A stretch of 64,000 nt of DNA from Planctomycetota bacterium (GTDB lineage Bacteria; Planctomycetota; UBA1135; GCA-002748355). Position 1 is the first letter of the stretch; each line of letters begins with the position of its first letter. Made by a program: the position numbers and the translations under genes. The DNA lies in NCBI GenBank assembly GCA_027021385.1, contig JALUUL010000046.1:59838-123837 (forward strand). Direction: 5' to 3'. The notes under the pieces were generated by a model that was not told the origin of the DNA, ran no database searches, and worked only from the letters and a program-made list of their open reading frames with translations. This document shows positions 1 through 64,000 of the stretch, piece after piece.

Positions 1-335
1 AAGAGGATCAGGCCCCAGAGAACATAGCCGTGCATGTCCGAGGGGAGTCCCGTTCGGGGCCCGGGCTCCCGAGCCTTCGCCCCGGTCTCCAAGGAGACCT
101 CGGCTTCGAACCTCCCGTTCCCCCGGCGGGATTCTTCGAGATCTTCGTGGTCTTCGAGAGGAAGGCGGGCCTCGACAATCTTCCGGATGAGTTCGGGGTC
201 CTCGATGCGCTCCGCCAGATCGAGCTTGAGCCGGGCTTCGATCTTGGCGACCTTCGCCGCTCCCTCGTTCTTCAAGGCCAGCTTGATGATCTTGTAAGAG
301 ACGAAAATCAGGCTGAGGGTGACGATCGTGGACAT
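1..335 (-). CDS. Small membrane-anchored protein, 3' end cut off by the window edge
   Basis: The reverse strand is open from an ATG at 335 to the window start, giving about 111 residues with no stop. It is absent from the ORF track because it runs off the edge. The start MSTIVTLSLIFVSYKIIKLA is a hydrophobic anchor. A charged helical stretch rich in K, E, R and L follows, then a second hydrophobic run, GYVLWGLILF, at the edge. The sequence GGGAGGTC lies just before the ATG and is a good ribosome binding site. It is 83 bases downstream of the FHA gene on the same strand, so the two are probably co-transcribed. I do not recognise the family. Confidence 0.7.
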   Translation of the reverse strand, partial: MSTIVTLSLIFVSYKIIKLALKNEGAAKVAKIEARLKLDLAERIEDPELIRKIVEARLPLEDHEDLEESRRGNGRFEAEVSLETGAKAREPGPRTGLPSDMHGYVLWGLIL

Positions 336-418
336 CGAAGACCTCCCGGAGGAAACGGAGAGGGCCTTGCGGCCGATCCCTCAGGATATTCGTCCCAGGA
401 CCTTCCGGGAGGGCGTCC

Positions 419-982
419 TCAACCCAGCCCCCCCGAGACGAGGAGGAAGACCAGGTAGGCGAAACCCAGCACGAGGAGGAACGCGACGGTCTGGAACAGC
501 GTGCTCCTCTGCCCGAGATCCTCTCGGAGAAACCCACCTCGGTCCTCCTTCCGGGAAACCTGGAGGAAACTCTCCTTCCGTCGGATCCCGGACCCCCCGG
601 CCTCCGGCCCTCCGGCTGCGTCCGTCGCTCCCCCCGGAGGACACGCCATCCTCTTCTCTCCGGGAACGGGGGCCCCGGGAAGCACGACCTCGACCTGCAA
701 CTCGTGGCCCCCGAGCGCGAGCACCTGCCCCGGCAGGAGACGGCGGGGTCCCCGCAGTCGTTCGCCGTCGACGAAGGTGCCGTTGCGGGATCCCAGGTCC
801 TCGACCCAGGCCTCCCGGTCCCGGAGGAAGACCCTGGCGTGCCGCCGCGAGACCCCGATCCCCTCGAGCATGAGGTCGCTGGAGGGCAGGCGGCCGAGGA
901 GCATGGAACTCCCGCCTTCCCGGACTTCCCCGGCCAGGCTTCCTTTCCGTAGGATCAGGCGCAAACGTGCTTCGTCGGACAT
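419..982 (-). CDS. FHA-domain protein with a C-terminal membrane anchor
   Basis: This 187-residue protein has an FHA domain at about residues 5-100. The phosphopeptide-binding signature is intact: LLGR, then SRRHARV, then GSRNGTFVDG. A Pro/Gly-rich linker follows, and residues of about 160-183 form one transmembrane helix (FLLVLGFAYLVFLLVSG). This predicts a cytoplasmic phosphothreonine reader tethered to the inner membrane by its tail. I chose the ATG at 982 (MSDEARLRL) rather than the ORF-track start at 1045, because the extra 21 residues are a Pro-rich run that does not belong to the fold and an AGGA sits before 982. It is divergent from the ABC operon at 1074. Partner unknown. Confidence 0.85.
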   Translation of the reverse strand: MSDEARLRLILRKGSLAGEVREGGSSMLLGRLPSSDLMLEGIGVSRRHARVFLRDREAWVEDLGSRNGTFVDGERLRGPRRLLPGQVLALGGHELQVEVVLPGAPVPGEKRMACPPGGATDAAGGPEAGGSGIRRKESFLQVSRKEDRGGFLREDLGQRSTLFQTVAFLLVLGFAYLVFLLVSGGLG

Positions 983-1073
983 GTTCCTGGCGTAGGGAGA
1001 GGAAGGACCCGGAACCAGGATCGGCGGGCCGGGGCGGGGGCGCAAGGATAGGCCTGGCGGAAAGAGACCGAGA

Positions 1074-1988
1074 GTGGGGCGACCGGAACAGGATCGGGAT
1101 CTCGAACGCGGATCCGGGAAAGCGGTATCTCCGCCGCCGCCCGCAGCCCTCGAGGTCGAAGATTTGAGCTTCTCCTATCGGTCGGGCTTTCTCGGCCGGC
1201 GGAAGGTCCGCGCCCTCGAAGGTCTGGAGATCCGGATTCCGAGGGGCAGGATCGCGGTTCTGGCCGGAGCCAACGGGAGCGGAAAGACGACGCTCCTCAG
1301 ATGCCTGCTCGGGCGCCACCTGCCGGAAAGAGGGAGGATCCGCGTCCTGGGGGGAGAGCCCGGGGCGCGGGAGATCGCGTCGAGGATCGGCTTCGTCGGG
1401 GAGGGGCCCCTCCCCTTCGACCGCTCGAGCGCCCGCGAACTCTGCCTCCTCGCGGGACACCTCCAGGGGATGGCCCCCTCCCGGATCGAGGATCGGACCC
1501 TGGCACTGCTCGAACGCTTCGATCTCCGAGATGTCGCGGACCGGAGCCACCGGGGCTTTTCGACCGGGATGAGGCGGCGGCTCGCCCTCTGCCTGGCCTT
1601 CCTGCACGAACCCGAACTCCTCCTCCTCGACGAGCCCGACGCGGGTCTCGACCCCAGGGGCCTCGTGACCCTCCGCGAGGAACTCGAGGCCTTCCGGGAC
1701 CGGGGAGGAACGGCCCTCGTCGCGACTCATTCCCTGGCGGAGTTCCTGGAACTCACCGACCTCCTCCTCCTCCTCGACGAGGGACGCCTGGCGGCCGCGG
1801 GCCCGCCGGACCGTGTCTTCACTCGTCCCGGGAGATGGTCGCTCGAGGTCTCCGGGGAGATGCCCGGGGAAGACCTTCTCGGAGCGGCTCTCGGAACGCT
1901 CGGTCTCCGGCTCGAGCGTTGGGGACCCGCGCGTCCCGACTTCCCGTCCTGGGCCTCGGCGAGGGGCGGGGAGGGTCGGAAGGGATGA
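1074..1988 (+). CDS. ABC transporter ATP-binding protein
   Basis: This 304-residue nucleotide-binding subunit powers a membrane partner. Walker A is GANGSGKT, the signature motif is FSTGM in place of LSGGQ, Walker B is LLLLDEP, and the switch His is in THS. The FSTGM form and the short length resemble ABC-2-type exporter and CcmA/NatA-like ATPases. The start is GTG at 1074; there is no in-frame ATG before the domain begins near residue 25. The stop overlaps the next start as ATGA at 1985, so the ATPase and the following membrane protein are translationally coupled. The substrate cannot be read from sequence. Confidence 0.9.
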   Translation: MGRPEQDRDLERGSGKAVSPPPPAALEVEDLSFSYRSGFLGRRKVRALEGLEIRIPRGRIAVLAGANGSGKTTLLRCLLGRHLPERGRIRVLGGEPGAREIASRIGFVGEGPLPFDRSSARELCLLAGHLQGMAPSRIEDRTLALLERFDLRDVADRSHRGFSTGMRRRLALCLAFLHEPELLLLDEPDAGLDPRGLVTLREELEAFRDRGGTALVATHSLAEFLELTDLLLLLDEGRLAAAGPPDRVFTRPGRWSLEVSGEMPGEDLLGAALGTLGLRLERWGPARPDFPSWASARGGEGRKG

Positions 1989-3004
1989 GGGCCGATCGGG
2001 GGGCGATGCTTCGCCGGATGGGCCGGGGGCTCCTCCCTCTCCGGGGCCTCCTCGCGGCGGGCGCCCCGGCCGCCCTCTGGATCGGGGCCGCCCCCTATCT
2101 GGCCGGTCCGGGACACGGGAGGAGCGAGGAACTCGCGATCGCCGCCCTCCTCCTCCACCTCCCCGGGCTCGCGCTCGCGCTGCGCCTCCGTGAGGCCTGG
2201 CCCGCCCTGGGCCCGGGCGACTCCGCCCTTCCCCATGCCCTGGGCCAGCTCCCGGGAAGGAGGATCCTGGATAGGCTCCTCCTCCTCGCCCTCGCGCTGC
2301 CCGCCCTCCTCCTCCTCCATCTGCTCCTGGGCCTCGGGATCGGATTCGGGACGCGGGGTCTCCCCGATGGCGCCGGCCCCTTCCTGGGGAGCGAGATCGC
2401 GCCTCCCCTCCAGGCCTCGACCCTCCGGCGAAGGGGCGACAGGCTCCGCCTCCGGGTCCCGGCCGGGGTTCGCGAAATCCGCGTCCAACCTCAAGCCTTT
2501 CTCGGAAACCCGGCGGAGGTCGAACTCCTCCTCGAGGATCGAGGCGGCAGGACCCTGTCCCGGGCCTCCTGGAAGACGCCGGGCGCCTTCGTCCGCCTCC
2601 CCCTCCCCGCCCCCCTTCCCCGGCCCTCCGATCTCGTCATCGAACGGGGAGGCGGACCGGGCCCCGTCCTGGACTTCGGGGAGGCCCGGATCCGAGGGGT
2701 CCGGGCCCGCCTTCCGTCCTGGACGACCGGCCTCTGTCTCGCGGCCGACCTCCTCCCCTGGGCCCTCCTCCTCCTCCTCTCGGCCTTCGGCCTCGCCCCC
2801 TTCCTCTCCCCGGGCCCCTGGATCCTTGCAACGGCGGGGGCGGCTCCATTGCTGGCCTCCCTCCTCGACCGGAGATCCCGGGAACTCCTCGAGCGCGGAC
2901 TCTGGCTTCCGCCGCCACCGGAACGCCTCCTCCCCTGGGGGGGGCTCGCCCTCCTCCTGATCGTCCTCGGATTCCGTCCCCCCCGTCCCTCGGAGGCGGG
3001 ATGA
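1985..3004 (+). CDS. Integral membrane protein, probable permease of the adjacent ABC ATPase
   Basis: This is 339 residues with about six hydrophobic segments. Two or three lie in the first 120 residues, including a Leu/Ala-rich run around LLLLALALPALLLLHLLLG. An extracytoplasmic loop of about 110 residues follows, with beta-rich character, then a further three segments at the C-terminus. A large soluble domain between membrane halves fits ABC-2-like or Gld-type permeases. The ORF-track start at 1301 is far inside the ATPase gene. ATG 1985 overlaps the ATPase stop by four bases and is the natural coupled start. Its own stop overlaps the next gene in the same ATGA way. The permease role is inferred from operon position. 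Confidence 0.7.
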   Translation: MRADRGAMLRRMGRGLLPLRGLLAAGAPAALWIGAAPYLAGPGHGRSEELAIAALLLHLPGLALALRLREAWPALGPGDSALPHALGQLPGRRILDRLLLLALALPALLLLHLLLGLGIGFGTRGLPDGAGPFLGSEIAPPLQASTLRRRGDRLRLRVPAGVREIRVQPQAFLGNPAEVELLLEDRGGRTLSRASWKTPGAFVRLPLPAPLPRPSDLVIERGGGPGPVLDFGEARIRGVRARLPSWTTGLCLAADLLPWALLLLLSAFGLAPFLSPGPWILATAGAAPLLASLLDRRSRELLERGLWLPPPPERLLPWGGLALLLIVLGFRPPRPSEAG

Positions 3005-3816
3005 GAACCTCCCTCCTCCGAACCACCGCCTTCGGTCTTGCGGCCCTCGCCTGCTTCCTGACCGCCGGTCCGCCGCCGCGGGCGGGCCTTCGCGACCTGG
3101 ATCCCATCCGCCTCCTCGGCCCCCTCCCCGGAATCGCTCTCCCCTTCCTCTGGCAGGAATGGGGCCGCGCACGGAAGGACTACGACCTGAAGGCCTCGCT
3201 CGCGGCTCTCCGCTGGATCTCCCGGATCCGCCCGGACCTCCCCGCCCTGCACGAAGGACTCGCCTGGCAGACGGCCTACGACCTCGCGGACCTCGAAGCG
3301 GACCCCGAGGCCCGCGCGGCCCGTCTCTCGCAGGCTCTCCGCGTGCTCGACGAGGCGGCCCGCCTCCGTCCCGAAGACCCCCGTCCCCTCGCGCTGGGCG
3401 CCTTCATGCTCGGAGACCTCTGCCGTCCCGCCCGGCCGGGAGGGTCCGAACTCGCCCGGGCCTTCGAGGACTCGACCGGAACCAAGCCCCTCGATCTCGC
3501 CCGGACCCGGCTCGAACTCGCCCTGGGACGGAGGCCGGAGCTGAGGGGGATAAAGAACCTATCCTACTTTCTGGCCGAAGGTTGTGATCGGCACGCCCTC
3601 CAGGCCCTCGCCGCGGGACATCCCAAGGCGGCCGCCCTCTCCCTGGCGCGCGCCGCCCGGATCCTCCAAGGAGCCGCCCCTCGCAGGGCCGCGCTCCGGC
3701 GGACCCTCGCCGGGCTTCTCGAGAGGGGCGGGGTCCTTCCCGCGGACCTCCTTCCCCGGCTCAACCGGGAACCCATCCTGCGTCGAATAGTCCGGCACTG
3801 GCCCGGCGGGCGCTGA
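3001..3816 (+). CDS. Helical-repeat (TPR-like) protein of the ABC operon
   Basis: This is 271 residues. The N-terminal hydrophobic stretch (about residues 7-22) looks like a signal peptide or anchor. The rest is alpha-helical and Ala/Leu/Arg-rich, with TPR-like spacing, for example ALRVLDEAARLRPEDPRPLALGAF, broken here into helices A and B. It starts at ATG 3001, overlapping the membrane protein stop (ATGA), so three genes are coupled in the order ATPase, membrane protein, helical-repeat protein. A periplasmic partner of the transporter is a reasonable guess. No catalytic motif was found. Confidence 0.65.
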   Translation: MRTSLLRTTAFGLAALACFLTAGPPPRAGLRDLDPIRLLGPLPGIALPFLWQEWGRARKDYDLKASLAALRWISRIRPDLPALHEGLAWQTAYDLADLEADPEARAARLSQALRVLDEAARLRPEDPRPLALGAFMLGDLCRPARPGGSELARAFEDSTGTKPLDLARTRLELALGRRPELRGIKNLSYFLAEGCDRHALQALAAGHPKAAALSLARAARILQGAAPRRAALRRTLAGLLERGGVLPADLLPRLNREPILRRIVRHWPGGR

Positions 3817-3900
3817 CCGCAAGAGGACCCGCCCCTGGCGCGCCGGAATGCCGGCTGGCAGGGTACTTCGTTTTCGCCTACGAGGCAGGGCGCCCGCAAG

Positions 3901-4746
3901 GTGCCGTTCACCGTGTTCGACGAGCTTCTACAACACCTCTCGACGAACCCGTACCTGGCGGTCTTCGTCCTGATGATCCTCTGCGGGTTGGGGCTCCCGA
4001 TCCCGGAGGAGATCATCCTCGTCGGAGCGGGCTACATCTCCTATCTCGGGAAGGCCGACCCCCTGGTCCTGGGGGCAACGAGCGCCGGGGCCATCCTCGC
4101 CGGCGATCTCCTCCCCTTCCTCCTCGGCCGCCTCTTCGGCCCGAAGATCCTCCGCATCCGCCTGGTCCGCACCTGGATCAGCAAGGAGAAGCTCGCCCTC
4201 TTCGACCACTGGTTCCAGCGACGGGGATGGCTGACGATCTTCGTCGCCCGCTTCATCCCCGGCATCCGGACCCCCGCATTCTTCACGGCCGGCTCGATGC
4301 GGCTCGCGATTCCGAAGTTCCTCCTGATCGACGGCGCGGGGGTCCTCTTCTCCGTCCCCCTCTCCCTCGGGCTCGGCTACCACTTCGGGGACCAGATCGA
4401 CCGGGCGATCTCCCTCGTCCACCGAACCGAGAAGGGCCTCCTGATCCTCGCCGGCGCCTCCCTCCTGATCCTGACCGGAGTGTTCTGGTATCGGATCCAC
4501 CGCCGGCGGAAGCTCCTGGGCAGCGACGTCCGCGAGGCCTTCGTCGGCCCCTCCGAACCCGGGGGGGAGGCGGATCTCACCGGGGAAGCCCGACCGGGCT
4601 CCGCCCCGGCGGAAGAAGAGACCGAGGCCCCCCCGACCCCGGAATCCCGGCTCCCGGACGAACTCGACTCCGGGGATGGGCCGGAGGCCGAGGGGGCGAG
4701 GGAACTCCCCCGCGCGGTCCCCCCGGCCGACCCCTCCTCCACCTGA
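3901..4746 (+). CDS. DedA family membrane protein
   Basis: DedA proteins are inner-membrane proteins linked to lipid (undecaprenyl-phosphate or phospholipid) flipping and envelope homeostasis. Visible family features are the N-terminal GLGLPIPEEIILVGAGYIS, then AGDLLPFLLGRLFG, and the signature RFIPGIRTPAFFTAGSMR. The core occupies residues 1-205 with about five membrane segments. The last 75 residues are an acidic Pro/Glu/Ala-rich tail of low complexity that ordinary DedA proteins lack. The start is GTG at 3901; the next in-frame ATG (residue 25) falls inside the first conserved helix, so GTG is preferred. It stands alone between the ABC operon and the pyrophosphatase. Confidence 0.9.
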   Translation: MPFTVFDELLQHLSTNPYLAVFVLMILCGLGLPIPEEIILVGAGYISYLGKADPLVLGATSAGAILAGDLLPFLLGRLFGPKILRIRLVRTWISKEKLALFDHWFQRRGWLTIFVARFIPGIRTPAFFTAGSMRLAIPKFLLIDGAGVLFSVPLSLGLGYHFGDQIDRAISLVHRTEKGLLILAGASLLILTGVFWYRIHRRRKLLGSDVREAFVGPSEPGGEADLTGEARPGSAPAEEETEAPPTPESRLPDELDSGDGPEAEGARELPRAVPPADPSST

Positions 4747-4814
4747 TCGTCCTCCGGGGGCCGTCCCCTCTCCCCGCGCGCTCGGAGGGGCGCCCCCCGG
4801 AATACCGCGAAAGC

Positions 4815-4843
4815 TTGAGCCCCTTCCCGGGTCTGGCTAGCCT
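4815..4843 (+). promoter_or_regulatory. Probable sigma70-type promoter of the pyrophosphatase gene
   Basis: TTGAGC (4815-4820) and TAGCCT (4838-4843) are separated by exactly 17 bases. They lie in the 210-base gap before hppA and about 115 bases upstream of its ATG. This is the clearest two-box promoter in the window. The -10 hexamer matches the TAnnnT pattern seen before many other genes here. Confidence 0.55.
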
Positions 4844-4956
4844 TCCTCCCCCGAAATTCCACACCTCCCCCGGGGTGGGAGGGGAAAACCGGATCTCAGC
4901 CCTCGCCCGGGCGCGCGGATCGAAGCCCGGGCCGACATTCTAAAGGGAAGGCCAGC

Positions 4957-7023
<2,067 letters not shown>

Positions 7024-7030
7024 GATCGCC

Positions 7031-7053
7031 CGCGCCGGAGCCGCTCCGGCGCG
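7031..7053 (+). terminator. Perfect 10-bp hairpin after hppA
   Basis: CGCGCCGGAG, loop CCG, CTCCGGCGCG. It starts eight bases after the hppA stop and ends 20 bases before the rsfS start. There is no T-run, so it may be a weak or Rho-assisted terminator, or a processing and stability hairpin at the end of the hppA message. Confidence 0.6.
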
Positions 7054-7072
7054 ACGACCGGCCAGCCGCCAC

Positions 7073-7447
7073 TTGGACACCGCACAAATCCTCGAGACCG
7101 CCGTCCGCATCGCCCGCGAGAAGAAGGGGGAGGCGATCCGCGTCCTCGATGTCTCCTCGAACCTCGGGATCACGGATTTCTTCGTCCTGATCACGGCCGA
7201 CAGCCGCCGTCAGGCCCTCGCCATCGCGACCGAGATCGACATCGCGCTGAAGCACGCGGGGGTCCCCAAGGGCCATATCGAGGGAAGGACGGACGGCTGG
7301 TGGGTTCTCCTGGACTTCGATTCGGTCGTCGTGCACGTGTTCCAGCGGGGCGCCCGGGAGTTCTACCGTTTGGATGAACTCTGGGCGGACGCCCTGGATC
7401 GGACCGGGGATTTTCTTTCCGGACCCTCCCGGGACGAAGGCGTCTAG
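7073..7447 (+). CDS. rsfS: Ribosomal silencing factor RsfS
   Basis: RsfS binds ribosomal protein uL14 and blocks joining of the 30S and 50S subunits in starved cells. The 124-residue length is typical. Family hallmarks are the early A..KKGEAIRVLDVS, then GITDFFVLITADSRRQALA, GHIEGRTDGWWVLLDF and VVVHVFQRGAREFY. The predicted start is TTG at 7073. No in-frame ATG precedes the conserved region and the upstream stretch is a hairpin, so TTG is likely correct. It usually sits near nadD, but here its neighbours are hppA and a DUF255 gene. Confidence 0.93.
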   Translation: MDTAQILETAVRIAREKKGEAIRVLDVSSNLGITDFFVLITADSRRQALAIATEIDIALKHAGVPKGHIEGRTDGWWVLLDFDSVVVHVFQRGAREFYRLDELWADALDRTGDFLSGPSRDEGV

Positions 7448-7578
7448 GATGGGGGGAGGAGCCGCGCAGGGGAGCCGCGGTCCCCGATTCGCGTTTTTTT
7501 GAACGGGCCCGCTTGCGGGACCCGGGGCGAACCTGACAATTCCCGCTCCCGGCGGAACGGAGCGAAGGGATCCTGAAC

Positions 7579-9336
7579 ATGGAGGACGGCGGAAAGATGA
7601 CCGCGCCACGGTGGTCGACCTGGGATCAGGGTACGCGGAAAGCCTCCGCGGAAGGAAAGGTCCTCCTGCTCTTCCTCGTCGCTCCCTGGTGCCGCTTCTG
7701 CCGGGAGATGGAGGAGACGACCTTCTCCGACCCCGAGGTCCTCGGCCTGATCGAGGAATCCTTCGTTCCCGTCAAGGTCAACGCCGACCGCCGTCCGGAC
7801 CTCGACAGCCGCTACAACATGGGAGGATGGCCGACCGTCGCCTTCCTGAGCCCCGAGGGGGACCTGATCTCCGGAGACACCTTTCTCGGCCCCGGCTCGA
7901 TGCGGGAACTCCTCCCGAAGGTCCTCGCGTTCTGGAAGGGGCACCGGGACGAGATCGAGACCGAGCCGGTCGGGAGGGGGGAACTCCCCCACGAAATTCC
8001 TCCGACCTTCGACCAGCACATCATCGAGGACATCCAGGCGCGGATGCTCGAGAAGTTCGACCATCGCTGGGGAGGCTGGGGCGAAGGGCAGAAGTTTCCG
8101 CATACCGAGAGCATCGACTTCGCGATGATCCAGTACGCGAAGACCGGCGACCACCGGATGAGGGACGTCGTCGTCAAGACCCTCGACAACATGATGCAAG
8201 GGGGAATCCACGACCTCGTGGACGGAGGGTTCTTCCGCTTCTCGAAGACCCGGGACTGGAGGGTTCCGAACTTCGAAAAGGTCCTCGACAGCAACGCCCA
8301 GAGACTCCGCTGCTATCTCGAGGCCTGGCAACTCTTCGGCGAACCCGGATACCGGAAGGCCGCGGAGAGCATCCTCCGCTGGATGTGCGGGATCATGTAC
8401 GACGAGGAGAGCGGCGCCTTCTATGGAAGCTGCGGGGACGACCCCGAGTACTACGCGCTGGACGCCGAGGCCCGGAGGGACCGCGGATCGCTCTCGATCG
8501 ACAAGACGATCTACACGAACTGGAACGCGATGGCCGTCACGGCCCTCCTCAAGGCCTCGACGGTCCTGGATCGGCCCGATCTCCTGGAACGCGCGACGCG
8601 GACCCTCGACTTCCTCCTGCGGAACCTCTACTTCGAGGAAGAGGGGATGTACCACTACTGGGACGGGACCTACCACCTCCCGGGCCTGCTGACCGACCAG
8701 GCCTACATGATCCAGGCCCTCTTGACCGCCTCGCAGTTCACCGGAGACGCCGACCTCCTCCTGCCGGCCGAGCGCATCGCGGAAGTGCTGATCGAGACCC
8801 ACCGGGCCCCCGAGGGCGGGTTCTTCGATCTCGGCCGGCAGCACGACACCCGGGGGGCCCTCAAGAAGCGGAACCGCTCGATCCTCGAGAACGCGGTCCT
8901 GGCGGAGGCCCTGGTACGCCTTGCCTACCTGTCGAAACGGGACGAGTTCCGCGACGTCGCCCGCGAGACCCTCGAGGCCTTCACGGCGCAATACAAGCAA
9001 TACGGATACTTCGTGACCGGCTACGCCCGCGCGATCGATCTCTTCCTCTACGAACCCCTGGTCGTGACCGTCGTCGGCCGCCGGACCTCGCCGGACGCGA
9101 AGGCCCTGCGCCTGGCCGCGCAGCACGGCTACATCCCCACCCGGATCGTCCAGACCCTGGATCCCGAACTGGACCCGATCCTGATGAAACGCAGCGGCTA
9201 CGAGCCGACCGGGAAGGCCCGGGCCTACCTGAGTCTCGGCAAGACGACCCTCGGGCTCTTCGACGATCCCGAGGCCCTGTCCCGACGAATGAAGGAGGTG
9301 GAACAGGAGCGCCACCTCGAGAAAGGCAGCGAATGA
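7579..9336 (+). CDS. DUF255 thioredoxin-like domain protein (YyaL family)
   Basis: This is 585 residues. Residues 5-125 are a thioredoxin-like DUF255 fold with a redox CxxC (APWCRFCREMEE) and the cis-Pro region GGWPTVAFLSPEG. The rest is an all-helical toroid of the six-hairpin glycosidase type, with N-acyl-glucosamine-2-epimerase-like features such as FPHTESIDFAM and YTNWNAMAVTALL. It is about 80-100 residues shorter than many YyaL proteins. The family's biochemical role is not established. The stop overlaps the next start (ATGA), coupling it to a Clp-N protein, which hints at a protein-quality or redox role. ATG 7579 is the first in-frame start. Confidence 0.85.
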   Translation: MEDGGKMTAPRWSTWDQGTRKASAEGKVLLLFLVAPWCRFCREMEETTFSDPEVLGLIEESFVPVKVNADRRPDLDSRYNMGGWPTVAFLSPEGDLISGDTFLGPGSMRELLPKVLAFWKGHRDEIETEPVGRGELPHEIPPTFDQHIIEDIQARMLEKFDHRWGGWGEGQKFPHTESIDFAMIQYAKTGDHRMRDVVVKTLDNMMQGGIHDLVDGGFFRFSKTRDWRVPNFEKVLDSNAQRLRCYLEAWQLFGEPGYRKAAESILRWMCGIMYDEESGAFYGSCGDDPEYYALDAEARRDRGSLSIDKTIYTNWNAMAVTALLKASTVLDRPDLLERATRTLDFLLRNLYFEEEGMYHYWDGTYHLPGLLTDQAYMIQALLTASQFTGDADLLLPAERIAEVLIETHRAPEGGFFDLGRQHDTRGALKKRNRSILENAVLAEALVRLAYLSKRDEFRDVARETLEAFTAQYKQYGYFVTGYARAIDLFLYEPLVVTVVGRRTSPDAKALRLAAQHGYIPTRIVQTLDPELDPILMKRSGYEPTGKARAYLSLGKTTLGLFDDPEALSRRMKEVEQERHLEKGSE

Positions 9337-9785
9337 AGCACCTCTCCGAACGAGCACGACAGGCTCTGGACCTCGCCCGGACCCTCGCCGGGGAACAGGA
9401 AGCCCAATGCGTCAACACCGGGCACCTGATCTTCGGACTGACGAGGGACCGGTTGAGCATCGGCAACCGCGTCCTCCACGACATCAACATCTACCCCGAG
9501 ATGTTCCGGGACCACCTGAGGAAGCTCCCCCCCGAGGAGGCCGAGGACCCGAAGGACGGGCTCCATCCCCTGGTCTGGAAGGCGATCGAACGTTCCGTCC
9601 TCGTCCGGAGGGGTCTGGGAGGAGGCAAGGAGACCTCGACCGATCACCTCCTGATCGCCCTGCTCTCGATCCGGGAGGGACTGGCCTACGAGTGCATGAA
9701 GGAGTTCTCCGTCGAACCGAGGGAGATCATCCAGGAGATCACCGAGTCGCTGGGATTCCAGATCTCCGACCTCCCCGAGTTCTGA
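9333..9785 (+). CDS. Stand-alone Clp N-domain protein
   Basis: This is 150 residues made of two Clp-N (Clp repeat) motifs with no AAA+ module. The first begins LSERARQALDLARTLAGEQ and continues to TGHLIFGL. The second runs from HPLVWKAIERSVLVRRGLG to STDHLLIALLSIREGLAYECM. In ClpA/B/C this domain docks substrates and adaptors. A lone copy could act as an adaptor or substrate binder. The ORF-track start at 7611 belongs to a shadow frame. ATG 9333 overlaps the DUF255 gene stop as ATGA, so the two are coupled. A full ClpB with its own N-domain is encoded 40 kb away. Confidence 0.82.
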   Translation: MKHLSERARQALDLARTLAGEQEAQCVNTGHLIFGLTRDRLSIGNRVLHDINIYPEMFRDHLRKLPPEEAEDPKDGLHPLVWKAIERSVLVRRGLGGGKETSTDHLLIALLSIREGLAYECMKEFSVEPREIIQEITESLGFQISDLPEF

Positions 9786-9876
9786 ACCGAGGCGCGGCCT
9801 GGAGTCGATCCTGCGGATCTCCGGAAGACAGGACGCCGGGAATGGGGAACGCGGAAGGCCGCCGCTCCTCGGACTC

Positions 9877-11757
9877 TTGAAGGATCCCCGGATCCAGTTC
9901 CTCCTGCTGGCGGCCGCGGTGATCCTCGCGGGCTGGCCGGCCACGGGCTGGCGCTTCGGCGCCGATGATTTCCCCTTCCTCCGGACCTACACCCTGACCC
10001 CGGAAAACGGGGTCACGAGCGTGGATTGGGGGAGGGTGCTCGCGGACTGGACCGGACCCTGGGGAGGGAATCCCTACCTCCCCTTCTACCGCCCGCTGGT
10101 CTCCACGAGCCTCGCCCTCGACCTGAGCCTCTTCGGAGCGGACGGCGGAGCGATCGCGGCCGTGAATCTCGGGATCCATCTTCTCGCGACCCTGCTCCTC
10201 TACCTCCTCGCGCGCGAGATCCTCCCGGGGCCCCGCTCGGCCCTGCCGGCCGCCGCCTTCTTCGGCCTGACCCCCCTGGCCCACGAGAATCTCGCCTGGA
10301 TGGTCGGGCGATGCGGGCTGACCGTGCCCCTCGGTCTCGCCGCGGGATACTTCTTCGTCCGGAAGGTCCGGCGGGGCGACCGGGGGCTCGCCCTCTTCAC
10401 GATCCCCCTCCTCCTCGCCGCGCTCGATCTCGCGACGATGGAATCCGCCCTCGCCTGGCTCGCCTTCCCCCCCGCCTGCGTGGCCCTCGCGCGCTGTTTC
10501 CGCCCGAGGGACCCGGGCAGCCTCACGGGGCCCCCCCTCCTTCGCCTCGCCCCGCCCTTCGTCGCCCTCGGCATCCTCTACCTCCTCTGGCGCTGGGTCC
10601 TCCTGGGCGACCCCGCCTCGGGCCGCTTCGACCTCCTCCTCGGCGAGGGCCCCCTCCGTTCGGCGGAACTCCTCTCCCGGCGATTCCTCGACAGCCTCCT
10701 CCCCCTCGATCTCGAATGGCTGTCCGATCCGCGCAACCTCCGCCCCTACCAGATCCTCGGACTCTCCCCCTGGATCCTCGGACTCTTCGCCCCGCTCCAC
10801 TTCAAGGATCCGAGAAGCCGGGCCTACAGGCGCGCCTGTCTCTGGCTCCTCGGTTTCTGGGTCCTCGCGACGCTGCCGAACCTCAACGCGCTAAGACTCC
10901 GGGAAGGACTCGATTCCGCCAGGGCCCTCTACTACCCCCTTCCCGCGATCGCCCTCTGTTTCGGCCTGCTCGCGACGACCTCCAGGTACGGGCGGGCCGT
11001 CGCCCTGCTCCTCCCCCTCTTCTTCGCCTGGAACCTCCATTTCCGTCTCGAGAGGCGCGCGCACTGGTCCTCGCTCGGACTCGAGGCCCGTCTCGAGATC
11101 GGCCTCCTCGCCCCGAAGAAGAAGGACCGTCCGATCGCCTTCGTGAACAATCTGAACGGTCCCTTCGGAGCCCCCGTCTACCAGCCGGGGGAGATGGTCC
11201 TCGCCCTGCATCCCCCTCTCCTGGAAAAACGGATCCCCGCTCTCGAGCTGACCCGTTTCGCGACCCCCGCTCCTGGAGCGGGAGAACCCGAATGGCCCGC
11301 GGCCGCCTGGATCGCGAAGGCCTGCGGAGGGCTCTACCAGGTCCGCCCCGCGGCTCCGCGGACTCCGGGATCCCTCCCTCTGAAGGTGGAGATCATCGAG
11401 GTTCCGATCGAGGGTTTCCTCGATCCGCTGCGCAAGCTCGAGGAGTTCGATCTCCTGCTCGAAGCCTCGTCCTCGGGTCTCCCCCGCCCGAGACTTCCGG
11501 AGGGTTGGCGGGACCTCGCCGCGAAGTTCGCCGCGACCCCCGTCCTCGTCCTCGCGGCCGGGCCGGCCGGGCTCGTCCTCCCCTGGGACGGCGAGGGATG
11601 GCCGGAGGCCGCGGGCCGCGCCCTCGAACGCTGGAGGGACTGGGGGGACGAGGGGGCCGCCGTCGCGGTCTTCGCGGCCCTGCGCGGAGACCCGGCCCGG
11701 CCTTCTACGACGAAGGCCCGCAGCCGGGTTCGATTCTTCCGGATCCGGACCCCCTGA
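9877..11757 (+). CDS. Polytopic membrane protein, GT-C glycosyltransferase-like
   Basis: This is 626 residues. The first 380 have about 9-10 transmembrane segments. The last 230 are soluble. A first loop carries an acidic pair in FGADDFPFLRTY, reminiscent of the DD/DE motif that binds lipid-phosphate sugar in GT-C enzymes such as ArnT and protein O-mannosyltransferases. It is followed by a PLVSTSLALD segment common in these families. Transfer of a sugar from a polyprenyl-phosphate donor is therefore plausible but not shown. The start is TTG at 9877; a downstream GTG at 9919 would cut the first helix. A strong hairpin follows the stop. Confidence 0.7.
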   Translation: MKDPRIQFLLLAAAVILAGWPATGWRFGADDFPFLRTYTLTPENGVTSVDWGRVLADWTGPWGGNPYLPFYRPLVSTSLALDLSLFGADGGAIAAVNLGIHLLATLLLYLLAREILPGPRSALPAAAFFGLTPLAHENLAWMVGRCGLTVPLGLAAGYFFVRKVRRGDRGLALFTIPLLLAALDLATMESALAWLAFPPACVALARCFRPRDPGSLTGPPLLRLAPPFVALGILYLLWRWVLLGDPASGRFDLLLGEGPLRSAELLSRRFLDSLLPLDLEWLSDPRNLRPYQILGLSPWILGLFAPLHFKDPRSRAYRRACLWLLGFWVLATLPNLNALRLREGLDSARALYYPLPAIALCFGLLATTSRYGRAVALLLPLFFAWNLHFRLERRAHWSSLGLEARLEIGLLAPKKKDRPIAFVNNLNGPFGAPVYQPGEMVLALHPPLLEKRIPALELTRFATPAPGAGEPEWPAAAWIAKACGGLYQVRPAAPRTPGSLPLKVEIIEVPIEGFLDPLRKLEEFDLLLEASSSGLPRPRLPEGWRDLAAKFAATPVLVLAAGPAGLVLPWDGEGWPEAAGRALERWRDWGDEGAAVAVFAALRGDPARPSTTKARSRVRFFRIRTP

Positions 11758-11763
11758 CCCCTT

Positions 11764-11793
11764 CCGGTCCCGCCCGGGGGCGGGCGGGACCGG
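11764..11793 (+). terminator. Strong GC hairpin after the membrane protein gene
   Basis: CCGGTCCCGCC and GGCGGGACCGG form an 11-bp perfect stem with an 8-base loop, starting 7 bases after the stop at 11757. No T-run follows, as is common for GC-rich genomes. Confidence 0.6.
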
Positions 11794-11906
11794 GCCGGCC
11801 GGAAAGCCGGGAACTTCCCTCGTGGGAAGCCGTCCATCCATTCTCCCGGAACGGGCGGCCGTCCCGACCGCGCCGGGGTGGATCCGAAACCGAGGAGGAA
11901 CACACG

Positions 11907-14261
11907 ATGCGACCCATGATTCCGGCAACCGCCCGCCGCGCGGGGCTTCCGCCTGCCGCCCTGGCGTTCCTGCTGCCCGCCTTCCTCGGAGCCCAGGGAC
12001 GCCACGTCCCTCCGATCCACCCCGTCCCCCCCGTCCGCATCCAGGAGGCCGGGGTGCGCGTGGAGAGCACGAAGGTCGCGGTCGAGATCACTGATGGGGT
12101 CGCGGAGACGACCGTGACCCTCGTCCTGCGCAACGACGGCGCGATCCAGGGCGAGAAGATCCTCCTCCTCCCCCTTCCGCGGGGGGCCGTCGCCGACCGG
12201 GTCCGGATGCGGATCGGAGGCCAGATGCTGGAGGGCGAAGTGCTCGCCGCCGGCAAGGCCCGCCGGATCTACGAGAGCATCGTCGCGAAACGCCGGGATC
12301 CGGCCCTGCTCGAGTACTACGGCCGCGACACGATCAGACTTCGGGTCTTCCCGGTCCCCCCGAAGGGGAGACAGACCGTCGAGATCCGGACCCGGATGCT
12401 GCTCCCGGAATCGGGGGGCCTCTACCGATGGGAGTTCCCGGCGCGGGCCGTCGAGGAAGGGACCTTCGCGATCGATCTGAGGCTCCGCTCCTCGAAGGCG
12501 CTCAAGAACGTCTACTCGCCGATCCAGGTGATGGACATCTCCAGGAAGGGTGACCACGAGGCCCGGGCCGGATTCGAATGCAAGGGGAGGCCCGGAAAGG
12601 ATCCGCTCCTCTTCTACGGGCTCTCGGACCGCGAGTTCGGCCTGAACCTCCTGACCTATCGGCCCAAGGGCGAGGACGGCTACTTCCTTTGCATGATCTC
12701 GCCGAAGCGGGATCGGACCCGCGAACCCGAACTCCGCAAGTCGATTACCTTCGTGCTCGACGTTTCCGGTTCGATGCAGGGCGGGAAGATCGAACAGGCC
12801 CGCTCGGCCCTCGTCTTCTTCCTGAAGAGTCTGGACGGGGACGATCGCTTCAACATCGTTCCCTTCTCGACCGAGGCGCGGCCCTTCGCCCCGGCTCCGG
12901 TCCGGGCGACCCCTGAGAACCTCACCAAAGCCCTCGCCTTCGCCCGGGGACTCGAGGCCCGCGGAGGCACGAACCTCGCGGAGGCCCTCGACACCGCCCT
13001 GGCCCCGGAGCCGGCCGAGGGTCTCGTCCCGATCCTCGTCCTCCTCACGGACGGGTTGCCGACCGTCGGAAGGACCTCCCCCAAGGAGATCCTCGCCTCG
13101 GTCAGGAAACGCAACCGCGCCCGCGCCCGGATCTTCGTTCTCGGGGTCGGGTACGACGTGAACACCTTCCTTCTCGACAGTCTGAGCCGCGAAACGAAGG
13201 GGACGCGCGACTACATCGCCCCGAACGAGGACCTCGAGATCAAGACCTCGGCCCTGTTCACGAAACTCAGCAATCCGGTCATGACGGACCTCGAGCTGAA
13301 GGCCGACGGGATCGAATGGACGGCCGTCGTTCCGGGTAACCTGCCGGACCTCTTCCGGGGAGGCCGCCTGATCGTCGTCGGGCGCTACCGGGGGGCCGGG
13401 CCGACAGCGCTGAGGCTTCGCGGCCGCATCGGCAAGGAAAGGAAGGAGTTCGTCTACGACGCGGCCTTCCCGGCCCAGAGGACCGACCACGCCTTCGTCG
13501 CCGCCCTCTGGGCCCAGCGTCGCCTCGGACAGCTCCTCGAGGCGATCCGCCTGAACGGACGCGACCCCGAACTCATCCGGGAGATCGAGAGGATCGGCCG
13601 GAAGCACGGTCTCGTCACCCCCTACACCTCGCAGATCCTGGTCGAGGAGGGCGACCGCCTGGCCCGGGCCTCGGGCTTCGCCGGGAACTCCGCCCCCTCC
13701 GCTCCCGGCGTCCGGACACGCATGAAGAAGGAACTGAGACGCCAGGGGCTCGACCCGGAGACCCTGGACCTCGACAGGGAGGAGCCCGAAGTCACGAATT
13801 CGGGTCTCACCGACTTCGGCAGGGCCTCCGAGGGGAAGAAGGCCGTCGAGGAGAGCATCCTGTCGGCGAGATACGCCTTCGCGAACACCCTCGACGAGAA
13901 GGGCGGACGGAGGTTCTGGAAGACCCAGAAGGTCGGCGGACACGTCTTCCATCTCGTCTCCGGCTTCTGGATCGACGGGAAATACCGCAAGGAGATGGAG
14001 AAGATCCTCCGGAGGATCCGGGCCTTCAGCCCGGAATACTTCGAACTCTGCCGGAAACACCCCGAGGTCCGGCCGATCCTGGCCTTCTCCACGGCCCTCG
14101 TCCTCGTCCTCGGCGAGGGAGAGGTCTACGAGATCCTTCCCCCCGCCCCGAAGGGCGGAAAAGGAGGAGAGGGAACCCCGGGATCCGGGAAGGGCGGCCG
14201 CCCGGGCGGGGCTCCGGGGGGAGGGGACCCCGCGGCCCCCGGCCGGAAAAAGGGGCCGTGA
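11907..14261 (+). CDS. Secreted VIT and von Willebrand A domain protein
   Basis: This is 784 residues. It has a signal peptide to about residue 30 (PAALAFLLPAFLGAQG). A VIT domain covers about 40-170, and includes KARRIYESIVAKRRDPALLEYY broken across its conserved core. A vWA domain covers about 285-460 with the metal-binding MIDAS motif DVSGSMQGGK, a Thr in GGTNLAEAL and the acidic LLTDGLPT. A basic linker and a C-terminal region of unknown fold follow. This pair of domains resembles inter-alpha-trypsin inhibitor heavy chains and is common in marine bacteria and planctomycetes, presumably in surface adhesion. The ORF-track start at 10026 is in another gene. ATG 11907 has AGGAGG ten bases upstream. 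Confidence 0.9.
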   Translation: MRPMIPATARRAGLPPAALAFLLPAFLGAQGRHVPPIHPVPPVRIQEAGVRVESTKVAVEITDGVAETTVTLVLRNDGAIQGEKILLLPLPRGAVADRVRMRIGGQMLEGEVLAAGKARRIYESIVAKRRDPALLEYYGRDTIRLRVFPVPPKGRQTVEIRTRMLLPESGGLYRWEFPARAVEEGTFAIDLRLRSSKALKNVYSPIQVMDISRKGDHEARAGFECKGRPGKDPLLFYGLSDREFGLNLLTYRPKGEDGYFLCMISPKRDRTREPELRKSITFVLDVSGSMQGGKIEQARSALVFFLKSLDGDDRFNIVPFSTEARPFAPAPVRATPENLTKALAFARGLEARGGTNLAEALDTALAPEPAEGLVPILVLLTDGLPTVGRTSPKEILASVRKRNRARARIFVLGVGYDVNTFLLDSLSRETKGTRDYIAPNEDLEIKTSALFTKLSNPVMTDLELKADGIEWTAVVPGNLPDLFRGGRLIVVGRYRGAGPTALRLRGRIGKERKEFVYDAAFPAQRTDHAFVAALWAQRRLGQLLEAIRLNGRDPELIREIERIGRKHGLVTPYTSQILVEEGDRLARASGFAGNSAPSAPGVRTRMKKELRRQGLDPETLDLDREEPEVTNSGLTDFGRASEGKKAVEESILSARYAFANTLDEKGGRRFWKTQKVGGHVFHLVSGFWIDGKYRKEMEKILRRIRAFSPEYFELCRKHPEVRPILAFSTALVLVLGEGEVYEILPPAPKGGKGGEGTPGSGKGGRPGGAPGGGDPAAPGRKKGP

Positions 14262-14308
14262 TCCCCTCGCGGGCTTGAGGAATCCCCCAGAAAGTCGCAT
14301 CTTTGAAG

Positions 14309-14340
14309 CCCGCGGAGTCCCCTGAGGGCCCCGCGGGTTT
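14309..14340 (+). terminator. Hairpin terminator between the VIT/vWA gene and nadA
   Basis: CCCGCGG, a 15-base loop, CCGCGGG, then TTT. It overlaps the TTG at 14303-14305 region that the ORF track uses as the nadA start, which argues for the later ATG for nadA. Confidence 0.5.
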
Positions 14341-14386
14341 CGCCGGCCCCCCCTCCGGCGGGCCTCTCCGACCCGACGAGAAGCCG

Positions 14387-15367
14387 ATGGAACGAAGCGA
14401 CGACGCCCTCCTTTCGATCGATCCGAGCCTCGATCTCTTCGCGGAGATCGAGCGCCTCAAGGTGGAACGCAAGGCCGTCATCCTCGCCCACTACTACCAG
14501 GATCCCGATCTGCAGGACATCGCGGACTTTCTCGGGGATTCCCTCGCGCTCGCGCAAGCGGCCCGCAAGGCCGAGGAGGCGAAGGTCATCCTCTTCCTCG
14601 GCGTCCACTTCATGGCCGAGACCGCGAAGATCCTCTGTCCCGACAAGACCGTCGTCCTTCCCGATCCGGAGGCCGGTTGCTCTCTCGCGGAGGCCTGCCC
14701 CCCCGAGAAGCTCGAGGCCTGGCGCGAGGCCCACCCCGAGCACGTCGTCGTCACCTATATCAACTCCTCCGCGGCGACCAAGGCCCATTCGGACTGGATC
14801 TGCACCTCGAGCAACGCCAGGCGCGTCATCGAGGCCGTTCCGAAAGACCGCCCGATCCTCTTCGCCCCCGACAAGAACCTGGGCGCCTGGCTGTCGAAGA
14901 CCTGCGGGCGCGAAATGGACCTCTGGCCCGGGACCTGCATCGTCCACGAGACCTTCAGCGAGCGGAAGATCCTCGCTCTGATGTCCGAGCATCCCGACGC
15001 CGAACTCGTCGCGCATCCAGAATGCGAGGAATCGGTCCTGAGAAGGGCGCACTTCGTCGGCTCGACTTCCAAGCTCCTGCAGCGGGTCGTCGAGAGCGAC
15101 CGGAGGAAGTTCATCGTCGCGACCGAATCCGGAATCCTCCACGAGATGCGCAAGCGCGCCCCGGACAAGATCCTCTTCGAGGCCCCGACCGAGGACGGCC
15201 TCCGGGAAGACGGGACCTGCGGATGCCAGGAATGCCCGTACATGAAACTCAACACTCTCGAAAAGGCCTACCTGGCCTTACGCGACCTCGAACCCCGCAT
15301 CGAGATCGACGAGGACCTCCGCCGCCGCGCTCTCCTCCCCCTGGAGCGCATGCTCTCCCTGGGCTGA
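14387..15367 (+). CDS. nadA: Quinolinate synthase NadA
   Basis: NadA condenses iminoaspartate with dihydroxyacetone phosphate to make quinolinate for NAD synthesis, using an oxygen-sensitive [4Fe-4S] cluster. The three cluster cysteines are visible in DPEAGCSLAEAC, WPGTCIVHE and GTCGCQECPYM. Substrate motifs AHYYQDPDLQDIADFLGDS and INSSAATKAHSDWICTSSNA are intact. The ORF track starts at a TTG at 14303 inside a terminator-like hairpin and adds 28 Pro/Gly residues. I prefer ATG 14387, giving 326 residues, a normal NadA length. nadB and nadC are not nearby. rpiA converges on it 18 bases downstream. Confidence 0.95.
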   Translation: MERSDDALLSIDPSLDLFAEIERLKVERKAVILAHYYQDPDLQDIADFLGDSLALAQAARKAEEAKVILFLGVHFMAETAKILCPDKTVVLPDPEAGCSLAEACPPEKLEAWREAHPEHVVVTYINSSAATKAHSDWICTSSNARRVIEAVPKDRPILFAPDKNLGAWLSKTCGREMDLWPGTCIVHETFSERKILALMSEHPDAELVAHPECEESVLRRAHFVGSTSKLLQRVVESDRRKFIVATESGILHEMRKRAPDKILFEAPTEDGLREDGTCGCQECPYMKLNTLEKAYLALRDLEPRIEIDEDLRRRALLPLERMLSLG

Positions 15368-15384
15368 CCTACCCCCGGTCCCCC

Positions 15385-16056
15385 TCAGCGGATCTCGGCC
15401 GTTCCGTCCTCGCGGCCGATCACGAGCCTGCCGGCCAGCCCGACGAACAGACCGTTCTCGAGAATCCCTGGAATTCCGTTGAGCGTCCGTTCGAGGGCGG
15501 CGGGGTCCTCGATCGCTCCGAAACGGCAATCGACGATCCGATTCCCGTTGTCGGTCGTGAAAGGGACTCCCTCGGGATTCGTCCGGACGAAAGGCCGGGC
15601 CCCGAGATCCCGAAGGCGCTCGCAGACCGGCCCGAGGGCGAAGGGAAGGACCTCGACCGGAAGGAGGAAGGCTGTGCCGAGGACCTCCACGCACTTGTTC
15701 GCCCCCACGAGGACGACCATCTCCCGCGAAGCCGCGGCGACGACCTTCTCCCGCAGCAAGGCTCCTCCGCCGCCCTTGATCAGGTTCTTCGCCGGATCGA
15801 CCTCGTCCGCCCCGTCGATCGTGAGATCGAGTCTCGGATGCTTGTCGAGGGTCGTCAGGGGGACCCCGAGAATGCGCGCCTTCCTCTCCGTCTCCCGGCT
15901 CGTCGGCACACCGACGACCCGGAGCCCCTCGTCATGGATCCTCTCGGCCAAACGCTCGAGCGCGAAGTGGAAGGTCGACCCCGTGCCCAAACCCAGGACC
16001 TGGCCGTTCTCGACCAGTTCGGCCGCCGCCAGACCCGCCGCTCGTTTCACGTCCAT
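15385..16056 (-). CDS. rpiA: Ribose-5-phosphate isomerase A
   Basis: RpiA interconverts ribose-5-phosphate and ribulose-5-phosphate in the pentose phosphate pathway. The 223-residue protein has the phosphate loop GLGTGSTFHFALE, the catalytic DGADEVD and KGGGGALLREKVVA, and a C-terminal TDNGNRIVDC. Start: the ORF track uses a TTG at 16092. I chose the ATG at 16056 (MDVKRAAGLAA), which has GGAAGG upstream and matches where the family normally begins. It converges with nadA and is divergent from feoB, with about 400 bases between. Confidence 0.96.
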   Translation of the reverse strand: MDVKRAAGLAAAELVENGQVLGLGTGSTFHFALERLAERIHDEGLRVVGVPTSRETERKARILGVPLTTLDKHPRLDLTIDGADEVDPAKNLIKGGGGALLREKVVAAASREMVVLVGANKCVEVLGTAFLLPVEVLPFALGPVCERLRDLGARPFVRTNPEGVPFTTDNGNRIVDCRFGAIEDPAALERTLNGIPGILENGLFVGLAGRLVIGREDGTAEIR

Positions 16057-16458
16057 GAACCTGAGCCTTCCCGGAGGAGGGCCCGCCTGCAAGCCCGGCC
16101 TCGGGGGAGAGGCCCCTCTCCGTTCCGGCGGCGGAACCCGCCCGGATGCCCGGGCGGACGATCCTCCCAGAGCAGGCTCGAAGACGTGATGCGGATGGCT
16201 GTTCGAGAAGGCTCAAAGCCGGGCAAGGATCCCTGCGGTCAAGGTCCTTCCGGATCCGAAACTCAACTGGAAGACCTCGATCATGGGTCCGGGATGCTTC
16301 GGAGATGTCTTAAAACGCATGAGCGAAAAGATTTGAGAGTCGCTGTCTGGGTCGGGAGAAATGGGACAATACGACGCAGGCAATCTGTCCTATAGCGATT
16401 GTCTCGCAAAAGCAAAGCCATAGAATCTGCCGACCCCCTTGGCGAAGAGCTTCCCTTC
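16057..16458. other. Intergenic region between rpiA and feoB
   Basis: About 400 bases with no convincing gene. The half near rpiA is GC-rich. From about 16300 the sequence becomes richer in A and T (TCTTAAAACG, AAAAGATTTGAGAG), as expected of promoter DNA. It contains the inverted-repeat region listed separately. Confidence 0.5.
16365..16403 (+). promoter_or_regulatory. Inverted repeats around a -10-like box upstream of feoB
   Basis: CAATC (16381-16385) and GATTG (16397-16401) form an inverted repeat with an 11-base spacer that contains TATAGC (16391-16396), a possible -10 box. An outer pair, GACAAT (16365-16370) and ATTGTC (16398-16403), is also complementary. A repressor bound here would cover the promoter. 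Iron-responsive control would make sense for feoB, but the sequence does not match a classical Fur box. Confidence 0.35.
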
Positions 16459-18546
16459 ATGAGACCGCGACCGGAATCCAGCAACAGCGCCGCCCTGGCC
16501 GTCGATCCGGCCGGGATTCCGGAAACGGAGACCCTGGCGGCCGAGGAGGGAAGGAAGGGCCCGGTCCTCCTTGTCGGCTTCCCGAACGTCGGGAAGAGTT
16601 CGATCTTCAATCTCCTGACCGGCTCCTACGTCACGGTCTCCAACTACCCGGGGACGACGGTCGGAGTCTCCTTCGGCCACCTGCGGATCCCCGCGGGCGA
16701 GGAGGTCCTCCGCCTCGAGGTCTCCGACCCCCCCGGGATGTACGGCCTCCTCCCGCTGACCGACGAGGAACGGGTCGCCCGCGAAGCTCTCTTCTCGTCC
16801 CGCCCCTCCTGCGTCCTGCACATCGTCGACAGCAAGACGCTCCCCCGGCAACTCGGCCTCACCCTCCGCCTGATCCAGGCCGGCCTCCCCCTCATTCTCG
16901 TCTGCAACATGACCGACGAGGCGGAAACCCAGGGCTACCGCCTGGACACCGGGGTCCTGGCGGAACGCCTCGGAATCCCGGTCGTCAAGACCTGCGGAAC
17001 GAACGGCGTCGGGCTCCATGAACTCAAGCACGAGATCGCCGCGGTCGTCCGCGGCAACGGGAGACCCGCCGGCCATCGACGGAGGATCCCCTTCGACGAG
17101 GGGGTCATGGGAGTCCTCGACGAGATGGAGGCGCGGATCGAGGAACGGAGGCGGGAGGCCCGGACCTTCCTGCCCGCGGGCATGGATTCACGAACCGCCG
17201 CCCAGCTCGCGCTCGAAGGGGCGACCGACATCGCCGCAGCCTCGGGTCTCGACAGCGAGACCCTCGGCGCCTACGCGAGGAAGGCCCGGGACATGGTCGG
17301 CCACCCCTTCCCCCTCTACGCGCCCCTTTCCTTGAAGGCCGTAACCGACAAAATCCTCGAAGGGGTCTTCGAGGATCCGGAACGCTCCCGAAACTCCGTG
17401 CGGGAAGCCCTTTCCCGCATGCTGATCAACCCCTGGTCCGGGATCCCGATCCTTCTCGCCGTCCTCTACCTCTGCTTCTACCAGTTCGTCGGCGTCTTCG
17501 GAGCCGGAACCGTCGTCGGCTGGCTCGAGGATGATCTCTTCGGCCGCTTCGTGAACCCCTTCTTCCAGAGGGTCGCGGAGGGAGCCCTCCCCTGGCCCTG
17601 GCTGCAGAAGCTCTTCGTCGGCGACTACGGCGTCTTCACGCTGGGCATCACCTACGCGGTCGCCCTCGTCATGCCGGTCGTCTTCTTCTTCTTCCTGTCC
17701 TTCAGTCTTCTCGAGGATTCCGGGTATTTCCCCCGACTCGCCCTGCTCGTCGACCGCTTCTTCAAGCGCATCGGCCTGAACGGACGCGCAGTCATTCCGA
17801 TGGTGCTGGGCTTCGGCTGCGACACGATGGCCACGATCACGACGAGGACCCTCGAAACCGGGAAGGAACGCATTCTCGCGACCCTTCTCCTCGCCCTAGC
17901 GATCCCCTGCTCGGCTCAACTCGGCATCATCATGGCCCTCCTCGGGAGCCGGGGGTTCGGGGTCTGGGTCGGCTACGTCCTCGTCCTGACGGGCATCGTC
18001 TTCTTCGTCGGTTGGGCGGGGTCCAAGGTCCTTCCCGGACGGGCCGCGACCTTCCACATGGAACTCCCGCCCCTTCGCCTGCCGCGCCTCTCGAATGTCC
18101 TGGTCAAGAGTTTCGCGAGGATGCGCTGGTACTTCTTCGAGGTCATCCCCCTCTTCCTGCTCGCCTCGGTCGTCCTCTGGGCCCTCGATCTCAGCGGAGG
18201 GCTCGTCCTCCTGCGCCACGGCCTGGAGCCGGTCATGATGCTTCTCGGACTCCCCGTCGAGGCGGCCGATTCCTTCCTCATCGGGTTCTTCCGCAGGGAT
18301 TTCGGCGCTGCGGGGCTCTTCCACCTGGCCCAGTATTCGCCGGACAAGGCCGGGCTCTCGACGCACCAGCTCTTCGTCGCCAGCGTGACCCTGACCCTCT
18401 TCGTTCCCTGCATCGCTCAGTTCATGATGATGTTCAAGGAGCGGGGCTCCAAGGTCGCCGCCTCGAGCGCTCTCGCGATCACCGGCATCGCGATCCTCAC
18501 CGGTTTCGGCCTGCACCACTTTCTTCTGCTGACCGGATGGCTCTGA
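16459..18546 (+). CDS. feoB: Ferrous iron transporter FeoB
   Basis: This 695-residue Fe2+ transporter has an N-terminal GTPase domain and a polytopic membrane domain. G1 is GFPNVGKSS, G3 is DPPG (DLPG in most FeoB proteins), and G4 is NMTD, the usual FeoB form NMxD. A helical spacer follows to about residue 300. About eight membrane segments then include the conserved gate-like cysteine regions GFGCDTMA and LALAIPCSAQLG, and a late VPCIAQF. I prefer ATG 16459 over the ORF-track TTG at 16399. The TTG would lie within the putative operator and upstream of the expected transcript start. feoA follows, the reverse of the usual feoA-feoB order. Confidence 0.95.
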   Translation: MRPRPESSNSAALAVDPAGIPETETLAAEEGRKGPVLLVGFPNVGKSSIFNLLTGSYVTVSNYPGTTVGVSFGHLRIPAGEEVLRLEVSDPPGMYGLLPLTDEERVAREALFSSRPSCVLHIVDSKTLPRQLGLTLRLIQAGLPLILVCNMTDEAETQGYRLDTGVLAERLGIPVVKTCGTNGVGLHELKHEIAAVVRGNGRPAGHRRRIPFDEGVMGVLDEMEARIEERRREARTFLPAGMDSRTAAQLALEGATDIAAASGLDSETLGAYARKARDMVGHPFPLYAPLSLKAVTDKILEGVFEDPERSRNSVREALSRMLINPWSGIPILLAVLYLCFYQFVGVFGAGTVVGWLEDDLFGRFVNPFFQRVAEGALPWPWLQKLFVGDYGVFTLGITYAVALVMPVVFFFFLSFSLLEDSGYFPRLALLVDRFFKRIGLNGRAVIPMVLGFGCDTMATITTRTLETGKERILATLLLALAIPCSAQLGIIMALLGSRGFGVWVGYVLVLTGIVFFVGWAGSKVLPGRAATFHMELPPLRLPRLSNVLVKSFARMRWYFFEVIPLFLLASVVLWALDLSGGLVLLRHGLEPVMMLLGLPVEAADSFLIGFFRRDFGAAGLFHLAQYSPDKAGLSTHQLFVASVTLTLFVPCIAQFMMMFKERGSKVAASSALAITGIAILTGFGLHHFLLLTGWL

Positions 18547-18664
18547 CATGAAACCCGCATTCCTCGACCAAGCAGACCCTCGATCCGGGATCAAGGATCG
18601 GTCCTCCCCCGTCCGATGGGAATCAGGTAGCTTGGTGCGATCCGTGGATCCCGGGACCTCCTCG

Positions 18665-18880
18665 ATGAAGACTCTCGCGCAACTGAAACCCGGCGAACGA
18701 AGCCGGATCGTCGGGATCGACCCCCGGGATCCGGAGGCGATGCGCAAGGTCCTCTGTCTCGGCATCATGCCCGGGGAACGCATCGAACTCATCCGGAGGA
18801 GTCCGGCCGTGGTCTTCGCGATGGGGGGCAGCCAGTTCGCCCTCGACCGGGAGCTGGCCTCCTGCATCCTCGTGGAATGA
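18665..18880 (+). CDS. feoA: FeoA domain protein
   Basis: This small SH3-like cytoplasmic protein is needed for FeoB-driven iron uptake. The 71-residue reading from ATG 18665 (MKTLAQLKPGERSRIVGID) matches a whole FeoA, ending with FALDRELASCILVE. Conserved CLGIMPGERIEL and VFAMGGSQFALD are present. The frame is open back to an ATG at 18548, directly after the feoB stop. The 39 extra residues are not FeoA-like, so I use 18665, though no clear ribosome site precedes it. The stop overlaps the next gene start (ATGA), so the downstream secreted-type gene is in the same operon. Confidence 0.88.
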   Translation: MKTLAQLKPGERSRIVGIDPRDPEAMRKVLCLGIMPGERIELIRRSPAVVFAMGGSQFALDRELASCILVE

Positions 18881-20043
18881 GTCCGGGCGCGCGCAGACCG
18901 AAGCCCCGCTCATCCCAAGCCTTCCACCGAAGCCGAACTCCGAGGTGGAGGCTCCTGCTCCTCCTGGTCGCGGTCGCGTCGGCCCTCCTCCCGCTCTCGC
19001 GTTGTCTCGGAGAGCGGGGGGAGCGGCGTCCCCCCGTCGTCCCCCTCGTCCTCATCCTCCGGAGCCCGGAGGGGAGGGTTCTCGAAGGGGCGCGGGTCCG
19101 CTTCTACCCGAAGTCGTCCCCGAGGAGACTCGCCCACGAGACGAGGACGGACGCAAGCGGGAAGGCCGTCCTTCCGGTCGAGAAGGCGGATGGGGATTTC
19201 TATGCCTTGATCCGCGCCCCCGACGGGACGATCGCTCAGAGCCTCGTCTACGGCCGGGATCCGGCTCCGATGAACCTCACCCTCCTCCCGCCCTCTCCGC
19301 TCAGGGGATCCGTCACCGACCGCGAGGGGCGCCCGCTCCCCGGCGCCCTCGTCCACCTGCGCTCGGGAGGCTTCGAACTCCCCGTCCTCGACACGACCCT
19401 CTCGAGACGGGACGGGAGCTTCGTCTTCTCCCACGTCTCCGCCCTCTACGAGGTCCTGAATCTGACCGCCCGGAAGGATGGATTCGCCGAGGAGCGCCTC
19501 GTCTGGTACCGGCGGAACGACGACCCTCCGCGTCTCGCGCTGGCGAAACAACGCCTCCTCCGATTCCGGCTCCTCGACGAAGACGGACATCCGATCGAGG
19601 GGATCGAAGGCCTAGTCACCGCCGGAGGAAAGGGCAAGGCCCGAAGCGACGCGCGGGGCCGGATCTCCTTCGCGGGGCTTCCCCTGACGAAAACCTGCTT
19701 CGTCCGATTCTTCCATCCGACCCTGACCTATCGCGCCCCTCCGGGCCGGAAGCCCGGAGGCAAGACGCGGCGGGTCGTTTTCCACCGCCCGCGCACCCTT
19801 CGCGCGCGTCTCCTCGATGCCGGCGGACGCCCCCTTCGCGGCTACAAGGTCTTCCATCGCCACGGACCGCGCGCCCCCGTCGTCACGAAGACCGATCGCC
19901 GGGGCCGCTTCACCCTCGGAGACCTGCCGCCGGGACCGATCGAGCTGCGATGTCTCGGACCTTCCGGAGCGACGGGCCGGGCGCTCGTCCGCATTCCAAA
20001 GGACGGGGATCTCAACGGCGTCGACCTGACGATGGAACCCTGA
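18877..20043 (+). CDS. Membrane-anchored carboxypeptidase-regulatory-like protein
   Basis: This is 388 residues. A basic N-terminus and a hydrophobic segment at about 25-42 (LLLLLVAVASALLPLS) make a signal anchor. The remainder contains about four beta-sandwich repeats of the carboxypeptidase-regulatory-like or PEGA type. Each has the pattern of a strand, G.V.D..G.PL.GA.V, then DG.F.F, as in LRGSVTDREGRPLPGALVH and RARLLDAGGRPLRGYKVF. It overlaps feoA by four bases (ATGA). It has no obvious metal ligands. A link to iron uptake is suggested only by position. Confidence 0.7.
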   Translation: MSPGARRPKPRSSQAFHRSRTPRWRLLLLLVAVASALLPLSRCLGERGERRPPVVPLVLILRSPEGRVLEGARVRFYPKSSPRRLAHETRTDASGKAVLPVEKADGDFYALIRAPDGTIAQSLVYGRDPAPMNLTLLPPSPLRGSVTDREGRPLPGALVHLRSGGFELPVLDTTLSRRDGSFVFSHVSALYEVLNLTARKDGFAEERLVWYRRNDDPPRLALAKQRLLRFRLLDEDGHPIEGIEGLVTAGGKGKARSDARGRISFAGLPLTKTCFVRFFHPTLTYRAPPGRKPGGKTRRVVFHRPRTLRARLLDAGGRPLRGYKVFHRHGPRAPVVTKTDRRGRFTLGDLPPGPIELRCLGPSGATGRALVRIPKDGDLNGVDLTMEP

Positions 20044-20073
20044 ACGTTTCGCGCCGGGCCCTCGCGCGGGATC

Positions 20074-20961
20074 TCAGGTGTAGAGATTCCGCGAAGGCCG
20101 AGGCCCCGTCGGATTGACGTGGACCTTGACGGCCTGGATATGGGCCACCTGCTCCCGAACGAGATCCTCGATCTGATGAGCGATGTCGTGGGCGGCGTGC
20201 AGGGAGAGGGAGCCGTCCAGGTAGAGTTCGAGGTCCACCATGTAATAGGAGCCCAGGGGGTGGATCCGGATCTCATCGACCTCACGGACATCGGGATGAC
20301 TCTTGACGGTCCAACGGATCCGCTGCCCGAGTTCGGGAGGGGCCTTGTCCATCAGGATCCCGACGTTTCCCATGATCGGCTCGACCGCCATCCAGGCGAT
20401 GTAGAGACCGATGACGAGGGCGGCCAGGGGATCGAGGAACGGCATCCCGAAGCGGGAGGCGAAGATGCCCGCGAAGACCGTCAACGCGACGAATACGTCG
20501 GCCCGGTGATCCCTCGCGCTCGCGAGGAGCGACGGGGAGTTCAGCTTCTCCCCGACCCTCGTCACATACCGGAAGAGAGCCTCCTTGATCAGGATCGTCG
20601 CTCCGGCGACGTAGAGCGCCGGAATCTCCGGAACCTCCTTCTTCCCCTGGATCAGGACCAGCAAGCCCTCGAGGAAGATGAACAACCCGGTCGCCAGCAG
20701 GAGCCCGCCGATGATGAGCCCCGCGACGCTCTCGGCGTTGCCGTGCCCGTAGTGATGATCCTCGTCCGGAGGCTTGCGGGAATACTGGTAGCCGAGGAAG
20801 CCGATCGTCGTGGCCACGATGTCCCCGGCCGAGTTGAATCCGTCGGCCACGAGAGCCGCGCTTCCGGACAGGATGCCGATGACGAACTTCATGATCGTCA
20901 GCCCGAAGTTGGCCGCCAGGCCGATCAGGTTGGCTTTCTTCCCCGGATCCATCGCCGCCAT
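20074..20961 (-). CDS. Cation diffusion facilitator (CDF) transporter
   Basis: This metal/proton antiporter has about 295 residues, six membrane helices and a C-terminal cytoplasmic ferredoxin-like domain. The helix-2 metal site is DGFNSAGD (DxxxD). The helix-5 site is DHRAD, again DxxxD where Fe/Zn-type members such as FieF have HxxxD. The all-Asp arrangement resembles Mn-type CDF proteins, so Mn2+ or Fe2+ export is my guess. The ORF-track start (GTG 21048) overlaps the divergent gene at 21033. ATG 20961 or 20952 is more likely and I cannot separate them, as neither has a good ribosome site. It is convergent with the feo operon. Confidence 0.92.
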   Translation of the reverse strand: MAAMDPGKKANLIGLAANFGLTIMKFVIGILSGSAALVADGFNSAGDIVATTIGFLGYQYSRKPPDEDHHYGHGNAESVAGLIIGGLLLATGLFIFLEGLLVLIQGKKEVPEIPALYVAGATILIKEALFRYVTRVGEKLNSPSLLASARDHRADVFVALTVFAGIFASRFGMPFLDPLAALVIGLYIAWMAVEPIMGNVGILMDKAPPELGQRIRWTVKSHPDVREVDEIRIHPLGSYYMVDLELYLDGSLSLHAAHDIAHQIEDLVREQVAHIQAVKVHVNPTGPRPSRNLYT

Positions 20962-21003
20962 GGAGGGGATCGTCCAGGGAATCGCGATCCCGGTCAATGG
21001 ATG

Positions 21004-21009
21004 TATCCT
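21004..21009 (+). promoter_or_regulatory. -10-like TATCCT upstream of the secreted-protein gene
   Basis: TATCCT 24 bases before the ATG at 21033, with a GGAACGA ribosome-site candidate between. It is in the short divergent gap with the CDF gene. No -35 box was recognised. Confidence 0.4.
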
Positions 21010-21032
21010 GAACCCCGAAAGGAACGAAGCGC

Positions 21033-21650
21033 ATGAAGTCTCGAGCACACTGGTCCTGGATTCTCGGAGGCCTGGTCCTTCTTCCGTCGGGATTCCTTCC
21101 TTCGATCCCGGCGCCTTCGCAGGAAGGATCCGGCAAATCGAAGCCCGCGACCCGGCCCGCGGGGGATCCCTCCGCGCAGGGTCGAAAGGCCGAGCCCGCG
21201 ACCCGGTCCGCCCCCTCCCAGACCACTCCCCCCGAGGCGGCCGCTCCGGAACGCCGGGACCTGATCCAACGCTTCCCGATCGCGAACCCCTTTCTCGGAG
21301 TCTGGAAGGTGCGGCGGAAGCTCCTCCCGGGGGCCCATGCGGGAACCCAGGTCACCGGATACCTGATCTTCACCCGCACGCACATGTCCCTCCACCTGAT
21401 GCAGCGCTCCCCGCTCCGGGCGGGCCGGCCCGACTTCCAATCCTCGATCCGCCGCTATTTCATTCAGGGCCCCCTCCTTCGATCGACCTCCCTCATGGGG
21501 GTCCGGAGCGACCCCGGCGGCGGCAAGCTCCTGCTCGAGGCCCAGGGACTCGTCGAGCAGAGGCGCTACCTCTTCCTCGGCCCCGGGGTCCTGCGCATCT
21601 ACCAGGGCCCGCAGAGCTACCTCGAACTCGTCAAGGAAGCCGACCTTTGA
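21033..21650 (+). CDS. Secreted protein of unknown function
   Basis: This is 205 residues. An N-terminal signal peptide (SWILGGLVLLPSGFLPSIPA) is followed by a low-complexity Ser/Pro/Ala/Lys linker to about residue 72. A compact domain then begins at LIQRFPIANPFLGVWKVRRKL and runs to LRIYQGPQSYLELVKEADL. The FLGVWKV and repeated beta strands suggest a small beta-barrel or lipocalin-like fold, as in proteins annotated by a WxG or 'lipocalin-like' pattern, but this is weak. The start ATG 21033 has GGAACGA upstream. It is convergent with murJ. Confidence 0.6.
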   Translation: MKSRAHWSWILGGLVLLPSGFLPSIPAPSQEGSGKSKPATRPAGDPSAQGRKAEPATRSAPSQTTPPEAAAPERRDLIQRFPIANPFLGVWKVRRKLLPGAHAGTQVTGYLIFTRTHMSLHLMQRSPLRAGRPDFQSSIRRYFIQGPLLRSTSLMGVRSDPGGGKLLLEAQGLVEQRRYLFLGPGVLRIYQGPQSYLELVKEADL

Positions 21651-21672
21651 GGACCCTTCCGGGAATCGGGGT

Positions 21673-23286
21673 TCAGGGTCTCCGGTCTCCTGGGTCCGCC
21701 GGGCGGCGGGGACGGAACGGGAAGGCCCGCCGTCCAAGGAGGCGCGTGCCGAGATAGAACGCCCCGAGACCGGCGCAGACCGGAGGCCCCAGGACGACCG
21801 GCAAGCGGAGCAATAGGCCCGCGTCGGCGGAAAGGAGGCCGGAACTCCAGGCGGCCGTGCCCATGGCCGCTGCGGCCGTGGGAACCGAGGCCGCGAGGGC
21901 CTCACCGAGCGCGCGGCGCGTTCCCGCGGAGCGTTCGAAGCCCTTCCTTCGGAGGCTCAGGTGGAGCAGGAACGCGTTACCGAGGGCGGCGGCCGACGAG
22001 ATCAAGGCCATGCCCTCCGTTCCGTATCGAGGGGCGGCGAGGAGATGACCGGCGAGCGTGAACAGGAGGACCCGGAGCGCGTAGCGGACCGGAGTGCGGC
22101 GGTCCCCGAGCGCGTAATGCGCGCGCGCCAGGACCTGGACCGCGATCAATCCCGGGAGGCCGATCGCGAACATCCGCACGACACCGGCCGTCTCCCTCCC
22201 GTCCTCCGCCCCGAAATGTCCGTGCACGAAGAGCACGTCGACGAGCAGCGGGGCCAGGGCGGCGAGCCCCGCGGCCGCGGGAAGGGCGAGGAAGAGGCCC
22301 CCGGCGAGAGCCTCGTCGATCCTCGCCGCGAGCTCTTCCTTTTTGCCCTGTTCCCCGAGAAGGGAAAGGAGGGGAAAGACCGCGGTTCCGAGCGCCACCC
22401 CGAGGAGGGCGTGTGGAAAATCCAGAAGGCGATTGCCGAGGAAGAGGATCGCGTTCGCCCCCTCCCGGGGCACGAGGTACGCGGCCACCCCGTAGCTCAG
22501 GAGCACGTTGATCTGGGCGATCGAGAGCCCGAGCATCATCGGCATCATGCCCCGCGCCACCTCGCGGAGGTCCGGATCACGGAGGTCGAACCTCGGGGGG
22601 GCGAGGAGCCGGCTCCTCCGCAGCCCGGGGAACTGCAGTAAGACCTGGGCGATCCCTCCGGCGAGGAGACACAGGGCGAGACGCAGGGCCTTCTCCGCCG
22701 GGGGCAGATCGAGGGATCCGACCCAGAGCAGGCCACCGATCCAGAAGAGGTTCAGGAGCGCCGGGGCGAGCGCGGGCAGGGAAAAGCGCCCGGAGACATT
22801 CTGCGCGGCCGCCGCCAGGGTCATCAGGCAGACCGGAAGCAGGTAGGGCAGGAGGAGGTAGAGCAGGGGGCGCAGCAGGGAGGCGTAGGCTTTCCCGGCC
22901 TCGGGACCGCGGCCGCCCCCGGCCAGCCAGGACTCGGGCGCGAAGCGGGCCGCCCCGAGGCAGAGGACGAGGAGGAGGCCCAATACGAGCAGGAGGGCGC
23001 CGAAGATGGTCGCGACACAGCGGCGCCCCCCCGCTTCCCCCTCGCGCTCCATCCGCCGCGTCAGCACCGGGATGAACGAGGCGGTAAGGGCTCCCTCGCC
23101 GAAGAGCCTCCGGAAGAGGTTCGGGACGGTCCAGGCCAGCAGGAAGGCTCCGGCCTCGATCCCGCGCCCGAATTCCCCGAACATCAGCCGGTCGCGGATC
23201 AGTCCTAGCACCCGGGAGACCAGGGTCCAGGACGCGATCCGCGCCGCCGCGCCCCGGTATCCGCGCACCCCTTCCTGCCGGCCCAT
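21673..23286 (-). CDS. murJ: Lipid II flippase MurJ
   Basis: MurJ flips the peptidoglycan precursor lipid II to the periplasmic side. The protein has about 537 residues and about 14 membrane helices. Family signatures are SRVLGLIRDRLMFGEFG, AWTVPNLFRRLFGEGALTASFIPVL, and LARAHYALGDRRTPV. Start: the ORF track begins at a GTG at 23379. I chose ATG 23286 (MGRQEGVRGYRG), since MurJ helix 1 begins about 12 residues on and the longer form adds only a Gly/Pro-rich run. Its presence implies that this organism makes peptidoglycan. It is divergent from the beta-lactamase-like gene. Confidence 0.95.
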   Translation of the reverse strand: MGRQEGVRGYRGAAARIASWTLVSRVLGLIRDRLMFGEFGRGIEAGAFLLAWTVPNLFRRLFGEGALTASFIPVLTRRMEREGEAGGRRCVATIFGALLLVLGLLLVLCLGAARFAPESWLAGGGRGPEAGKAYASLLRPLLYLLLPYLLPVCLMTLAAAAQNVSGRFSLPALAPALLNLFWIGGLLWVGSLDLPPAEKALRLALCLLAGGIAQVLLQFPGLRRSRLLAPPRFDLRDPDLREVARGMMPMMLGLSIAQINVLLSYGVAAYLVPREGANAILFLGNRLLDFPHALLGVALGTAVFPLLSLLGEQGKKEELAARIDEALAGGLFLALPAAAGLAALAPLLVDVLFVHGHFGAEDGRETAGVVRMFAIGLPGLIAVQVLARAHYALGDRRTPVRYALRVLLFTLAGHLLAAPRYGTEGMALISSAAALGNAFLLHLSLRRKGFERSAGTRRALGEALAASVPTAAAAMGTAAWSSGLLSADAGLLLRLPVVLGPPVCAGLGAFYLGTRLLGRRAFPFRPRRPADPGDRRP

Positions 23287-23365
23287 ACCGCGATCCAAGC
23301 CCCCGGCCCCCGGCCGCTCAAGGGGAATCGCCCCCGGGAAGGACCCCGACTCCGGGCGACCCGGA

Positions 23366-23371
23366 TACAAT
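23366..23371 (+). promoter_or_regulatory. -10-like TACAAT upstream of the serine-hydrolase gene
   Basis: GGATACAAT, with TACAAT 67 bases before ATG 23439. The same hexamer, again with a preceding GC-rich context, is found before the kinase gene and the gene at 51929. No -35 was seen. Confidence 0.4.
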
Positions 23372-23438
23372 CGGGACACGGAGTTCGCGCTCCGGGGGAA
23401 GGGCGGAAACCGCCGACTCCCAGGAATCGGAGCGAATC

Positions 23439-25871
23439 ATGAAGCCGATCCCCTCTCTCGCGGTCCCGATCGTTTTCCTTTCCCTTCCTCTCCTCGCGCC
23501 GCGAAGCCCGGCCCAGATCTCGGCCTACCACAACGTGACGAGCGCGACGCATCAGAGCAAGTTCTCGGTTCTGTCCAAGCTGGGGTATCGCCCGATCGCC
23601 CTAGCGGTTCACGGCACGTATTCCTCGCCCCGCTACAGCGCCGTCTGGGAAAAGAAGAGCGGGCCGGCCTACTACGGCTTCCACGACCTCCAGGTCACGA
23701 AGTTCCCGGCTTTCTACAACGCCCGCCTCGCCCAGGGATACCACCCTGAAATCCTCGCCTTCCACGGATCGGGGATCTCCGTCCGGGTCGCGGGGCTCTT
23801 CGTCAAGAGCACGGGCTCGTTCGCAAGCTGGTTCGGCCTGAGCGAAACGGCCTTCAAGGACAAGTGCGCATGGGCGCGGAAGAACGGCTTCCTCCCGACC
23901 TGTGTCGCGATCTACGGATCTTCGGCGAATCCGACCTATGCGGTCATTTTCAAACCGAACCCCTCGAAGACGAGATGGAACTACGGGATCGATTCGACTC
24001 CGGCGTCCTTCCAGAAACGCTTCGACGCCTACGCCCGGGTCGCCGTCCGCCCCGCCCTCGTCGCCCACAACCCCTACGGGCGCTACGTCTCCGTCTGGCG
24101 CGACGACCGGCTCACCGCCCCCTTCTTCATGCGCCATGGGATGAACTCCACCGTCTATCAGTACTACTTCAACCTCTACGGGAAGTCCGGCTACCACCCG
24201 ATCCGGCTCGCCGCCGCCGGTTCGGGGGGCGCGACCCGCTGGGACGCGATCTTCGCCAAGAACACGACGGTGAAGAGCCGCATCTTCTCCTCGACTGGGA
24301 CCTACGTCCCCGCTCTCGCCGGCTTCGACGCCTGGATGAAGAACCTGATGGTCAAGTATCGGATCCGCGCCGCGGGTCTCGCGATCGCCTTCGGCGGGGA
24401 ACTCAAATACGCGCGCGGCTACACCTACGCGGAGAGCGGCTACCCCGTCACAAGTCCGGCGAGCGTGTTCCGGATCGCGAGCATGTCCAAACCGCTGACG
24501 AGCATCGCCGTCCACCGGGCCCAGTTCGAGAAACGGCTGAAGGTCACGGATCCAGCCTATCTCAAGCTCCCCTCGACGGGTTTCCTGGATCCCCGGACGA
24601 AGACCGTGCGCCTGATCCACCTCCTTACCCACACCGGAGGCTGGAACATCGATCTCCTCAAGTTCGACCCGATGTTCTACGACTTCCAGATCGCCAAGAA
24701 GCTGAACACGACCGTCCCGATCACGAACGCGCAGATCTGGGATTTCATGAGCCGCTACCAGGGCCTGCAGGCGAACCCCGGCACGAAGTTCGCCTACTCC
24801 AACTACGGGTTCTCGAACCTCGGTCTGATTCTCTCCGGGGTATACGCGGGGACCTATGAGAACGTCGTGCGGACGAAAGTGATGCTTCCCCTGGGCCTGA
24901 AACGCCCCTTCCTCGGCAGGAGCCTCCTCTCGCAGAGGGCCGCAGGCGAAGTCCTCTACCATCCGCGGGTTCCCGGCGTCAGGACGACCGTCCGCTCGAA
25001 CTCCGGGGCCTGGGTCCCGATCCAGTACGGGGGCTGGAGCCAGGAGAACATGAACGCCAACGGCGGATGGGTCATGGCTCCGGCGGACTACGCGAAGATC
25101 CTCGCCTCCTTCGACGTCGGCGACGCGAACCCGGTACTTCCGGCGGGCGTCGCGCGGGAGATGTGGACGCCGCCCTTTCCGAGCATCGACAACAACCTTC
25201 TCCGCGGGTGGTTCCGCCTGGCCGTGAAAGACGCTGGGAACGTGAGCCGATGGGCCTACAACCATAACGGCCGCCTGCCCGGAACCTCCTCGATCGGATT
25301 CCGGCGCGACGACGGACTCTCGGTCGTCGTGATGTGCAACGCCGATTTCAACGGGTTTTTCGGCGCCACTCACATCTACCAACTCAACGCTCTAGCCAAT
25401 AAGGTCCCGAGCTGGCCGGCGCACGACCTCTTCCCGAGTCTCGGCATCCCCCGACTAGGCTCGTTCACGAAGTTCGGAGCGAGTTGCAAGATGCCGGCCT
25501 CGACCCCGGTCCACTCGGGCGTGGGGCACCCCCTGACCGGCCGTTCGATCGGACTCAGGCTGGAGAAGGCCTACGGAGCTCGCATCGCCATTCTCTACAT
25601 GGGCTTCTCGAAGCGCTCCTGGGGGCGCATATCCCTCCCCCTCCCCCTGGACGCCCTCGGCGCCCCCGGTTGCAAACTCCTCGTGGCGCCCCTGATCCCC
25701 CTGGCAGTCCCCGTCGGTCTCAAGGGGACCGCCTACCTCACGCTGCCGATCCCCCCCTCCCCCGCCTATTCCGGAGTCCGACTCTTCACGCAATGGGTCA
25801 TTCACGCTCCCCGGGCCAACAAGCTCGGTCTCGTCCTCACGAACGGCCTCGAAACGAGGATCGGCGGTTGA
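23439..25871 (+). CDS. Secreted beta-lactamase-family serine hydrolase with N-terminal tandem repeats and a C-terminal beta domain
   Basis: This is 810 residues with a signal peptide of about 25. Residues 30-290 are five tandem repeats of about 50 residues, each with a G(Y/F).P......G pattern (for example LGYRPIALAVHG, QGYHPEILAFHG, SGYHPIRLAAAG). This is the bacterial tandem-repeat domain seen in polyglycine hydrolases. Residues of about 290-650 are a class C beta-lactamase fold with catalytic SMSK (SxxK), Tyr in YSNYGFSN, and HNG. The last 130 residues carry the shared C-terminal beta domain described in the findings. It is likely a peptidase or esterase rather than an antibiotic-resistance enzyme. 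GGAG lies about 8 bases before the ATG. Confidence 0.88.
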   Translation: MKPIPSLAVPIVFLSLPLLAPRSPAQISAYHNVTSATHQSKFSVLSKLGYRPIALAVHGTYSSPRYSAVWEKKSGPAYYGFHDLQVTKFPAFYNARLAQGYHPEILAFHGSGISVRVAGLFVKSTGSFASWFGLSETAFKDKCAWARKNGFLPTCVAIYGSSANPTYAVIFKPNPSKTRWNYGIDSTPASFQKRFDAYARVAVRPALVAHNPYGRYVSVWRDDRLTAPFFMRHGMNSTVYQYYFNLYGKSGYHPIRLAAAGSGGATRWDAIFAKNTTVKSRIFSSTGTYVPALAGFDAWMKNLMVKYRIRAAGLAIAFGGELKYARGYTYAESGYPVTSPASVFRIASMSKPLTSIAVHRAQFEKRLKVTDPAYLKLPSTGFLDPRTKTVRLIHLLTHTGGWNIDLLKFDPMFYDFQIAKKLNTTVPITNAQIWDFMSRYQGLQANPGTKFAYSNYGFSNLGLILSGVYAGTYENVVRTKVMLPLGLKRPFLGRSLLSQRAAGEVLYHPRVPGVRTTVRSNSGAWVPIQYGGWSQENMNANGGWVMAPADYAKILASFDVGDANPVLPAGVAREMWTPPFPSIDNNLLRGWFRLAVKDAGNVSRWAYNHNGRLPGTSSIGFRRDDGLSVVVMCNADFNGFFGATHIYQLNALANKVPSWPAHDLFPSLGIPRLGSFTKFGASCKMPASTPVHSGVGHPLTGRSIGLRLEKAYGARIAILYMGFSKRSWGRISLPLPLDALGAPGCKLLVAPLIPLAVPVGLKGTAYLTLPIPPSPAYSGVRLFTQWVIHAPRANKLGLVLTNGLETRIGG

Positions 25872-25929
25872 CCGGGCTTTCCCGGAGAAAGATCGGGGAA
25901 GAGAATGGACGGAGCTTCGGAGGTCCTTC

Positions 25930-27759
25930 ATGTCCCTGATCCTCGCAGCCGCGTTCTGCGGCCTTTCGTTCCTTCCTCCCCTCCCCCCGCAACGGTCCGA
26001 GACCTCGTATCGCTACCGGGTACCGCTCGGCTCGCGGAGAGGCCGGACCCTCGCGCTGTTGCGGAACTACGACCTCCTCGGATCCTGCTCCGGGACGCCC
26101 TTCCTCCCCGGAAGCGGGACGATCGATGTCGTCCTCGCGCCCGGCGAACGGCCGGCCTTCCTGAGACTCTTTCCCGACGCCCGGCTCGTCGACCGCGGTC
26201 GTCCCTTCGCGGACATCGCGGCCGAACGCCGGGCCCGCGATCCCCAGGGACCGGACGCGAACTACTTCACGGTCGCCGAGATCGAGGCCGAACTGCTGCG
26301 ACTCCAGAAGGCCCATCCGACCCTCGCGCTTCGCGTCGACCTGAACGCCCTGACCAAGACCTCGAAGACCTGGAACGGGCATTCCCTCTACGCCCTGAAG
26401 ATCAGCGACCGCGTCGGCGCCGACGAGGGGGAACCCGCGATCCTGATCGCCTCGCAGCATCATGCGCGGGAGTTGAACGGCCCCTACATGACGATCCAGG
26501 CCGCGCGCCGCATCCTCGCAGGCTACGCGACCGACCCCCTGATCAAGGCCGCCGTCGACGCCTATGAAATCTGGATCGTCCCCTGCGTGAACCCCGACGG
26601 CGTCGACTGGGTCTGGACGAAGGACAACTACTGGCGCAAGAACCGCCGAAACAACGGGCGCGACTTCGGCGTCGACTTGAACCGCAACTATCCCTTCGCC
26701 TGGGGTCGCTGCGGCTCCTCCTCGTGGACGCGCTCCCAGGTCTACCGCGGCCCCTCGGCGGCCTCCGAGCCGGAGGTGCGCACGATGATCGCCCTCGCGA
26801 AGGCCAAGCGCTTCGAGCGCTATCTCGACTTCCACAGCTACGGCCAGGAGGTGCTTTCGACCTACAGTCCCTGCATCGCGACATCCTACGCCCGAAGCCC
26901 GGTCCTCGGATACCACGCAGGTCTGCGTAATGTCCTGGCCTCCTCGATGCGGTATCGCGTGCGGAGCCCATCGGCCTCGGGGGAAGCCCCCGAATGGCAC
27001 TGGGCCGAGAACGGCACCCTGTCCTTCCTCGTCGAGGTCGGCCGCTCGTTCCAGCCCGTCTTCACGACGACGAAGGCCGAGGAACTCAGGGTCTGGCCGG
27101 GAATCCGGAAGTGGCTCGCCTGGGTCCCGCCGCTGCGCGGGCGGCTCGAATCCCTAAAGGGCCGCCTCCCGGTCGCAGGCGCCCTGCTGCTCAAGGACTT
27201 CGGCTTCTTGTTCGGCGAACGCACACGCGCGCGCGCCGACGGGAAGTTCGCGCTCTGGGGTCCGGCCGGCATGCGCGGTCTCGTCCTCTCCGGACCCGGT
27301 CACGATTCCCGCACCCTCACCGAAACCCTGCCCGCGACCGGGACACGGACCGTCCGTTATCCGCTCCTCCCGACCCTGCCGGCCGCCGTCCTGCAGGCCC
27401 CCGCGACCCACAAGATGGGGACGCCGACTTCGATCCTCCTGAAGAGCGGGCAGGCCTTCCGCGACTACTGGATCGCGATGTCCGCCGGAACCCGGCCGGG
27501 TATCCCCCTCCCCCTCCGCACCCTGCCGTTGAACCCCGACGGACTGTTCCAAGTCTCGGCCTTCGATCTCCGGCCGATCTACAGCGGACACCTGGGCAAG
27601 ACCGACGCCAAGGGGAACACGACCGCCCGCTTCGCCTTCCCCCGCAGCGCCTTCTTCCACGGGTTCACGATCCATTTCGCGGGCATGCTCCTCGATCCGA
27701 GCTGGCCCCTCGGCGTGCAGGCCTTCACCCCGCCGATCGCGCTGCGCCTGGTCTTCTGA
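25930..27759 (+). CDS. Secreted zinc carboxypeptidase, M14 family
   Basis: This is 609 residues. A short hydrophobic N-terminus (LILAAAFCGLSFLP) suggests secretion. M14 features are the Zn ligands His and Glu in SQHHARELNG, the third His in YLDFHSYGQE, the substrate-binding DLNRNYPF, and the catalytic Glu in FLVEVGRSF. Residues after about 400 hold a beta domain, and the last 115 or so match the shared C-terminal domain by pattern. It removes C-terminal residues from peptides, presumably outside the cell. A ribosome site (GGAGG) precedes ATG 25930. It is 58 bases after the serine hydrolase and may be co-transcribed, giving two secreted hydrolases together. Confidence 0.9.
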   Translation: MSLILAAAFCGLSFLPPLPPQRSETSYRYRVPLGSRRGRTLALLRNYDLLGSCSGTPFLPGSGTIDVVLAPGERPAFLRLFPDARLVDRGRPFADIAAERRARDPQGPDANYFTVAEIEAELLRLQKAHPTLALRVDLNALTKTSKTWNGHSLYALKISDRVGADEGEPAILIASQHHARELNGPYMTIQAARRILAGYATDPLIKAAVDAYEIWIVPCVNPDGVDWVWTKDNYWRKNRRNNGRDFGVDLNRNYPFAWGRCGSSSWTRSQVYRGPSAASEPEVRTMIALAKAKRFERYLDFHSYGQEVLSTYSPCIATSYARSPVLGYHAGLRNVLASSMRYRVRSPSASGEAPEWHWAENGTLSFLVEVGRSFQPVFTTTKAEELRVWPGIRKWLAWVPPLRGRLESLKGRLPVAGALLLKDFGFLFGERTRARADGKFALWGPAGMRGLVLSGPGHDSRTLTETLPATGTRTVRYPLLPTLPAAVLQAPATHKMGTPTSILLKSGQAFRDYWIAMSAGTRPGIPLPLRTLPLNPDGLFQVSAFDLRPIYSGHLGKTDAKGNTTARFAFPRSAFFHGFTIHFAGMLLDPSWPLGVQAFTPPIALRLVF

Positions 27760-27819
27760 ACGGATGGAGATCGACGGAAGAGGAGGAGATCCCGCGCGGC
27801 GGCCTCCGCCAGGACTCCG

Positions 27820-28917
27820 ATGAGAGGAGAACCCGAACTTCCCGGTGAGGGTCCGGTCGCCGAGACCGCACTCTCGTCGCTCAACGGGAAACGCGGCGAA
27901 CTCCGCGTCCGCGGCTACCGCATCGAGGAATGCGCGCACCGCCTGTCCTTCGAGGAGGCCTGCCTTCTCCTCTGGGATGGGGAACTCCCCGGTGCAAAGA
28001 GGCTCTCCGAGTTCCGGGCCGGCCTCGCGCCCTACAGGGAGATCCCGGAGGATCTCGCGCTGCTCGCGCTTCCCCTCGCGGAGGGGGACCCCCTCCGGGC
28101 CCTGCGCGCCCTCCTCGCGCTCTGTCCCCGCCTCCATCCGCGCTGGCCGAAGACCCCCCGGACCCTCGCCCTCGCGACGACCGCCCTGACCCCGGGCCTC
28201 TGCGCGACCCTTCTCCGCGCCCGGGACGGCCTGCCCCCCGTCCCCTCCGACCCGAACCTTCCGCTCGCGGAGGACTTCCTCCGAATGTGCCGCGGGGGGC
28301 CGGCGAAGGCCGCCGAGGACCGGGCCCTCGAGGCCTCCTGGATCCTCCACCTCGAGAACGGCCTGAACGCCTCCAGCTTCGCGGCCCGGGTCGCGGCCTC
28401 CACCGGCGCCTCCCTCGACGCGGCCGTGATCGCCGCCCTCGCGACCCTCGAGGGCCCCCGTCACGGAGGAGCGAACCGTGCGGTCCACGCCTTCCTCCGG
28501 GACCTCGAGGACCCCTCGGAAGCTCCGAGACGGGTCGATCGCGCTCTCGAGGCCGGGGAGCGCATCCCCGGTTTCGGCCACCGCGTCTTCGAGGTCGACG
28601 ACCCCCGGGCCGTCGCGATGCGTTCCCTCGGGGAGGAACTCCGTCGTTTCCTCGGGAAACCGGGTCTCTTCCCCCGCGCCGAGGCCCTGGCCGAGGCCCT
28701 CCGGAGCCGCAGGCCCCTCGTCCAGAACATCGACCTCTGGTCGGCCCCCCTCTGGGACGCCCTGGGTTTCCCTCCCGCATTCTTCCCCTGCCTCTTCGCG
28801 ATCGGGCGCATGCCGGGCTGGACCGCCCATGCCCTGGAGGCCCGGGAAGGCCGGATGATCCGCCCCCGGGCGGCCTACGCGGGCCCTCCTCCGCGGAGCT
28901 TTCCCGAAGCTTCCTGA
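27820..28917 (+). CDS. Citrate synthase-family protein with an altered catalytic His
   Basis: The 365-residue protein is of the citrate/2-methylcitrate synthase fold, which condenses an acyl-CoA with an oxoacid. Conserved pieces are LEGPRHGGANRAVHAF (the His that binds oxaloacetate), FGHRVFEVDDPRA (catalytic Asp in DPR), FAIGRMPGWTAH and RPRAAYAGP. The catalytic His position, normally in ADHGLNAST, reads LENGLNASSF, so His is replaced by Asn and the preceding Asp by Glu. The DNA confirms Asn (AAC). The enzyme may be inactive as a citrate synthase or act on another reaction. The start ATG 27820 gives a family-normal length. It is 60 bases after the M14 gene on the same strand. Confidence 0.8.
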   Translation: MRGEPELPGEGPVAETALSSLNGKRGELRVRGYRIEECAHRLSFEEACLLLWDGELPGAKRLSEFRAGLAPYREIPEDLALLALPLAEGDPLRALRALLALCPRLHPRWPKTPRTLALATTALTPGLCATLLRARDGLPPVPSDPNLPLAEDFLRMCRGGPAKAAEDRALEASWILHLENGLNASSFAARVAASTGASLDAAVIAALATLEGPRHGGANRAVHAFLRDLEDPSEAPRRVDRALEAGERIPGFGHRVFEVDDPRAVAMRSLGEELRRFLGKPGLFPRAEALAEALRSRRPLVQNIDLWSAPLWDALGFPPAFFPCLFAIGRMPGWTAHALEAREGRMIRPRAAYAGPPPRSFPEAS

Positions 28918-28970
28918 AGGATTCCGAGGCTCCGCTGCTCCCGGGACTGGCCCCGATCCCCTCCGGGGTC

Positions 28971-28976
28971 TATCCT
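28971..28976 (+). promoter_or_regulatory. -10-like TATCCT upstream of the ApaH-like gene
   Basis: TATCCT followed by a T-rich stretch (GCTTTTCCC), 117 bases before ATG 29093. If used, the hairpin at 29039-29072 falls inside the 5' leader. Confidence 0.35.
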
Positions 28977-29038
28977 GCTTTTCCCAATGGGGCCGCGGAG
29001 GCGCGTTCCTCCGTCCCCTGTTTGGATCGGAAGCCCCG

Positions 29039-29072
29039 AAACACCGGCACCTGTTCGCAGTGGCCGGTGTTT
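29039..29072 (+). terminator. 10-bp hairpin in front of the ApaH-like gene
   Basis: AAACACCGGC and GCCGGTGTTT pair perfectly around a 14-base loop. It is 120 bases after the citrate-synthase-like stop and 20 bases before the next start, so it may be the terminator of the former or a leader hairpin of the latter. Confidence 0.5.
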
Positions 29073-29092
29073 CCCTGTACGGCGAGGAAGGC

Positions 29093-29827
29093 ATGAGCGG
29101 GCGCAGGATCTTCATCGGCGACGTGCAGGGTTGCGCCGCGACCCTCGAGGCTCTGCTCGCCCGCTGCGGGGCCGTGCGGGGCGCGGATCGCCTCCATTTC
29201 GTCGGCGACCTCGCACGTCGCGGGCCCTCGAGCGCCGAGGTCCTGGCCCTCGCGAGGGATTGGGAGGCCCGCTGCGTCCTCGGCAACCACGAGGCCCTGC
29301 TCCTCGAGCGGGGGATCCTCGAGGGGAGGGGCACCGACCCGGAGGCCCCCGACCTCGCAAAGGACCCCCGGTCCCCCCGTTTCGCGGCCTGGATCCGGGA
29401 CTGGCCGCTGGCCCGCCTGATCGACGGAAGCATCCTCCTCGTCCACGCCGCGGTGCCCCCGGCGTTCTGGAAGGCGCGCCGCCCCGCCGACCTCGCCCCC
29501 CTCCTCGCCCATCCCCTCCCCGAGCCGGACCGGGCCTGGGACGAGATCCAGAGCTTCGCCCTCACGGCGCGGTACTGCGATCCCGCGGGCCGCCGGCCCC
29601 GGACGGACTTCCCGCCGCCCCCACCCCCCTTCGAGGCCTGGTTCGAGTTCTACGAGGGGGCCTTCACGGTCGTCTTCGGGCACTGGGCGCGGCGGGGCCT
29701 CGTCGTCCGCGAAGGCCTACGCGGCCTCGACACGGGTTGCGTCTACGGCGGTCGGCTCAGCGCCTGGATCGCGGAGGAGGATCGGATCGTGCAGGTACCC
29801 AGGGCGCCGGTCGACGAGCCGGGGTGA
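29093..29827 (+). CDS. ApaH-like symmetrical bis(5'-nucleosyl)-tetraphosphatase / metallophosphatase
   Basis: This 244-residue calcineurin-type metallophosphatase is most like ApaH, which splits Ap4A to two ADP. Metal-binding motifs are IFIGDVQGC (GDxxG), FVGDLARRGPSS (GDxxxRG), CVLGNHEALLL (GNHE), and LLVHAAVPP plus VFGHWARRG (His ligands). I use ATG 29093 (MSGRRIF), since AGGAAG lies just upstream; the ORF-track start at 29060 adds 11 residues from the hairpin side. It is convergent with the acetyltransferase gene. Another member of the phosphoesterase family (PrpE-like) remains possible. Confidence 0.85.
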   Translation: MSGRRIFIGDVQGCAATLEALLARCGAVRGADRLHFVGDLARRGPSSAEVLALARDWEARCVLGNHEALLLERGILEGRGTDPEAPDLAKDPRSPRFAAWIRDWPLARLIDGSILLVHAAVPPAFWKARRPADLAPLLAHPLPEPDRAWDEIQSFALTARYCDPAGRRPRTDFPPPPPPFEAWFEFYEGAFTVVFGHWARRGLVVREGLRGLDTGCVYGGRLSAWIAEEDRIVQVPRAPVDEPG

Positions 29828-29844
29828 ACGGCCCCGGGGGCCGT
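29828..29844. terminator. Hairpin between two convergent genes
   Basis: ACGGCCC, a 3-base loop, GGGCCGT, immediately after the ApaH-like stop and 33 bases before the stop of the opposing gene. It is symmetric and could serve both directions. Confidence 0.45.
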
Positions 29845-29877
29845 CGGATCGCATCCCGGAAGCGGTCCCCGCGGGAA

Positions 29878-30513
29878 TCAAGCCTCGTCGGCGAGGCATT
29901 CGATCTCGCCGCCGGCCTTCCAACGCAAGGCCGAACCGCAATTGCCGCAGCGCACGCCCTGCTCCTTCAGATCGAACTCCGGCCCGTGCACGAAAGTCGC
30001 AACCCTCCACCCGCAGCGGCAGACGTAGCCGAGCCGACGCGCCGGATTCCCGGCCACGAGAAGATGCGGGCCGACGTCGTGGATGACGACGCTCGACATT
30101 CCGACCGTCGCGAACTCTCCGATCGTGATGCCGGGCGCGATGCAGCAGCCCGCGCCGAGGGTCGCGCCCCGCCGGACCCGGGTCAGCATCTTCTCCTCGG
30201 TCCGAGCGCTCGGAAGGATTTCACTGACCTCCCAATTCGCGGCGCGCGGGAATCGGTCGTTCGTGAAGGTCGTGTGGGCTCCGACCATGACCCCGTCCTC
30301 GAGGGTCACGCCGTTGCAGATGTATACGAAGGCGTTGATCTTGCAGAAATCCCCGATCCGGACGTCGTAGGCGATATAGGACTTCTCCCCGATCAGGGTT
30401 TCGGACCCGATCTGGACGCCCTTGCGGATATGGACCTGGCTGTAGACCCGCGTCCCCTCGCCGATGGCGACGTCGTCCTCGAGGATGGCGGTTTCGTGGA
30501 TGAAGGATTCCAT
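29878..30513 (-). CDS. Left-handed beta-helix N-acetyltransferase (WbpD/WlbB-like) with a Cys-rich tail
   Basis: This is 211 residues. Residues 1-170 are hexapeptide repeats of a trimeric left-handed beta-helix transferase (IHETAILEDDVAIGEGT, ILIxN-type turns, GAHTTFTNDRFPRA). The diagnostic ending VAGNPARRLGYVC is typical of UDP-amino-sugar acetyltransferases of the WbpD/WlbB group, which make cell-surface sugars. The tail has CRCG and CGNCG, four closely spaced Cys that could bind zinc. The ORF-track start at 30852 adds over 110 low-complexity residues. ATG 30513 (MESFIHETA) is where this family starts. It has no sugar-nucleotide partner gene nearby. Confidence 0.85.
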   Translation of the reverse strand: MESFIHETAILEDDVAIGEGTRVYSQVHIRKGVQIGSETLIGEKSYIAYDVRIGDFCKINAFVYICNGVTLEDGVMVGAHTTFTNDRFPRAANWEVSEILPSARTEEKMLTRVRRGATLGAGCCIAPGITIGEFATVGMSSVVIHDVGPHLLVAGNPARRLGYVCRCGWRVATFVHGPEFDLKEQGVRCGNCGSALRWKAGGEIECLADEA

Positions 30514-30850
30514 AGATGCGCGGTCCCCGTCCGGGGAAGGCCCCCGCGAGGCCTGGTGCGGGTCCGGCGGGGCGGGGGTAGGAAACTCGTCCGGGCCGGA
30601 CCCGGATAACGAGAGGGGGACCCCCGGATCGCCGGCGGTCCGCGCCGTGGAACCGCCGGAGGGACGGGGGAGGCCGGCCGGACGGGCATGATCCCCTATC
30701 CCCGGGGCCCATGCAAGCCTCGGTCCCATCCGGGGTTGGGCCCTCCTGCGTCGGATTGCCGCAAGGGCCCGGGGAGGAAGCGGAGGCACCATCTTTTCCC
30801 CGGCGGCGGCCCCGGCGGTTTCCGAAGGCCGATTCTGGCAGGATGGGCTC
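30514..30850. other. Non-coding gap between the acetyltransferase and the glyoxalase gene
   Basis: About 337 bases, GC-rich, with no gene I can support. The long reverse frame through it is a Pro/Gly/Arg run and the forward frames have no start. It must hold the divergent promoters, but none was clear. Confidence 0.5.
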
Positions 30851-31219
30851 ATGAAGCTCTACCACACGATGATCCGCATCCGGGATCTCCAGCGGAGCCT
30901 GGAGTTCTACCAGGGCTTCCTCGGCCTCGAGGAGGTCCGCCGTCACGAGATCGGGGAGGAGGCGACCCTCGTCTTCCTGTCCGATCACGAACGGAACTAC
31001 TTCCTCGAACTGACCTGGAACAAGGACGGCCGAGACTACGTGCTCGGCGACCAGTTCGGCCATCTGGCCTTCCTCGTCGAAGACCTGGAACCCATCATCC
31101 GGAAGATCGAAGAACAGGGCTGGACCTTCCGCCGCTCCCGTCCGGAACTCTCGAGCAAGTATGTCTTCATCCAGGACCCGGACGGTTACGATATCGAGAT
31201 CCTGGAAGCCCGGAGCTGA
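30851..31219 (+). CDS. gloA: Glyoxalase I / VOC-family metalloprotein (lactoylglutathione lyase-like)
   Basis: This is 122 residues with two beta-alpha-beta-beta-beta units. Metal ligands fit GloA: His5 in KLYHTMIRIRD, Glu in NYFLELTW, His in FGHLAFLV and Glu in DIEILEARS. Together with VFIQDPDGY this matches the Ni/Zn glyoxalase I that detoxifies methylglyoxal. Other VOC enzymes share the fold, so the substrate is inferred. ATG 30851 has AGGA upstream. The following gene starts 53 bases later on the same strand and may be in its operon. Confidence 0.85.
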   Translation: MKLYHTMIRIRDLQRSLEFYQGFLGLEEVRRHEIGEEATLVFLSDHERNYFLELTWNKDGRDYVLGDQFGHLAFLVEDLEPIIRKIEEQGWTFRRSRPELSSKYVFIQDPDGYDIEILEARS

Positions 31220-31272
31220 CGCCGGCGGTCGGTTCCGGGAACGGCTCTCCGACACCCACCGCCCGACACCGC

Positions 31273-32013
31273 ATGGACACCTTCACGAGACCTTCGCACT
31301 ACATGGCCGCCCTCTGTGCGGTCGGCCTCGCCCTCCTCCTCGTCCTCCCGCGCTCCGGGACCGGCGACCCGTCGGCCCCCGAGCGGCCCCCCCGCCTCGT
31401 CCGGACCGGATCGGGAACCTCCGGAAAGAATCTCGAAAGCCCGGCACTCAAGCTCACAGGAAGGATCCTCCTCGAGGACCCTGGGCCCGCCGACCGCGTC
31501 GGCGACCTCGACCTCGACATGGAGATCGTTCCCCTCGGAAGAGGCCTCCACGCCTCGGAGGGGGTCCGCAGCTTCGAGGCGGATGCTTCGGGAACCTTCG
31601 AACTCGCCGGCCTGGCGAGCGGCCGCTACCTGCTGCGCGCCCTCCCGCGTGACGACGCGCCCTTCCTGCCGATCGCGACCGAGATCGAATGCTCACCCGA
31701 GAACCCGAAACTCGAGATCGACCTGATCCTACCCAGGCCCCGCTTCCTCCTCGGACGCCTCGAGGACGATTCGCGCGAACCCAGGGCGGGGCTCTTCGTC
31801 ACGGTCCAGGAGAACGGACTGCAGCGAGGTACGGCCCCCTCCGACGACCACGGGAGGTTTCGGATCCCGGCCGTCGGCCACGGACCCTACGAGTTCCTTG
31901 TTCGCGACGGTGAGGGTAGGCCCAAGGCCTTCCGCGCCGAACGCGTCGCCGAGACGAGGCCCCCGAGCATGATGGGGCCTGGCCGGGTCGAGGCAACCCT
32001 CGTGGTCCCCTGA
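31273..32013 (+). CDS. Membrane-anchored carboxypeptidase-regulatory-like protein
   Basis: This is 246 residues. The hydrophobic segment at 10-25 (MAALCAVGLALLLVLP) is a signal anchor. After a Pro/Ser/Gly linker come two regulatory-like beta domains (LTGRILLEDPG ... FELAGLASGRYLLRAL, and FLLGRLEDDSREPRAG ... FRIPAVGHGPYEF). The ORF-track frame runs upstream through the glyoxalase gene; ATG 31273 is the sensible start. It resembles the protein after feoA in architecture. It converges on the sigma-54 activator with a hairpin between. Confidence 0.65.
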   Translation: MDTFTRPSHYMAALCAVGLALLLVLPRSGTGDPSAPERPPRLVRTGSGTSGKNLESPALKLTGRILLEDPGPADRVGDLDLDMEIVPLGRGLHASEGVRSFEADASGTFELAGLASGRYLLRALPRDDAPFLPIATEIECSPENPKLEIDLILPRPRFLLGRLEDDSREPRAGLFVTVQENGLQRGTAPSDDHGRFRIPAVGHGPYEFLVRDGEGRPKAFRAERVAETRPPSMMGPGRVEATLVVP

Positions 32014-32019
32014 ACCCCG

Positions 32020-32037
32020 GAGGGGAACGCCCCCCTC
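32020..32037. terminator. Short hairpin between convergent genes
   Basis: GAGGGG, 6-base loop, CCCCTC. It spans the 22-base gap between the regulatory-like gene and the activator gene end. Confidence 0.4.
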
Positions 32038-33850
32038 AGAGGAGACCGTGCCGGATCAACCGCTCGCGGTAGGTCGTGCGCGGCAGACCGAAGAGAGCGG
32101 CGGCCTTCGTCAGGTTCCCGCCAGCCTCCCGCAGCGTCGCCTCTAGGGCTTCTCGTTCCTGGCGTTCGAGGCGCTCCTTCCAGCCCCCGGGAGGTACGCC
32201 GGCAGAATCCCCCTTCGGAGTCTCCTCCCCGAAACGCAGGCCCTGGAGATCGAGATCGCCGGGGCCGACCCTCCCCGAGGTGCAGGAGAGAGCAGCGCCG
32301 CGCATCGCGTGGCGGAGTTCCCGGATATTGCCCGGCCAGTCGTGCTCGAGCAGCCGAGCTGAGGCCTCGGGGCTCAGGCCAGGACGCGGCCCGCGGCCGA
32401 GTTCGAGGGCGGCCTCCTCGAGGAAACGCTCCGCCAGAGGCAGGAGATCCTCGGGCCGTTCCCGCAAGGGTGGTAGGCGGATCTCGAGTTCGCGGAGACG
32501 GTAGTAGAGATCGCCTCGGAAGGCCCCCTTCTCGACCATGGCCTCGAGGTCCCGATGCGTTGCGGCCAGGATGCGCACGTCGACCTTGCGCGCGTTCCGC
32601 CCCCCGACGGGGACGATCTCCCTGGTCTCGAGGGCCCTCAAGATCTTGGCCTGGAGGTCGAGGTCCATGTCCCCGATCTCGTCCAGGAAGAGCGTGCCCC
32701 CCTCGGCGGCGACGAAGAACCCGTCCCGGTCCCGATCGGCCCCGGTGAACGCGCCGCGCGCGTGCCCGAAGAGTTCGCTCTCCATCAGGGCGCTCGGGAT
32801 CGCGGCGCAGTTGACCGCCACGAAGGGCCCCGACGCGCGCTTCGAGAGTTCGTGGATGGCTCGCGCGCAGAGGTCCTTCCCCGACCCGGTCTCCCCGCGG
32901 ATCAGGATCGTGTAGGAGGTCGGGGCCCCGAGCCGGGCCTTCTCGACCATGTCCGCGCAGGCGGGGCTCTTCGTCCGCAGGGCCTCGGGAAGGGGGCCGT
33001 CGTCCTTCATCACGCGCCGCACGAGCTGGCGGTTGCCGACGGCCCCCGCTAGCAGCCGCCCGAGAAGGGCGGCCTTCTGGAAATCCGCGGGGCCCAGGCT
33101 GTGGCCGGGTTCGATGCAGTCGGCGTAGAGCACGCCGACATTCCCCCCCAGGGCCCGCAGCGGAACGACGACCGAACTCGAGATCCCCTCGCGCCTGACG
33201 CTGAGGAGGCCGGCCACCGACGGGTCCGAGGCCGAACGCGGCACGAAGACCACGGCCTTCTCGTCCGCGACCCTGCGCACGAGGGATCGGCTGACGCCGA
33301 AGGGCCGGTCTCCCCCCAGCCTCGAACGGAACCATTCACGGGGCCCGCCCTCCTCGCGCTCCAGCATCAGGAAGACACGGTCGGCCCCGGTCGTCGCGAG
33401 AACCCCCTCCATCGCGGCCCGCGCGAGTTCCTCGAGGTCCCGCACCCCCTCCATCCGGTCGGCCAGGGAAATGAATTCCTCGAACCATCCGGCCAGCCCC
33501 TCCCCCTCTCCTCCCCCCAGACTCGCGACGTCGAGCCCCTCGAGTTCCTCGCCTTGCCAGGAGATCTCGATCCGGTAGTCCCCGATCTCAAGGTTCTCGC
33601 CCTCGAAGAGCGGCTGGAACCGGGCGCCGAGTTCCTGGCCGCCGAGCAGGATCGGGATCGGTGCGCCATCGGCCGCCTTCAGTTCGAGCCCCCCCCGGCC
33701 CGCCCTGACGCGGACGAGGACCCCCCGGATCCCCGGGAGGTCGAGGGAGACGTCGCCGGTCCCCGCCCCGAGGACGAGGACCTCCCCCTCCTTCTCGGCG
33801 AGACCGGATCTTCCGGGATCGGGATGTTGCAGCTTGACCAGGAACTTCAT
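32036..33850 (-). CDS. Sigma-54-dependent transcriptional activator (FHA-like, GAF, AAA+, Fis HTH)
   Basis: This is about 604 residues. Residues 1-100 look like a degenerate FHA fold (LVLGAGTGDVSLDLPG ... LEIGDYRIEISW) without the SxxH core. Residues of about 120-285 are a GAF domain (ATTGADRVFLML ... GGNVGVLYADCIEPG). The AAA+ domain has Walker A GETGSGKD, the sigma-54 contact loop GAFTGAD, Walker B GGTLFLDEIGDM and RELRHAMRG. The C-terminus is a Fis-type helix-turn-helix (LREAGGNLTKAAALFGLPRTTYRERL). The intact GAFTGA loop indicates real activation of RNA polymerase with sigma-54. The start is uncertain: ATG 33850 or 33871. I saw no sigma-54 promoter in the window. Confidence 0.93.
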   Translation of the reverse strand: MKFLVKLQHPDPGRSGLAEKEGEVLVLGAGTGDVSLDLPGIRGVLVRVRAGRGGLELKAADGAPIPILLGGQELGARFQPLFEGENLEIGDYRIEISWQGEELEGLDVASLGGGEGEGLAGWFEEFISLADRMEGVRDLEELARAAMEGVLATTGADRVFLMLEREEGGPREWFRSRLGGDRPFGVSRSLVRRVADEKAVVFVPRSASDPSVAGLLSVRREGISSSVVVPLRALGGNVGVLYADCIEPGHSLGPADFQKAALLGRLLAGAVGNRQLVRRVMKDDGPLPEALRTKSPACADMVEKARLGAPTSYTILIRGETGSGKDLCARAIHELSKRASGPFVAVNCAAIPSALMESELFGHARGAFTGADRDRDGFFVAAEGGTLFLDEIGDMDLDLQAKILRALETREIVPVGGRNARKVDVRILAATHRDLEAMVEKGAFRGDLYYRLRELEIRLPPLRERPEDLLPLAERFLEEAALELGRGPRPGLSPEASARLLEHDWPGNIRELRHAMRGAALSCTSGRVGPGDLDLQGLRFGEETPKGDSAGVPPGGWKERLERQEREALEATLREAGGNLTKAAALFGLPRTTYRERLIRHGLL

Positions 33851-33923
33851 CGGCGGGGCCCCCCCGATCATCCTACCCCCGACCGGTCCCCCGGGTCCTC
33901 CCGGGAAGCTCCCCCGGTTGCCC

Positions 33924-36770
33924 TCAGTACCCGAGCGTCAGGCTGACTCCGTTGCTGAAGACCATCCCCGCCGGAAAGAGCTTGCCGTCCAGGAACCGGT
34001 CCTGACAGAGAACCCTTCCACCGACCAGGGTCCGATCCGAGGGGATCGGAAGTGGGAGGCTCCAGGTCGTCCCCGTTCCGGTTCCGAGGATCCAGAAACC
34101 CGAGAGGGACAGAAAGGAACGAAAACCCCCGAGAATTGGGATCGGGTCCGCAGCAGGCAGGCCGAGCAACAGAACGAGGATCGGAAGGCTCTTTCCGGAC
34201 CAGGTGGTGACCTTGGCCGTCGCCCCGAGCACCGGGTCCTCGGCCCAGAGCTGGGCCGGCCCCAGGACGTCGCCGACGGAATGCGTCGTCGCCCCGTTGT
34301 CGATCCGGCAGAGCTGCATGTCCGCTCCCGGGGAGGGGGTCCGCGTCGCCGAGAAGAACAAGCCGCCCCCGAGCACCGCGAAGCGGAGATCGCGACCGAG
34401 GACATTGTGGGGTCCGCTCCCCTTGGATCCCGGCAGGAGGTCCAGATCCGTGATCTTCTTGGTCTTCAGATCGAAGTAGGCGAGTTCGTCCCCCTGGGTC
34501 GGGTGGTTCAAGCTGGTGAAGTACATCCTCCGGCTTCCGACCCCCGTCAAGTAGCCGTACCCGCCCCGATTCCCCGGCATCGTGAGGAAGGCGCCCGTTC
34601 CCGCGGCCGTCCCGTCGCTCGACCAGAGGACGGAGGCCCGGGTCGGAACATCGCCGAGGAAGAACAGCCTTCCGGCCACGTCCTGGATCCCGAAGGGGTT
34701 GCCCCCCGTGGTTCCGGGGATCAGGTCCTTCAGCAGAACGGTCCCGGTCGAACTGAAGTCGGAGATCCAGAGTTCGGGCCCGTACTTGAAATGGGTCGCG
34801 CGGAACACGACCTTCCCCCGGAAGAGGGTCAGGAACGCGGGATCGCTGCCTGGAATGCCCGGGTTGATGTCCTTCAGGAGCTTCGTGCCCGCCGCCGTTC
34901 CGTCCGTGATCCAGAGTTCGTTGCCCGTCGTGCCGGAGCGGTTCGCCGCGAAGAGGACCTTGCCCGGCAGGCCCGCGAAGGAATCGGGATTGGAACCCAA
35001 GGTTCCGGTCCTGATGTCCTTCAGGACGAAGGTTCCGGCGGCGGTCCCGTCGCTGACGCAGGGTTCCTCCCCCTTGCCCGGGATCCACGCCGAGAAGAAG
35101 ACCTTGTCCCCGATCCCGGCGAGGCGCCTTGGATTCGAGCTGCCGGTCGGGTGCAGATCCTTGACGAGTCTCGTCCCCGCGGAGGTCCCGTCCGTCACCC
35201 AGAGTTCGAAACCGGACTTCGGATCGTAGCCCGTGAAGAAGACCTTCCCGCCCGCACGTGCGAGGCTCCCCGCCGCCCCGTTTCCCGGACCGGGGTTCAC
35301 GTCCTTGACGAGCCTCGTTCCCGCCGCCGTTCCATCGCTGATCCAGAGTTCGCGGCCGTGTTTCCCGGTCCCGGTCCCGTCGCTGGCGAGGAAGAGAAGC
35401 CGTCCGAAGAAGGGCGTGACGGCATCCACCTGGTCCGATTCCGTGACCGGGCCCAGGGTCCAGGTCCCGAGGTCCTGGACCTTCGTCGTCGCGGCCGTCC
35501 CCGAACTGACGCAGATTTCCGAGCCGTAGGTCGGATGGTCGCTCGTGAAGGCGACCGTGCCGGCCCCGAGCTCGGTCGTATACCAGGCGTATCCGCTCCG
35601 GCTCCCCGGGTAGAGGTCGACGATGCGATGCGTTCCCGCCGCCGTCCCGTCGCTGACCCAGGGTTCATAGCCGTAGCCCGACTGGAAAAGGGAGAAGAAC
35701 AGCTTCCCTCCGCTGGGCTGCAGGAACCTGGGCTTTCCGGGAAGGGACTTCACGAAGAGCTTCGTTCCCAGGGCCGTCCCGTCGCTCGACCAGAGGTCGT
35801 ACCCCGAGGTCGAGGACCGGCTCGTGAACCAGGCCTTCGTCCCCGAGGGGTCGGGGACCATCTCCTGGACGTAGGCCGAACTCCGCCCGGGGATCAGATC
35901 CTTCACGAGCTTCGTCCCCGCCGCCGTCCCGTCCGTGACCCAGAGCTCCCTCCCCTCACGGTAGGTCTTCATCGTGAAGAGCATCTTCGTTCCGAGGAAC
36001 CGGAACCTCGCGGGGTGCCCGCTCGCGCTGCTCGACACGGTTCGCACGAGGACCTTCGTGCCCGCGGAGGTCCCGTCCGTCACGAAGAGGTACCCGTAGA
36101 ACGAGGCCGAGACGTAGACCGAGAGCTGGAAATAGGCCCGGATCCCGGCCGGATCCGGGCTGAGGTATCTGAGCGTGACCTTCCCCCCGTAGCTCGCGCT
36201 CAGGTCGCGGACCATCTTCGTGCCCGTCGAGGTTCCGTCGCTGATCCAGAGGCCGCGGCCCTTGGGGCTGTCCGCGAAGAACAGGACCTTCCCCCCGGCC
36301 ATCGGAACCGGGTTCTACGCGTTCGAGCCGGTCCCCCCGGAGACGACGTCCATGAAGAGGCGGGTTCCGGTCGTCGTTCCGTCGCTGATCCAAGGTTCCT
36401 TCCCATGGACTCCGTCGTCCGCGACGAAGTAGAGCTTTCCGCCCTTCACGAAGAAGTCCCCGGATCCCGAGCCGGGGGTGCCGCTCCGGATGTCCTTGAC
36501 GAGCGAGATCTTCCTCCCGTCGAAGGCGAAGAGTTCCCGGCCTCGGGCGAAGGTCTCGGCCGGAAACACCATCCGGCCACCGAGTTTCGAGAACTTGAAA
36601 CCCTCCGCAAAGGAGCCCCGGGCCTTCCCGATCGAGGGCAGGCTTCCGACCACTGGCGAGACGGGTGTCGTGTTGATGTTCTTGATGACCTTCAGACTCT
36701 GGGCCGGAAGAGAAGGCATGAAGAGGGCGGACAGAAGAAGAAGAAGGAGGGGAGGACGCGAGAAGGGTAT
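33924..36770 (-). pseudogene. ELWxxDGT-repeat secreted protein interrupted by an in-frame TAG, with ATA at the expected start
   Basis: The frame encodes about 13 repeats of the form LWISDGTAAGTKLLKDI (a beta-propeller-like, secreted type) and the shared C-terminal domain. The track shows two ORFs in the same frame (33924-36302 and 36315-37061), separated by a TAG codon at 36315-36317, within a repeat (GGTGSNA, stop, NPVPMAGGK). No frame change is needed. The natural start would be MPFSRPPLLLLLLSALF..., a signal peptide; its first codon is ATA (36768-36770), with GGAG 8 bases upstream. No ATG/GTG lies before the signal region (only a TTG at 37061). So two lesions are visible. Assembly error, or stop suppression, cannot be excluded. 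Confidence 0.75.
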
Positions 36771-37161
36771 CGGAGAGACTCCAGCGAAAGGACGAGGTGA
36801 AAAAAAGGCTATACCACAAGCCGCGCCGAAATGAGGAAGAGCATCGACTGCAAGGGAATCACATGAACCGGCCGGAGGACTCCGTTCCGAGATTCTGAAA
36901 AGGAGCCGCGCCCCCCGGGGTTTCGAACCGACCCGTACCCGTGATGGTCGCTTTTCCCCGGGGTTTTCCCGAAGAGACGATGAGAGGGAAGCGAAAGCCC
37001 CCCGGCGAACAGCATTGAACCAGGGGAGGAGAGATTCTTTTATAGGAATCCTTCGCAGCAAAGCCGCGCGCGACGAAGTAGTCTTTCTTCGGGATCCCGC
37101 TGCCGGCCCGCCCCCCCGGACCGGCGGCTACAATCACATTTCCTCTCCACCTGCCGTTGTC
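36771..37161. other. Divergent intergenic region upstream of the kinase and ELWxxDGT genes
   Basis: About 390 bases. It is noticeably less GC-rich near 36800 (AAAAAAGGC, reverse GGTATAGCC), likely promoter DNA of the ELWxxDGT gene. It holds the TACAAT box at 37129 near the kinase gene. No further gene is supported; the ORFs here are extensions of the two flanking frames. Confidence 0.45.
37129..37134 (+). promoter_or_regulatory. -10-like TACAAT upstream of the kinase gene
   Basis: GCTACAAT with TACAAT 28 bases before ATG 37162. If it is the -10 box the transcript starts at about 37141 with a leader near 20 bases. Confidence 0.4.
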
Positions 37162-40023
37162 ATGACGATGCATGCCTCCCCCCCGGGCGGCCGGTCCTTC
37201 CCGGTTCCGAGGAACCGTCGTTTCGAGCGCGATCTCGACGAAAACGGAAGGCCCCGACTGCACAAGATCTTTCCGCTCGAAGAGCAGGCCGCCTTCGAGC
37301 GGGAGAGGGAGGCCTTGTCCGTTCTCGCGGGGCCTGGGGTCCCCACCCTCCTCGGATCGGAAACCGGGAAGGAAAAAGGGTTCCGCCTCATCCTCCCCTG
37401 GCTCGGCGAGCGGGACCTCCGGATGGAGACGGCCGCATCCGGCCCCCTACCGACCGGACGGATCCTCGAAATCGCGCGGGATCTCGCAGCAATCCTCGAG
37501 CGGCTGCACGGGCTTTCCTGGGTGCACGGAGACGTCAAACCGGCCAACTGCATCCCCTCCGACTCCGGGCTCACGTTGATCGACTGGGAGGCTTCGGGTT
37601 TCCTGAAGGAGAGGAGGCAGGAGGATTCCGGGCGCGGATTCACCGGCGGAACGCACGGCTTCGCCCCTCCCGAGGCCTATCTCGGCGTTCCGAAAACCCC
37701 GGCCTTCGACATCTACGGACTCGGGGCGACCCTCCATTTCCTGCTGACCGGCTTCGTGCTCGAGACCCTGGAACGCGGGCTTCCCGACCTGAGTCTCCTC
37801 CGGCGCCTCCGCCCGTCGCTCCCCGAGAGGTTCGGGCGGGTCCTCGAGGGCATGCTTCAGCCCGATCCCCGAAACCGTCCGACCGCCGCGGAGGTCCGCC
37901 GGGAATGCGAAGCCGGCCCGCCGCCCGATCCCACGCTCTGGACCTGGGAGGCAGCCCTCATGGGGGCGCCCGAACCTCCGGCCCCCCCCCCGCCCCCCCT
38001 CGCGGACCTTCTCGCCTTGAGGCGACCCTGGCGGGCGCGCCTGGAACGCCTTCTCGACGCTCTTCCGCAGACGCCCTCGGACCTCCCTCCCACGAACATC
38101 TGCGAAGGGGCCTTCCACTTCCTCCGGCGCATTCGTCTCTGTCTCGTCTGGATGCCCCTCCTCCCCGAGGCGCGGCGGAGGTTGGAGCGCGCCTCGGCAA
38201 GACTCCCCGCTCTCCTCGACGACCTACCTCCGGCCGTCCGCCGCCTCCGTTCGGCGATGGACCTGAGCGAGGCCCGACACCTCGCCCGCATGGCCACCGA
38301 CCTCTGCAGCTTGCTCGCCCGGCTGCAGCTCGCCGACCGCGAACTCCCGGCGCGGATCGAACGCTGCGGGCACGCGATGCAGTCGGCGGCCAAGCACCTC
38401 GAACACGAGGAGGCGAGACTCCGCGGCTTCCTGGGCCGAATCAGCCAGGCCGAGGCCCGTCTCGACCTCGAGGAGGCCGACCGTCTCTGCAAGGAGATGC
38501 AACGGAGCTTCTCGGGGACGAACCGGGTCACCGCCAGGATTCGCGACCGCCTGCGCAGACTCGAATGGCTCTGCGACCGCCTTCGTCGCGGGAAAAAGTT
38601 CCTGGACGAGGCCGAGCGGATCTGCGGGGGTTCCGAGGCCGTCGAGGAACGCATACCCGAGACGATCACCCTCCACGCCTTCCTCGAGATGATCGGAGAC
38701 GCCCCCGCCGACGAACCCCGGGCCGGCCCCCACGGACTCAACCAGTTCGCGCGCATCCTCTCCGAACTCTGCGACAGCCAGCCTAAGCTCGCTCTCGGCA
38801 AGGCCGTGTACGGCCTCGAGGAACTCCGGCACGAACTCACCCGCCGCGCCCTCCGTCTCCTCGACACGATGACCGCCCGCCTCGAGGCGGACCCCGTTCC
38901 GATCCGCCCCCTGCTCCGCGACCTCCACGAAGTCGACCGACTCGTCCTCCTCGACGGCTTCATCGACGGCCCCGAGATCTCCCGCGGCGCCCTCCTCGAT
39001 CGGCTGGAGGATCTGCGGCTGCGTATCGAGGAACTCGCCGAGCGCGGGCGCCTCCTGGCCCAGGGAGCCCGGGCACAGGTCGAGCAGGGCCGTCTCACGA
39101 CCGCGCTCTACGATCTCGAGCGCGCGCTTCAGGCCGGACGCGACACGGAGGAGGAATGCGTCGACGACCGCGAACTCCGCGCCGAGGTCGCCCGCCTTCG
39201 ACGATTGAAGGACGACCTGAGCGCGGCTCGCCGGCGCAACTTCGAACTCGCCGGCCTTCAAGCCGAACTCGGCGAGCGGGGAGCGCCGCTCGAGGACCGT
39301 CTCTCGATCCTCGCCCAACGGGAAGAGGTTCTCCGCTTCCTCTCCGAGCACGGAACACCAGAACAGAAAGAGGACCTCGAAGACGAGCTTCGAGAACTCT
39401 TCCTGACCCGGTTGCGGATCCGCTCCGAGGCCGCTGAGTCGAGGATGCGCGAGGAGAAGGACCCGGAAACCCGCCTTGCGATCGCCCGCGAGATGCTCGA
39501 GGTCCTGGCGGACCCAGACGGAGACGCCGCCGCCCTCGGAGAGGCGACGGAAGGTCTCCGGCCGATGAGCGAATGCTGGGAGGAGAACTACATCCAGGCC
39601 CGAAGCGACGTCGAGCGGAAACACCGCGAAACACGCCGCCGCAGACTCAGGCGCCATTGGGCCCTCGCAACCGGTTCCGTGATCCTCCTTCTTCTTTCCG
39701 GCATCCTCCTTCCGGATCTGTTCCAGGGGAGTCGAGCGGCTTCCGGGTCCATCGAGTTCTTGAAGCGCCTCGAGACGGTCGATCGGCCCGCCGGCATCGA
39801 CGAGATCCTGGGCGCCGGGGTCGAACTCCCCCCGAGGGTCGAACGCGCCCTCAACCGCCTGAGGGCCGCATGGGCGAAACTCGAGGACAAGGAAAGAGGG
39901 CCCGACGCGCGCTGGCGCCTGGAAGCCCTCCGCGGGGAACTCGCCTCCTGGCCCCCCGGTCTGCGTCCCTACGCCGAGCCGCTGCTCTCGAGACTCGACG
40001 CTCTCCTCGAGCGCGCGCGCTGA
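37162..40023 (+). CDS. Large divergent Ser/Thr protein kinase homologue with a helical extension and a membrane segment
   Basis: This is about 953 residues. Residues 20-290 are a protein kinase fold: Lys in RPRLHKIF, catalytic loop WVHGDVKPANC, a DFG equivalent LIDWEAS (Asp kept, Phe-Gly changed to Trp-Glu), and the APE-like GFAPPEAYLG. A glycine-rich loop is not evident. Residues 300-860 are long charged helices (likely coiled-coil), with EEADRLCKEM and repeated E/R/L. A single transmembrane segment (LATGSVILLLLSGILLP) is near residue 870, followed by about 60 residues outside. ATG 37162 is used; 37015 adds a Pro-rich run through the promoter. Its end overlaps recN by 55 bases on the other strand. 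Confidence 0.8.
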   Translation: MTMHASPPGGRSFPVPRNRRFERDLDENGRPRLHKIFPLEEQAAFEREREALSVLAGPGVPTLLGSETGKEKGFRLILPWLGERDLRMETAASGPLPTGRILEIARDLAAILERLHGLSWVHGDVKPANCIPSDSGLTLIDWEASGFLKERRQEDSGRGFTGGTHGFAPPEAYLGVPKTPAFDIYGLGATLHFLLTGFVLETLERGLPDLSLLRRLRPSLPERFGRVLEGMLQPDPRNRPTAAEVRRECEAGPPPDPTLWTWEAALMGAPEPPAPPPPPLADLLALRRPWRARLERLLDALPQTPSDLPPTNICEGAFHFLRRIRLCLVWMPLLPEARRRLERASARLPALLDDLPPAVRRLRSAMDLSEARHLARMATDLCSLLARLQLADRELPARIERCGHAMQSAAKHLEHEEARLRGFLGRISQAEARLDLEEADRLCKEMQRSFSGTNRVTARIRDRLRRLEWLCDRLRRGKKFLDEAERICGGSEAVEERIPETITLHAFLEMIGDAPADEPRAGPHGLNQFARILSELCDSQPKLALGKAVYGLEELRHELTRRALRLLDTMTARLEADPVPIRPLLRDLHEVDRLVLLDGFIDGPEISRGALLDRLEDLRLRIEELAERGRLLAQGARAQVEQGRLTTALYDLERALQAGRDTEEECVDDRELRAEVARLRRLKDDLSAARRRNFELAGLQAELGERGAPLEDRLSILAQREEVLRFLSEHGTPEQKEDLEDELRELFLTRLRIRSEAAESRMREEKDPETRLAIAREMLEVLADPDGDAAALGEATEGLRPMSECWEENYIQARSDVERKHRETRRRRLRRHWALATGSVILLLLSGILLPDLFQGSRAASGSIEFLKRLETVDRPAGIDEILGAGVELPPRVERALNRLRAAWAKLEDKERGPDARWRLEALRGELASWPPGLRPYAEPLLSRLDALLERAR

Positions 40024-41729
40024 AGGAGTCGGCCGGCCTCCGCCAGGGCCCCCTCGTCCACCGCCGCCTGCCCCACGGCCATCTGGGCGAGTTCGAGTCT
40101 GCGGGCTTCCCCCTCGATCGGGCGTAGGAGGCTGCGCGTGCGGGCCCTCGCGCCCTTTCCCTCGACTTCCTTCCGCACGAGCCAATGGCTGTCGCCGAAA
40201 GCCGCGACCTGGGGAAGATGGGTCACGCAGATGACTTGATGGCTGCGGCCGAGGATGCGCATCTTCTTACCGACCTCGAGCCCCAGCCGCGCCCCGATCT
40301 CGGATTCGATCTCGTCGAAGACGAGCACGGGCACCCGGTCCGCGTCGGCAAGGATCTTCTTGAAGGCCAGCATCGTTCGCGCGACCTCCCCGCCCGAGGC
40401 CGACTCCGACAACGGAGCGGGCGGCTCTCCCGGATTCGGAGCGAGGAAGATCCGGATCTCGCTGGTCCCCAGTTCGTTCGCGTGTTCCAGGAGCGACCCT
40501 CCGGTCTTTTCGACGACCCGGAACTCGACCTCGACCCCGGACATTCCGAGTTCGGAGAGTTCCCGGACCATGAGGCGCTCCAGGGCCTTCGCCGCCCTCT
40601 TCCTTCCTCGGGTCAGGAGCCTCCCCTTCTCCTCGCATGCACGGAGCTTCTCGTCGAGGGCGGCCCGCAAGCGGTCCTCGCTCCGCTCAGGGTCCTCCAG
40701 CTCCCGGAGTTCGGCGCGCATCCTCTCCCGAGCCGAGAGGACCTCGCTCTCTCCGGGACCGAAACGCTCGCAGAGCCTCTCCCAGGCCTCGAGGCGCGCG
40801 CGGCGTTCCTCGAGGAGGCCCGGATCGATATCGAGGCGCGCGAGACCCGCCTGCAACTCCCGCGCGGCGTCTTCCACGAGCGTCACCGAGTCCTCGAGGC
40901 TCGACGCCGCGTTCTCGAGGGAGGGATCGAGTTCCACGAGTCCGCGGATCGCGCGCGAGACCCTCGCGAGTTCCTCGACCACGGGTTCCGGGCGTTCGGG
41001 AGAACCCTCGTGGAGATCGGCAAGACCCTGGCCGATAGTTTCGCGAAGGCGGTCGAGATGCTCGAGACGCCGGACCTCGGCCCGAAGGTCGTCGAGCTCG
41101 CCCTCCACCGGATCCAGTTCGTCGATCTCGGCCAGGCAAAATCGGAGGAAGGCTCGGCGCTCCCGCCGTGTGGACTCGAGACCGAGACGGTGGGACAGGT
41201 CCCGTTCGAGCTTCCGCGCTTCCTCCAGAAGGATCGCAAACTCCCTCCGCGCCTTTCCGAGCCCCCCGAAGGCGTCGACCATTTCGGTCTGTATCTCCGG
41301 GCGCATCAAGCTCTTGTTCGCCCCTTGGCCGTGAATCTCGATACACCAGGCCCCGATGCGCTGCAAATCCGACAGGCCGACCGGACGCCCTGAGATCCGC
41401 GCCCGGCCGCGCCCCTTCGGATCGAGGACGCGGCTGATGAGGATACGGTCGTCTTCCGGCGGCAGGCCGAGGATCTCCTCGTGGAGGGCGCGCACCCTCC
41501 CGGAGCGCTCCCCCTCGGACAGCCGGAACACCCCGTCGATCGTCGCGGCCACCGCCCCCTTCCGGACGAGGCCGGCCCTTCCTCTCTCCCCCCGGAGTAG
41601 GCGCAGGGCCCGCACGACGAGGGTCTTCCCCCCTCCGGTCTCCCCCGAGATCACCGTCAGACCGGATGCGGGCGTGAAGCACGCCTCCTCGAGCAACGCG
41701 AGGTTCCGGATCGTCAAGCTCTCGAGCAT
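39969..41729 (-). CDS. recN: DNA repair protein RecN
   Basis: RecN is an SMC-like ATPase that helps repair double-strand breaks. The 586-residue protein has an N-terminal MLESLTIRNLALLEEACF and Walker A GETGGGKT (GETGAGKS in most). A long central coiled coil follows. The C-terminal signature SESASGGEVARTMLAFK and Walker B VLVFDEIESEIGARLG end in the D-loop region VICVTHLPQVAAFGD. ATG 41729 has GGGGAGGGG just upstream and gives the standard N-terminus; the ORF-track start at 41780 adds 17 residues. The stop lies inside the kinase gene on the opposite strand. There is a TATGAT box at about 41780. Confidence 0.96.
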   Translation of the reverse strand: MLESLTIRNLALLEEACFTPASGLTVISGETGGGKTLVVRALRLLRGERGRAGLVRKGAVAATIDGVFRLSEGERSGRVRALHEEILGLPPEDDRILISRVLDPKGRGRARISGRPVGLSDLQRIGAWCIEIHGQGANKSLMRPEIQTEMVDAFGGLGKARREFAILLEEARKLERDLSHRLGLESTRRERRAFLRFCLAEIDELDPVEGELDDLRAEVRRLEHLDRLRETIGQGLADLHEGSPERPEPVVEELARVSRAIRGLVELDPSLENAASSLEDSVTLVEDAARELQAGLARLDIDPGLLEERRARLEAWERLCERFGPGESEVLSARERMRAELRELEDPERSEDRLRAALDEKLRACEEKGRLLTRGRKRAAKALERLMVRELSELGMSGVEVEFRVVEKTGGSLLEHANELGTSEIRIFLAPNPGEPPAPLSESASGGEVARTMLAFKKILADADRVPVLVFDEIESEIGARLGLEVGKKMRILGRSHQVICVTHLPQVAAFGDSHWLVRKEVEGKGARARTRSLLRPIEGEARRLELAQMAVGQAAVDEGALAEAGRLLQRARSRRASSLESSGSA

Positions 41730-41775
41730 GCGCGCCCCTCCCCGAAGGACTTCCCAGTCCTTCCGCCGGAAAGGG

Positions 41776-41781
41776 ATCATA
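41776..41781 (-). promoter_or_regulatory. -10-like TATGAT upstream of recN
   Basis: Reading the minus strand, GCTATGATCCC gives TATGAT about 47 bases before the recN ATG. No LexA-like box was recognised. Confidence 0.4.
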
Positions 41782-41831
41782 GCGCCCGCATTCCGCGAGA
41801 GCCTTCCCGGATTCCCCCGAGGATTTCGAGC

Positions 41832-42710
41832 CTATTTCGAAGGGGAAGCAGGCTTGGATCCGCCGCTTTTTTTCGTCCCCGTGGTTCCGTTCGAGCCGAC
41901 CCGCGACCTGTCCTCGAGGACCTCCCACATCGGTCTCTTGGATTTCGGAAGGTTCTTGTTCGCGACCTTCAGGTCGACGACTCCCTTGGGGTTCTCGAGC
42001 AGGGCCTTCCGATTCGCGGCGATCTCGTATTCCTTGGGCAGGAAACTGCTGGCAAGTGCTGCATTGACCTTGGCCTTCTCGATCTGCCCGACCCGCATGT
42101 AGCAGACCGCGAGGTAATTATGAATCCAGCCCATGATGAAGGGCGTCTGCTCGGAGGCCTTCGCTCTGTTCAGTTCCGCGGCGGCCTGGCTCCATTTACG
42201 TGCGGCCATGAAACGCCTTGCCCGAACCATGTGCGCGAGGGTGGTCGTCGTCAGCTTCTCATTCTCGACCTCGATCTTCGTGACCTCGATCCAGGGCTGG
42301 TTCCGGAAAACGTTCCGGACGATGCCGGTGCAGGTGATCCTCCGGTAACGCTGCAAATCGGAGACCTTCTTCAGGGAATCGTCATCGGTCTTCAACACGA
42401 AGAGAGTCACGCAGGGCTTGTCGTAGGCATCCTTCTCCCAGATCTTTTGGGAATCCCCCCACATCATGAAGTTCGTGTATTCGGAACGGGTGAAGCGCGT
42501 GAAGAAGGGGTTGTGCAGGCTGCCGATCCCGCAGAACCATCCCGAGAACCGGATCCAGACGTTCTTGTAGGCAGCGGGATTCTCGTACACCGCTTTCAAG
42601 GTCGTCTGCTTCGCGTTTCCGAAATCGCCCGTTTCCTGCTGCGCGGGGGCTCGAGCGGAGAAGAGGCCCAGTGCGAGGGCCAGACATGTGACGGTCGTCG
42701 TCCTGGTCAT
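41832..42710 (-). CDS. Secreted protein of unknown function with a TPR-like C-terminus
   Basis: This is 292 residues. The signal peptide (VTCLALALGLFSARAPAQ) ends near residue 24. Residues 30-160 form a beta-rich domain with two Trp/Phe-rich stretches (FSGWFCGIGSLHNPFF, NFMMWGDSQKIWE). It reads like an OB-fold or nucleotide-binding-like 'FSGWF ... ITCTGIV' layout, but I do not recognise the family. Residues 170-240 look like two TPR helices (ARRFMAARKWSQAAAELNRA, YMRVGQIEKAKVNAAL). The end is a Lys/Ser-rich tail. Lys and Asn are more common here than in the neighbours. AGAGGA lies before ATG 42710. Confidence 0.65.
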   Translation of the reverse strand: MTRTTTVTCLALALGLFSARAPAQQETGDFGNAKQTTLKAVYENPAAYKNVWIRFSGWFCGIGSLHNPFFTRFTRSEYTNFMMWGDSQKIWEKDAYDKPCVTLFVLKTDDDSLKKVSDLQRYRRITCTGIVRNVFRNQPWIEVTKIEVENEKLTTTTLAHMVRARRFMAARKWSQAAAELNRAKASEQTPFIMGWIHNYLAVCYMRVGQIEKAKVNAALASSFLPKEYEIAANRKALLENPKGVVDLKVANKNLPKSKRPMWEVLEDRSRVGSNGTTGTKKSGGSKPASPSK

Positions 42711-42809
42711 GGCGGTAATGTCCTCTCGGGTAGGAGACTCGGTCTTCCATCGGAATCCGGAGCGGCCGGAGTTGAGGAAATCCCTTGCCGCCGGGCGGGA
42801 AGAAGCGTC

Positions 42810-43004
42810 TCAGGGATGGTCGAGAATCCTCTCCATCAGGCGCTTGAGGGCCTCGGCGAGGATCTCGTCGGAGAGCTTGTCCCCCTTCCTGACGAGTTCC
42901 TTCATCAACCGGATCCGGTCGGCCTTCGGGAGAGGTTCATGCATCAGCATTTCGACGATCTCGTCGACCTGCGCCTCTTTCTCCGCATCTTCCTGTCGTT
43001 TCAT
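42810..43004 (-). CDS. Small acidic-basic helical protein
   Basis: This 64-residue gene is masked in the track by a long shadow frame (42810-44873). ATG 43004 begins MKRQEDAEKEAQVDEIVEML and the protein ends LKRLMERILDHP. It is entirely helical and charged with no membrane segment. The sequence GGGGGGAG sits 3-5 bases before the ATG, a very strong ribosome site. The size, charge pattern and upstream site suggest a real small gene. Function unknown. Confidence 0.55.
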   Translation of the reverse strand: MKRQEDAEKEAQVDEIVEMLMHEPLPKADRIRLMKELVRKGDKLSDEILAEALKRLMERILDHP

Positions 43005-43164
43005 GGCTCCCCCCCAAGCGCCGCCGCTTCCCATATGTCCCTTTCGGCCGGATCTCCGCCCCTCTTGACCCCGCCTCTCCCGCTTCTCCGGGACTCCCGG
43101 AAGTCCGGATACGGAAGGATTCCAGAAGCGCCGCTCCCGGGAACCCCAAGCCCGGAACGGGCCC

Positions 43165-43192
43165 TCGAACCCCGATCCCATCGGGGGTTCGA
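43165..43192. other. 28-base hairpin in a divergent intergenic region
   Basis: TCGAACCCCGAT, loop CCC, ATCGGGGGTTCGA, with one bulged G. A terminator would be unexpected here, as both flanking genes point away, so a regulatory or small-RNA role is possible. Confidence 0.4.
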
Positions 43193-43256
43193 ATATCGGG
43201 AAGCCCCGGGGCGCCTGAAGCCCGGATCGAAACGGGTCCGGGCCCCGCCCCCGTGG

Positions 43257-43262
43257 TATCCT
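43257..43262 (+). promoter_or_regulatory. -10-like TATCCT upstream of the lamin-tail gene
   Basis: GGTATCCTTTCCC, 121 bases before ATG 43383. The same GGTATCCTT string occurs before dapA. Confidence 0.4.
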
Positions 43263-43382
43263 TTCCCGGTGCGTACCGGTCCGGGGCGGACAGCCGCCCG
43301 GCGGAACCCGGCCGCGCCTGCCCCCGGTCCCGCTGAGCCCTCGGCCGGGCCGCGAAACCTTCCCGCTGTTCTCGCCTGCCGG

Positions 43383-44438
43383 ATGAACATCCCGATGAAG
43401 CACGCCCTCAGTCTCGGCGGAATTCTCCTCTCCCTCGCCGTAGCCGGTTCCGGCCTCCGTTCCCAGGTCGTGATCTCCGAGATCGAGTTCACGCCCCGTG
43501 GAACCGAGGGCCAGTGGATCGAGATCTACAATGCGGGGACCAAGTCCGTCCCCCTCGAGACCTGGTCGATCTACCAGGCGACCCTGACGGCAAACAAACC
43601 CCAAAACTACTGGTGGGGCTTTCCGAAAGGAACGACGATCGCGCCCAAGGCCTTCCTGAGGATCCACTGGCTCGAGAAGATCCAGCCCTCGACGAAGACC
43701 GACATCTATACCGGCAATACGGTATTCCATTTCCTCTTCGGACTGTTCGCCGAACGGCTCGATCCGAACAGAGGCGCCCTCGCCCTCTACAGCACGAAGG
43801 TCAACACGAACATGAACACCCCGTCCTTCATCCAGGACTGGGTGTCCTGGGGCACGTCGGGATTCAAGAGGGAGAGCCTCGCGGTCACGAACAACCGTTG
43901 GGTCGCGAAAAGCTTCGCCCCCATCCCCTCGGGCAAGCCCGTCCCTTCGCTGGCCTACGACATGACCTCCCTCGGGAAGGCCCATTCCGGCCGTGAATGG
44001 TTCCTCGACTCCACACCGACTCCGGGCAGGGACAACGTCGGCGGCGCCTTCGCGAAGCCCTACGGCTCGGACTGCAAGGGTGGACTCGCCAAGCTCGCCC
44101 GCCTGGAAGCGAGCGGCATTCCGGCCCCTGGCAACAAGGGATTCTATCTGGGCATCGACCGCGCCCTTGCAGCGACCGAGTTCGCGTTCTGGATCATCGG
44201 CGCGAAGCCCGGCGACGGAACCTTCAAGATCGCGGGCTGCTCCTACTGGCTCGACCCTCTGGCCTTCCAGTTCATCGACCTCGCGCCCAAGCAGGGCACC
44301 GTCGCCCGTTTGACCTTCGGAGCCATCCCCGACAAGGTTCTCGCCGGGCTCCACCTCTATACGACCTGGACGGTCATCGAGGTCTCGGCCGGCAAACTCG
44401 GCTTCACGAAGGGTTACGACCTCCAGTTCGGGAGGTAG
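43383..44438 (+). CDS. Secreted lamin-tail domain protein with the shared C-terminal beta domain
   Basis: This is 351 residues. The signal peptide is LSLGGILLSLAVAGSGLRSQ. Residues of about 28-150 are a lamin-tail domain (VVISEIEFTPRGTEGQWIEIYN, then VPLETWSIYQAT), common in secreted bacterial proteins that bind or scaffold. The C-terminal 125 residues (YGSDCKGG.AKLARLE ... LGFTKGYDLQFG) match the domain also found in four other proteins here. The ORF track starts at 42120 on an upstream shadow; ATG 43383 or 43395 fits the signal peptide. It is convergent with rsmD. Confidence 0.8.
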   Translation: MNIPMKHALSLGGILLSLAVAGSGLRSQVVISEIEFTPRGTEGQWIEIYNAGTKSVPLETWSIYQATLTANKPQNYWWGFPKGTTIAPKAFLRIHWLEKIQPSTKTDIYTGNTVFHFLFGLFAERLDPNRGALALYSTKVNTNMNTPSFIQDWVSWGTSGFKRESLAVTNNRWVAKSFAPIPSGKPVPSLAYDMTSLGKAHSGREWFLDSTPTPGRDNVGGAFAKPYGSDCKGGLAKLARLEASGIPAPGNKGFYLGIDRALAATEFAFWIIGAKPGDGTFKIAGCSYWLDPLAFQFIDLAPKQGTVARLTFGAIPDKVLAGLHLYTTWTVIEVSAGKLGFTKGYDLQFGR

Positions 44439-44478
44439 ATCCAAAGGGTTCCCGGAGGATTTCGGGCCGGATCCCGGC

Positions 44479-45066
44479 TCAGGAGGGGGTCCGGCGGTGA
44501 AAGATCGCGAGGGCCGCTTCTCCGTACCTCCGGTGATCGATCGCGCAGGATCGGCGCGCGGCCAGGGCGCAAAGCTCCGTTTCCAGGAAGGCTCCCCGGG
44601 GGTGGTGGAAGACGAGCCGTCCATCCGGAGCCAGGGCGCCCAGGAGGGAGTCCAGTCGTTCGATGCATCCCAGGGGATTCTCCCTCGGGTCCGCATACGG
44701 AGGATCGACGAAGCAGAGGTCGGGAACGGAAGCCTCGGGCGGGGGTTTCCAGGCATCCCCCCGTCTCCATTCCAGATCGAGGTCGGGATCGAGGGAGCGG
44801 ACGAGTTCGAGGTTCGCGCGCAGGCAGCGGAGGGCCTCCCGGCCCCGCTCGACGAAGAGGACCGAACGCGCACCGCGGCTCACCGCCTCGATGCCCGTCG
44901 CGCCGGTCCCCGCGAAGAGATCCCAGACCGCCGCTCCTTCGACCTTCTTCCCCAGGATCTGGAACAGGGCCTCCCGCACCTGCCCGAGGAGGGGCCTCGT
45001 CCCCCCGCCGGGGACCGAGGCCAGCCTGCGCCCTTTCCATCGTCCTCCGAGAATCCGGATCGTCAT
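44479..45066 (-). CDS. rsmD: 16S rRNA (guanine(966)-N(2))-methyltransferase RsmD
   Basis: RsmD methylates G966 of 16S rRNA using S-adenosylmethionine. The 195-residue protein has the start MTIRILGGRWKGRRL, SAM-binding DLFAGTGATGIEAVSRGA and the catalytic CFVDPPYADP. Length and order fit the family. ATG 45066 has no strong ribosome site, but the conserved N-terminus fixes it. It is divergent from dapA, and convergent with the lamin-tail gene. coaD, its usual neighbour, is not seen. Confidence 0.95.
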   Translation of the reverse strand: MTIRILGGRWKGRRLASVPGGGTRPLLGQVREALFQILGKKVEGAAVWDLFAGTGATGIEAVSRGARSVLFVERGREALRCLRANLELVRSLDPDLDLEWRRGDAWKPPPEASVPDLCFVDPPYADPRENPLGCIERLDSLLGALAPDGRLVFHHPRGAFLETELCALAARRSCAIDHRRYGEAALAIFHRRTPS

Positions 45067-45089
45067 CGCCGCGCCGTCCCTTCAACGGG

Positions 45090-45095
45090 TATCCT
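45090..45095 (+). promoter_or_regulatory. -10-like TATCCT upstream of dapA
   Basis: GGGTATCCTTCCG, 63 bases before ATG 45158, in the 91-base divergent gap with rsmD. Confidence 0.45.
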
Positions 45096-45157
45096 TCCGC
45101 CTCGAAGCCCCAATCGCCAGAGCGGCCCCCTCGAGCGGCCCAGGAGAAACGAAGACG

Positions 45158-46024
45158 ATGGAATTCCGCGGCAGCTTTCCCGCCCTCGTGACCCCGTTCT
45201 GCGACGGCGTCATCGACTGGACCGCCCTCGAGGCTCTCGTCGAGGCCGTGATCGAAGGCGGCAGCGCCGGGGTCGTCCCCTGCGGCACGACCGGAGAGTC
45301 GCCCGCCCTGACCCACGAGGAGCACGATCGAGTCGTCTTCGAGGTCGTCAGGATGGCGAAGGGAAGGGTCCCGGTCCTCGCCGGCACGGGCTCGAACTCC
45401 ACCGCGGAGGCGGTGCGTCTGACCCGGCACGCGAAGGAGGCAGGCGCCGACGCGGCCCTCGTCGTCTCCCCCTACTACAACAAACCGACCCAGGAGGGGC
45501 TCTACCGGCACTTCATGACGGTCGCCGACGAGGGAGGACTCCCGATCGTCCTTTACGACATCCCCGGCCGCTGCGCGGTCGAACTCTCCCTCGAGACGAT
45601 CGAACGCCTCTCCCGGCACCCCAGGATCCGGGCGATCAAGGAGGCGACTGGAAGGGTCGCGAAGGTCAGCGAGATCCTCTCGGTCTGCGACCTGACGGTC
45701 CTCTCGGGCGACGACAACCTCACCCTTCCGATCTGCGCCCTCGGAGGGAGAGGGGTCGTCTCGGTCCTTGCGAACCTCCTCCCCTCGGAGATCTCCCGAC
45801 TGGTCGCCCTCTGCCTGGAAGGGGACCTCGTGGAAGCCAGGAAATTGCACGACCGTCTCTTCCCGCTGATGAAGGCGATGTTCCTCGAGACGAACCCGCT
45901 CCCGATCAAGACCGCCCTCGCCCTCGAGGGCCGGTGCGCCGAGGAGTTCCGTCCTCCCCTCTACGGAATGGAGGCAGGAAACCGCGAACGACTGGCCTCC
46001 ATGCTCGAATCCCGCTCGTCCTGA
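45158..46024 (+). CDS. dapA: 4-Hydroxy-tetrahydrodipicolinate synthase DapA
   Basis: DapA condenses pyruvate with aspartate semialdehyde in the lysine/diaminopimelate route. The 288-residue TIM barrel has GTTGES (catalytic Thr), the Tyr of VLYDIPGRC, and the Schiff-base Lys in AIKEATG. PYYNKPTQEGLYRHF is also typical. The ORF-track start at 44663 lies in rsmD; ATG 45158 (MEFRGSFPALVTPF) is the family start and has AGGAG upstream. Diaminopimelate synthesis agrees with MurJ in suggesting peptidoglycan. A related enzyme such as an N-acetylneuraminate lyase is less likely given these residues. Confidence 0.95.
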   Translation: MEFRGSFPALVTPFCDGVIDWTALEALVEAVIEGGSAGVVPCGTTGESPALTHEEHDRVVFEVVRMAKGRVPVLAGTGSNSTAEAVRLTRHAKEAGADAALVVSPYYNKPTQEGLYRHFMTVADEGGLPIVLYDIPGRCAVELSLETIERLSRHPRIRAIKEATGRVAKVSEILSVCDLTVLSGDDNLTLPICALGGRGVVSVLANLLPSEISRLVALCLEGDLVEARKLHDRLFPLMKAMFLETNPLPIKTALALEGRCAEEFRPPLYGMEAGNRERLASMLESRSS

Positions 46025-46091
46025 AGGTCTTTCGGATCGCGGCTCCTCGAGAACCACGGGCGCGGGAACCGCCCCTTCCGGGAGAATGGGG

Positions 46092-46097
46092 TAAGAT
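46092..46097 (+). promoter_or_regulatory. -10-like TAAGAT upstream of the FHA/vWA gene
   Basis: GGTAAGATCC, 40 bases before the TTG start at 46137 and 70 before the GTG at 46167. Confidence 0.35.
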
Positions 46098-46136
46098 CCA
46101 GGTCGGCCCTGGCGGACGATCCGGGCGGAAGCTCCA

Positions 46137-47897
46137 TTGCGGAATCGAGACACGAGACAGGACCGTGTACAGGAACACGACGCGCTCCTCCTTCACCACG
46201 GCGGAAGGACCTGGGCCCTCTGCGAAGGACGCCGCCTGACGATCGGGTCCTCGCCCCGCGCCGATCTCGTGCTCGATCTGCCCGGCGTGCGGAAGCAACA
46301 TGCCCGGGTCGGGCTCCTGCCGGACGGCCGCCTCCACGTCCGATCCCTGAACGACGCGGAAATCCTTTTCGGGCCCCGGAGAAGCCGCGGCGGCTTCCGC
46401 CTGGAGCCGGGCGAGGCCTTCCAGTGCGGACTCGCGAGGATCGAGACCGAACCCGTCCGCGCCGACTTCCGGATGCATCTCGCCCTCGCCCTCGGAGACC
46501 TGCGCAGGGAATTCGGGCGGCGTCTCGAGGATACGCCCTGGCTCATGGCCTCGATCCTCCTCCATCTTCTCCTCCTCGCCCTGCTCACCCGGGTCCTCCC
46601 CCGATCGTCCCCCCGGACGGGCCCGCCCCCCCGCATTCTCGCCCTCGGCGGAGGGAGTGAAAAACTCATGGACGAGAGGGAGAACCCGGTCGAACTCCCG
46701 GACGATCCCCCCGAGATCTCCGCCCCCGAGCCGATCGTCCCGACCCCCTCGCCGCCGCCCGGAGCGCGGCGGGCCGAAGAGGATTCGACGATCGAGGACC
46801 CGGGCCTCGGCGCCGAGGCCCCGAAAGAGGCCGAACTCGAGGGCTTCGGGGGAGAACTCTTCGCGAAGACCTTCGAGTCGAAGAAGAAGGATCGGAAGCA
46901 GGGGAGCAGGAAGATCCCCGGCGACCTCGCCAAGGGATTCCGGAGGACCCTGGCCCGGATGCGGAGGAAGGGCTTCGAGGTCGCCCTTCTCTTCGATTCG
47001 ACCTCCTCGATGGGCGGCTCGCTGGAGGAGGCCAAGAAGGAGCTGCGGGCGATCTTCCTCCTCTTCCGGGAACTCGTTCCCTCGACCCGCATCGGTCTGA
47101 TCACCTATCGAGACCGCGGCGACGACTACGTCGTCCGGAAGACGCGGCTCGGCATCGGTCTCTATGAAGGGCTCGCCTTCCTTTCCTCGGTCGTGGCGGG
47201 CGGAGGAGGGGACTTCGAGGAAGCCGTGGATGAGGCCATGGCGGCAGCCCTCCGGCTTCCTTGGCGGCCGGGGGCAGAGAAGGCGATGATCCTCGTCGGC
47301 GACGCCCCTCCCCATCCGGGTCGCAGGGAGAAGCGGTGCCTTAGGATCGCGCGGACCTTCGCGAGCCGCCGCGGACGCGTGCACTGCCTCCTCGTCGGAA
47401 ACAACGAGGGCACGATGCGTTCCTTCGGACGGATCGCGGAAGCGGGGAAGGGACGAAGCCTCGGCCTCGACGAGACGGAGATGCTCGCGACGCGTCTTCT
47501 CGTCCTCGCCCTGGGGAGCGACAGCGCCCGCGACATCCCCCGGCTCCTGAAGCGCTGGCATTCCCGGGAGAAGCGCACCTGGCTCGCCGCCCTGAACGTC
47601 CGGGAACTCCCCTCGCCCTCCCTCCTCCTCCGCACGCTGCGCAGTCCCAAACCCGACGCCCTCATCGTCGAATCCTGGACCCGCGCCCCGTTCCGCAGGC
47701 TGATGACGACCCTCCGGACCATCGGTTCCCGAAGACTCGAGCCCGAGGGGTTGATGGCCCTGATCTACCTCCTGAACCGGAGGATCCGCTCCAGGAATCT
47801 CCACGGATCCGGAGGATTCTTCCGCCCCGAGACCCTGCCCCCCGGGCAGGACCGGATCCCTTCGAAACTGCGCCGCTTCCTGTCGCGCTACCGCTGA
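46137..47897 (+). CDS. Membrane protein with a degenerate FHA domain and a von Willebrand A domain
   Basis: This is 586 residues. Residues 15-105 resemble an FHA domain (LTIGSSPRADLVLDLPG, KQHARVGLLPDG, LNDAEILFG), but the Ser of SxxH is missing and NG reads ND. A transmembrane helix follows at about 135-155 (LLHLLLLALLTRVLP), then a Pro/Glu-rich linker. A vWA domain (EVALLFDSTSSMGGSLEEA, MIDAS DSTSS) covers about 275-455, and a basic C-terminus follows. The start is uncertain: TTG 46137 (track) or GTG 46167 with AGGA nearby. A surface or membrane mechanosensor or scaffold is only a guess. It is 112 bases downstream of dapA. Confidence 0.78.
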   Translation: MRNRDTRQDRVQEHDALLLHHGGRTWALCEGRRLTIGSSPRADLVLDLPGVRKQHARVGLLPDGRLHVRSLNDAEILFGPRRSRGGFRLEPGEAFQCGLARIETEPVRADFRMHLALALGDLRREFGRRLEDTPWLMASILLHLLLLALLTRVLPRSSPRTGPPPRILALGGGSEKLMDERENPVELPDDPPEISAPEPIVPTPSPPPGARRAEEDSTIEDPGLGAEAPKEAELEGFGGELFAKTFESKKKDRKQGSRKIPGDLAKGFRRTLARMRRKGFEVALLFDSTSSMGGSLEEAKKELRAIFLLFRELVPSTRIGLITYRDRGDDYVVRKTRLGIGLYEGLAFLSSVVAGGGGDFEEAVDEAMAAALRLPWRPGAEKAMILVGDAPPHPGRREKRCLRIARTFASRRGRVHCLLVGNNEGTMRSFGRIAEAGKGRSLGLDETEMLATRLLVLALGSDSARDIPRLLKRWHSREKRTWLAALNVRELPSPSLLLRTLRSPKPDALIVESWTRAPFRRLMTTLRTIGSRRLEPEGLMALIYLLNRRIRSRNLHGSGGFFRPETLPPGQDRIPSKLRRFLSRYR

Positions 47898-47996
47898 ACG
47901 ACCCGCTGAGGCCCCCGGCGGAAAAACGGACCCCGGACCTCGGAACCCGCGTAGATGCCGCAGACGGTTGGGGAACGACGCAGGAGGGAGCTAGAC

Positions 47997-48674
47997 TTGC
48001 CCACGATGGATCCCGCCCCCTGGATGCAGACCTTTCCGGCCCTCATGGACCTCGAACCGGAGATCCGCGGACGGCTCGCCGCGAAGGCCCAGTGTCTCGA
48101 ACTTCCCCGGGACGCGCAGGTCTTCCGTCCGGGCGACGAGAGCAGGGCCTACCTCCTCGTCCTCGAGGGCACGGTGAAGGTCAGCATGCTGACCGGAGAG
48201 GGCCGAGAGGTCCTCCTCTATCGTGTGGGCCCGGGCGAAGCCTGTCTCCTGACGACCGCATGCCTCCTATCCGGAAGGGACTACGCGGCCGAGGCCCGTT
48301 GCGAAACCGAGGTCCGCGCTGTCGCCATCCCCTCACCGATCTTCCAAGAGACCCTCGACGGTTCCTCCTCGTTCCGCGCCTTCGTCTTCGAACTCTTCTC
48401 CCGACGCCTGGGTGACCTGATGGGGGTTATCGACAAGGTCGCCTTCCAGCGCATCGACCGCCGCCTGGCCGCCGTCCTCCTCCAGCACGATTCGAAGGGC
48501 GAGGACCCGATCCTCCTGACCCACCAGGCCCTCGCGACCGAACTGGGAACCGCCCGCGAGGTCGTCAGCCGCCAGCTCAAGACCTTCGAGCGGGCCGGCT
48601 GGGTCCGGCTCGGACGCGGGGAGATCCGCCTCCTCGATCGGGACCTCCTCCGGGCCATGGCTCAGCGGGACTGA
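47997..48674 (+). CDS. Crp/Fnr family transcriptional regulator
   Basis: This is about 225 residues. Residues 15-135 are a cyclic-nucleotide-binding-type beta roll (LVLEGTVKVSML, GPGEACLLTTACLL). The C-terminal winged helix has LTHQALATELGTAREVVSRQLKTF, matching Crp/Fnr. GEACLLTTACLL with ARCETEV resembles the subgroup found next to DUF2892 genes; no N-terminal Fe-S Cys cluster is seen. The start is unclear. TTG 47997 follows AGGAGGGAG by 6 bases; ATG 48006 follows a GCTAGACT -10-like box by 8 bases and would be leaderless. The ORF track uses 47955. The target is likely the next gene, whose promoter has a CRP-like site. Confidence 0.93.
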   Translation: MPTMDPAPWMQTFPALMDLEPEIRGRLAAKAQCLELPRDAQVFRPGDESRAYLLVLEGTVKVSMLTGEGREVLLYRVGPGEACLLTTACLLSGRDYAAEARCETEVRAVAIPSPIFQETLDGSSSFRAFVFELFSRRLGDLMGVIDKVAFQRIDRRLAAVLLQHDSKGEDPILLTHQALATELGTAREVVSRQLKTFERAGWVRLGRGEIRLLDRDLLRAMAQRD

Positions 48675-48743
48675 AGTCCCGGGGACTCCTCGCATCCCCG
48701 GCCTCGGAAGCGGCCTCGACCCTCCCGGGAGATGCGAAAGCGC

Positions 48744-48758
48744 TGTGACCTGATCACG
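48744..48758 (+). promoter_or_regulatory. CRP/FNR-like operator (class II position)
   Basis: TGTGA-CCTGA-TCACG, an inverted repeat of GTGA/TCAC with a 5-base spacer. Its centre is near 48751. With the -10 box at 48781, the transcript start would be about 48793, so the centre lies at about -42, where class II CRP/FNR activators bind. It lies just after the regulator gene and before DUF2892. Confidence 0.55.
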
Positions 48759-48780
48759 GAAAAGGACCGCCTCGATGTCC

Positions 48781-48786
48781 TATCCT
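48781..48786 (+). promoter_or_regulatory. -10 box of the DUF2892 gene
   Basis: TATCCT, part of TCCTATCCTTTTCCC, 121 bases before ATG 48907. See the operator entry. Confidence 0.5.
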
Positions 48787-48906
48787 TTTCCCGCGAACCG
48801 GGCATCCGGCCCCGGAGGATCCGAGCCTGAGTCCTTCGGGGCCGGACCTTTTTCCGCGGGGGCTCCCCCCTCCCGGAACCCGTCCTCGAACCCCCAGGAG
48901 GCGGCC

Positions 48907-49113
48907 ATGAAGAACGTCGGCGGCGTCGATCGGATCCTGCGTTTGCTCCTCGGCCTCGGTCTGCTCTCCCTCGTCTTCGTCGGCCCGAAGACGCCCTGGG
49001 GCTGGATCGGAGTCGTTCCGCTCCTGACCTCCCTTGTCTCCTTCTGCCCCCTCTACACGCTCCTCGGCGTCCGCACCTGCGCCCGCCAAAAGGACAGCCG
49101 CCTGCCAGGCTGA
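48907..49113 (+). CDS. DUF2892 small membrane protein
   Basis: This 68-residue protein has two hydrophobic segments (LLLGLGLLSLVFVG, and IGVVPLLTSLVSFCPLY) and the family pattern MKNVGGVDRILRLLLG ... CPLYTLLGVRTC. DUF2892 is the membrane domain also found fused to rhodaneses (YgaP); its role is not known. ATG 48907 has AGGAGG about 6 bases upstream; the ORF-track start at 48775 is 44 residues upstream and lies in the promoter. Controlled, by position, by the upstream Crp/Fnr regulator. Confidence 0.88.
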   Translation: MKNVGGVDRILRLLLGLGLLSLVFVGPKTPWGWIGVVPLLTSLVSFCPLYTLLGVRTCARQKDSRLPG

Positions 49114-49150
49114 CCGCCCTACGAGCCGGAAGCGCTCCCCCCTGCGCTCA

Positions 49151-49175
49151 TAAGCCTATTTATACAAGCGGCTTA
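49151..49175 (+). promoter_or_regulatory. Inverted repeat and promoter-like region of clpB
   Basis: TAAGCC (49151-49156) and GGCTTA (49170-49175) are inverted around a 13-base spacer, TATTTATACAAGC, which holds a TATACA -10-like box. It is 90 bases before clpB and the only AT-rich stretch nearby. A heat-shock repressor site is possible; it does not match CIRCE (TTAGCACTC). Confidence 0.45.
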
Positions 49176-49264
49176 GCCTTTCCTGGCCCCGCGGCATGGG
49201 GCTTGCTCCTGGGCCTCCTCCGGAGGCGCGGCCCTCGAACGGCCCGCCCGGGAGGAGGAAACGA

Positions 49265-51862
49265 ATGCGCCTGGAACGACTGACGATCAAGGCCCAGGAA
49301 GCCCTGGGAAAGGCCCGGGAACTCGCGGAGGGAGCCGGGCATCCGAGCCTCGAGCCGATCCACCTCTTCGACGCCCTGCTCGCGGAAGAGGAGGGGATCG
49401 TCCGCCCGCTCTTCGAGAAGATAGGAGCGCCCCCGAAGGAGCTGCGGGCCCGCGTCGCGGTCGAACTGCGCAAGCGGCCGGTGACCCGGGGGGCGCAGCT
49501 CGCGCTCGATCCCGCCCTCGAATCCCTCTTCGCTCGGGCCGAGGCCCGGATGCGGGAGATGGGCGACCAGTACGTCTCGACCGAGCACCTCTGCCTGGCA
49601 CTCGCCGAGGACGAGACCTGCGGCCCGATCCTCGAGGAGAAGGGCGTGGACCGCGCCCGCCTCGAGGCGGCGATCCGCGAACTGCGCGGCGCCCACCACG
49701 TGACCGACCAGAATCCCGAAGAGAAGTTCCAGGCCCTCCGGAAGTATGCGCGCGACCTGACGGATCAGGCCCGCCAGGGCAAGCTGGACCCCGTCATCGG
49801 CCGGGACGAGGAGGTGCGCCGCGTGATGCAGGTGCTCGCCCGGCGCACGAAGAACAACCCGGTCCTCATCGGCGAACCCGGCGTCGGAAAGACCGCGATC
49901 GTCGAGGGTCTGGCCCGGCGCATCGTCGAGGGGGACGTTCCCGAGACCCTCGAGGGCAAATCGGTCGTGGCCCTGGATCTCGGCGCCCTCGTCGCGGGGG
50001 CGAAGTATCGCGGAGAGTTCGAGGACCGGCTCAAGGCCGTCCTCCGCGAGATCGAGGACGCCGACGGGCGCATCATCCTCTTCATCGACGAGATCCACAC
50101 CCTCGTCGGAGCCGGGGGAGCGGAGGGCGCGGTCGACGCCGCCAACCTCCTCAAACCCGCCCTCGCGCGCGGAGAACTCCGCTGCATCGGCGCGACGACG
50201 CTCGCCGAATACCGCAAGCACATCGAGAAGGACGCAGCCCTCGAACGCCGTTTCCAGCCCGTCTTCGTCACCCAGCCCGACGTCGAGGACGCGATCGCGA
50301 TCCTTCGCGGATTGAAGGAGCGCTACGAGGTCCATCACGGCGTGAGGATCACGGACGGCGCTCTCGTGGCCGCGGCCACGCTCTCGGACCGCTACATCAC
50401 CGACCGCTTCCTTCCCGACAAGGCCATCGACCTCGTCGACGAGGCCGCCTCCCGCCTGCGCATGGAGATCGACTCGATGCCGGCCGAACTCGACGCCGTC
50501 GAGCGCCGCGTGCGCCAGCTCGAGATCGAACGACAGGCTCTCCGGAAGGAGAAGGACCCGGCCTCCAGGGAACGCCTGCAGAAGATCGAGGAGGAACTCG
50601 CCTCCCTGAACGAGGAGGCGACCGGCCTCCGGGCCCGCTGGAAGGCCGAAAAGGAGGTCATCGAGGACCTGAAGCGCACGAAGGAGGCCATCGAGCAGGC
50701 CAAGACGCGCGCCGCCAAGCTCGAGCGGAACGGGGACCTCGACGGGGTCGCGGAGATCCGATACGGCGAGATCCCCGAACTCGAGGCGAAGACGAAGGAA
50801 CTGCACGAGCGCCTGAAGTCCCTGCAGGAGGATCGCGCCCTCCTCCGCGAGGAGGTCGGTGAAGAGGAGATCGCCGAGATCATCTCGAAATGGACCGGCA
50901 TCCCGGTCTCGAAGCTCGTCGAGGGCGAGCGCGAACGCCTCCTCGAGATGGAATCCCGGCTCCGCCGCCGCGTGATCGGCCAGGACGAGGCGATCGCGGT
51001 CATCGCGGACGCGGTGCGGAGGGCCCGCGCGGGCCTCCAGGACCCGAACCGCCCGACCGGTTCCTTCCTCTTCCTCGGACCGACGGGAGTCGGCAAGACG
51101 GAGCTGGCCAAGTCGCTGGCGGACTTCCTCTTCGACGACGAACGGGCGATGGTCCGCATCGACATGAGCGAATACCAGGAGAAGCACTCCGTCTCCCGTC
51201 TCGTCGGCGCGCCCCCCGGCTACGTCGGCTACGAGGAGGGCGGGCAACTGACCGAGGCCGTGCGCCGCCGGCCGTACGCCGTCATCCTCCTCGACGAGAT
51301 CGAGAAGGCCCATCCCGAGGTCTTCCACACCCTGCTCCAGCTCCTCGACGACGGAAGGCTGACCGACGGCCAGGGACGCACGGTCGACTTCAAGAACACG
51401 ATCGTCATCATGACGAGCAACCTCGGCTCGGAGATCCTGCTCGAACACGACCCCGACCAGGAAGGCGTTCGGGAGCGGGTCTTCAACCTGCTCGAACGGA
51501 GCTTCAAACCGGAGTTCCTGAACCGCATCGACGAGATCGTGCTCTTCCACAGGCTCGAGCCCGGGCACCTGAAGGAGATCGTCTCGATCCAGATGCGGAG
51601 GCTCGAGCAGGCGCTCCGGGAGAAGGGCATCCGGATCGAACTCGAGGAGGACGCCCGGGACCTTCTCGCGCGCCTGGGCTACGACCCGGCCTTCGGCGCG
51701 CGCCCGCTGAAGAGGGTTCTCCGCCAGCAGGTCGAGAACCCCCTGGCGCGGAGGATCCTGGACGGGACGATCCGCGAGGGCTCCCGCGTCGCCCTCAACG
51801 CGGAGGAAGGGGGGATCTCCTTCGAGGTCCTCGACCCCGAGCCCCAGGAGGCCGGGACCTGA
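49265..51862 (+). CDS. clpB: ATP-dependent chaperone ClpB
   Basis: ClpB disaggregates proteins with DnaK. The 865-residue protein has Clp-N repeats (1-150) and AAA1 with Walker [14 protein letters not shown], Walker [11 protein letters not shown] and pore loop AKYRGEFE. A middle coiled coil (M-domain) lies at about 395-520. AAA2 has [25 protein letters not shown], pore loop GYVGYEEGG and FLNRIDEI. The M-domain length separates it from ClpA/ClpC, and no ClpP-binding tripeptide was noted. ATG 49265 follows GGGAGGAGGAAACGA; the ORF-track start at 49196 is too far upstream. No dnaK is nearby. Confidence 0.97.
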
Positions 51863-51898
51863 GCCCCGGCCCCGCTTATCTCCGCGAAAGTCCGATCC

Positions 51899-51920
51899 GC
51901 CCCCCGCGGGGGGCTACAAT
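51899..51920 (+). promoter_or_regulatory. Palindrome plus TACAAT box
   Basis: GCCCCCCGCGGGGGGC is a 16-base perfect palindrome (51899-51914), possibly the clpB terminator. TACAAT (51915-51920) touches it and ends 8 bases before ATG 51929. This spacing would give an almost leaderless transcript. Confidence 0.45.
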
Positions 51921-51928
51921 CCGCACAC

Positions 51929-52648
51929 ATGTCCACGCACAGCTACGACCCGCGCACGATCGCCCTCCTGGCCGAACTGATCCATCCGCCGCTGGAACTG
52001 CAGGCGGCGCGGGTCCAGGAGATCCACAACGAACTCTACAAGGGCTCCGAGTTCCAGTATCAGAACTTCAGCGTCGGACCCGAGGGCATCGCCCTTTCGA
52101 ACCCCGTCGAGAACCCGGGGGCGGTCTCGATGGTCAACTTCCTTCCGGACCGGATCCAGCTTCGCGAGGAGATGACCGGCACCCATGTCGACGACTTCCG
52201 CCGCCGCCTCGAGCACGTCCTCCGGACAGCCATCGAAAAACTCTCTCTGCCGATTCTCGTCGCCCGCCAATACGTGGTCCGCAGCCTGATCTCCCCCAGG
52301 CACTATGCGGACAGCCGCGAGTTCCTCGGGACCGGCGTCTGCCGGCTCCAAAACGAACAGCTCCAGGATTTCGAGAGGCCGGTCGGGCTCTTCGGCTTCA
52401 AGATGATCTTTCCCGTCGCCGAGGGCGAGAACGACTACCACACCCTGCGCGTGGAATCCTTCAACCAGGATCCGCGCAACGTCTTCCTCGAGGACATCGC
52501 GACCTTCACCCAGCCGGTCATGCCCGCGGAACTCGAGGAACTCGGGGGGGAGATGATGGCCACCTACGAGTTCCTGAAGGACAAGGCCCTGAGTTTCCTC
52601 GCGCGCTTCGATCGGAACCCGGAAGCCGGCGGGTTCGAACTCGACTGA
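51929..52648 (+). CDS. Unknown cytoplasmic protein
   Basis: This is 239 residues with no signal peptide or membrane segment. It starts MSTHSYDPRTIALLAELIHP. Features are GSEFQYQNFSVGPEGI, VNFLPDRIQLREEMTG, a helical DDFRRRLEHVLRTAIEK, and an acidic tail. I do not recognise the family; resemblance to TIGR04255-type proteins is a weak impression only. ATG 51929 has no ribosome site, and TACAAT ends 8 bases upstream, suggesting leaderless translation. The following gene begins 5 bases after its stop, so they form an operon. Confidence 0.6.
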   Translation: MSTHSYDPRTIALLAELIHPPLELQAARVQEIHNELYKGSEFQYQNFSVGPEGIALSNPVENPGAVSMVNFLPDRIQLREEMTGTHVDDFRRRLEHVLRTAIEKLSLPILVARQYVVRSLISPRHYADSREFLGTGVCRLQNEQLQDFERPVGLFGFKMIFPVAEGENDYHTLRVESFNQDPRNVFLEDIATFTQPVMPAELEELGGEMMATYEFLKDKALSFLARFDRNPEAGGFELD

Positions 52649-52652
52649 GCCG

Positions 52653-53360
52653 ATGCGGAAGGTTCCCGCCCTCCTCGTTGCATGCCTTCTCGCGGCCGGC
52701 GTCTACTATCTCGCCCGCGGCGGGACCGCGCCGCCGACCCCGGTCGAACCCGGGGACCGCGAGGTCGTCTTCCGAATCGACCGGATCGAGATCACGAAGG
52801 GGGAACTCGAGGAGCACGCGGCCTTCCTCGAGGAGGTCGGAGGAGACCGCTCGCCCGCCCAGATCCGCCGGTTCCTCCTCAGCGACCTCCTCCTCCCTCG
52901 CCGGATCGCGGAGAGCCTGATCCCCGAGGAGAACCGCCGCGAGGCGCGGGAGAAGGCCGAGGCCCTCGCGGCGGTCGTCGCGGCGAAGGGCGGACGGCTC
53001 GCCGCTCTCCGCGAGGAGGGGGCCCGCTTCGGGGGCGGAGAAGCCCCCCGCCCCTTCACCCCGACCTCCGGCCTCCCGGCCGACGCCCTCGAGATCCTGT
53101 TCAGCCTCGAGATCGGCGCGGTCAGCCCCCCGCTCGAACTCCGCTGGGGATGTCTGATCCTGAGTCCGATCTCCGAGAAGAAGGGCCTGGATCTGCGGAG
53201 CACCGAGCGTCGCGCCTACACGGTCTTCTTTCCAAACGGAGCCACCGAGGCCTTGAAGGCTGAGGCCGACGACATCCTCCGGGACCTCCTCCGGAACGGG
53301 CGCCCCTGGATCCACCCCTACTACGAGGACGCCCTCTCCCCCCTCTTCCCCTCCCTCTGA
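52653..53360 (+). CDS. Membrane-anchored protein, resembling SurA/parvulin-type N-domains
   Basis: This is 235 residues. An N-terminal anchor (LLVACLLAAGVYYLARG) is followed by ELxxHAAFLEEVGG and Ile/Arg-rich helices as in the N-terminal domain of periplasmic peptidyl-prolyl isomerases. FSLEIGAVSPPLELRWGCLI resembles the parvulin fold's conserved segment (G.IS.P.... G..I). The parvulin catalytic residues were not identified, so a chaperone without isomerase activity is possible. ATG 52653 is 5 bases after the previous stop. Role uncertain. Confidence 0.55.
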   Translation: MRKVPALLVACLLAAGVYYLARGGTAPPTPVEPGDREVVFRIDRIEITKGELEEHAAFLEEVGGDRSPAQIRRFLLSDLLLPRRIAESLIPEENRREAREKAEALAAVVAAKGGRLAALREEGARFGGGEAPRPFTPTSGLPADALEILFSLEIGAVSPPLELRWGCLILSPISEKKGLDLRSTERRAYTVFFPNGATEALKAEADDILRDLLRNGRPWIHPYYEDALSPLFPSL

Positions 53361-53381
53361 CCACGGAGACCTCCCCCGTGC

Positions 53382-53387
53382 TACACT
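53382..53387 (+). promoter_or_regulatory. -10-like TACACT upstream of the HEAT-repeat gene
   Basis: GCTACACTCGGAGG, 51 bases before ATG 53438. Confidence 0.35.
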
Positions 53388-53437
53388 CGGAGGCCGCGCC
53401 CCTTGCCCGTCACGGAATCCCGAACAGCCCGCCGCCG

Positions 53438-54421
53438 ATGATTTCGACGCTCCGCCGGCCGCTCGCGGCCCTCTGCGCCCTCTCCCTGACGATCGCCGCC
53501 CCAGGGGCCGCCTTGAACGCGGGTCCGGCCCGGCCGGAGTTCCTCCCCGCGGCCCGCGGCCCCCTCCAGGGGAGCGGAACTCCCTCCGCGAGGAGACAGG
53601 AGCGGCCCGCCCCCGGGAAGGAAAAGAGGCCCTCCCGCCCCGCGACCAGGAAGGCCGAGCCCTCCTGGCCGAAGCTGAAATTCGTCCGGCGCAAGATCGC
53701 GAAGGAACGTCTCTACCGCTTGATCTCGAAGAAGCCCGGCCGCGCGGCCGAGGCCCGCAGGCTCCTCCTCTCCTACGGCCCGGGGGTCTGCCCGATCCTT
53801 CTCGCCGCGCTCAGGGAGAACCAGAAGGAGGGCCTGGCCGCGGAACTCGAGAACCTCCTCGACTCCCTCGTCACGCCCGAACACGCCCCCCTCCTCGTCA
53901 AGGCCTACCGGACGAACAACAGGGTCGCCGGCCGCTGGATCCTGAAGAAGCTGAAGGACTTCGAGAACCCGAGCCTGGCCCCGTTCTTCCGCAAGCGCAG
54001 CCGTGACAAGGACCCCGAAATCGCGCTGCTCGCCCGTTACGCGCTCGCGGGGCTCGGCGACCTCGACTGGCTCCCCTTCCTCGTCGACGAGGCCGCGAAG
54101 CACTGGAACGAGCGGAACGTCGAGATCCGCCGGGCGGGCGCGACGATGAAGGGCGAGGAGGCCTCGGCCCGCCTCGTGTCGATGCTCCGCGAGGCCGACG
54201 ACGGCCGCAAGGTGGCGGTCCTCAGGCTCCTGGCCGTCGCCGGGGTGAAGAGCGCGGTCGGTCCGGTCGCCTCCCTGCTCGACTCCAGCAAGCACCAGGT
54301 CCGCGTGGGCGCGGTCAACGCCCTCCGCGGCCTGGTCGACGGCGACCCGCCGTTCCGGAATCTCCCGGTCTTCGCCGCCATCGAGGAGGTCAAGAAATGG
54401 AAGCGACGCGTCGGCCGATGA
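53438..54421 (+). CDS. Secreted HEAT-repeat-like protein
   Basis: This is about 327 residues. The signal peptide is LAALCALSLTIAAPGAALNA. A Pro/Arg/Lys-rich linker (40-85) precedes alpha-helical repeats with HEAT-like spacing (EIALLARYALAGLGD, ASARLVSMLREADDGRKVAVLRLLAVAGVKSAV). The ORF track starts at 53378; ATG 53438 places the signal peptide at the N-terminus. Its stop overlaps the next gene start by four bases (ATGA), so the two are coupled. It probably binds other proteins outside the cell or in the periplasm. Confidence 0.68.
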   Translation: MISTLRRPLAALCALSLTIAAPGAALNAGPARPEFLPAARGPLQGSGTPSARRQERPAPGKEKRPSRPATRKAEPSWPKLKFVRRKIAKERLYRLISKKPGRAAEARRLLLSYGPGVCPILLAALRENQKEGLAAELENLLDSLVTPEHAPLLVKAYRTNNRVAGRWILKKLKDFENPSLAPFFRKRSRDKDPEIALLARYALAGLGDLDWLPFLVDEAAKHWNERNVEIRRAGATMKGEEASARLVSMLREADDGRKVAVLRLLAVAGVKSAVGPVASLLDSSKHQVRVGAVNALRGLVDGDPPFRNLPVFAAIEEVKKWKRRVGR

Positions 54422-55635
54422 AGGCGTTCCCGCTCGCCGCCGCGCTCCTCTGCCTCTGCCTTCCGGGAAGCGCGCAGAAGCGCAAGAAGCTCCCCCGCTG
54501 GAAGATCGATCCCTACACGAGGAACGATCCGAAGGCGATGGCGAAGGCGGGCTACGTCTCCTTCGGCCCCTTCCCCCTCGGCGACGCCCACGGCACGGAG
54601 GAAGTCGAGAAGGCCCTCGCGAAGGCCAAGATCCGCTGGGTCGAGACCGCGCATTTCCGGATCGGATCCACCCTGCCGGCCTGGACCCTTCCCTTCGACC
54701 CCAAGATCAAGAAGAAGTACCGCGCGGAACTCACCGAACTCAAGAAGAAGCTCCCCAGGGTCAAGCCCAAGACGAAGCGATTGGACCCCTGGCTCCGCCT
54801 GCACCTCTTCGCGCACCGCTGCGAGAAGCTCTACGCGGACTTCTGCAGGAGGATGAAGGTCACCGACGCGAGCTTCCCCGACAAGCCCGGGACCTACATC
54901 GACAACAAGTACATGGGCGAGGGCAAGTTCCTCGGCATGAAGCAGAAGTACGTCGTGCTCCTTTTCGACAAGTTGACCGACCACGTGCGCTACCTCAGCA
55001 CCTTCGTCGGCACGACCCAGAAATTCGCGAAGCGCCACCACTTCAAGAACTTCGGCTCCTTGCTGATCTGCACCGCCGCCGAACTCGAGGACGGCCGTCT
55101 CAAGAACGACGTCGCGATGCACTGCCACGTCGTCTGGAACGTCACGCACAACCTGATCGACGGGTACAAGCTCTACCACGTCGACATCCCCGTCTGGTTC
55201 AAGGAGGGCGCGGCGCATTGGTTCGGCCGCCGAGTCGACCCCAAGTGGAACAACTTCGACCAGAACGAGAGTTCGACCGCCGACATGCGCAGGACATGGC
55301 GCTGGGAGGTCGCCGTCCGGAGGATGATCGACTCCGACAAGTACGCCCCCTTCGCCGACGCCAGCCGCTGGCGCGACTACGGGCAGATCAGTTTCTATGA
55401 CCACCTCGCGATCTGGTCGCGGATCGATTTCCTGATGAAGACCTTCGGGGACGAGGGCTTCCGCAAGTTCCTCGACATCATGAAAGCCCCTCCGGGGAAC
55501 GGAGCCGACCTCACCTCCTCGAAGGAGATCATCAAGGTCCAGCGCAAGGCGATGCAGGAGGCCTTCGGCATGGGGCCTCTGAGCTTCGAGATGAAATGGA
55601 AGGAATGGGTCAAGAAGACCTACCCGATCCGGTGA
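54418..55635 (+). CDS. Secreted degenerate gluzincin-like (peptidase MA-type) protein
   Basis: This is 405 residues with a signal peptide (LAAALLCLCLPGSAQ). The centre, HVVWNVTHNLIDG ... PVWFKEGAAHWFG, lines up with the HExxH and downstream EG of MA-clan metallopeptidases. The first His and the Glu of HExxH read W and N (WNVTH); only the second His and the later Glu (KEGAAHW) remain. Catalysis is therefore doubtful and it may be a pseudo-enzyme or binding protein. ATG 54418 overlaps the upstream stop; the ORF-track start at 54397 lies in that gene. The Lys-rich composition differs from the surroundings. Confidence 0.7.
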   Translation: MKAFPLAAALLCLCLPGSAQKRKKLPRWKIDPYTRNDPKAMAKAGYVSFGPFPLGDAHGTEEVEKALAKAKIRWVETAHFRIGSTLPAWTLPFDPKIKKKYRAELTELKKKLPRVKPKTKRLDPWLRLHLFAHRCEKLYADFCRRMKVTDASFPDKPGTYIDNKYMGEGKFLGMKQKYVVLLFDKLTDHVRYLSTFVGTTQKFAKRHHFKNFGSLLICTAAELEDGRLKNDVAMHCHVVWNVTHNLIDGYKLYHVDIPVWFKEGAAHWFGRRVDPKWNNFDQNESSTADMRRTWRWEVAVRRMIDSDKYAPFADASRWRDYGQISFYDHLAIWSRIDFLMKTFGDEGFRKFLDIMKAPPGNGADLTSSKEIIKVQRKAMQEAFGMGPLSFEMKWKEWVKKTYPIR

Positions 55636-55712
55636 CGGCGGGCGGGGGCGGTTTCCCGGACGGCTTCCGGGCGCCCGGGGACCCGGATCTGGCTTCCGGA
55701 ACGGGCGGGGCA

Positions 55713-55718
55713 TAACCT
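55713..55718 (+). promoter_or_regulatory. -10-like TAACCT upstream of the barrel-lipoprotein gene
   Basis: GCATAACCTGG, 63 bases before the TTG start at 55781. Confidence 0.35.
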
Positions 55719-55780
55719 GGACCGCCGTTCCCGGTCGCCCCGCGCCGGCACTCCGCTCTCCGTCGCGAACAGGAGGGACC

Positions 55781-56623
55781 TTGCAGGTTCGAACGCTCCT
55801 CGTGCTGCTCCCGGTCGTCGTCCTCGGCGCGTGCAAGACCCTCCAGGTCCCGATCGTCCGGGATTTCCGCCTCCTCCCGAAGAGGTCCAAGGTCTCCCTC
55901 GAGCCCGTGGCCGGGGCGATCGAACTCGCGGGCAAGGCCAAGATGCAGAGCGCATCCGCCTTCGGAGCCGTCGACAACTCCTACGTCGGCGTCGAGTCCG
56001 GACTCAACATGGGGGACCGGGACACCGCCGTCGGAGGCACCCTGTCCTATGGGGACGGGTTCAGCGGGATCTCTTTCGGCGGCATCTTCTTCCACTCGGA
56101 ACTCGTGAAGACGACCGGGACGCTCGAGGACGACTTCGGCGCCTTGAAGGGCGGGGACAAGATCATCTCGAAGGTCGACTACACGCATCTTCGCTTCGAC
56201 TGGGTCCTTCCGATACTCGAGGCCCGCAGGATCGGCGACGCGGACCTCCGCCTGGGGGCCGGGATCTCGGTCCAGCACGACGAGTTCAAGCTCGACGCCC
56301 GGAATGACACCAAGACGCGGCGGCAGACCCTCAGCTTCAAGGACGATTTCGGCGTCCCGAAGGGACTGCTCCGCACAGAGGTCGAATGGACCCCCTTCAC
56401 GCTGAGGCTCGAGGGCGCGGCGATGAACGGGGACTTCGGCGGCCTCGGAGGGGCCTTGCTCGACTTCTCGATCTCCGGCCGATACCGGATCCAGCGTGGG
56501 ATCTCGGCCTGGGCCGGCTACTGGCGCCACAACCTCCCCGGCCAGGGGACCAAGGACGGGCTCGCCTTCGACTTCGACATGTCGATCCAGGGCTTCATGG
56601 CGGGTGTCCGCTTCGAGTTCTGA
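55781..56623 (+). CDS. Outer-membrane beta-barrel-like lipoprotein
   Basis: This is 280 residues. The start LLVLLPVVVLGAC has a lipobox (LGAC), so Cys18 is probably lipidated. The remainder alternates in short beta strands with aromatic ends (FGGIFFHSELVK, TLRLEGAAMNGDFGGLGGALLDF, GYWRHNLPGQG) and ends VRFEF, as in 8-12-stranded outer-membrane barrels. The TTG at 55781 is supported by AGGAGGG only three bases upstream and by the signal sequence. No homologue family was recognised. It is followed after 28 bases by an esterase gene, likely the same operon. Confidence 0.72.
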   Translation: MQVRTLLVLLPVVVLGACKTLQVPIVRDFRLLPKRSKVSLEPVAGAIELAGKAKMQSASAFGAVDNSYVGVESGLNMGDRDTAVGGTLSYGDGFSGISFGGIFFHSELVKTTGTLEDDFGALKGGDKIISKVDYTHLRFDWVLPILEARRIGDADLRLGAGISVQHDEFKLDARNDTKTRRQTLSFKDDFGVPKGLLRTEVEWTPFTLRLEGAAMNGDFGGLGGALLDFSISGRYRIQRGISAWAGYWRHNLPGQGTKDGLAFDFDMSIQGFMAGVRFEF

Positions 56624-56651
56624 GGTCTCGGGCGAACGGAGGACCCCCCGC

Positions 56652-59201
56652 ATGCTTCGATCCCTTCCCTTCGCCGTTCTCTCGATCCTCCCCGGCCTCG
56701 CGGCGCAACATTCGCCGCCGCGCGTATCCCTCCCCGAAGGATGGCTCCACGTCGAGGCGGTCGACCCGAGGGGGCGCCGCCCCTTCCTTCCGGACACGGT
56801 CTACGCGCGGCGCCTTCTCGAGAAGGACGCTCCCTTCCCGAAGCCCGGCGACGAGGAACGAGGGGCCTCGGGCAAACGGGCTTCCTGGCGCAAGGTCCCT
56901 TCCGACGCGAAGGGGAACGTCCGCTGCGGGCGCGGCGGCTTCGCGGCGGCCATCGTCCGCGCGAAGCCCGGCGTCTACCTCTGCGCCCTCCGGGGCGCGT
57001 CCGTCCTCTTCGTCGACGGGACCCCCTTTCCCGGCGACGTCTACGGCAACGGCGACTGGAAGGTCCCCGTCGAACTGAAGGAGACGAGCCACGTCTTCGT
57101 GACGGGGATCCGCGGGGGATTCCGGCTCCGCTTCGAGGCCGCCGCCCAGAGGGAACGCGTCCGGATCGCGGCCTTCGACCGCCTGCTCCCCGACGTCGTG
57201 CGGGGAGAACCCTTCGAGGAATGGGCGGGTCTCCTCCTGGTGAACACGACCCTGAAGGCCAGCGGCCCGCTGCGCCTCGTCGTCGAGGGCCCGGGGATCG
57301 AACGAGCCGAGACCTCGATCCCCGAGGGGCTCCCCCCGCTCGGCATGCAGAAGGCGCCGGTCAGGCTGCGCGGCGCGCCGCTCGACCAGGAGTTCCCTTC
57401 CGCCGAGGGAGGGGTCGAAATCCGCCTGCGCCTCCTGGACGCGAAGGGAGCCGTCCTCGCCGAGGACCGAGCGAAGCTCCGGATCCTCGAGCCCTCGGCC
57501 CCCCACCGGCACACCTTCCTCTCCCAGATCGACGCCTCCGCCCAGGAATACGCGGTCCTAAGGCCCGCCCCCGCCGCCGCGGGGGCGGCCTCCCGCCCCG
57601 CCTCCTCGAAGACGGGCCTGGTCCTGAGCCTGCACGGCGCCGGCGTCCCCTGCCTCAATCAGGCCCGGGCCTACTCGCCGAAGGCCGATTTCTGGATCGT
57701 CGCGCCGACGAACCGAAGACGCTTCGGTTTCGACTGGCAGGACTGGGGCAGGCGCGACGCCTACGAGGTCCTCGACGAGGCCCTGCGGCGGAGCGGCGTT
57801 TCGAGACGCCGCGTCTACCTGACCGGCCATTCGATGGGCGGGCATGGGACCTGGCACCTCGCGGCGAACGACCCCGACGGCTTCGCGGCCGCGGCCCCGA
57901 GCGCCGGCTGGGCGGATTTCGACAGTTACACGGGGAGGCCCGGGACCCCGCTGGCCGATCTCTGGGACCGCGCGGACCTCGCTTCCCTGACGCGAAGGCT
58001 CCTCCCTAACCTCCTGCGCATCCCCCTCTTCGTCCTGCACGGAACGAAGGACCAAAGCGTCCCCTTGCGCGAGGCCGAGGGGATGCTGAAGGCGCTCGCC
58101 GAGGCCGGCCGGAGCGAGGTCCCCCACCACTTCGAGAAGGGGGCCGGACACTGGTGGGACGGGAAGAAGGCCGAGGGCGCGGACTGCGTCGACTGGCCCG
58201 GGATCTTCGATCTCTTCCGCGCCTCGGAGATCGGGGACGAGCCCGACGAGATCTCCTTCCTGACCGTCTCGCCCGACATCGACCGCGACCATCACTGGAT
58301 CTCGGTCTTCCAGCCGCTCGAATACGGACGTCCGATCTCGGTGAAGGCCCGCCGCGACCGCAAGAAGAGGCGGGTCGTGATCGAGACGCGGAACCTGCGC
58401 GCCTTCGCGATCCGCATGCCCCCGGAGGCCGCCGCCCTCGAACCGCGCGCGCCCTTCGACCCGGCGACGGCCTGGCGCCTCGTCATCGACGGGGTCGAAT
58501 GCGTGCTCGCGCCGCAAGCCCTCGCCGGCAAGCGACCCGTGCTCCACCTCCGCCGGGAGGAAGGGAAGGAGACCCCCGCGGGCGAGGCGCCCTTCCTCCT
58601 CACCGGAGGCCCGCCGCCTCCCTCCGAAAAGGGCCCCGGCCACGAGGGTCCGATCAAGCGGGCCTTCGACCACGACTTCGTCCTCGTCTACGGCACGGCC
58701 GGGAACGAGGAGGAACGCGCGCTCCTCCTCGCCCGCGCGCGCTACGACGCCGGCGTCTTTTGGTATCGCGGGAACGGCCGCGCGCGCGTCCTCAGCGACC
58801 GCTTCTACCTCGCCCACGCGAGGGAACCCTGGCTGCGCGACGCGAACCTGGTCCTCTACGGAAACGCGGACAGCAACGCGGCCTGGAAGCCCCTCGTCCC
58901 CGGCGAGACCCCCCTCCTCGCGCGTCGTGGGCGTCTCGTCTGGAACCTCAAGGGCCGACGAACCTCCTTCGACGGGCCGGACCTCGCGGCCTTCGTCCTG
59001 CGCCCCCGTCCCGATCGCGACGGACGGCTCCTCCTCCTCTGCGCGGACACCGGACCCCGGGGCGCCCGCGCCGCCTTCCGCCACCTCTTCTTCGTCTCGG
59101 GCGTCGGCTATCCCGACTACGTGCTCTTCGGCTCGGACGTCCTCCTCAGAGGGGATCCGGCCGTCCGCTTCGCCGGCTTCTTCGACCACCGCTGGCGCTG
59201 A
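56652..59201 (+). CDS. Secreted alpha/beta hydrolase (prolyl-oligopeptidase/esterase type)
   Basis: This is 849 residues. A signal peptide (FAVLSILPGLAAQ) precedes a beta-rich N-terminal region to about residue 320. The hydrolase core has the nucleophile elbow TGHSMGGHGTW, the Asp in LHGTKDQSVP, and the His in EKGAGHWW. GHSMGG is typical of esterases and S9 peptidases, and the oxyanion region LSLHGAG fits. The C-terminal 250 residues are of unknown fold. The ORF-track start at 56496 lies in the barrel gene; ATG 56652 has GGAGGA at -9. Substrate unknown. Confidence 0.85.
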   Translation: MLRSLPFAVLSILPGLAAQHSPPRVSLPEGWLHVEAVDPRGRRPFLPDTVYARRLLEKDAPFPKPGDEERGASGKRASWRKVPSDAKGNVRCGRGGFAAAIVRAKPGVYLCALRGASVLFVDGTPFPGDVYGNGDWKVPVELKETSHVFVTGIRGGFRLRFEAAAQRERVRIAAFDRLLPDVVRGEPFEEWAGLLLVNTTLKASGPLRLVVEGPGIERAETSIPEGLPPLGMQKAPVRLRGAPLDQEFPSAEGGVEIRLRLLDAKGAVLAEDRAKLRILEPSAPHRHTFLSQIDASAQEYAVLRPAPAAAGAASRPASSKTGLVLSLHGAGVPCLNQARAYSPKADFWIVAPTNRRRFGFDWQDWGRRDAYEVLDEALRRSGVSRRRVYLTGHSMGGHGTWHLAANDPDGFAAAAPSAGWADFDSYTGRPGTPLADLWDRADLASLTRRLLPNLLRIPLFVLHGTKDQSVPLREAEGMLKALAEAGRSEVPHHFEKGAGHWWDGKKAEGADCVDWPGIFDLFRASEIGDEPDEISFLTVSPDIDRDHHWISVFQPLEYGRPISVKARRDRKKRRVVIETRNLRAFAIRMPPEAAALEPRAPFDPATAWRLVIDGVECVLAPQALAGKRPVLHLRREEGKETPAGEAPFLLTGGPPPPSEKGPGHEGPIKRAFDHDFVLVYGTAGNEEERALLLARARYDAGVFWYRGNGRARVLSDRFYLAHAREPWLRDANLVLYGNADSNAAWKPLVPGETPLLARRGRLVWNLKGRRTSFDGPDLAAFVLRPRPDRDGRLLLLCADTGPRGARAAFRHLFFVSGVGYPDYVLFGSDVLLRGDPAVRFAGFFDHRWR

Positions 59202-59216
59202 CCCGCCGCCGGCGGG
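59202..59216. terminator. GC hairpin between convergent genes
   Basis: CCCGCC, 3-base loop, GGCGGG, right after the esterase stop and 46 bases before the stop of the opposing ELWxxDGT gene. Confidence 0.35.
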
Positions 59217-59261
59217 ACCCCGCCCCCTCCCGAAGAAGAGCCTGGCAAGGACGTGAGGAGA

Positions 59262-61055
59262 TCACTGGCCGGGGTAGAGGGTGACTCCGTTCGTCCCGGC
59301 GAGCCCGTTCTTCTTCAGGTAGAAGGTCTGCACCTCGATCTCGACCCCCTTCAGCGAGGGAGTGTTCGGGATCTTGCCGACCGTGATCTTCCAGGTCTTG
59401 CCGTTCACGGTGCCGACATAGGTGATCGCCGGCTTCTTGAGATCGGGGTAGATATCGCAGGTCATGAAGGTCGGCGGACTCCCGTCCCGTTGTCCGATGA
59501 TCGTGACCGTGATCGTCGGCGCCCCGGGTCCGACGGGAGCCCCCTCCCCCCGCAACTCGAGGAATCCGTCGAGGACCGGATCGCTCGTCGTAAGACGCGG
59601 CTCGGCCCCCGTCCCCCCGCAACCCCGGCCGTGCGGCATGGTCACCGCGCCCGGATCGAGGACGTAGGGTTCTTTTCCCGTGGTCGCCGTGGCCCCAGCC
59701 AAGAACACTTTTCCGCCAATGGCGAGGAACAGGTCCGGCGCGAAGGAGCCCGGCCCCGGGACGTAATCCTTGAACATCCGTGTCCCCTTGGCCGTGTAGT
59801 CCGAGCGCCAGACCTCCCTCCCCGCCCTCCCGTTCAGGAGGCCGCCCTGGAACCACAAATAGCGGTCTCCGAGAGCCAGATAACTATCGGGACGGTCGGT
59901 GGTCAGCTTGGTCAGAGTCGGACTCCCATTGGTCATGGCCAACGAGTACAGACCTCGGATCGTGGGCGGAGACAAGGGGCTGATGATCCGGAACACGATG
60001 CCCCGCGGCGTCGGAAGGAAATCTTCCGGCCAGGATCCCTTGTAGCCTGGGGCGATGTCGGTCAGCCGCCTCGTCGAAGCGGGGGTCCCACGCGTGGCCC
60101 AGACCTCCTGACCGTTCAATCTCGTCGAGGTCGCGAAAAAGACTTCTTCGCCGGATCCGACGAAACCGCGCACATCCCCTCGCCAGAGGCCTTGACTCCA
60201 AGTCCTGCGGGTCGGTTCGATCCCCGGAGACGTGTCCTTCAACATCATGGTTCCTCGAGCCGTTCCATCGGAGACCCAGGGCTCGAATCCATGCTTCCCG
60301 TCGTGGGCGAAGAAGTAACACCGCCCTCGGTAAACCGTGAGATCCTGGATGAGGCTCTCCCTCGAACCCGGCCAGATGTCCTTCACGAGCTTCGTTCCGG
60401 CCGGAGTCATGTCGGTAATGACGAGTTCCTGGCCGTATCCGCTCATCAGTTTCTTGCAGATCACACGGTTCCCGAAGTTCCTCAAGTAGTAGATGTTTCG
60501 AATCCCGGTCGAGCGGGTTCCCGAGGCCGTGCCGTCGGTCTCGAAGAGCAAGGTGGGATAGAGGTGGAAGTAGAGTTTTCCCCGGTAGTAGAGGGGGCGG
60601 TATGGGCCTTTCGGCAGATAGGAGTAAGACCATGTGCTTCCCGAACCCGGCGTCAGGTCCTTGACGAGCCAGACCTTCAGACCGTCGAAGGCCCAAAGTT
60701 CCCGCCCCGTCTTCGGCTCCGTCGCGAGGAAGTAGAGGATGCTCGGGGTTTTCGCGAACAACCTGGGCGAACTCCCCTGAGTTCCGGGATTGATGTCCAG
60801 GAGCAAACGGGTCCCCGCCGGGGTGCCGTCGGAAATGAACAGCTCCGGCCCCGTGGCGGGCGTGGTGGCCCGGAACACGAATTTCCCGCGGAACTCCGTC
60901 CAGAAATCGCCCCCGAGGGAGGTGATGGACGAGCCCTTCCCGGGATTGAGGTCCTTGAGAAGCGTGATCTGAGCCGGGAGCGTGGAACCGAGCCAGAGGG
61001 ACGCGCAGGGGACAAGAGCAAGGAAACGCAGAACGAATGAGGGCATGGCGATCAT
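59262..61055 (-). CDS. Secreted ELWxxDGT-repeat protein with the shared C-terminal domain
   Basis: This is 597 residues. Signal peptide: MPSFVLRFLALVPCASLWLG. About nine repeats follow with the core ELFISDGTPAGTRLLLDI, ELWAFDG, EPWVSDGTARGTMMLKD, EVWRSDYTAKGTRMFKD. These repeats are thought to form secreted beta-propeller-like surface proteins of unknown function. The last 125 residues (HGRGCGGTGAEPRLTTSD ... TNGVTLYPGQ) match the shared C-terminal domain. The track frame continues upstream to 61310 with a Pro/Arg-rich run; ATG 61055 or 61046 places the signal peptide properly. It is the intact counterpart of the damaged gene at 33924. Confidence 0.85.
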   Translation of the reverse strand: MIAMPSFVLRFLALVPCASLWLGSTLPAQITLLKDLNPGKGSSITSLGGDFWTEFRGKFVFRATTPATGPELFISDGTPAGTRLLLDINPGTQGSSPRLFAKTPSILYFLATEPKTGRELWAFDGLKVWLVKDLTPGSGSTWSYSYLPKGPYRPLYYRGKLYFHLYPTLLFETDGTASGTRSTGIRNIYYLRNFGNRVICKKLMSGYGQELVITDMTPAGTKLVKDIWPGSRESLIQDLTVYRGRCYFFAHDGKHGFEPWVSDGTARGTMMLKDTSPGIEPTRRTWSQGLWRGDVRGFVGSGEEVFFATSTRLNGQEVWATRGTPASTRRLTDIAPGYKGSWPEDFLPTPRGIVFRIISPLSPPTIRGLYSLAMTNGSPTLTKLTTDRPDSYLALGDRYLWFQGGLLNGRAGREVWRSDYTAKGTRMFKDYVPGPGSFAPDLFLAIGGKVFLAGATATTGKEPYVLDPGAVTMPHGRGCGGTGAEPRLTTSDPVLDGFLELRGEGAPVGPGAPTITVTIIGQRDGSPPTFMTCDIYPDLKKPAITYVGTVNGKTWKITVGKIPNTPSLKGVEIEVQTFYLKKNGLAGTNGVTLYPGQ

Positions 61056-61201
61056 GGAAATATATTGCGGACCAATCGCAAGCCCGGCAATCCCCCGACC
61101 CGGCTCCCCTCGAGTTCCCCTCCAGCCCTGAGCCTTCCGGAAGGGGCGAAGCCCGGACCCCGGCCCCATCGCATTTCCACCCGGGCGGATTGCCCGGACT
61201 A

Positions 61202-61249
61202 ACATACGGCTTTTTTTACGTATGTCGTTTTCTACGTACGTCGATTTTG
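61202..61249 (+). repeat. Three tandem 16-bp imperfect repeats upstream of the ATPase pair
   Basis: ACATACGGCTTTTTTT, ACGTATGTCGTTTTCT and ACGTACGTCGATTTTG lie end to end (61202-61217, 61218-61233, 61234-61249). Pairwise identity is 11-12 of 16. They are AT-rich against a GC-rich background, 82 bases before ATG 61331. ACATACG and CGTATGT are also an inverted pair, and the third unit contains ACGTACGT. This is probably a binding array for a regulator; the winged-helix protein encoded at 62536 is the obvious candidate. Confidence 0.7.
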
Positions 61250-61330
61250 ACAGAATGCCCTCGGAGGCGGCGGCGGCCGGCTCCCCCGCCGGGCGGGCGG
61301 GATCCGACACCCCACGCGAGGGAGGGGAAG

Positions 61331-62539
61331 ATGCGCGCGAATCCGGGAGGGATGATCGCCCCGGCCGAGGTCGTCGGACGGGACCGCTTGATCGCCGAAC
61401 TCTGGAGGGTCCTCGAACAGCGGAGCCTCGTTCTCGACGCCGAGCGCCGGATCGGCAAGACCTGCATGATCCGGAAGATGACCGCGGAACCGCCCCCCGG
61501 CGTCGTCGCGGTCTACCGCGACCTCGAGGGGATGAGGACCCCGCAGGAGTTCGCCGAATCCGTCGTGCGCGACGGCCTGAACCATCTCGGCCGCATCGGG
61601 CGCACCGCCTGGAAGCTGAAACGATGGGCCGGGAAGCTCGGGGGCGCCGAGCTGAAGGGCAAGTTCAAGCTCCCCGAGGACCTCGGCCCGCACTGGAAGG
61701 CTCTCCTCGAGGAGTTCTGCTCCGCGCTCTGCGAGGGGCGGGAGGAGCGCGTCCTGTTCTTCTGGGACGAGGTCCCGCTGATGCTCCAGAATTTCATGCG
61801 GCGCGACGGCGGGGCGGAGGCGATGGAGCTGCTCGATCTCCTGCGCTCCCTCCGGCAGACGACCCCCAATCTCAGGATGGTCTTCACCGGTTCGATCGGG
61901 ATCGCGAACCTGATCGACCGCCTGCACGAGACCGGCCATCCCGGGGACCCGACGAACGACATGGCCCAGGTCGACGTGCCGCCCCTCGCCCACGTCCACG
62001 CGGTCCGCCTCGCCCACGCGCTCTTCCTCGGCGAGGGCCTGCTCCCCGAGGGGAGCCCCCCCGACGCGGCCTGCGAACTCCTGGCGGCCGAAACGGACGG
62101 CGTCCCCTACTACATCCACCACCTCGTCGACCGCCTCGCGATCGAGAAGGAACGCCCGACGACCGCCCGCATCCGCGCGCTGATCGAGCGGGCTCTCCGC
62201 GACCCCGCCGACCCCTGGCACCTCGCCCACTTCCGGGAACGCCTGCTTCCCTCCTACGGGCCGGCCCGGGGGCCGCTCGCGCGCCGCGTCCTCGACCTCC
62301 TCGCCTTCGAGGACGACCTCTGCGGGTTCGCGCGGCTCGCGAACCTCCTCGCGGGGACCGGCGCGCCGGTGCCCGCCGACGATCTCCGCCCGATGCTGCG
62401 CGCCCTGACGCGCGACCACTACCTGATCCGCGAGGAAGGCTGGCGCTTCCGCTTCCCGCTCGTGCAGCGATGGTGGCGGCGCCGGCTCGAGGGCCTGGAG
62501 TCGCCGCGTCCGGCCGCGACCCGGGAGGACGGCGCGTGA
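61331..62539 (+). CDS. AAA-like ATPase of a two-gene module
   Basis: This is 402 residues. Residues 12-215 are an archaeal-type ATPase fold: VVGRDRLIAELWRVLEQRSLVL, P-loop ERRIGKTCM (GKT, lacking the first Gly), Walker B RVLFFWDEVPLML, and sensor MVFTGSIGI. The rest is helical with a winged-helix-like end (LRALTRDHYLIREEGWRFRF). It resembles the family of ATPases with a restriction-, signalling- or defence-type setting, but the function is unknown. ATG 61331 follows GGGAGGGG closely; the ORF-track start at 61037 is 98 residues upstream. Its stop overlaps the next start as GTGA, so the two ATPases are coupled. Confidence 0.72.
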   Translation: MRANPGGMIAPAEVVGRDRLIAELWRVLEQRSLVLDAERRIGKTCMIRKMTAEPPPGVVAVYRDLEGMRTPQEFAESVVRDGLNHLGRIGRTAWKLKRWAGKLGGAELKGKFKLPEDLGPHWKALLEEFCSALCEGREERVLFFWDEVPLMLQNFMRRDGGAEAMELLDLLRSLRQTTPNLRMVFTGSIGIANLIDRLHETGHPGDPTNDMAQVDVPPLAHVHAVRLAHALFLGEGLLPEGSPPDAACELLAAETDGVPYYIHHLVDRLAIEKERPTTARIRALIERALRDPADPWHLAHFRERLLPSYGPARGPLARRVLDLLAFEDDLCGFARLANLLAGTGAPVPADDLRPMLRALTRDHYLIREEGWRFRFPLVQRWWRRRLEGLESPRPAATREDGA

Positions 62540-63585
62540 CGGCGGCGCGATCCCTCCCCTTCGTCCACGATCCGGCGCGGACCGACGGCCGCCTGCTGGA
62601 GCGGCTCTCCCTGTTCCCCGACGGGCTCCTCGACCGCCTCCGGGCCCGCCTCGAGGAAGGCGCGGGCGGAGGCGCGCTTCCGCGGGACCTGATCGCCGCC
62701 CCCGGAGGCCGGGGCAAGAGCCACCTCTGCGCCCGCCTCGCCCTCCGGCCGGCGGACCTCCCCTGTCCGGCGCGACGTCCCCGGCTCTCCCCGAGGGCGG
62801 AGCACGACTTCGATCGCTTCGAGTCCGAAGTCCTCGCGGGGCTCGAGCCCCCCGTCCTCCTGGTCCTCGACGATCTCGACCTCCTCCTCGCGCGCTGGGG
62901 GGCCCGAGGCCGGAAGGCCTTCCGCGCGGTCCTCCAGGGACTCCCCGCGCTCGGCGTCCTCGCGACGACCCGCCCGAGGGTCGGAGGCCCGGGTCTCCCC
63001 TCCTTCTTCGCCGACCGGGGCGAGGCCTTTTTCGGTTTCTTCCGGGTCGAGGTCCTCGAGGACCCGAGCCCCGAGGCCTTCGTCGACTGGTTCCTCGAGG
63101 CCTTCCGCGTCTCGGCCCCCGGCCCGGCGACGGCCCGGACCCGCGCCCTCGAGGCCTGGCTGGCCGTCGGCTCGGGGAGGGACCTCCTTCGCGAGACCTA
63201 CGCCGCCCGGGGAGCGGACCTCCGCTTCCACCTCCTCCTGGCCCGCCATCTACCCCTCGTCTGCGGGGGAGCGAGACACGGGGACCTGCGCGCCGCCTTC
63301 CTCGAGGCCCTCGCCCAGGCCGAGGACCTCTGCGGCCCCCTCCGGACCCTGGAGCGGGCCGACCTCTCCCCGCAGCAAGGCCTGATCCTCCGCATCCTCG
63401 AGACCTCCCCCGAGGCCCTGACGGTCACCCGCATCGCCGAACTCGCCGGGGTCACGCACCAGACGGCCTCGTCCCAGCTCCGCATCCTCCGGCAGCAGGG
63501 TTTCGCGACCGCGGCGCGGAAGGGGCGCCATTCCTACTACTCCACGAACAGGGCCTCCAGGGGAGTCCCCGCATCCCGAGGGTGA
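62536..63585 (+). CDS. ATPase with a C-terminal winged helix, partner of the preceding ATPase
   Basis: This is 349 residues. The P-loop is APGGRGKSHL, the Walker B LLVLDDLDLLLARW, and ATTRPRVG resembles sensor 1. The last 65 residues are a MarR/ArsR-type winged helix (LTVTRIAELAGVTHQTASSQLRILRQQGFA), suggesting DNA binding. The start is GTG at 62536, overlapping the previous stop (GTGA). The track's 61222 start is a shadow. A DNA-binding ATPase joined to a second ATPase, behind tandem repeats, looks like a self-regulated module. No nuclease or toxin domain was found in either protein. Confidence 0.7.
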   Translation: MTAARSLPFVHDPARTDGRLLERLSLFPDGLLDRLRARLEEGAGGGALPRDLIAAPGGRGKSHLCARLALRPADLPCPARRPRLSPRAEHDFDRFESEVLAGLEPPVLLVLDDLDLLLARWGARGRKAFRAVLQGLPALGVLATTRPRVGGPGLPSFFADRGEAFFGFFRVEVLEDPSPEAFVDWFLEAFRVSAPGPATARTRALEAWLAVGSGRDLLRETYAARGADLRFHLLLARHLPLVCGGARHGDLRAAFLEALAQAEDLCGPLRTLERADLSPQQGLILRILETSPEALTVTRIAELAGVTHQTASSQLRILRQQGFATAARKGRHSYYSTNRASRGVPASRG

Positions 63586-63588
63586 ACG

Positions 63589-63801
63589 ATGGACGACTCG
63601 ACCTTTCTCCTCCTCACCCTCCTCTGGTCCTCGATCGGGACGGGCTACTTCATCTACGGCAAGAAGCAACGCCGCGCCCCCGCCCTCCTCGCCGGCGTCG
63701 CCCTCTGCCTCTTTCCCTACTTCCTCACGAATCCCTGGGCCAACCTCGGCGTCGGCCTCCTCCTGACCGCCGCCCCCTTCGCCCTCGCCTCGATCCTCTG
63801 A
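63589..63801 (+). CDS. Small two- to three-helix membrane protein
   Basis: This is 70 residues: MDDSTFLLLTLLWSSIGTGYFIYGKKQRR, then two more hydrophobic segments ending PFALASIL. It matches a short conserved family often annotated as an 'amino acid transport protein', a name with little evidence behind it. It begins 4 bases after the ATPase stop, so it may be the third gene of that module. No catalytic residue. Confidence 0.75.
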   Translation: MDDSTFLLLTLLWSSIGTGYFIYGKKQRRAPALLAGVALCLFPYFLTNPWANLGVGLLLTAAPFALASIL

Positions 63802-64000
63802 ACCCCCGAAGCCCGGAAGGCCCGCGGCCCGCCCCCCGGACCCGGCCAGGAATCCCCCCCGAGAACCGGGAGAACCCTGCAGCCAGAAACCGTTAAAAGT
63901 CTCGGCTCTTCAGGGTTTCCGGTGGGGACGGGCTGATACGGGGAGCATGTCCAACCCTCCTTTGTGGAAATAGATGGCATGGATGAATCGGTCGAGATTG
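63802..64000. other. Right-edge intergenic region
   Basis: 199 bases with no complete gene. An ATG at 63979 (MDESVEI) runs to the window edge in one frame and could start a gene, but 22 bases are too few to say. An AT-richer stretch at about 63890 may be promoter DNA. Confidence 0.35.

Follow-up and report, generated by a model that had tools for sequence, protein, structure and literature searches.

The window analysed here, a stretch of 64,000 nucleotides, carries at 27820..28917 on the plus strand a complete open reading frame for a citrate-synthase-family protein of 365 residues, hereafter CS2. The protein matches PF00285 with 302.3 bits (gathering cut-off 27) over positions 6-357 of the 357-position profile, which places it within the superfamily; its TIGR01800 score of 273.9 bits lies below the 421.3 cut-off and keeps it outside that curated subfamily. 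Profile matches and synteny identify its surroundings as the upstream marker MurJ (21673..23379, minus strand), an M14 zinc carboxypeptidase (25930..27759, plus strand), a metallophosphatase (PF00149; 29093..29827, plus strand) whose position next to CS2 is conserved across the order, and two downstream markers, a hexapeptide acyltransferase (29878..30501, minus strand) and a glyoxalase-fold protein (30851..31219, plus strand).

Residue numbers were taken from the chain coordinates of pig citrate synthase (2cts/1cts), found by a solved-structure search, in which the histidine of the ADH-type motif is His238, that of GPLHG is His274 and that of GYGH is His320, with Arg329 in DPR, Asp375 in NVD, Arg401 in SRA and Arg421 in ERP. 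The corresponding CS2 motif is WILHLENGLNASSFAARV, which reads HLENGLNASS where relatives have H(A/S)(D/E)HxxNAST, and Asn180 (codon AAC, 28357..28359) occupies the position of the oxaloacetate-site residue His238, a column with His in all 65 other aligned citrate synthases. Among the residues expected of a functional synthase, only this histidine is missing. The catalytic triad is complete in the alignment, with His215 (codon CAC, 28462..28464, within GPRHGG) at His274, His254 (28579..28581, within GFGH) at His320 and Asp305 (28732..28734, within NID) at Asp375, as are the carboxylate-binding arginines Arg263 (28606..28608, within DPR), Arg330 (28807..28809) and Arg348 (28861..28863) at Arg329, Arg401 and Arg421, the last of which acts in the neighbouring subunit. 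A second substitution, Arg214 (codon CGT, 28459..28461), adjoins the catalytic histidine at pig Leu273, where 64 of the 65 other rows have leucine. All of these codons lie on the plus strand.

The first-pass annotation had taken the replaced residue for catalytic His274, and had counted the oxaloacetate-binding histidine and the aspartate of DPR as intact key residues. The change from His to Asn in the ADH motif is real, but its assignment was mistaken: the pig numbering rules out loss of the catalytic histidine, the replaced histidine is one of the oxaloacetate site, and the functional residue of DPR is Arg329, its aspartate not being the catalytic one. The altered position thus belongs to the oxaloacetate side of the active site and not to the activation of acyl-CoA. 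In the pig complexes, His238 itself contacts the substrate carboxylate. An asparagine side chain is also able to donate a hydrogen bond. A structure predicted with a two-sequence alignment as input reached a pLDDT of 43.5, too low to be informative.

Published work describes His235, His238, His274 and His320 as the active-site histidines of the pig enzyme (PMC4524684), and His274 and Asp375 as bonding acetyl-CoA (PMC8455617). In the Thermoplasma enzyme, oxaloacetate is bound by His262 and Arg271, and the H222Q variant, altered at the His274 equivalent, is nearly dead (PMC4601594). The catalytic residues of the Metallosphaera enzyme are His214, His253 and Asp307, and one passage on that enzyme lists contacts other than the His238 equivalent (PMC6386500). 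Alignment identifies Metallosphaera His214 as the histidine of GPLHGG. Among the papers searched, none gave a measured effect of any His238 substitution, and none treated citrate synthase together with His229.

Two PF00285 genes are present in the genome, which measures 3.69 Mb and is 93% complete: CS2 and, on contig C54, a canonical paralogue, CS1, with the motif HADHEQN. The second citrate synthase that the first-pass annotation proposed to look for is therefore present, and CS2 as the sole citrate synthase of the cell is ruled out. No match to PrpD (PF03972) was found in this 93% complete genome, and a methylcitrate synthase role for CS2 is therefore unlikely.

The order of genes around CS2 recurs in related genomes. 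In G002, which represents another genus of the same family, the order p205-murJ-M14-CS2-phosphatase-acyltransferase matches that of the window, with the M14 gene directly upstream of a fully canonical CS2. Unlike G002, the window has a further gene inserted between murJ and M14 (23439-25871, plus strand); its product carries BTRD1 repeats and, after them, a beta-lactamase-fold domain. The order is p205-murJ-CS2-phosphatase-acyltransferase-glyoxalase in G006 and CS2-phosphatase-acyltransferase-glyoxalase in G003. CS2 also adjoins the phosphatase gene, and carries His238, in four genomes from a second family of this order (G020, G026, G056 and G093), where murJ or the M14 gene lies close by (the latter in G020 and G026). 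The pairing of CS2 with the PF00149 gene (27820-29827 in the window) thus occurs in two families of the order. At the same locus in three genomes of the family of CS2 (G001, G005 and G007), CS2 was not found though the neighbouring genes are kept. Since G002 and the four genomes of the other family retain histidine at the syntenic position, His is, on this comparison, the ancestral state at the CS2 locus, and the locus itself is, judged by its gene order, that of an old second citrate synthase common across the order.

Close relatives are divided at the substituted position, with G002 keeping His and G006, from a third genus, carrying Asn. The G006 protein shares about 40% identity with CS2, likewise retains His274, His320, Asp375, Arg329, Arg401 and Arg421, and encodes its asparagine motif with different codons (GAG-AAT-GGT-CTC-AAT). 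This independent genome rules out a sequencing error or misalignment and, together with the histidine in all 65 other synthases, shows that H238N did not arise from chance or error. The substitution is also accompanied by others. Of the 42 columns with an invariance of 95% or more, CS2 departs from the consensus at 11 and the G006 protein at 9, and no other complete row at more than 3. Seven of the near-invariant columns carry identical derived states in the two proteins, which in CS2 positions are 30 Y>V, 92 M>L, 180 H>N, 214 L>R, 257 Y>F, 304 V>I and 323 T>P. Because these seven states are shared despite an identity of only about 40%, H238N and its companions appear to reflect one inherited remodelling followed by constraint, which argues against both error and free decay. 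Both Asn proteins evolve at about 2 to 2.8 times the rate of the His-bearing orthologue in relative-rate tests. The G002 orthologue scores 470 against TIGR01800 and passes its cut-off, whereas all of the Asn-bearing or dead members fail.

Phylogenetic trees place CS2 and the G006 and G003 proteins in one group with support of 100/99, and of 96/94 without the seven signature columns, but the three branches are long and the usual caution about long-branch joining applies to this grouping. An AU test (p = 0.375) does not reject a grouping of the three with the His-bearing CS2 proteins of the syntenic loci. The case for orthology is thus carried by synteny and shared residues, with which the tree is consistent.

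Further Asn cases were sought in this order and in a sample of one phylum. Among 154 genomes of the order, the CS2 and G006 genes were the only matches to a degenerate DNA pattern written for the Asn motif, and a looser pattern gave two further matches among 392 genomes of the phylum, neither of them an Asn-type synthase. One of these (G000:C69) is not a citrate synthase, as only two are listed for the genome; the other (G359) encodes Trp where the motif requires Ser or Thr. A scan of a contig database returned a single distant match, from Leifsonia, which is His-bearing. Two Asn-bearing sequences are therefore known, from a family sampled by eight genomes.

The orthologue in G003, which belongs to the same genus as G006, has gone further. 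Its motifs HAEGGLDLTT, SPIQGEVS and NVQ correspond to H238G, N242D, H274Q and D375Q, and its C-terminus is shortened, while His320, Arg329, Arg401 and Arg421 are kept. The catalytic residues whose loss defines a pseudo-enzyme are thus gone from the G003 protein and present in CS2 and the G006 protein. On these substitutions, the G003 protein is predicted to be one that cannot act as a normal citrate synthase. Its frame nevertheless stays open over 351 codons with synonymous sites near saturation relative to G006 (pS 0.72), and a simple simulation of neutral decay to 60-80% identity left a stop-free frame in only 0.3-3% of runs. In relative-rate tests, the G003 protein evolves at roughly double the rate of its G006 sister (p 0.0007-0.014).

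The reading we favour, which we put close to an even chance, is that CS2 is a repurposed enzyme of the citrate synthase fold whose oxo-acid pocket is altered and whose canonical activity is weak, and in which catalysis probably persists. This old second synthase has been remodelled around the pocket by H238N, L273R and the five further shared changes, and has retained the triad and the three carboxylate-binding arginines. CS1 would probably perform housekeeping citrate synthesis, and CS2 would most likely still activate acetyl-CoA through His274 and Asp375, since retention of the triad at about 40% identity suggests that catalysis is still selected in both Asn lineages. Oxaloacetate may be bound more weakly, or another 2-oxo acid preferred, either of which would much reduce canonical activity. 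The activity of CS2 appears not to be essential in G003, as triad residues have been lost there; it may have been dispensable enough for His274 and Asp375 to go. Three points weigh against this account, namely that a hydrogen bond from Asn and compensation by Arg214 might allow normal activity, that the G003 orthologue shows catalysis can vanish altogether at this locus, and that just two Asn-bearing sequences are known.

The main rival, and a serious one, is that CS2 is a pseudo-enzyme without turnover whose role would be to bind ligands or to act as a protein partner, for instance by sensing di- or tricarboxylates or by pairing with CS1 subunits. The first-pass annotation had offered a pseudo-enzyme or a new specificity; its premise of a lost His274 was wrong and the triad is complete, but the idea lives on in changed form because Asn is kept in a second genus, CS1 is encoded elsewhere and the G003 orthologue lacks His274 and Asp375. 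That orthologue, which keeps His320, three arginines and an open frame despite H238G, H274Q and D375Q, favours the absence of turnover, as does the precedent of Caulobacter crescentus CitA, whose role in the cell cycle is independent of catalysis and persists when the protein is catalytically inactive (PMC7083601). CitA and CitC resemble CS2 as paralogues alongside another functional citrate synthase, and CitC fails to complement an E. coli gltA deletion; however, CitA itself is a working synthase, and its inactive forms are laboratory constructs (PMC7083601). Among the papers searched, no relevant one links citrate synthase with the term pseudoenzyme. Against a CS2 without turnover, His274, His320 and Asp375 are all kept by CS2 and the G006 protein at about 40% identity, which would be unexpected if catalysis were unselected, and we consider this rival rather less probable than an enzyme with weak canonical activity.

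A narrower form of the repurposed-enzyme reading, in which H238N and L273R confer specificity for an oxo acid other than oxaloacetate and the G003 protein is a non-catalytic ligand-binding protein, is unlikely as a whole. If it were true, one locus would hold a natural series running from enzyme to new enzyme to pseudo-enzyme.

Somewhat less probable than a pseudo-enzyme is that CS2 is an ordinary secondary citrate synthase in which Asn180, perhaps helped by Arg214, takes over the function of His238. The intact triad and carboxylate-binding arginines, the capacity of Asn as a hydrogen-bond donor and the slower evolution of the G006 copy relative to that of its congener G003 would all suit such an enzyme, but none of the 65 other synthases tolerates a change at His238, the seven changes inherited together suggest that the site is altered, and the function is already covered by CS1. 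Free decay with no function left would fit the fast evolution of CS2, its absence from the locus in three genomes of the family and the degraded G003 copy, but is very improbable given frames intact at near-saturated synonymous divergence, dN/dS below 1, the rarity of stop-free frames in the neutral simulation, and the shared derived residues and retained triad.

With His238 replaced and the triad kept in CS2, and with His-bearing and triad-less orthologues at hand, the locus offers a ready-made series for probing the role of this residue. It also informs how a central metabolic enzyme can be repurposed once a second synthase bears the housekeeping load.

CS2 retains the fold family, length, triad and carboxylate-binding arginines of type II citrate/2-methylcitrate synthases (PF00285, TIGR01800), and appears to descend from a canonical type II member at the same locus, from which it differs by His238 to Asn, Leu273 to Arg and five more changes at near-invariant positions. 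Within this fold and phylum, paralogues from G005, G007 and G228 show the natural replacement of another active-site residue that is invariant elsewhere, Asp375 being Glu in them (NVEFYKG); unlike CS2, these form a separate clade and have His238 intact. Elsewhere in the sampled genomes, one citrate synthase match (G007:C166) contains an in-frame TAG, and in the G278 citrate synthase the otherwise invariant Asn242 is replaced by Pro (HELPAST). Within the window, a long protein built from repeats of the ELWVTDGTAAGTKLV type is encoded at 33924-36302 on the minus strand.
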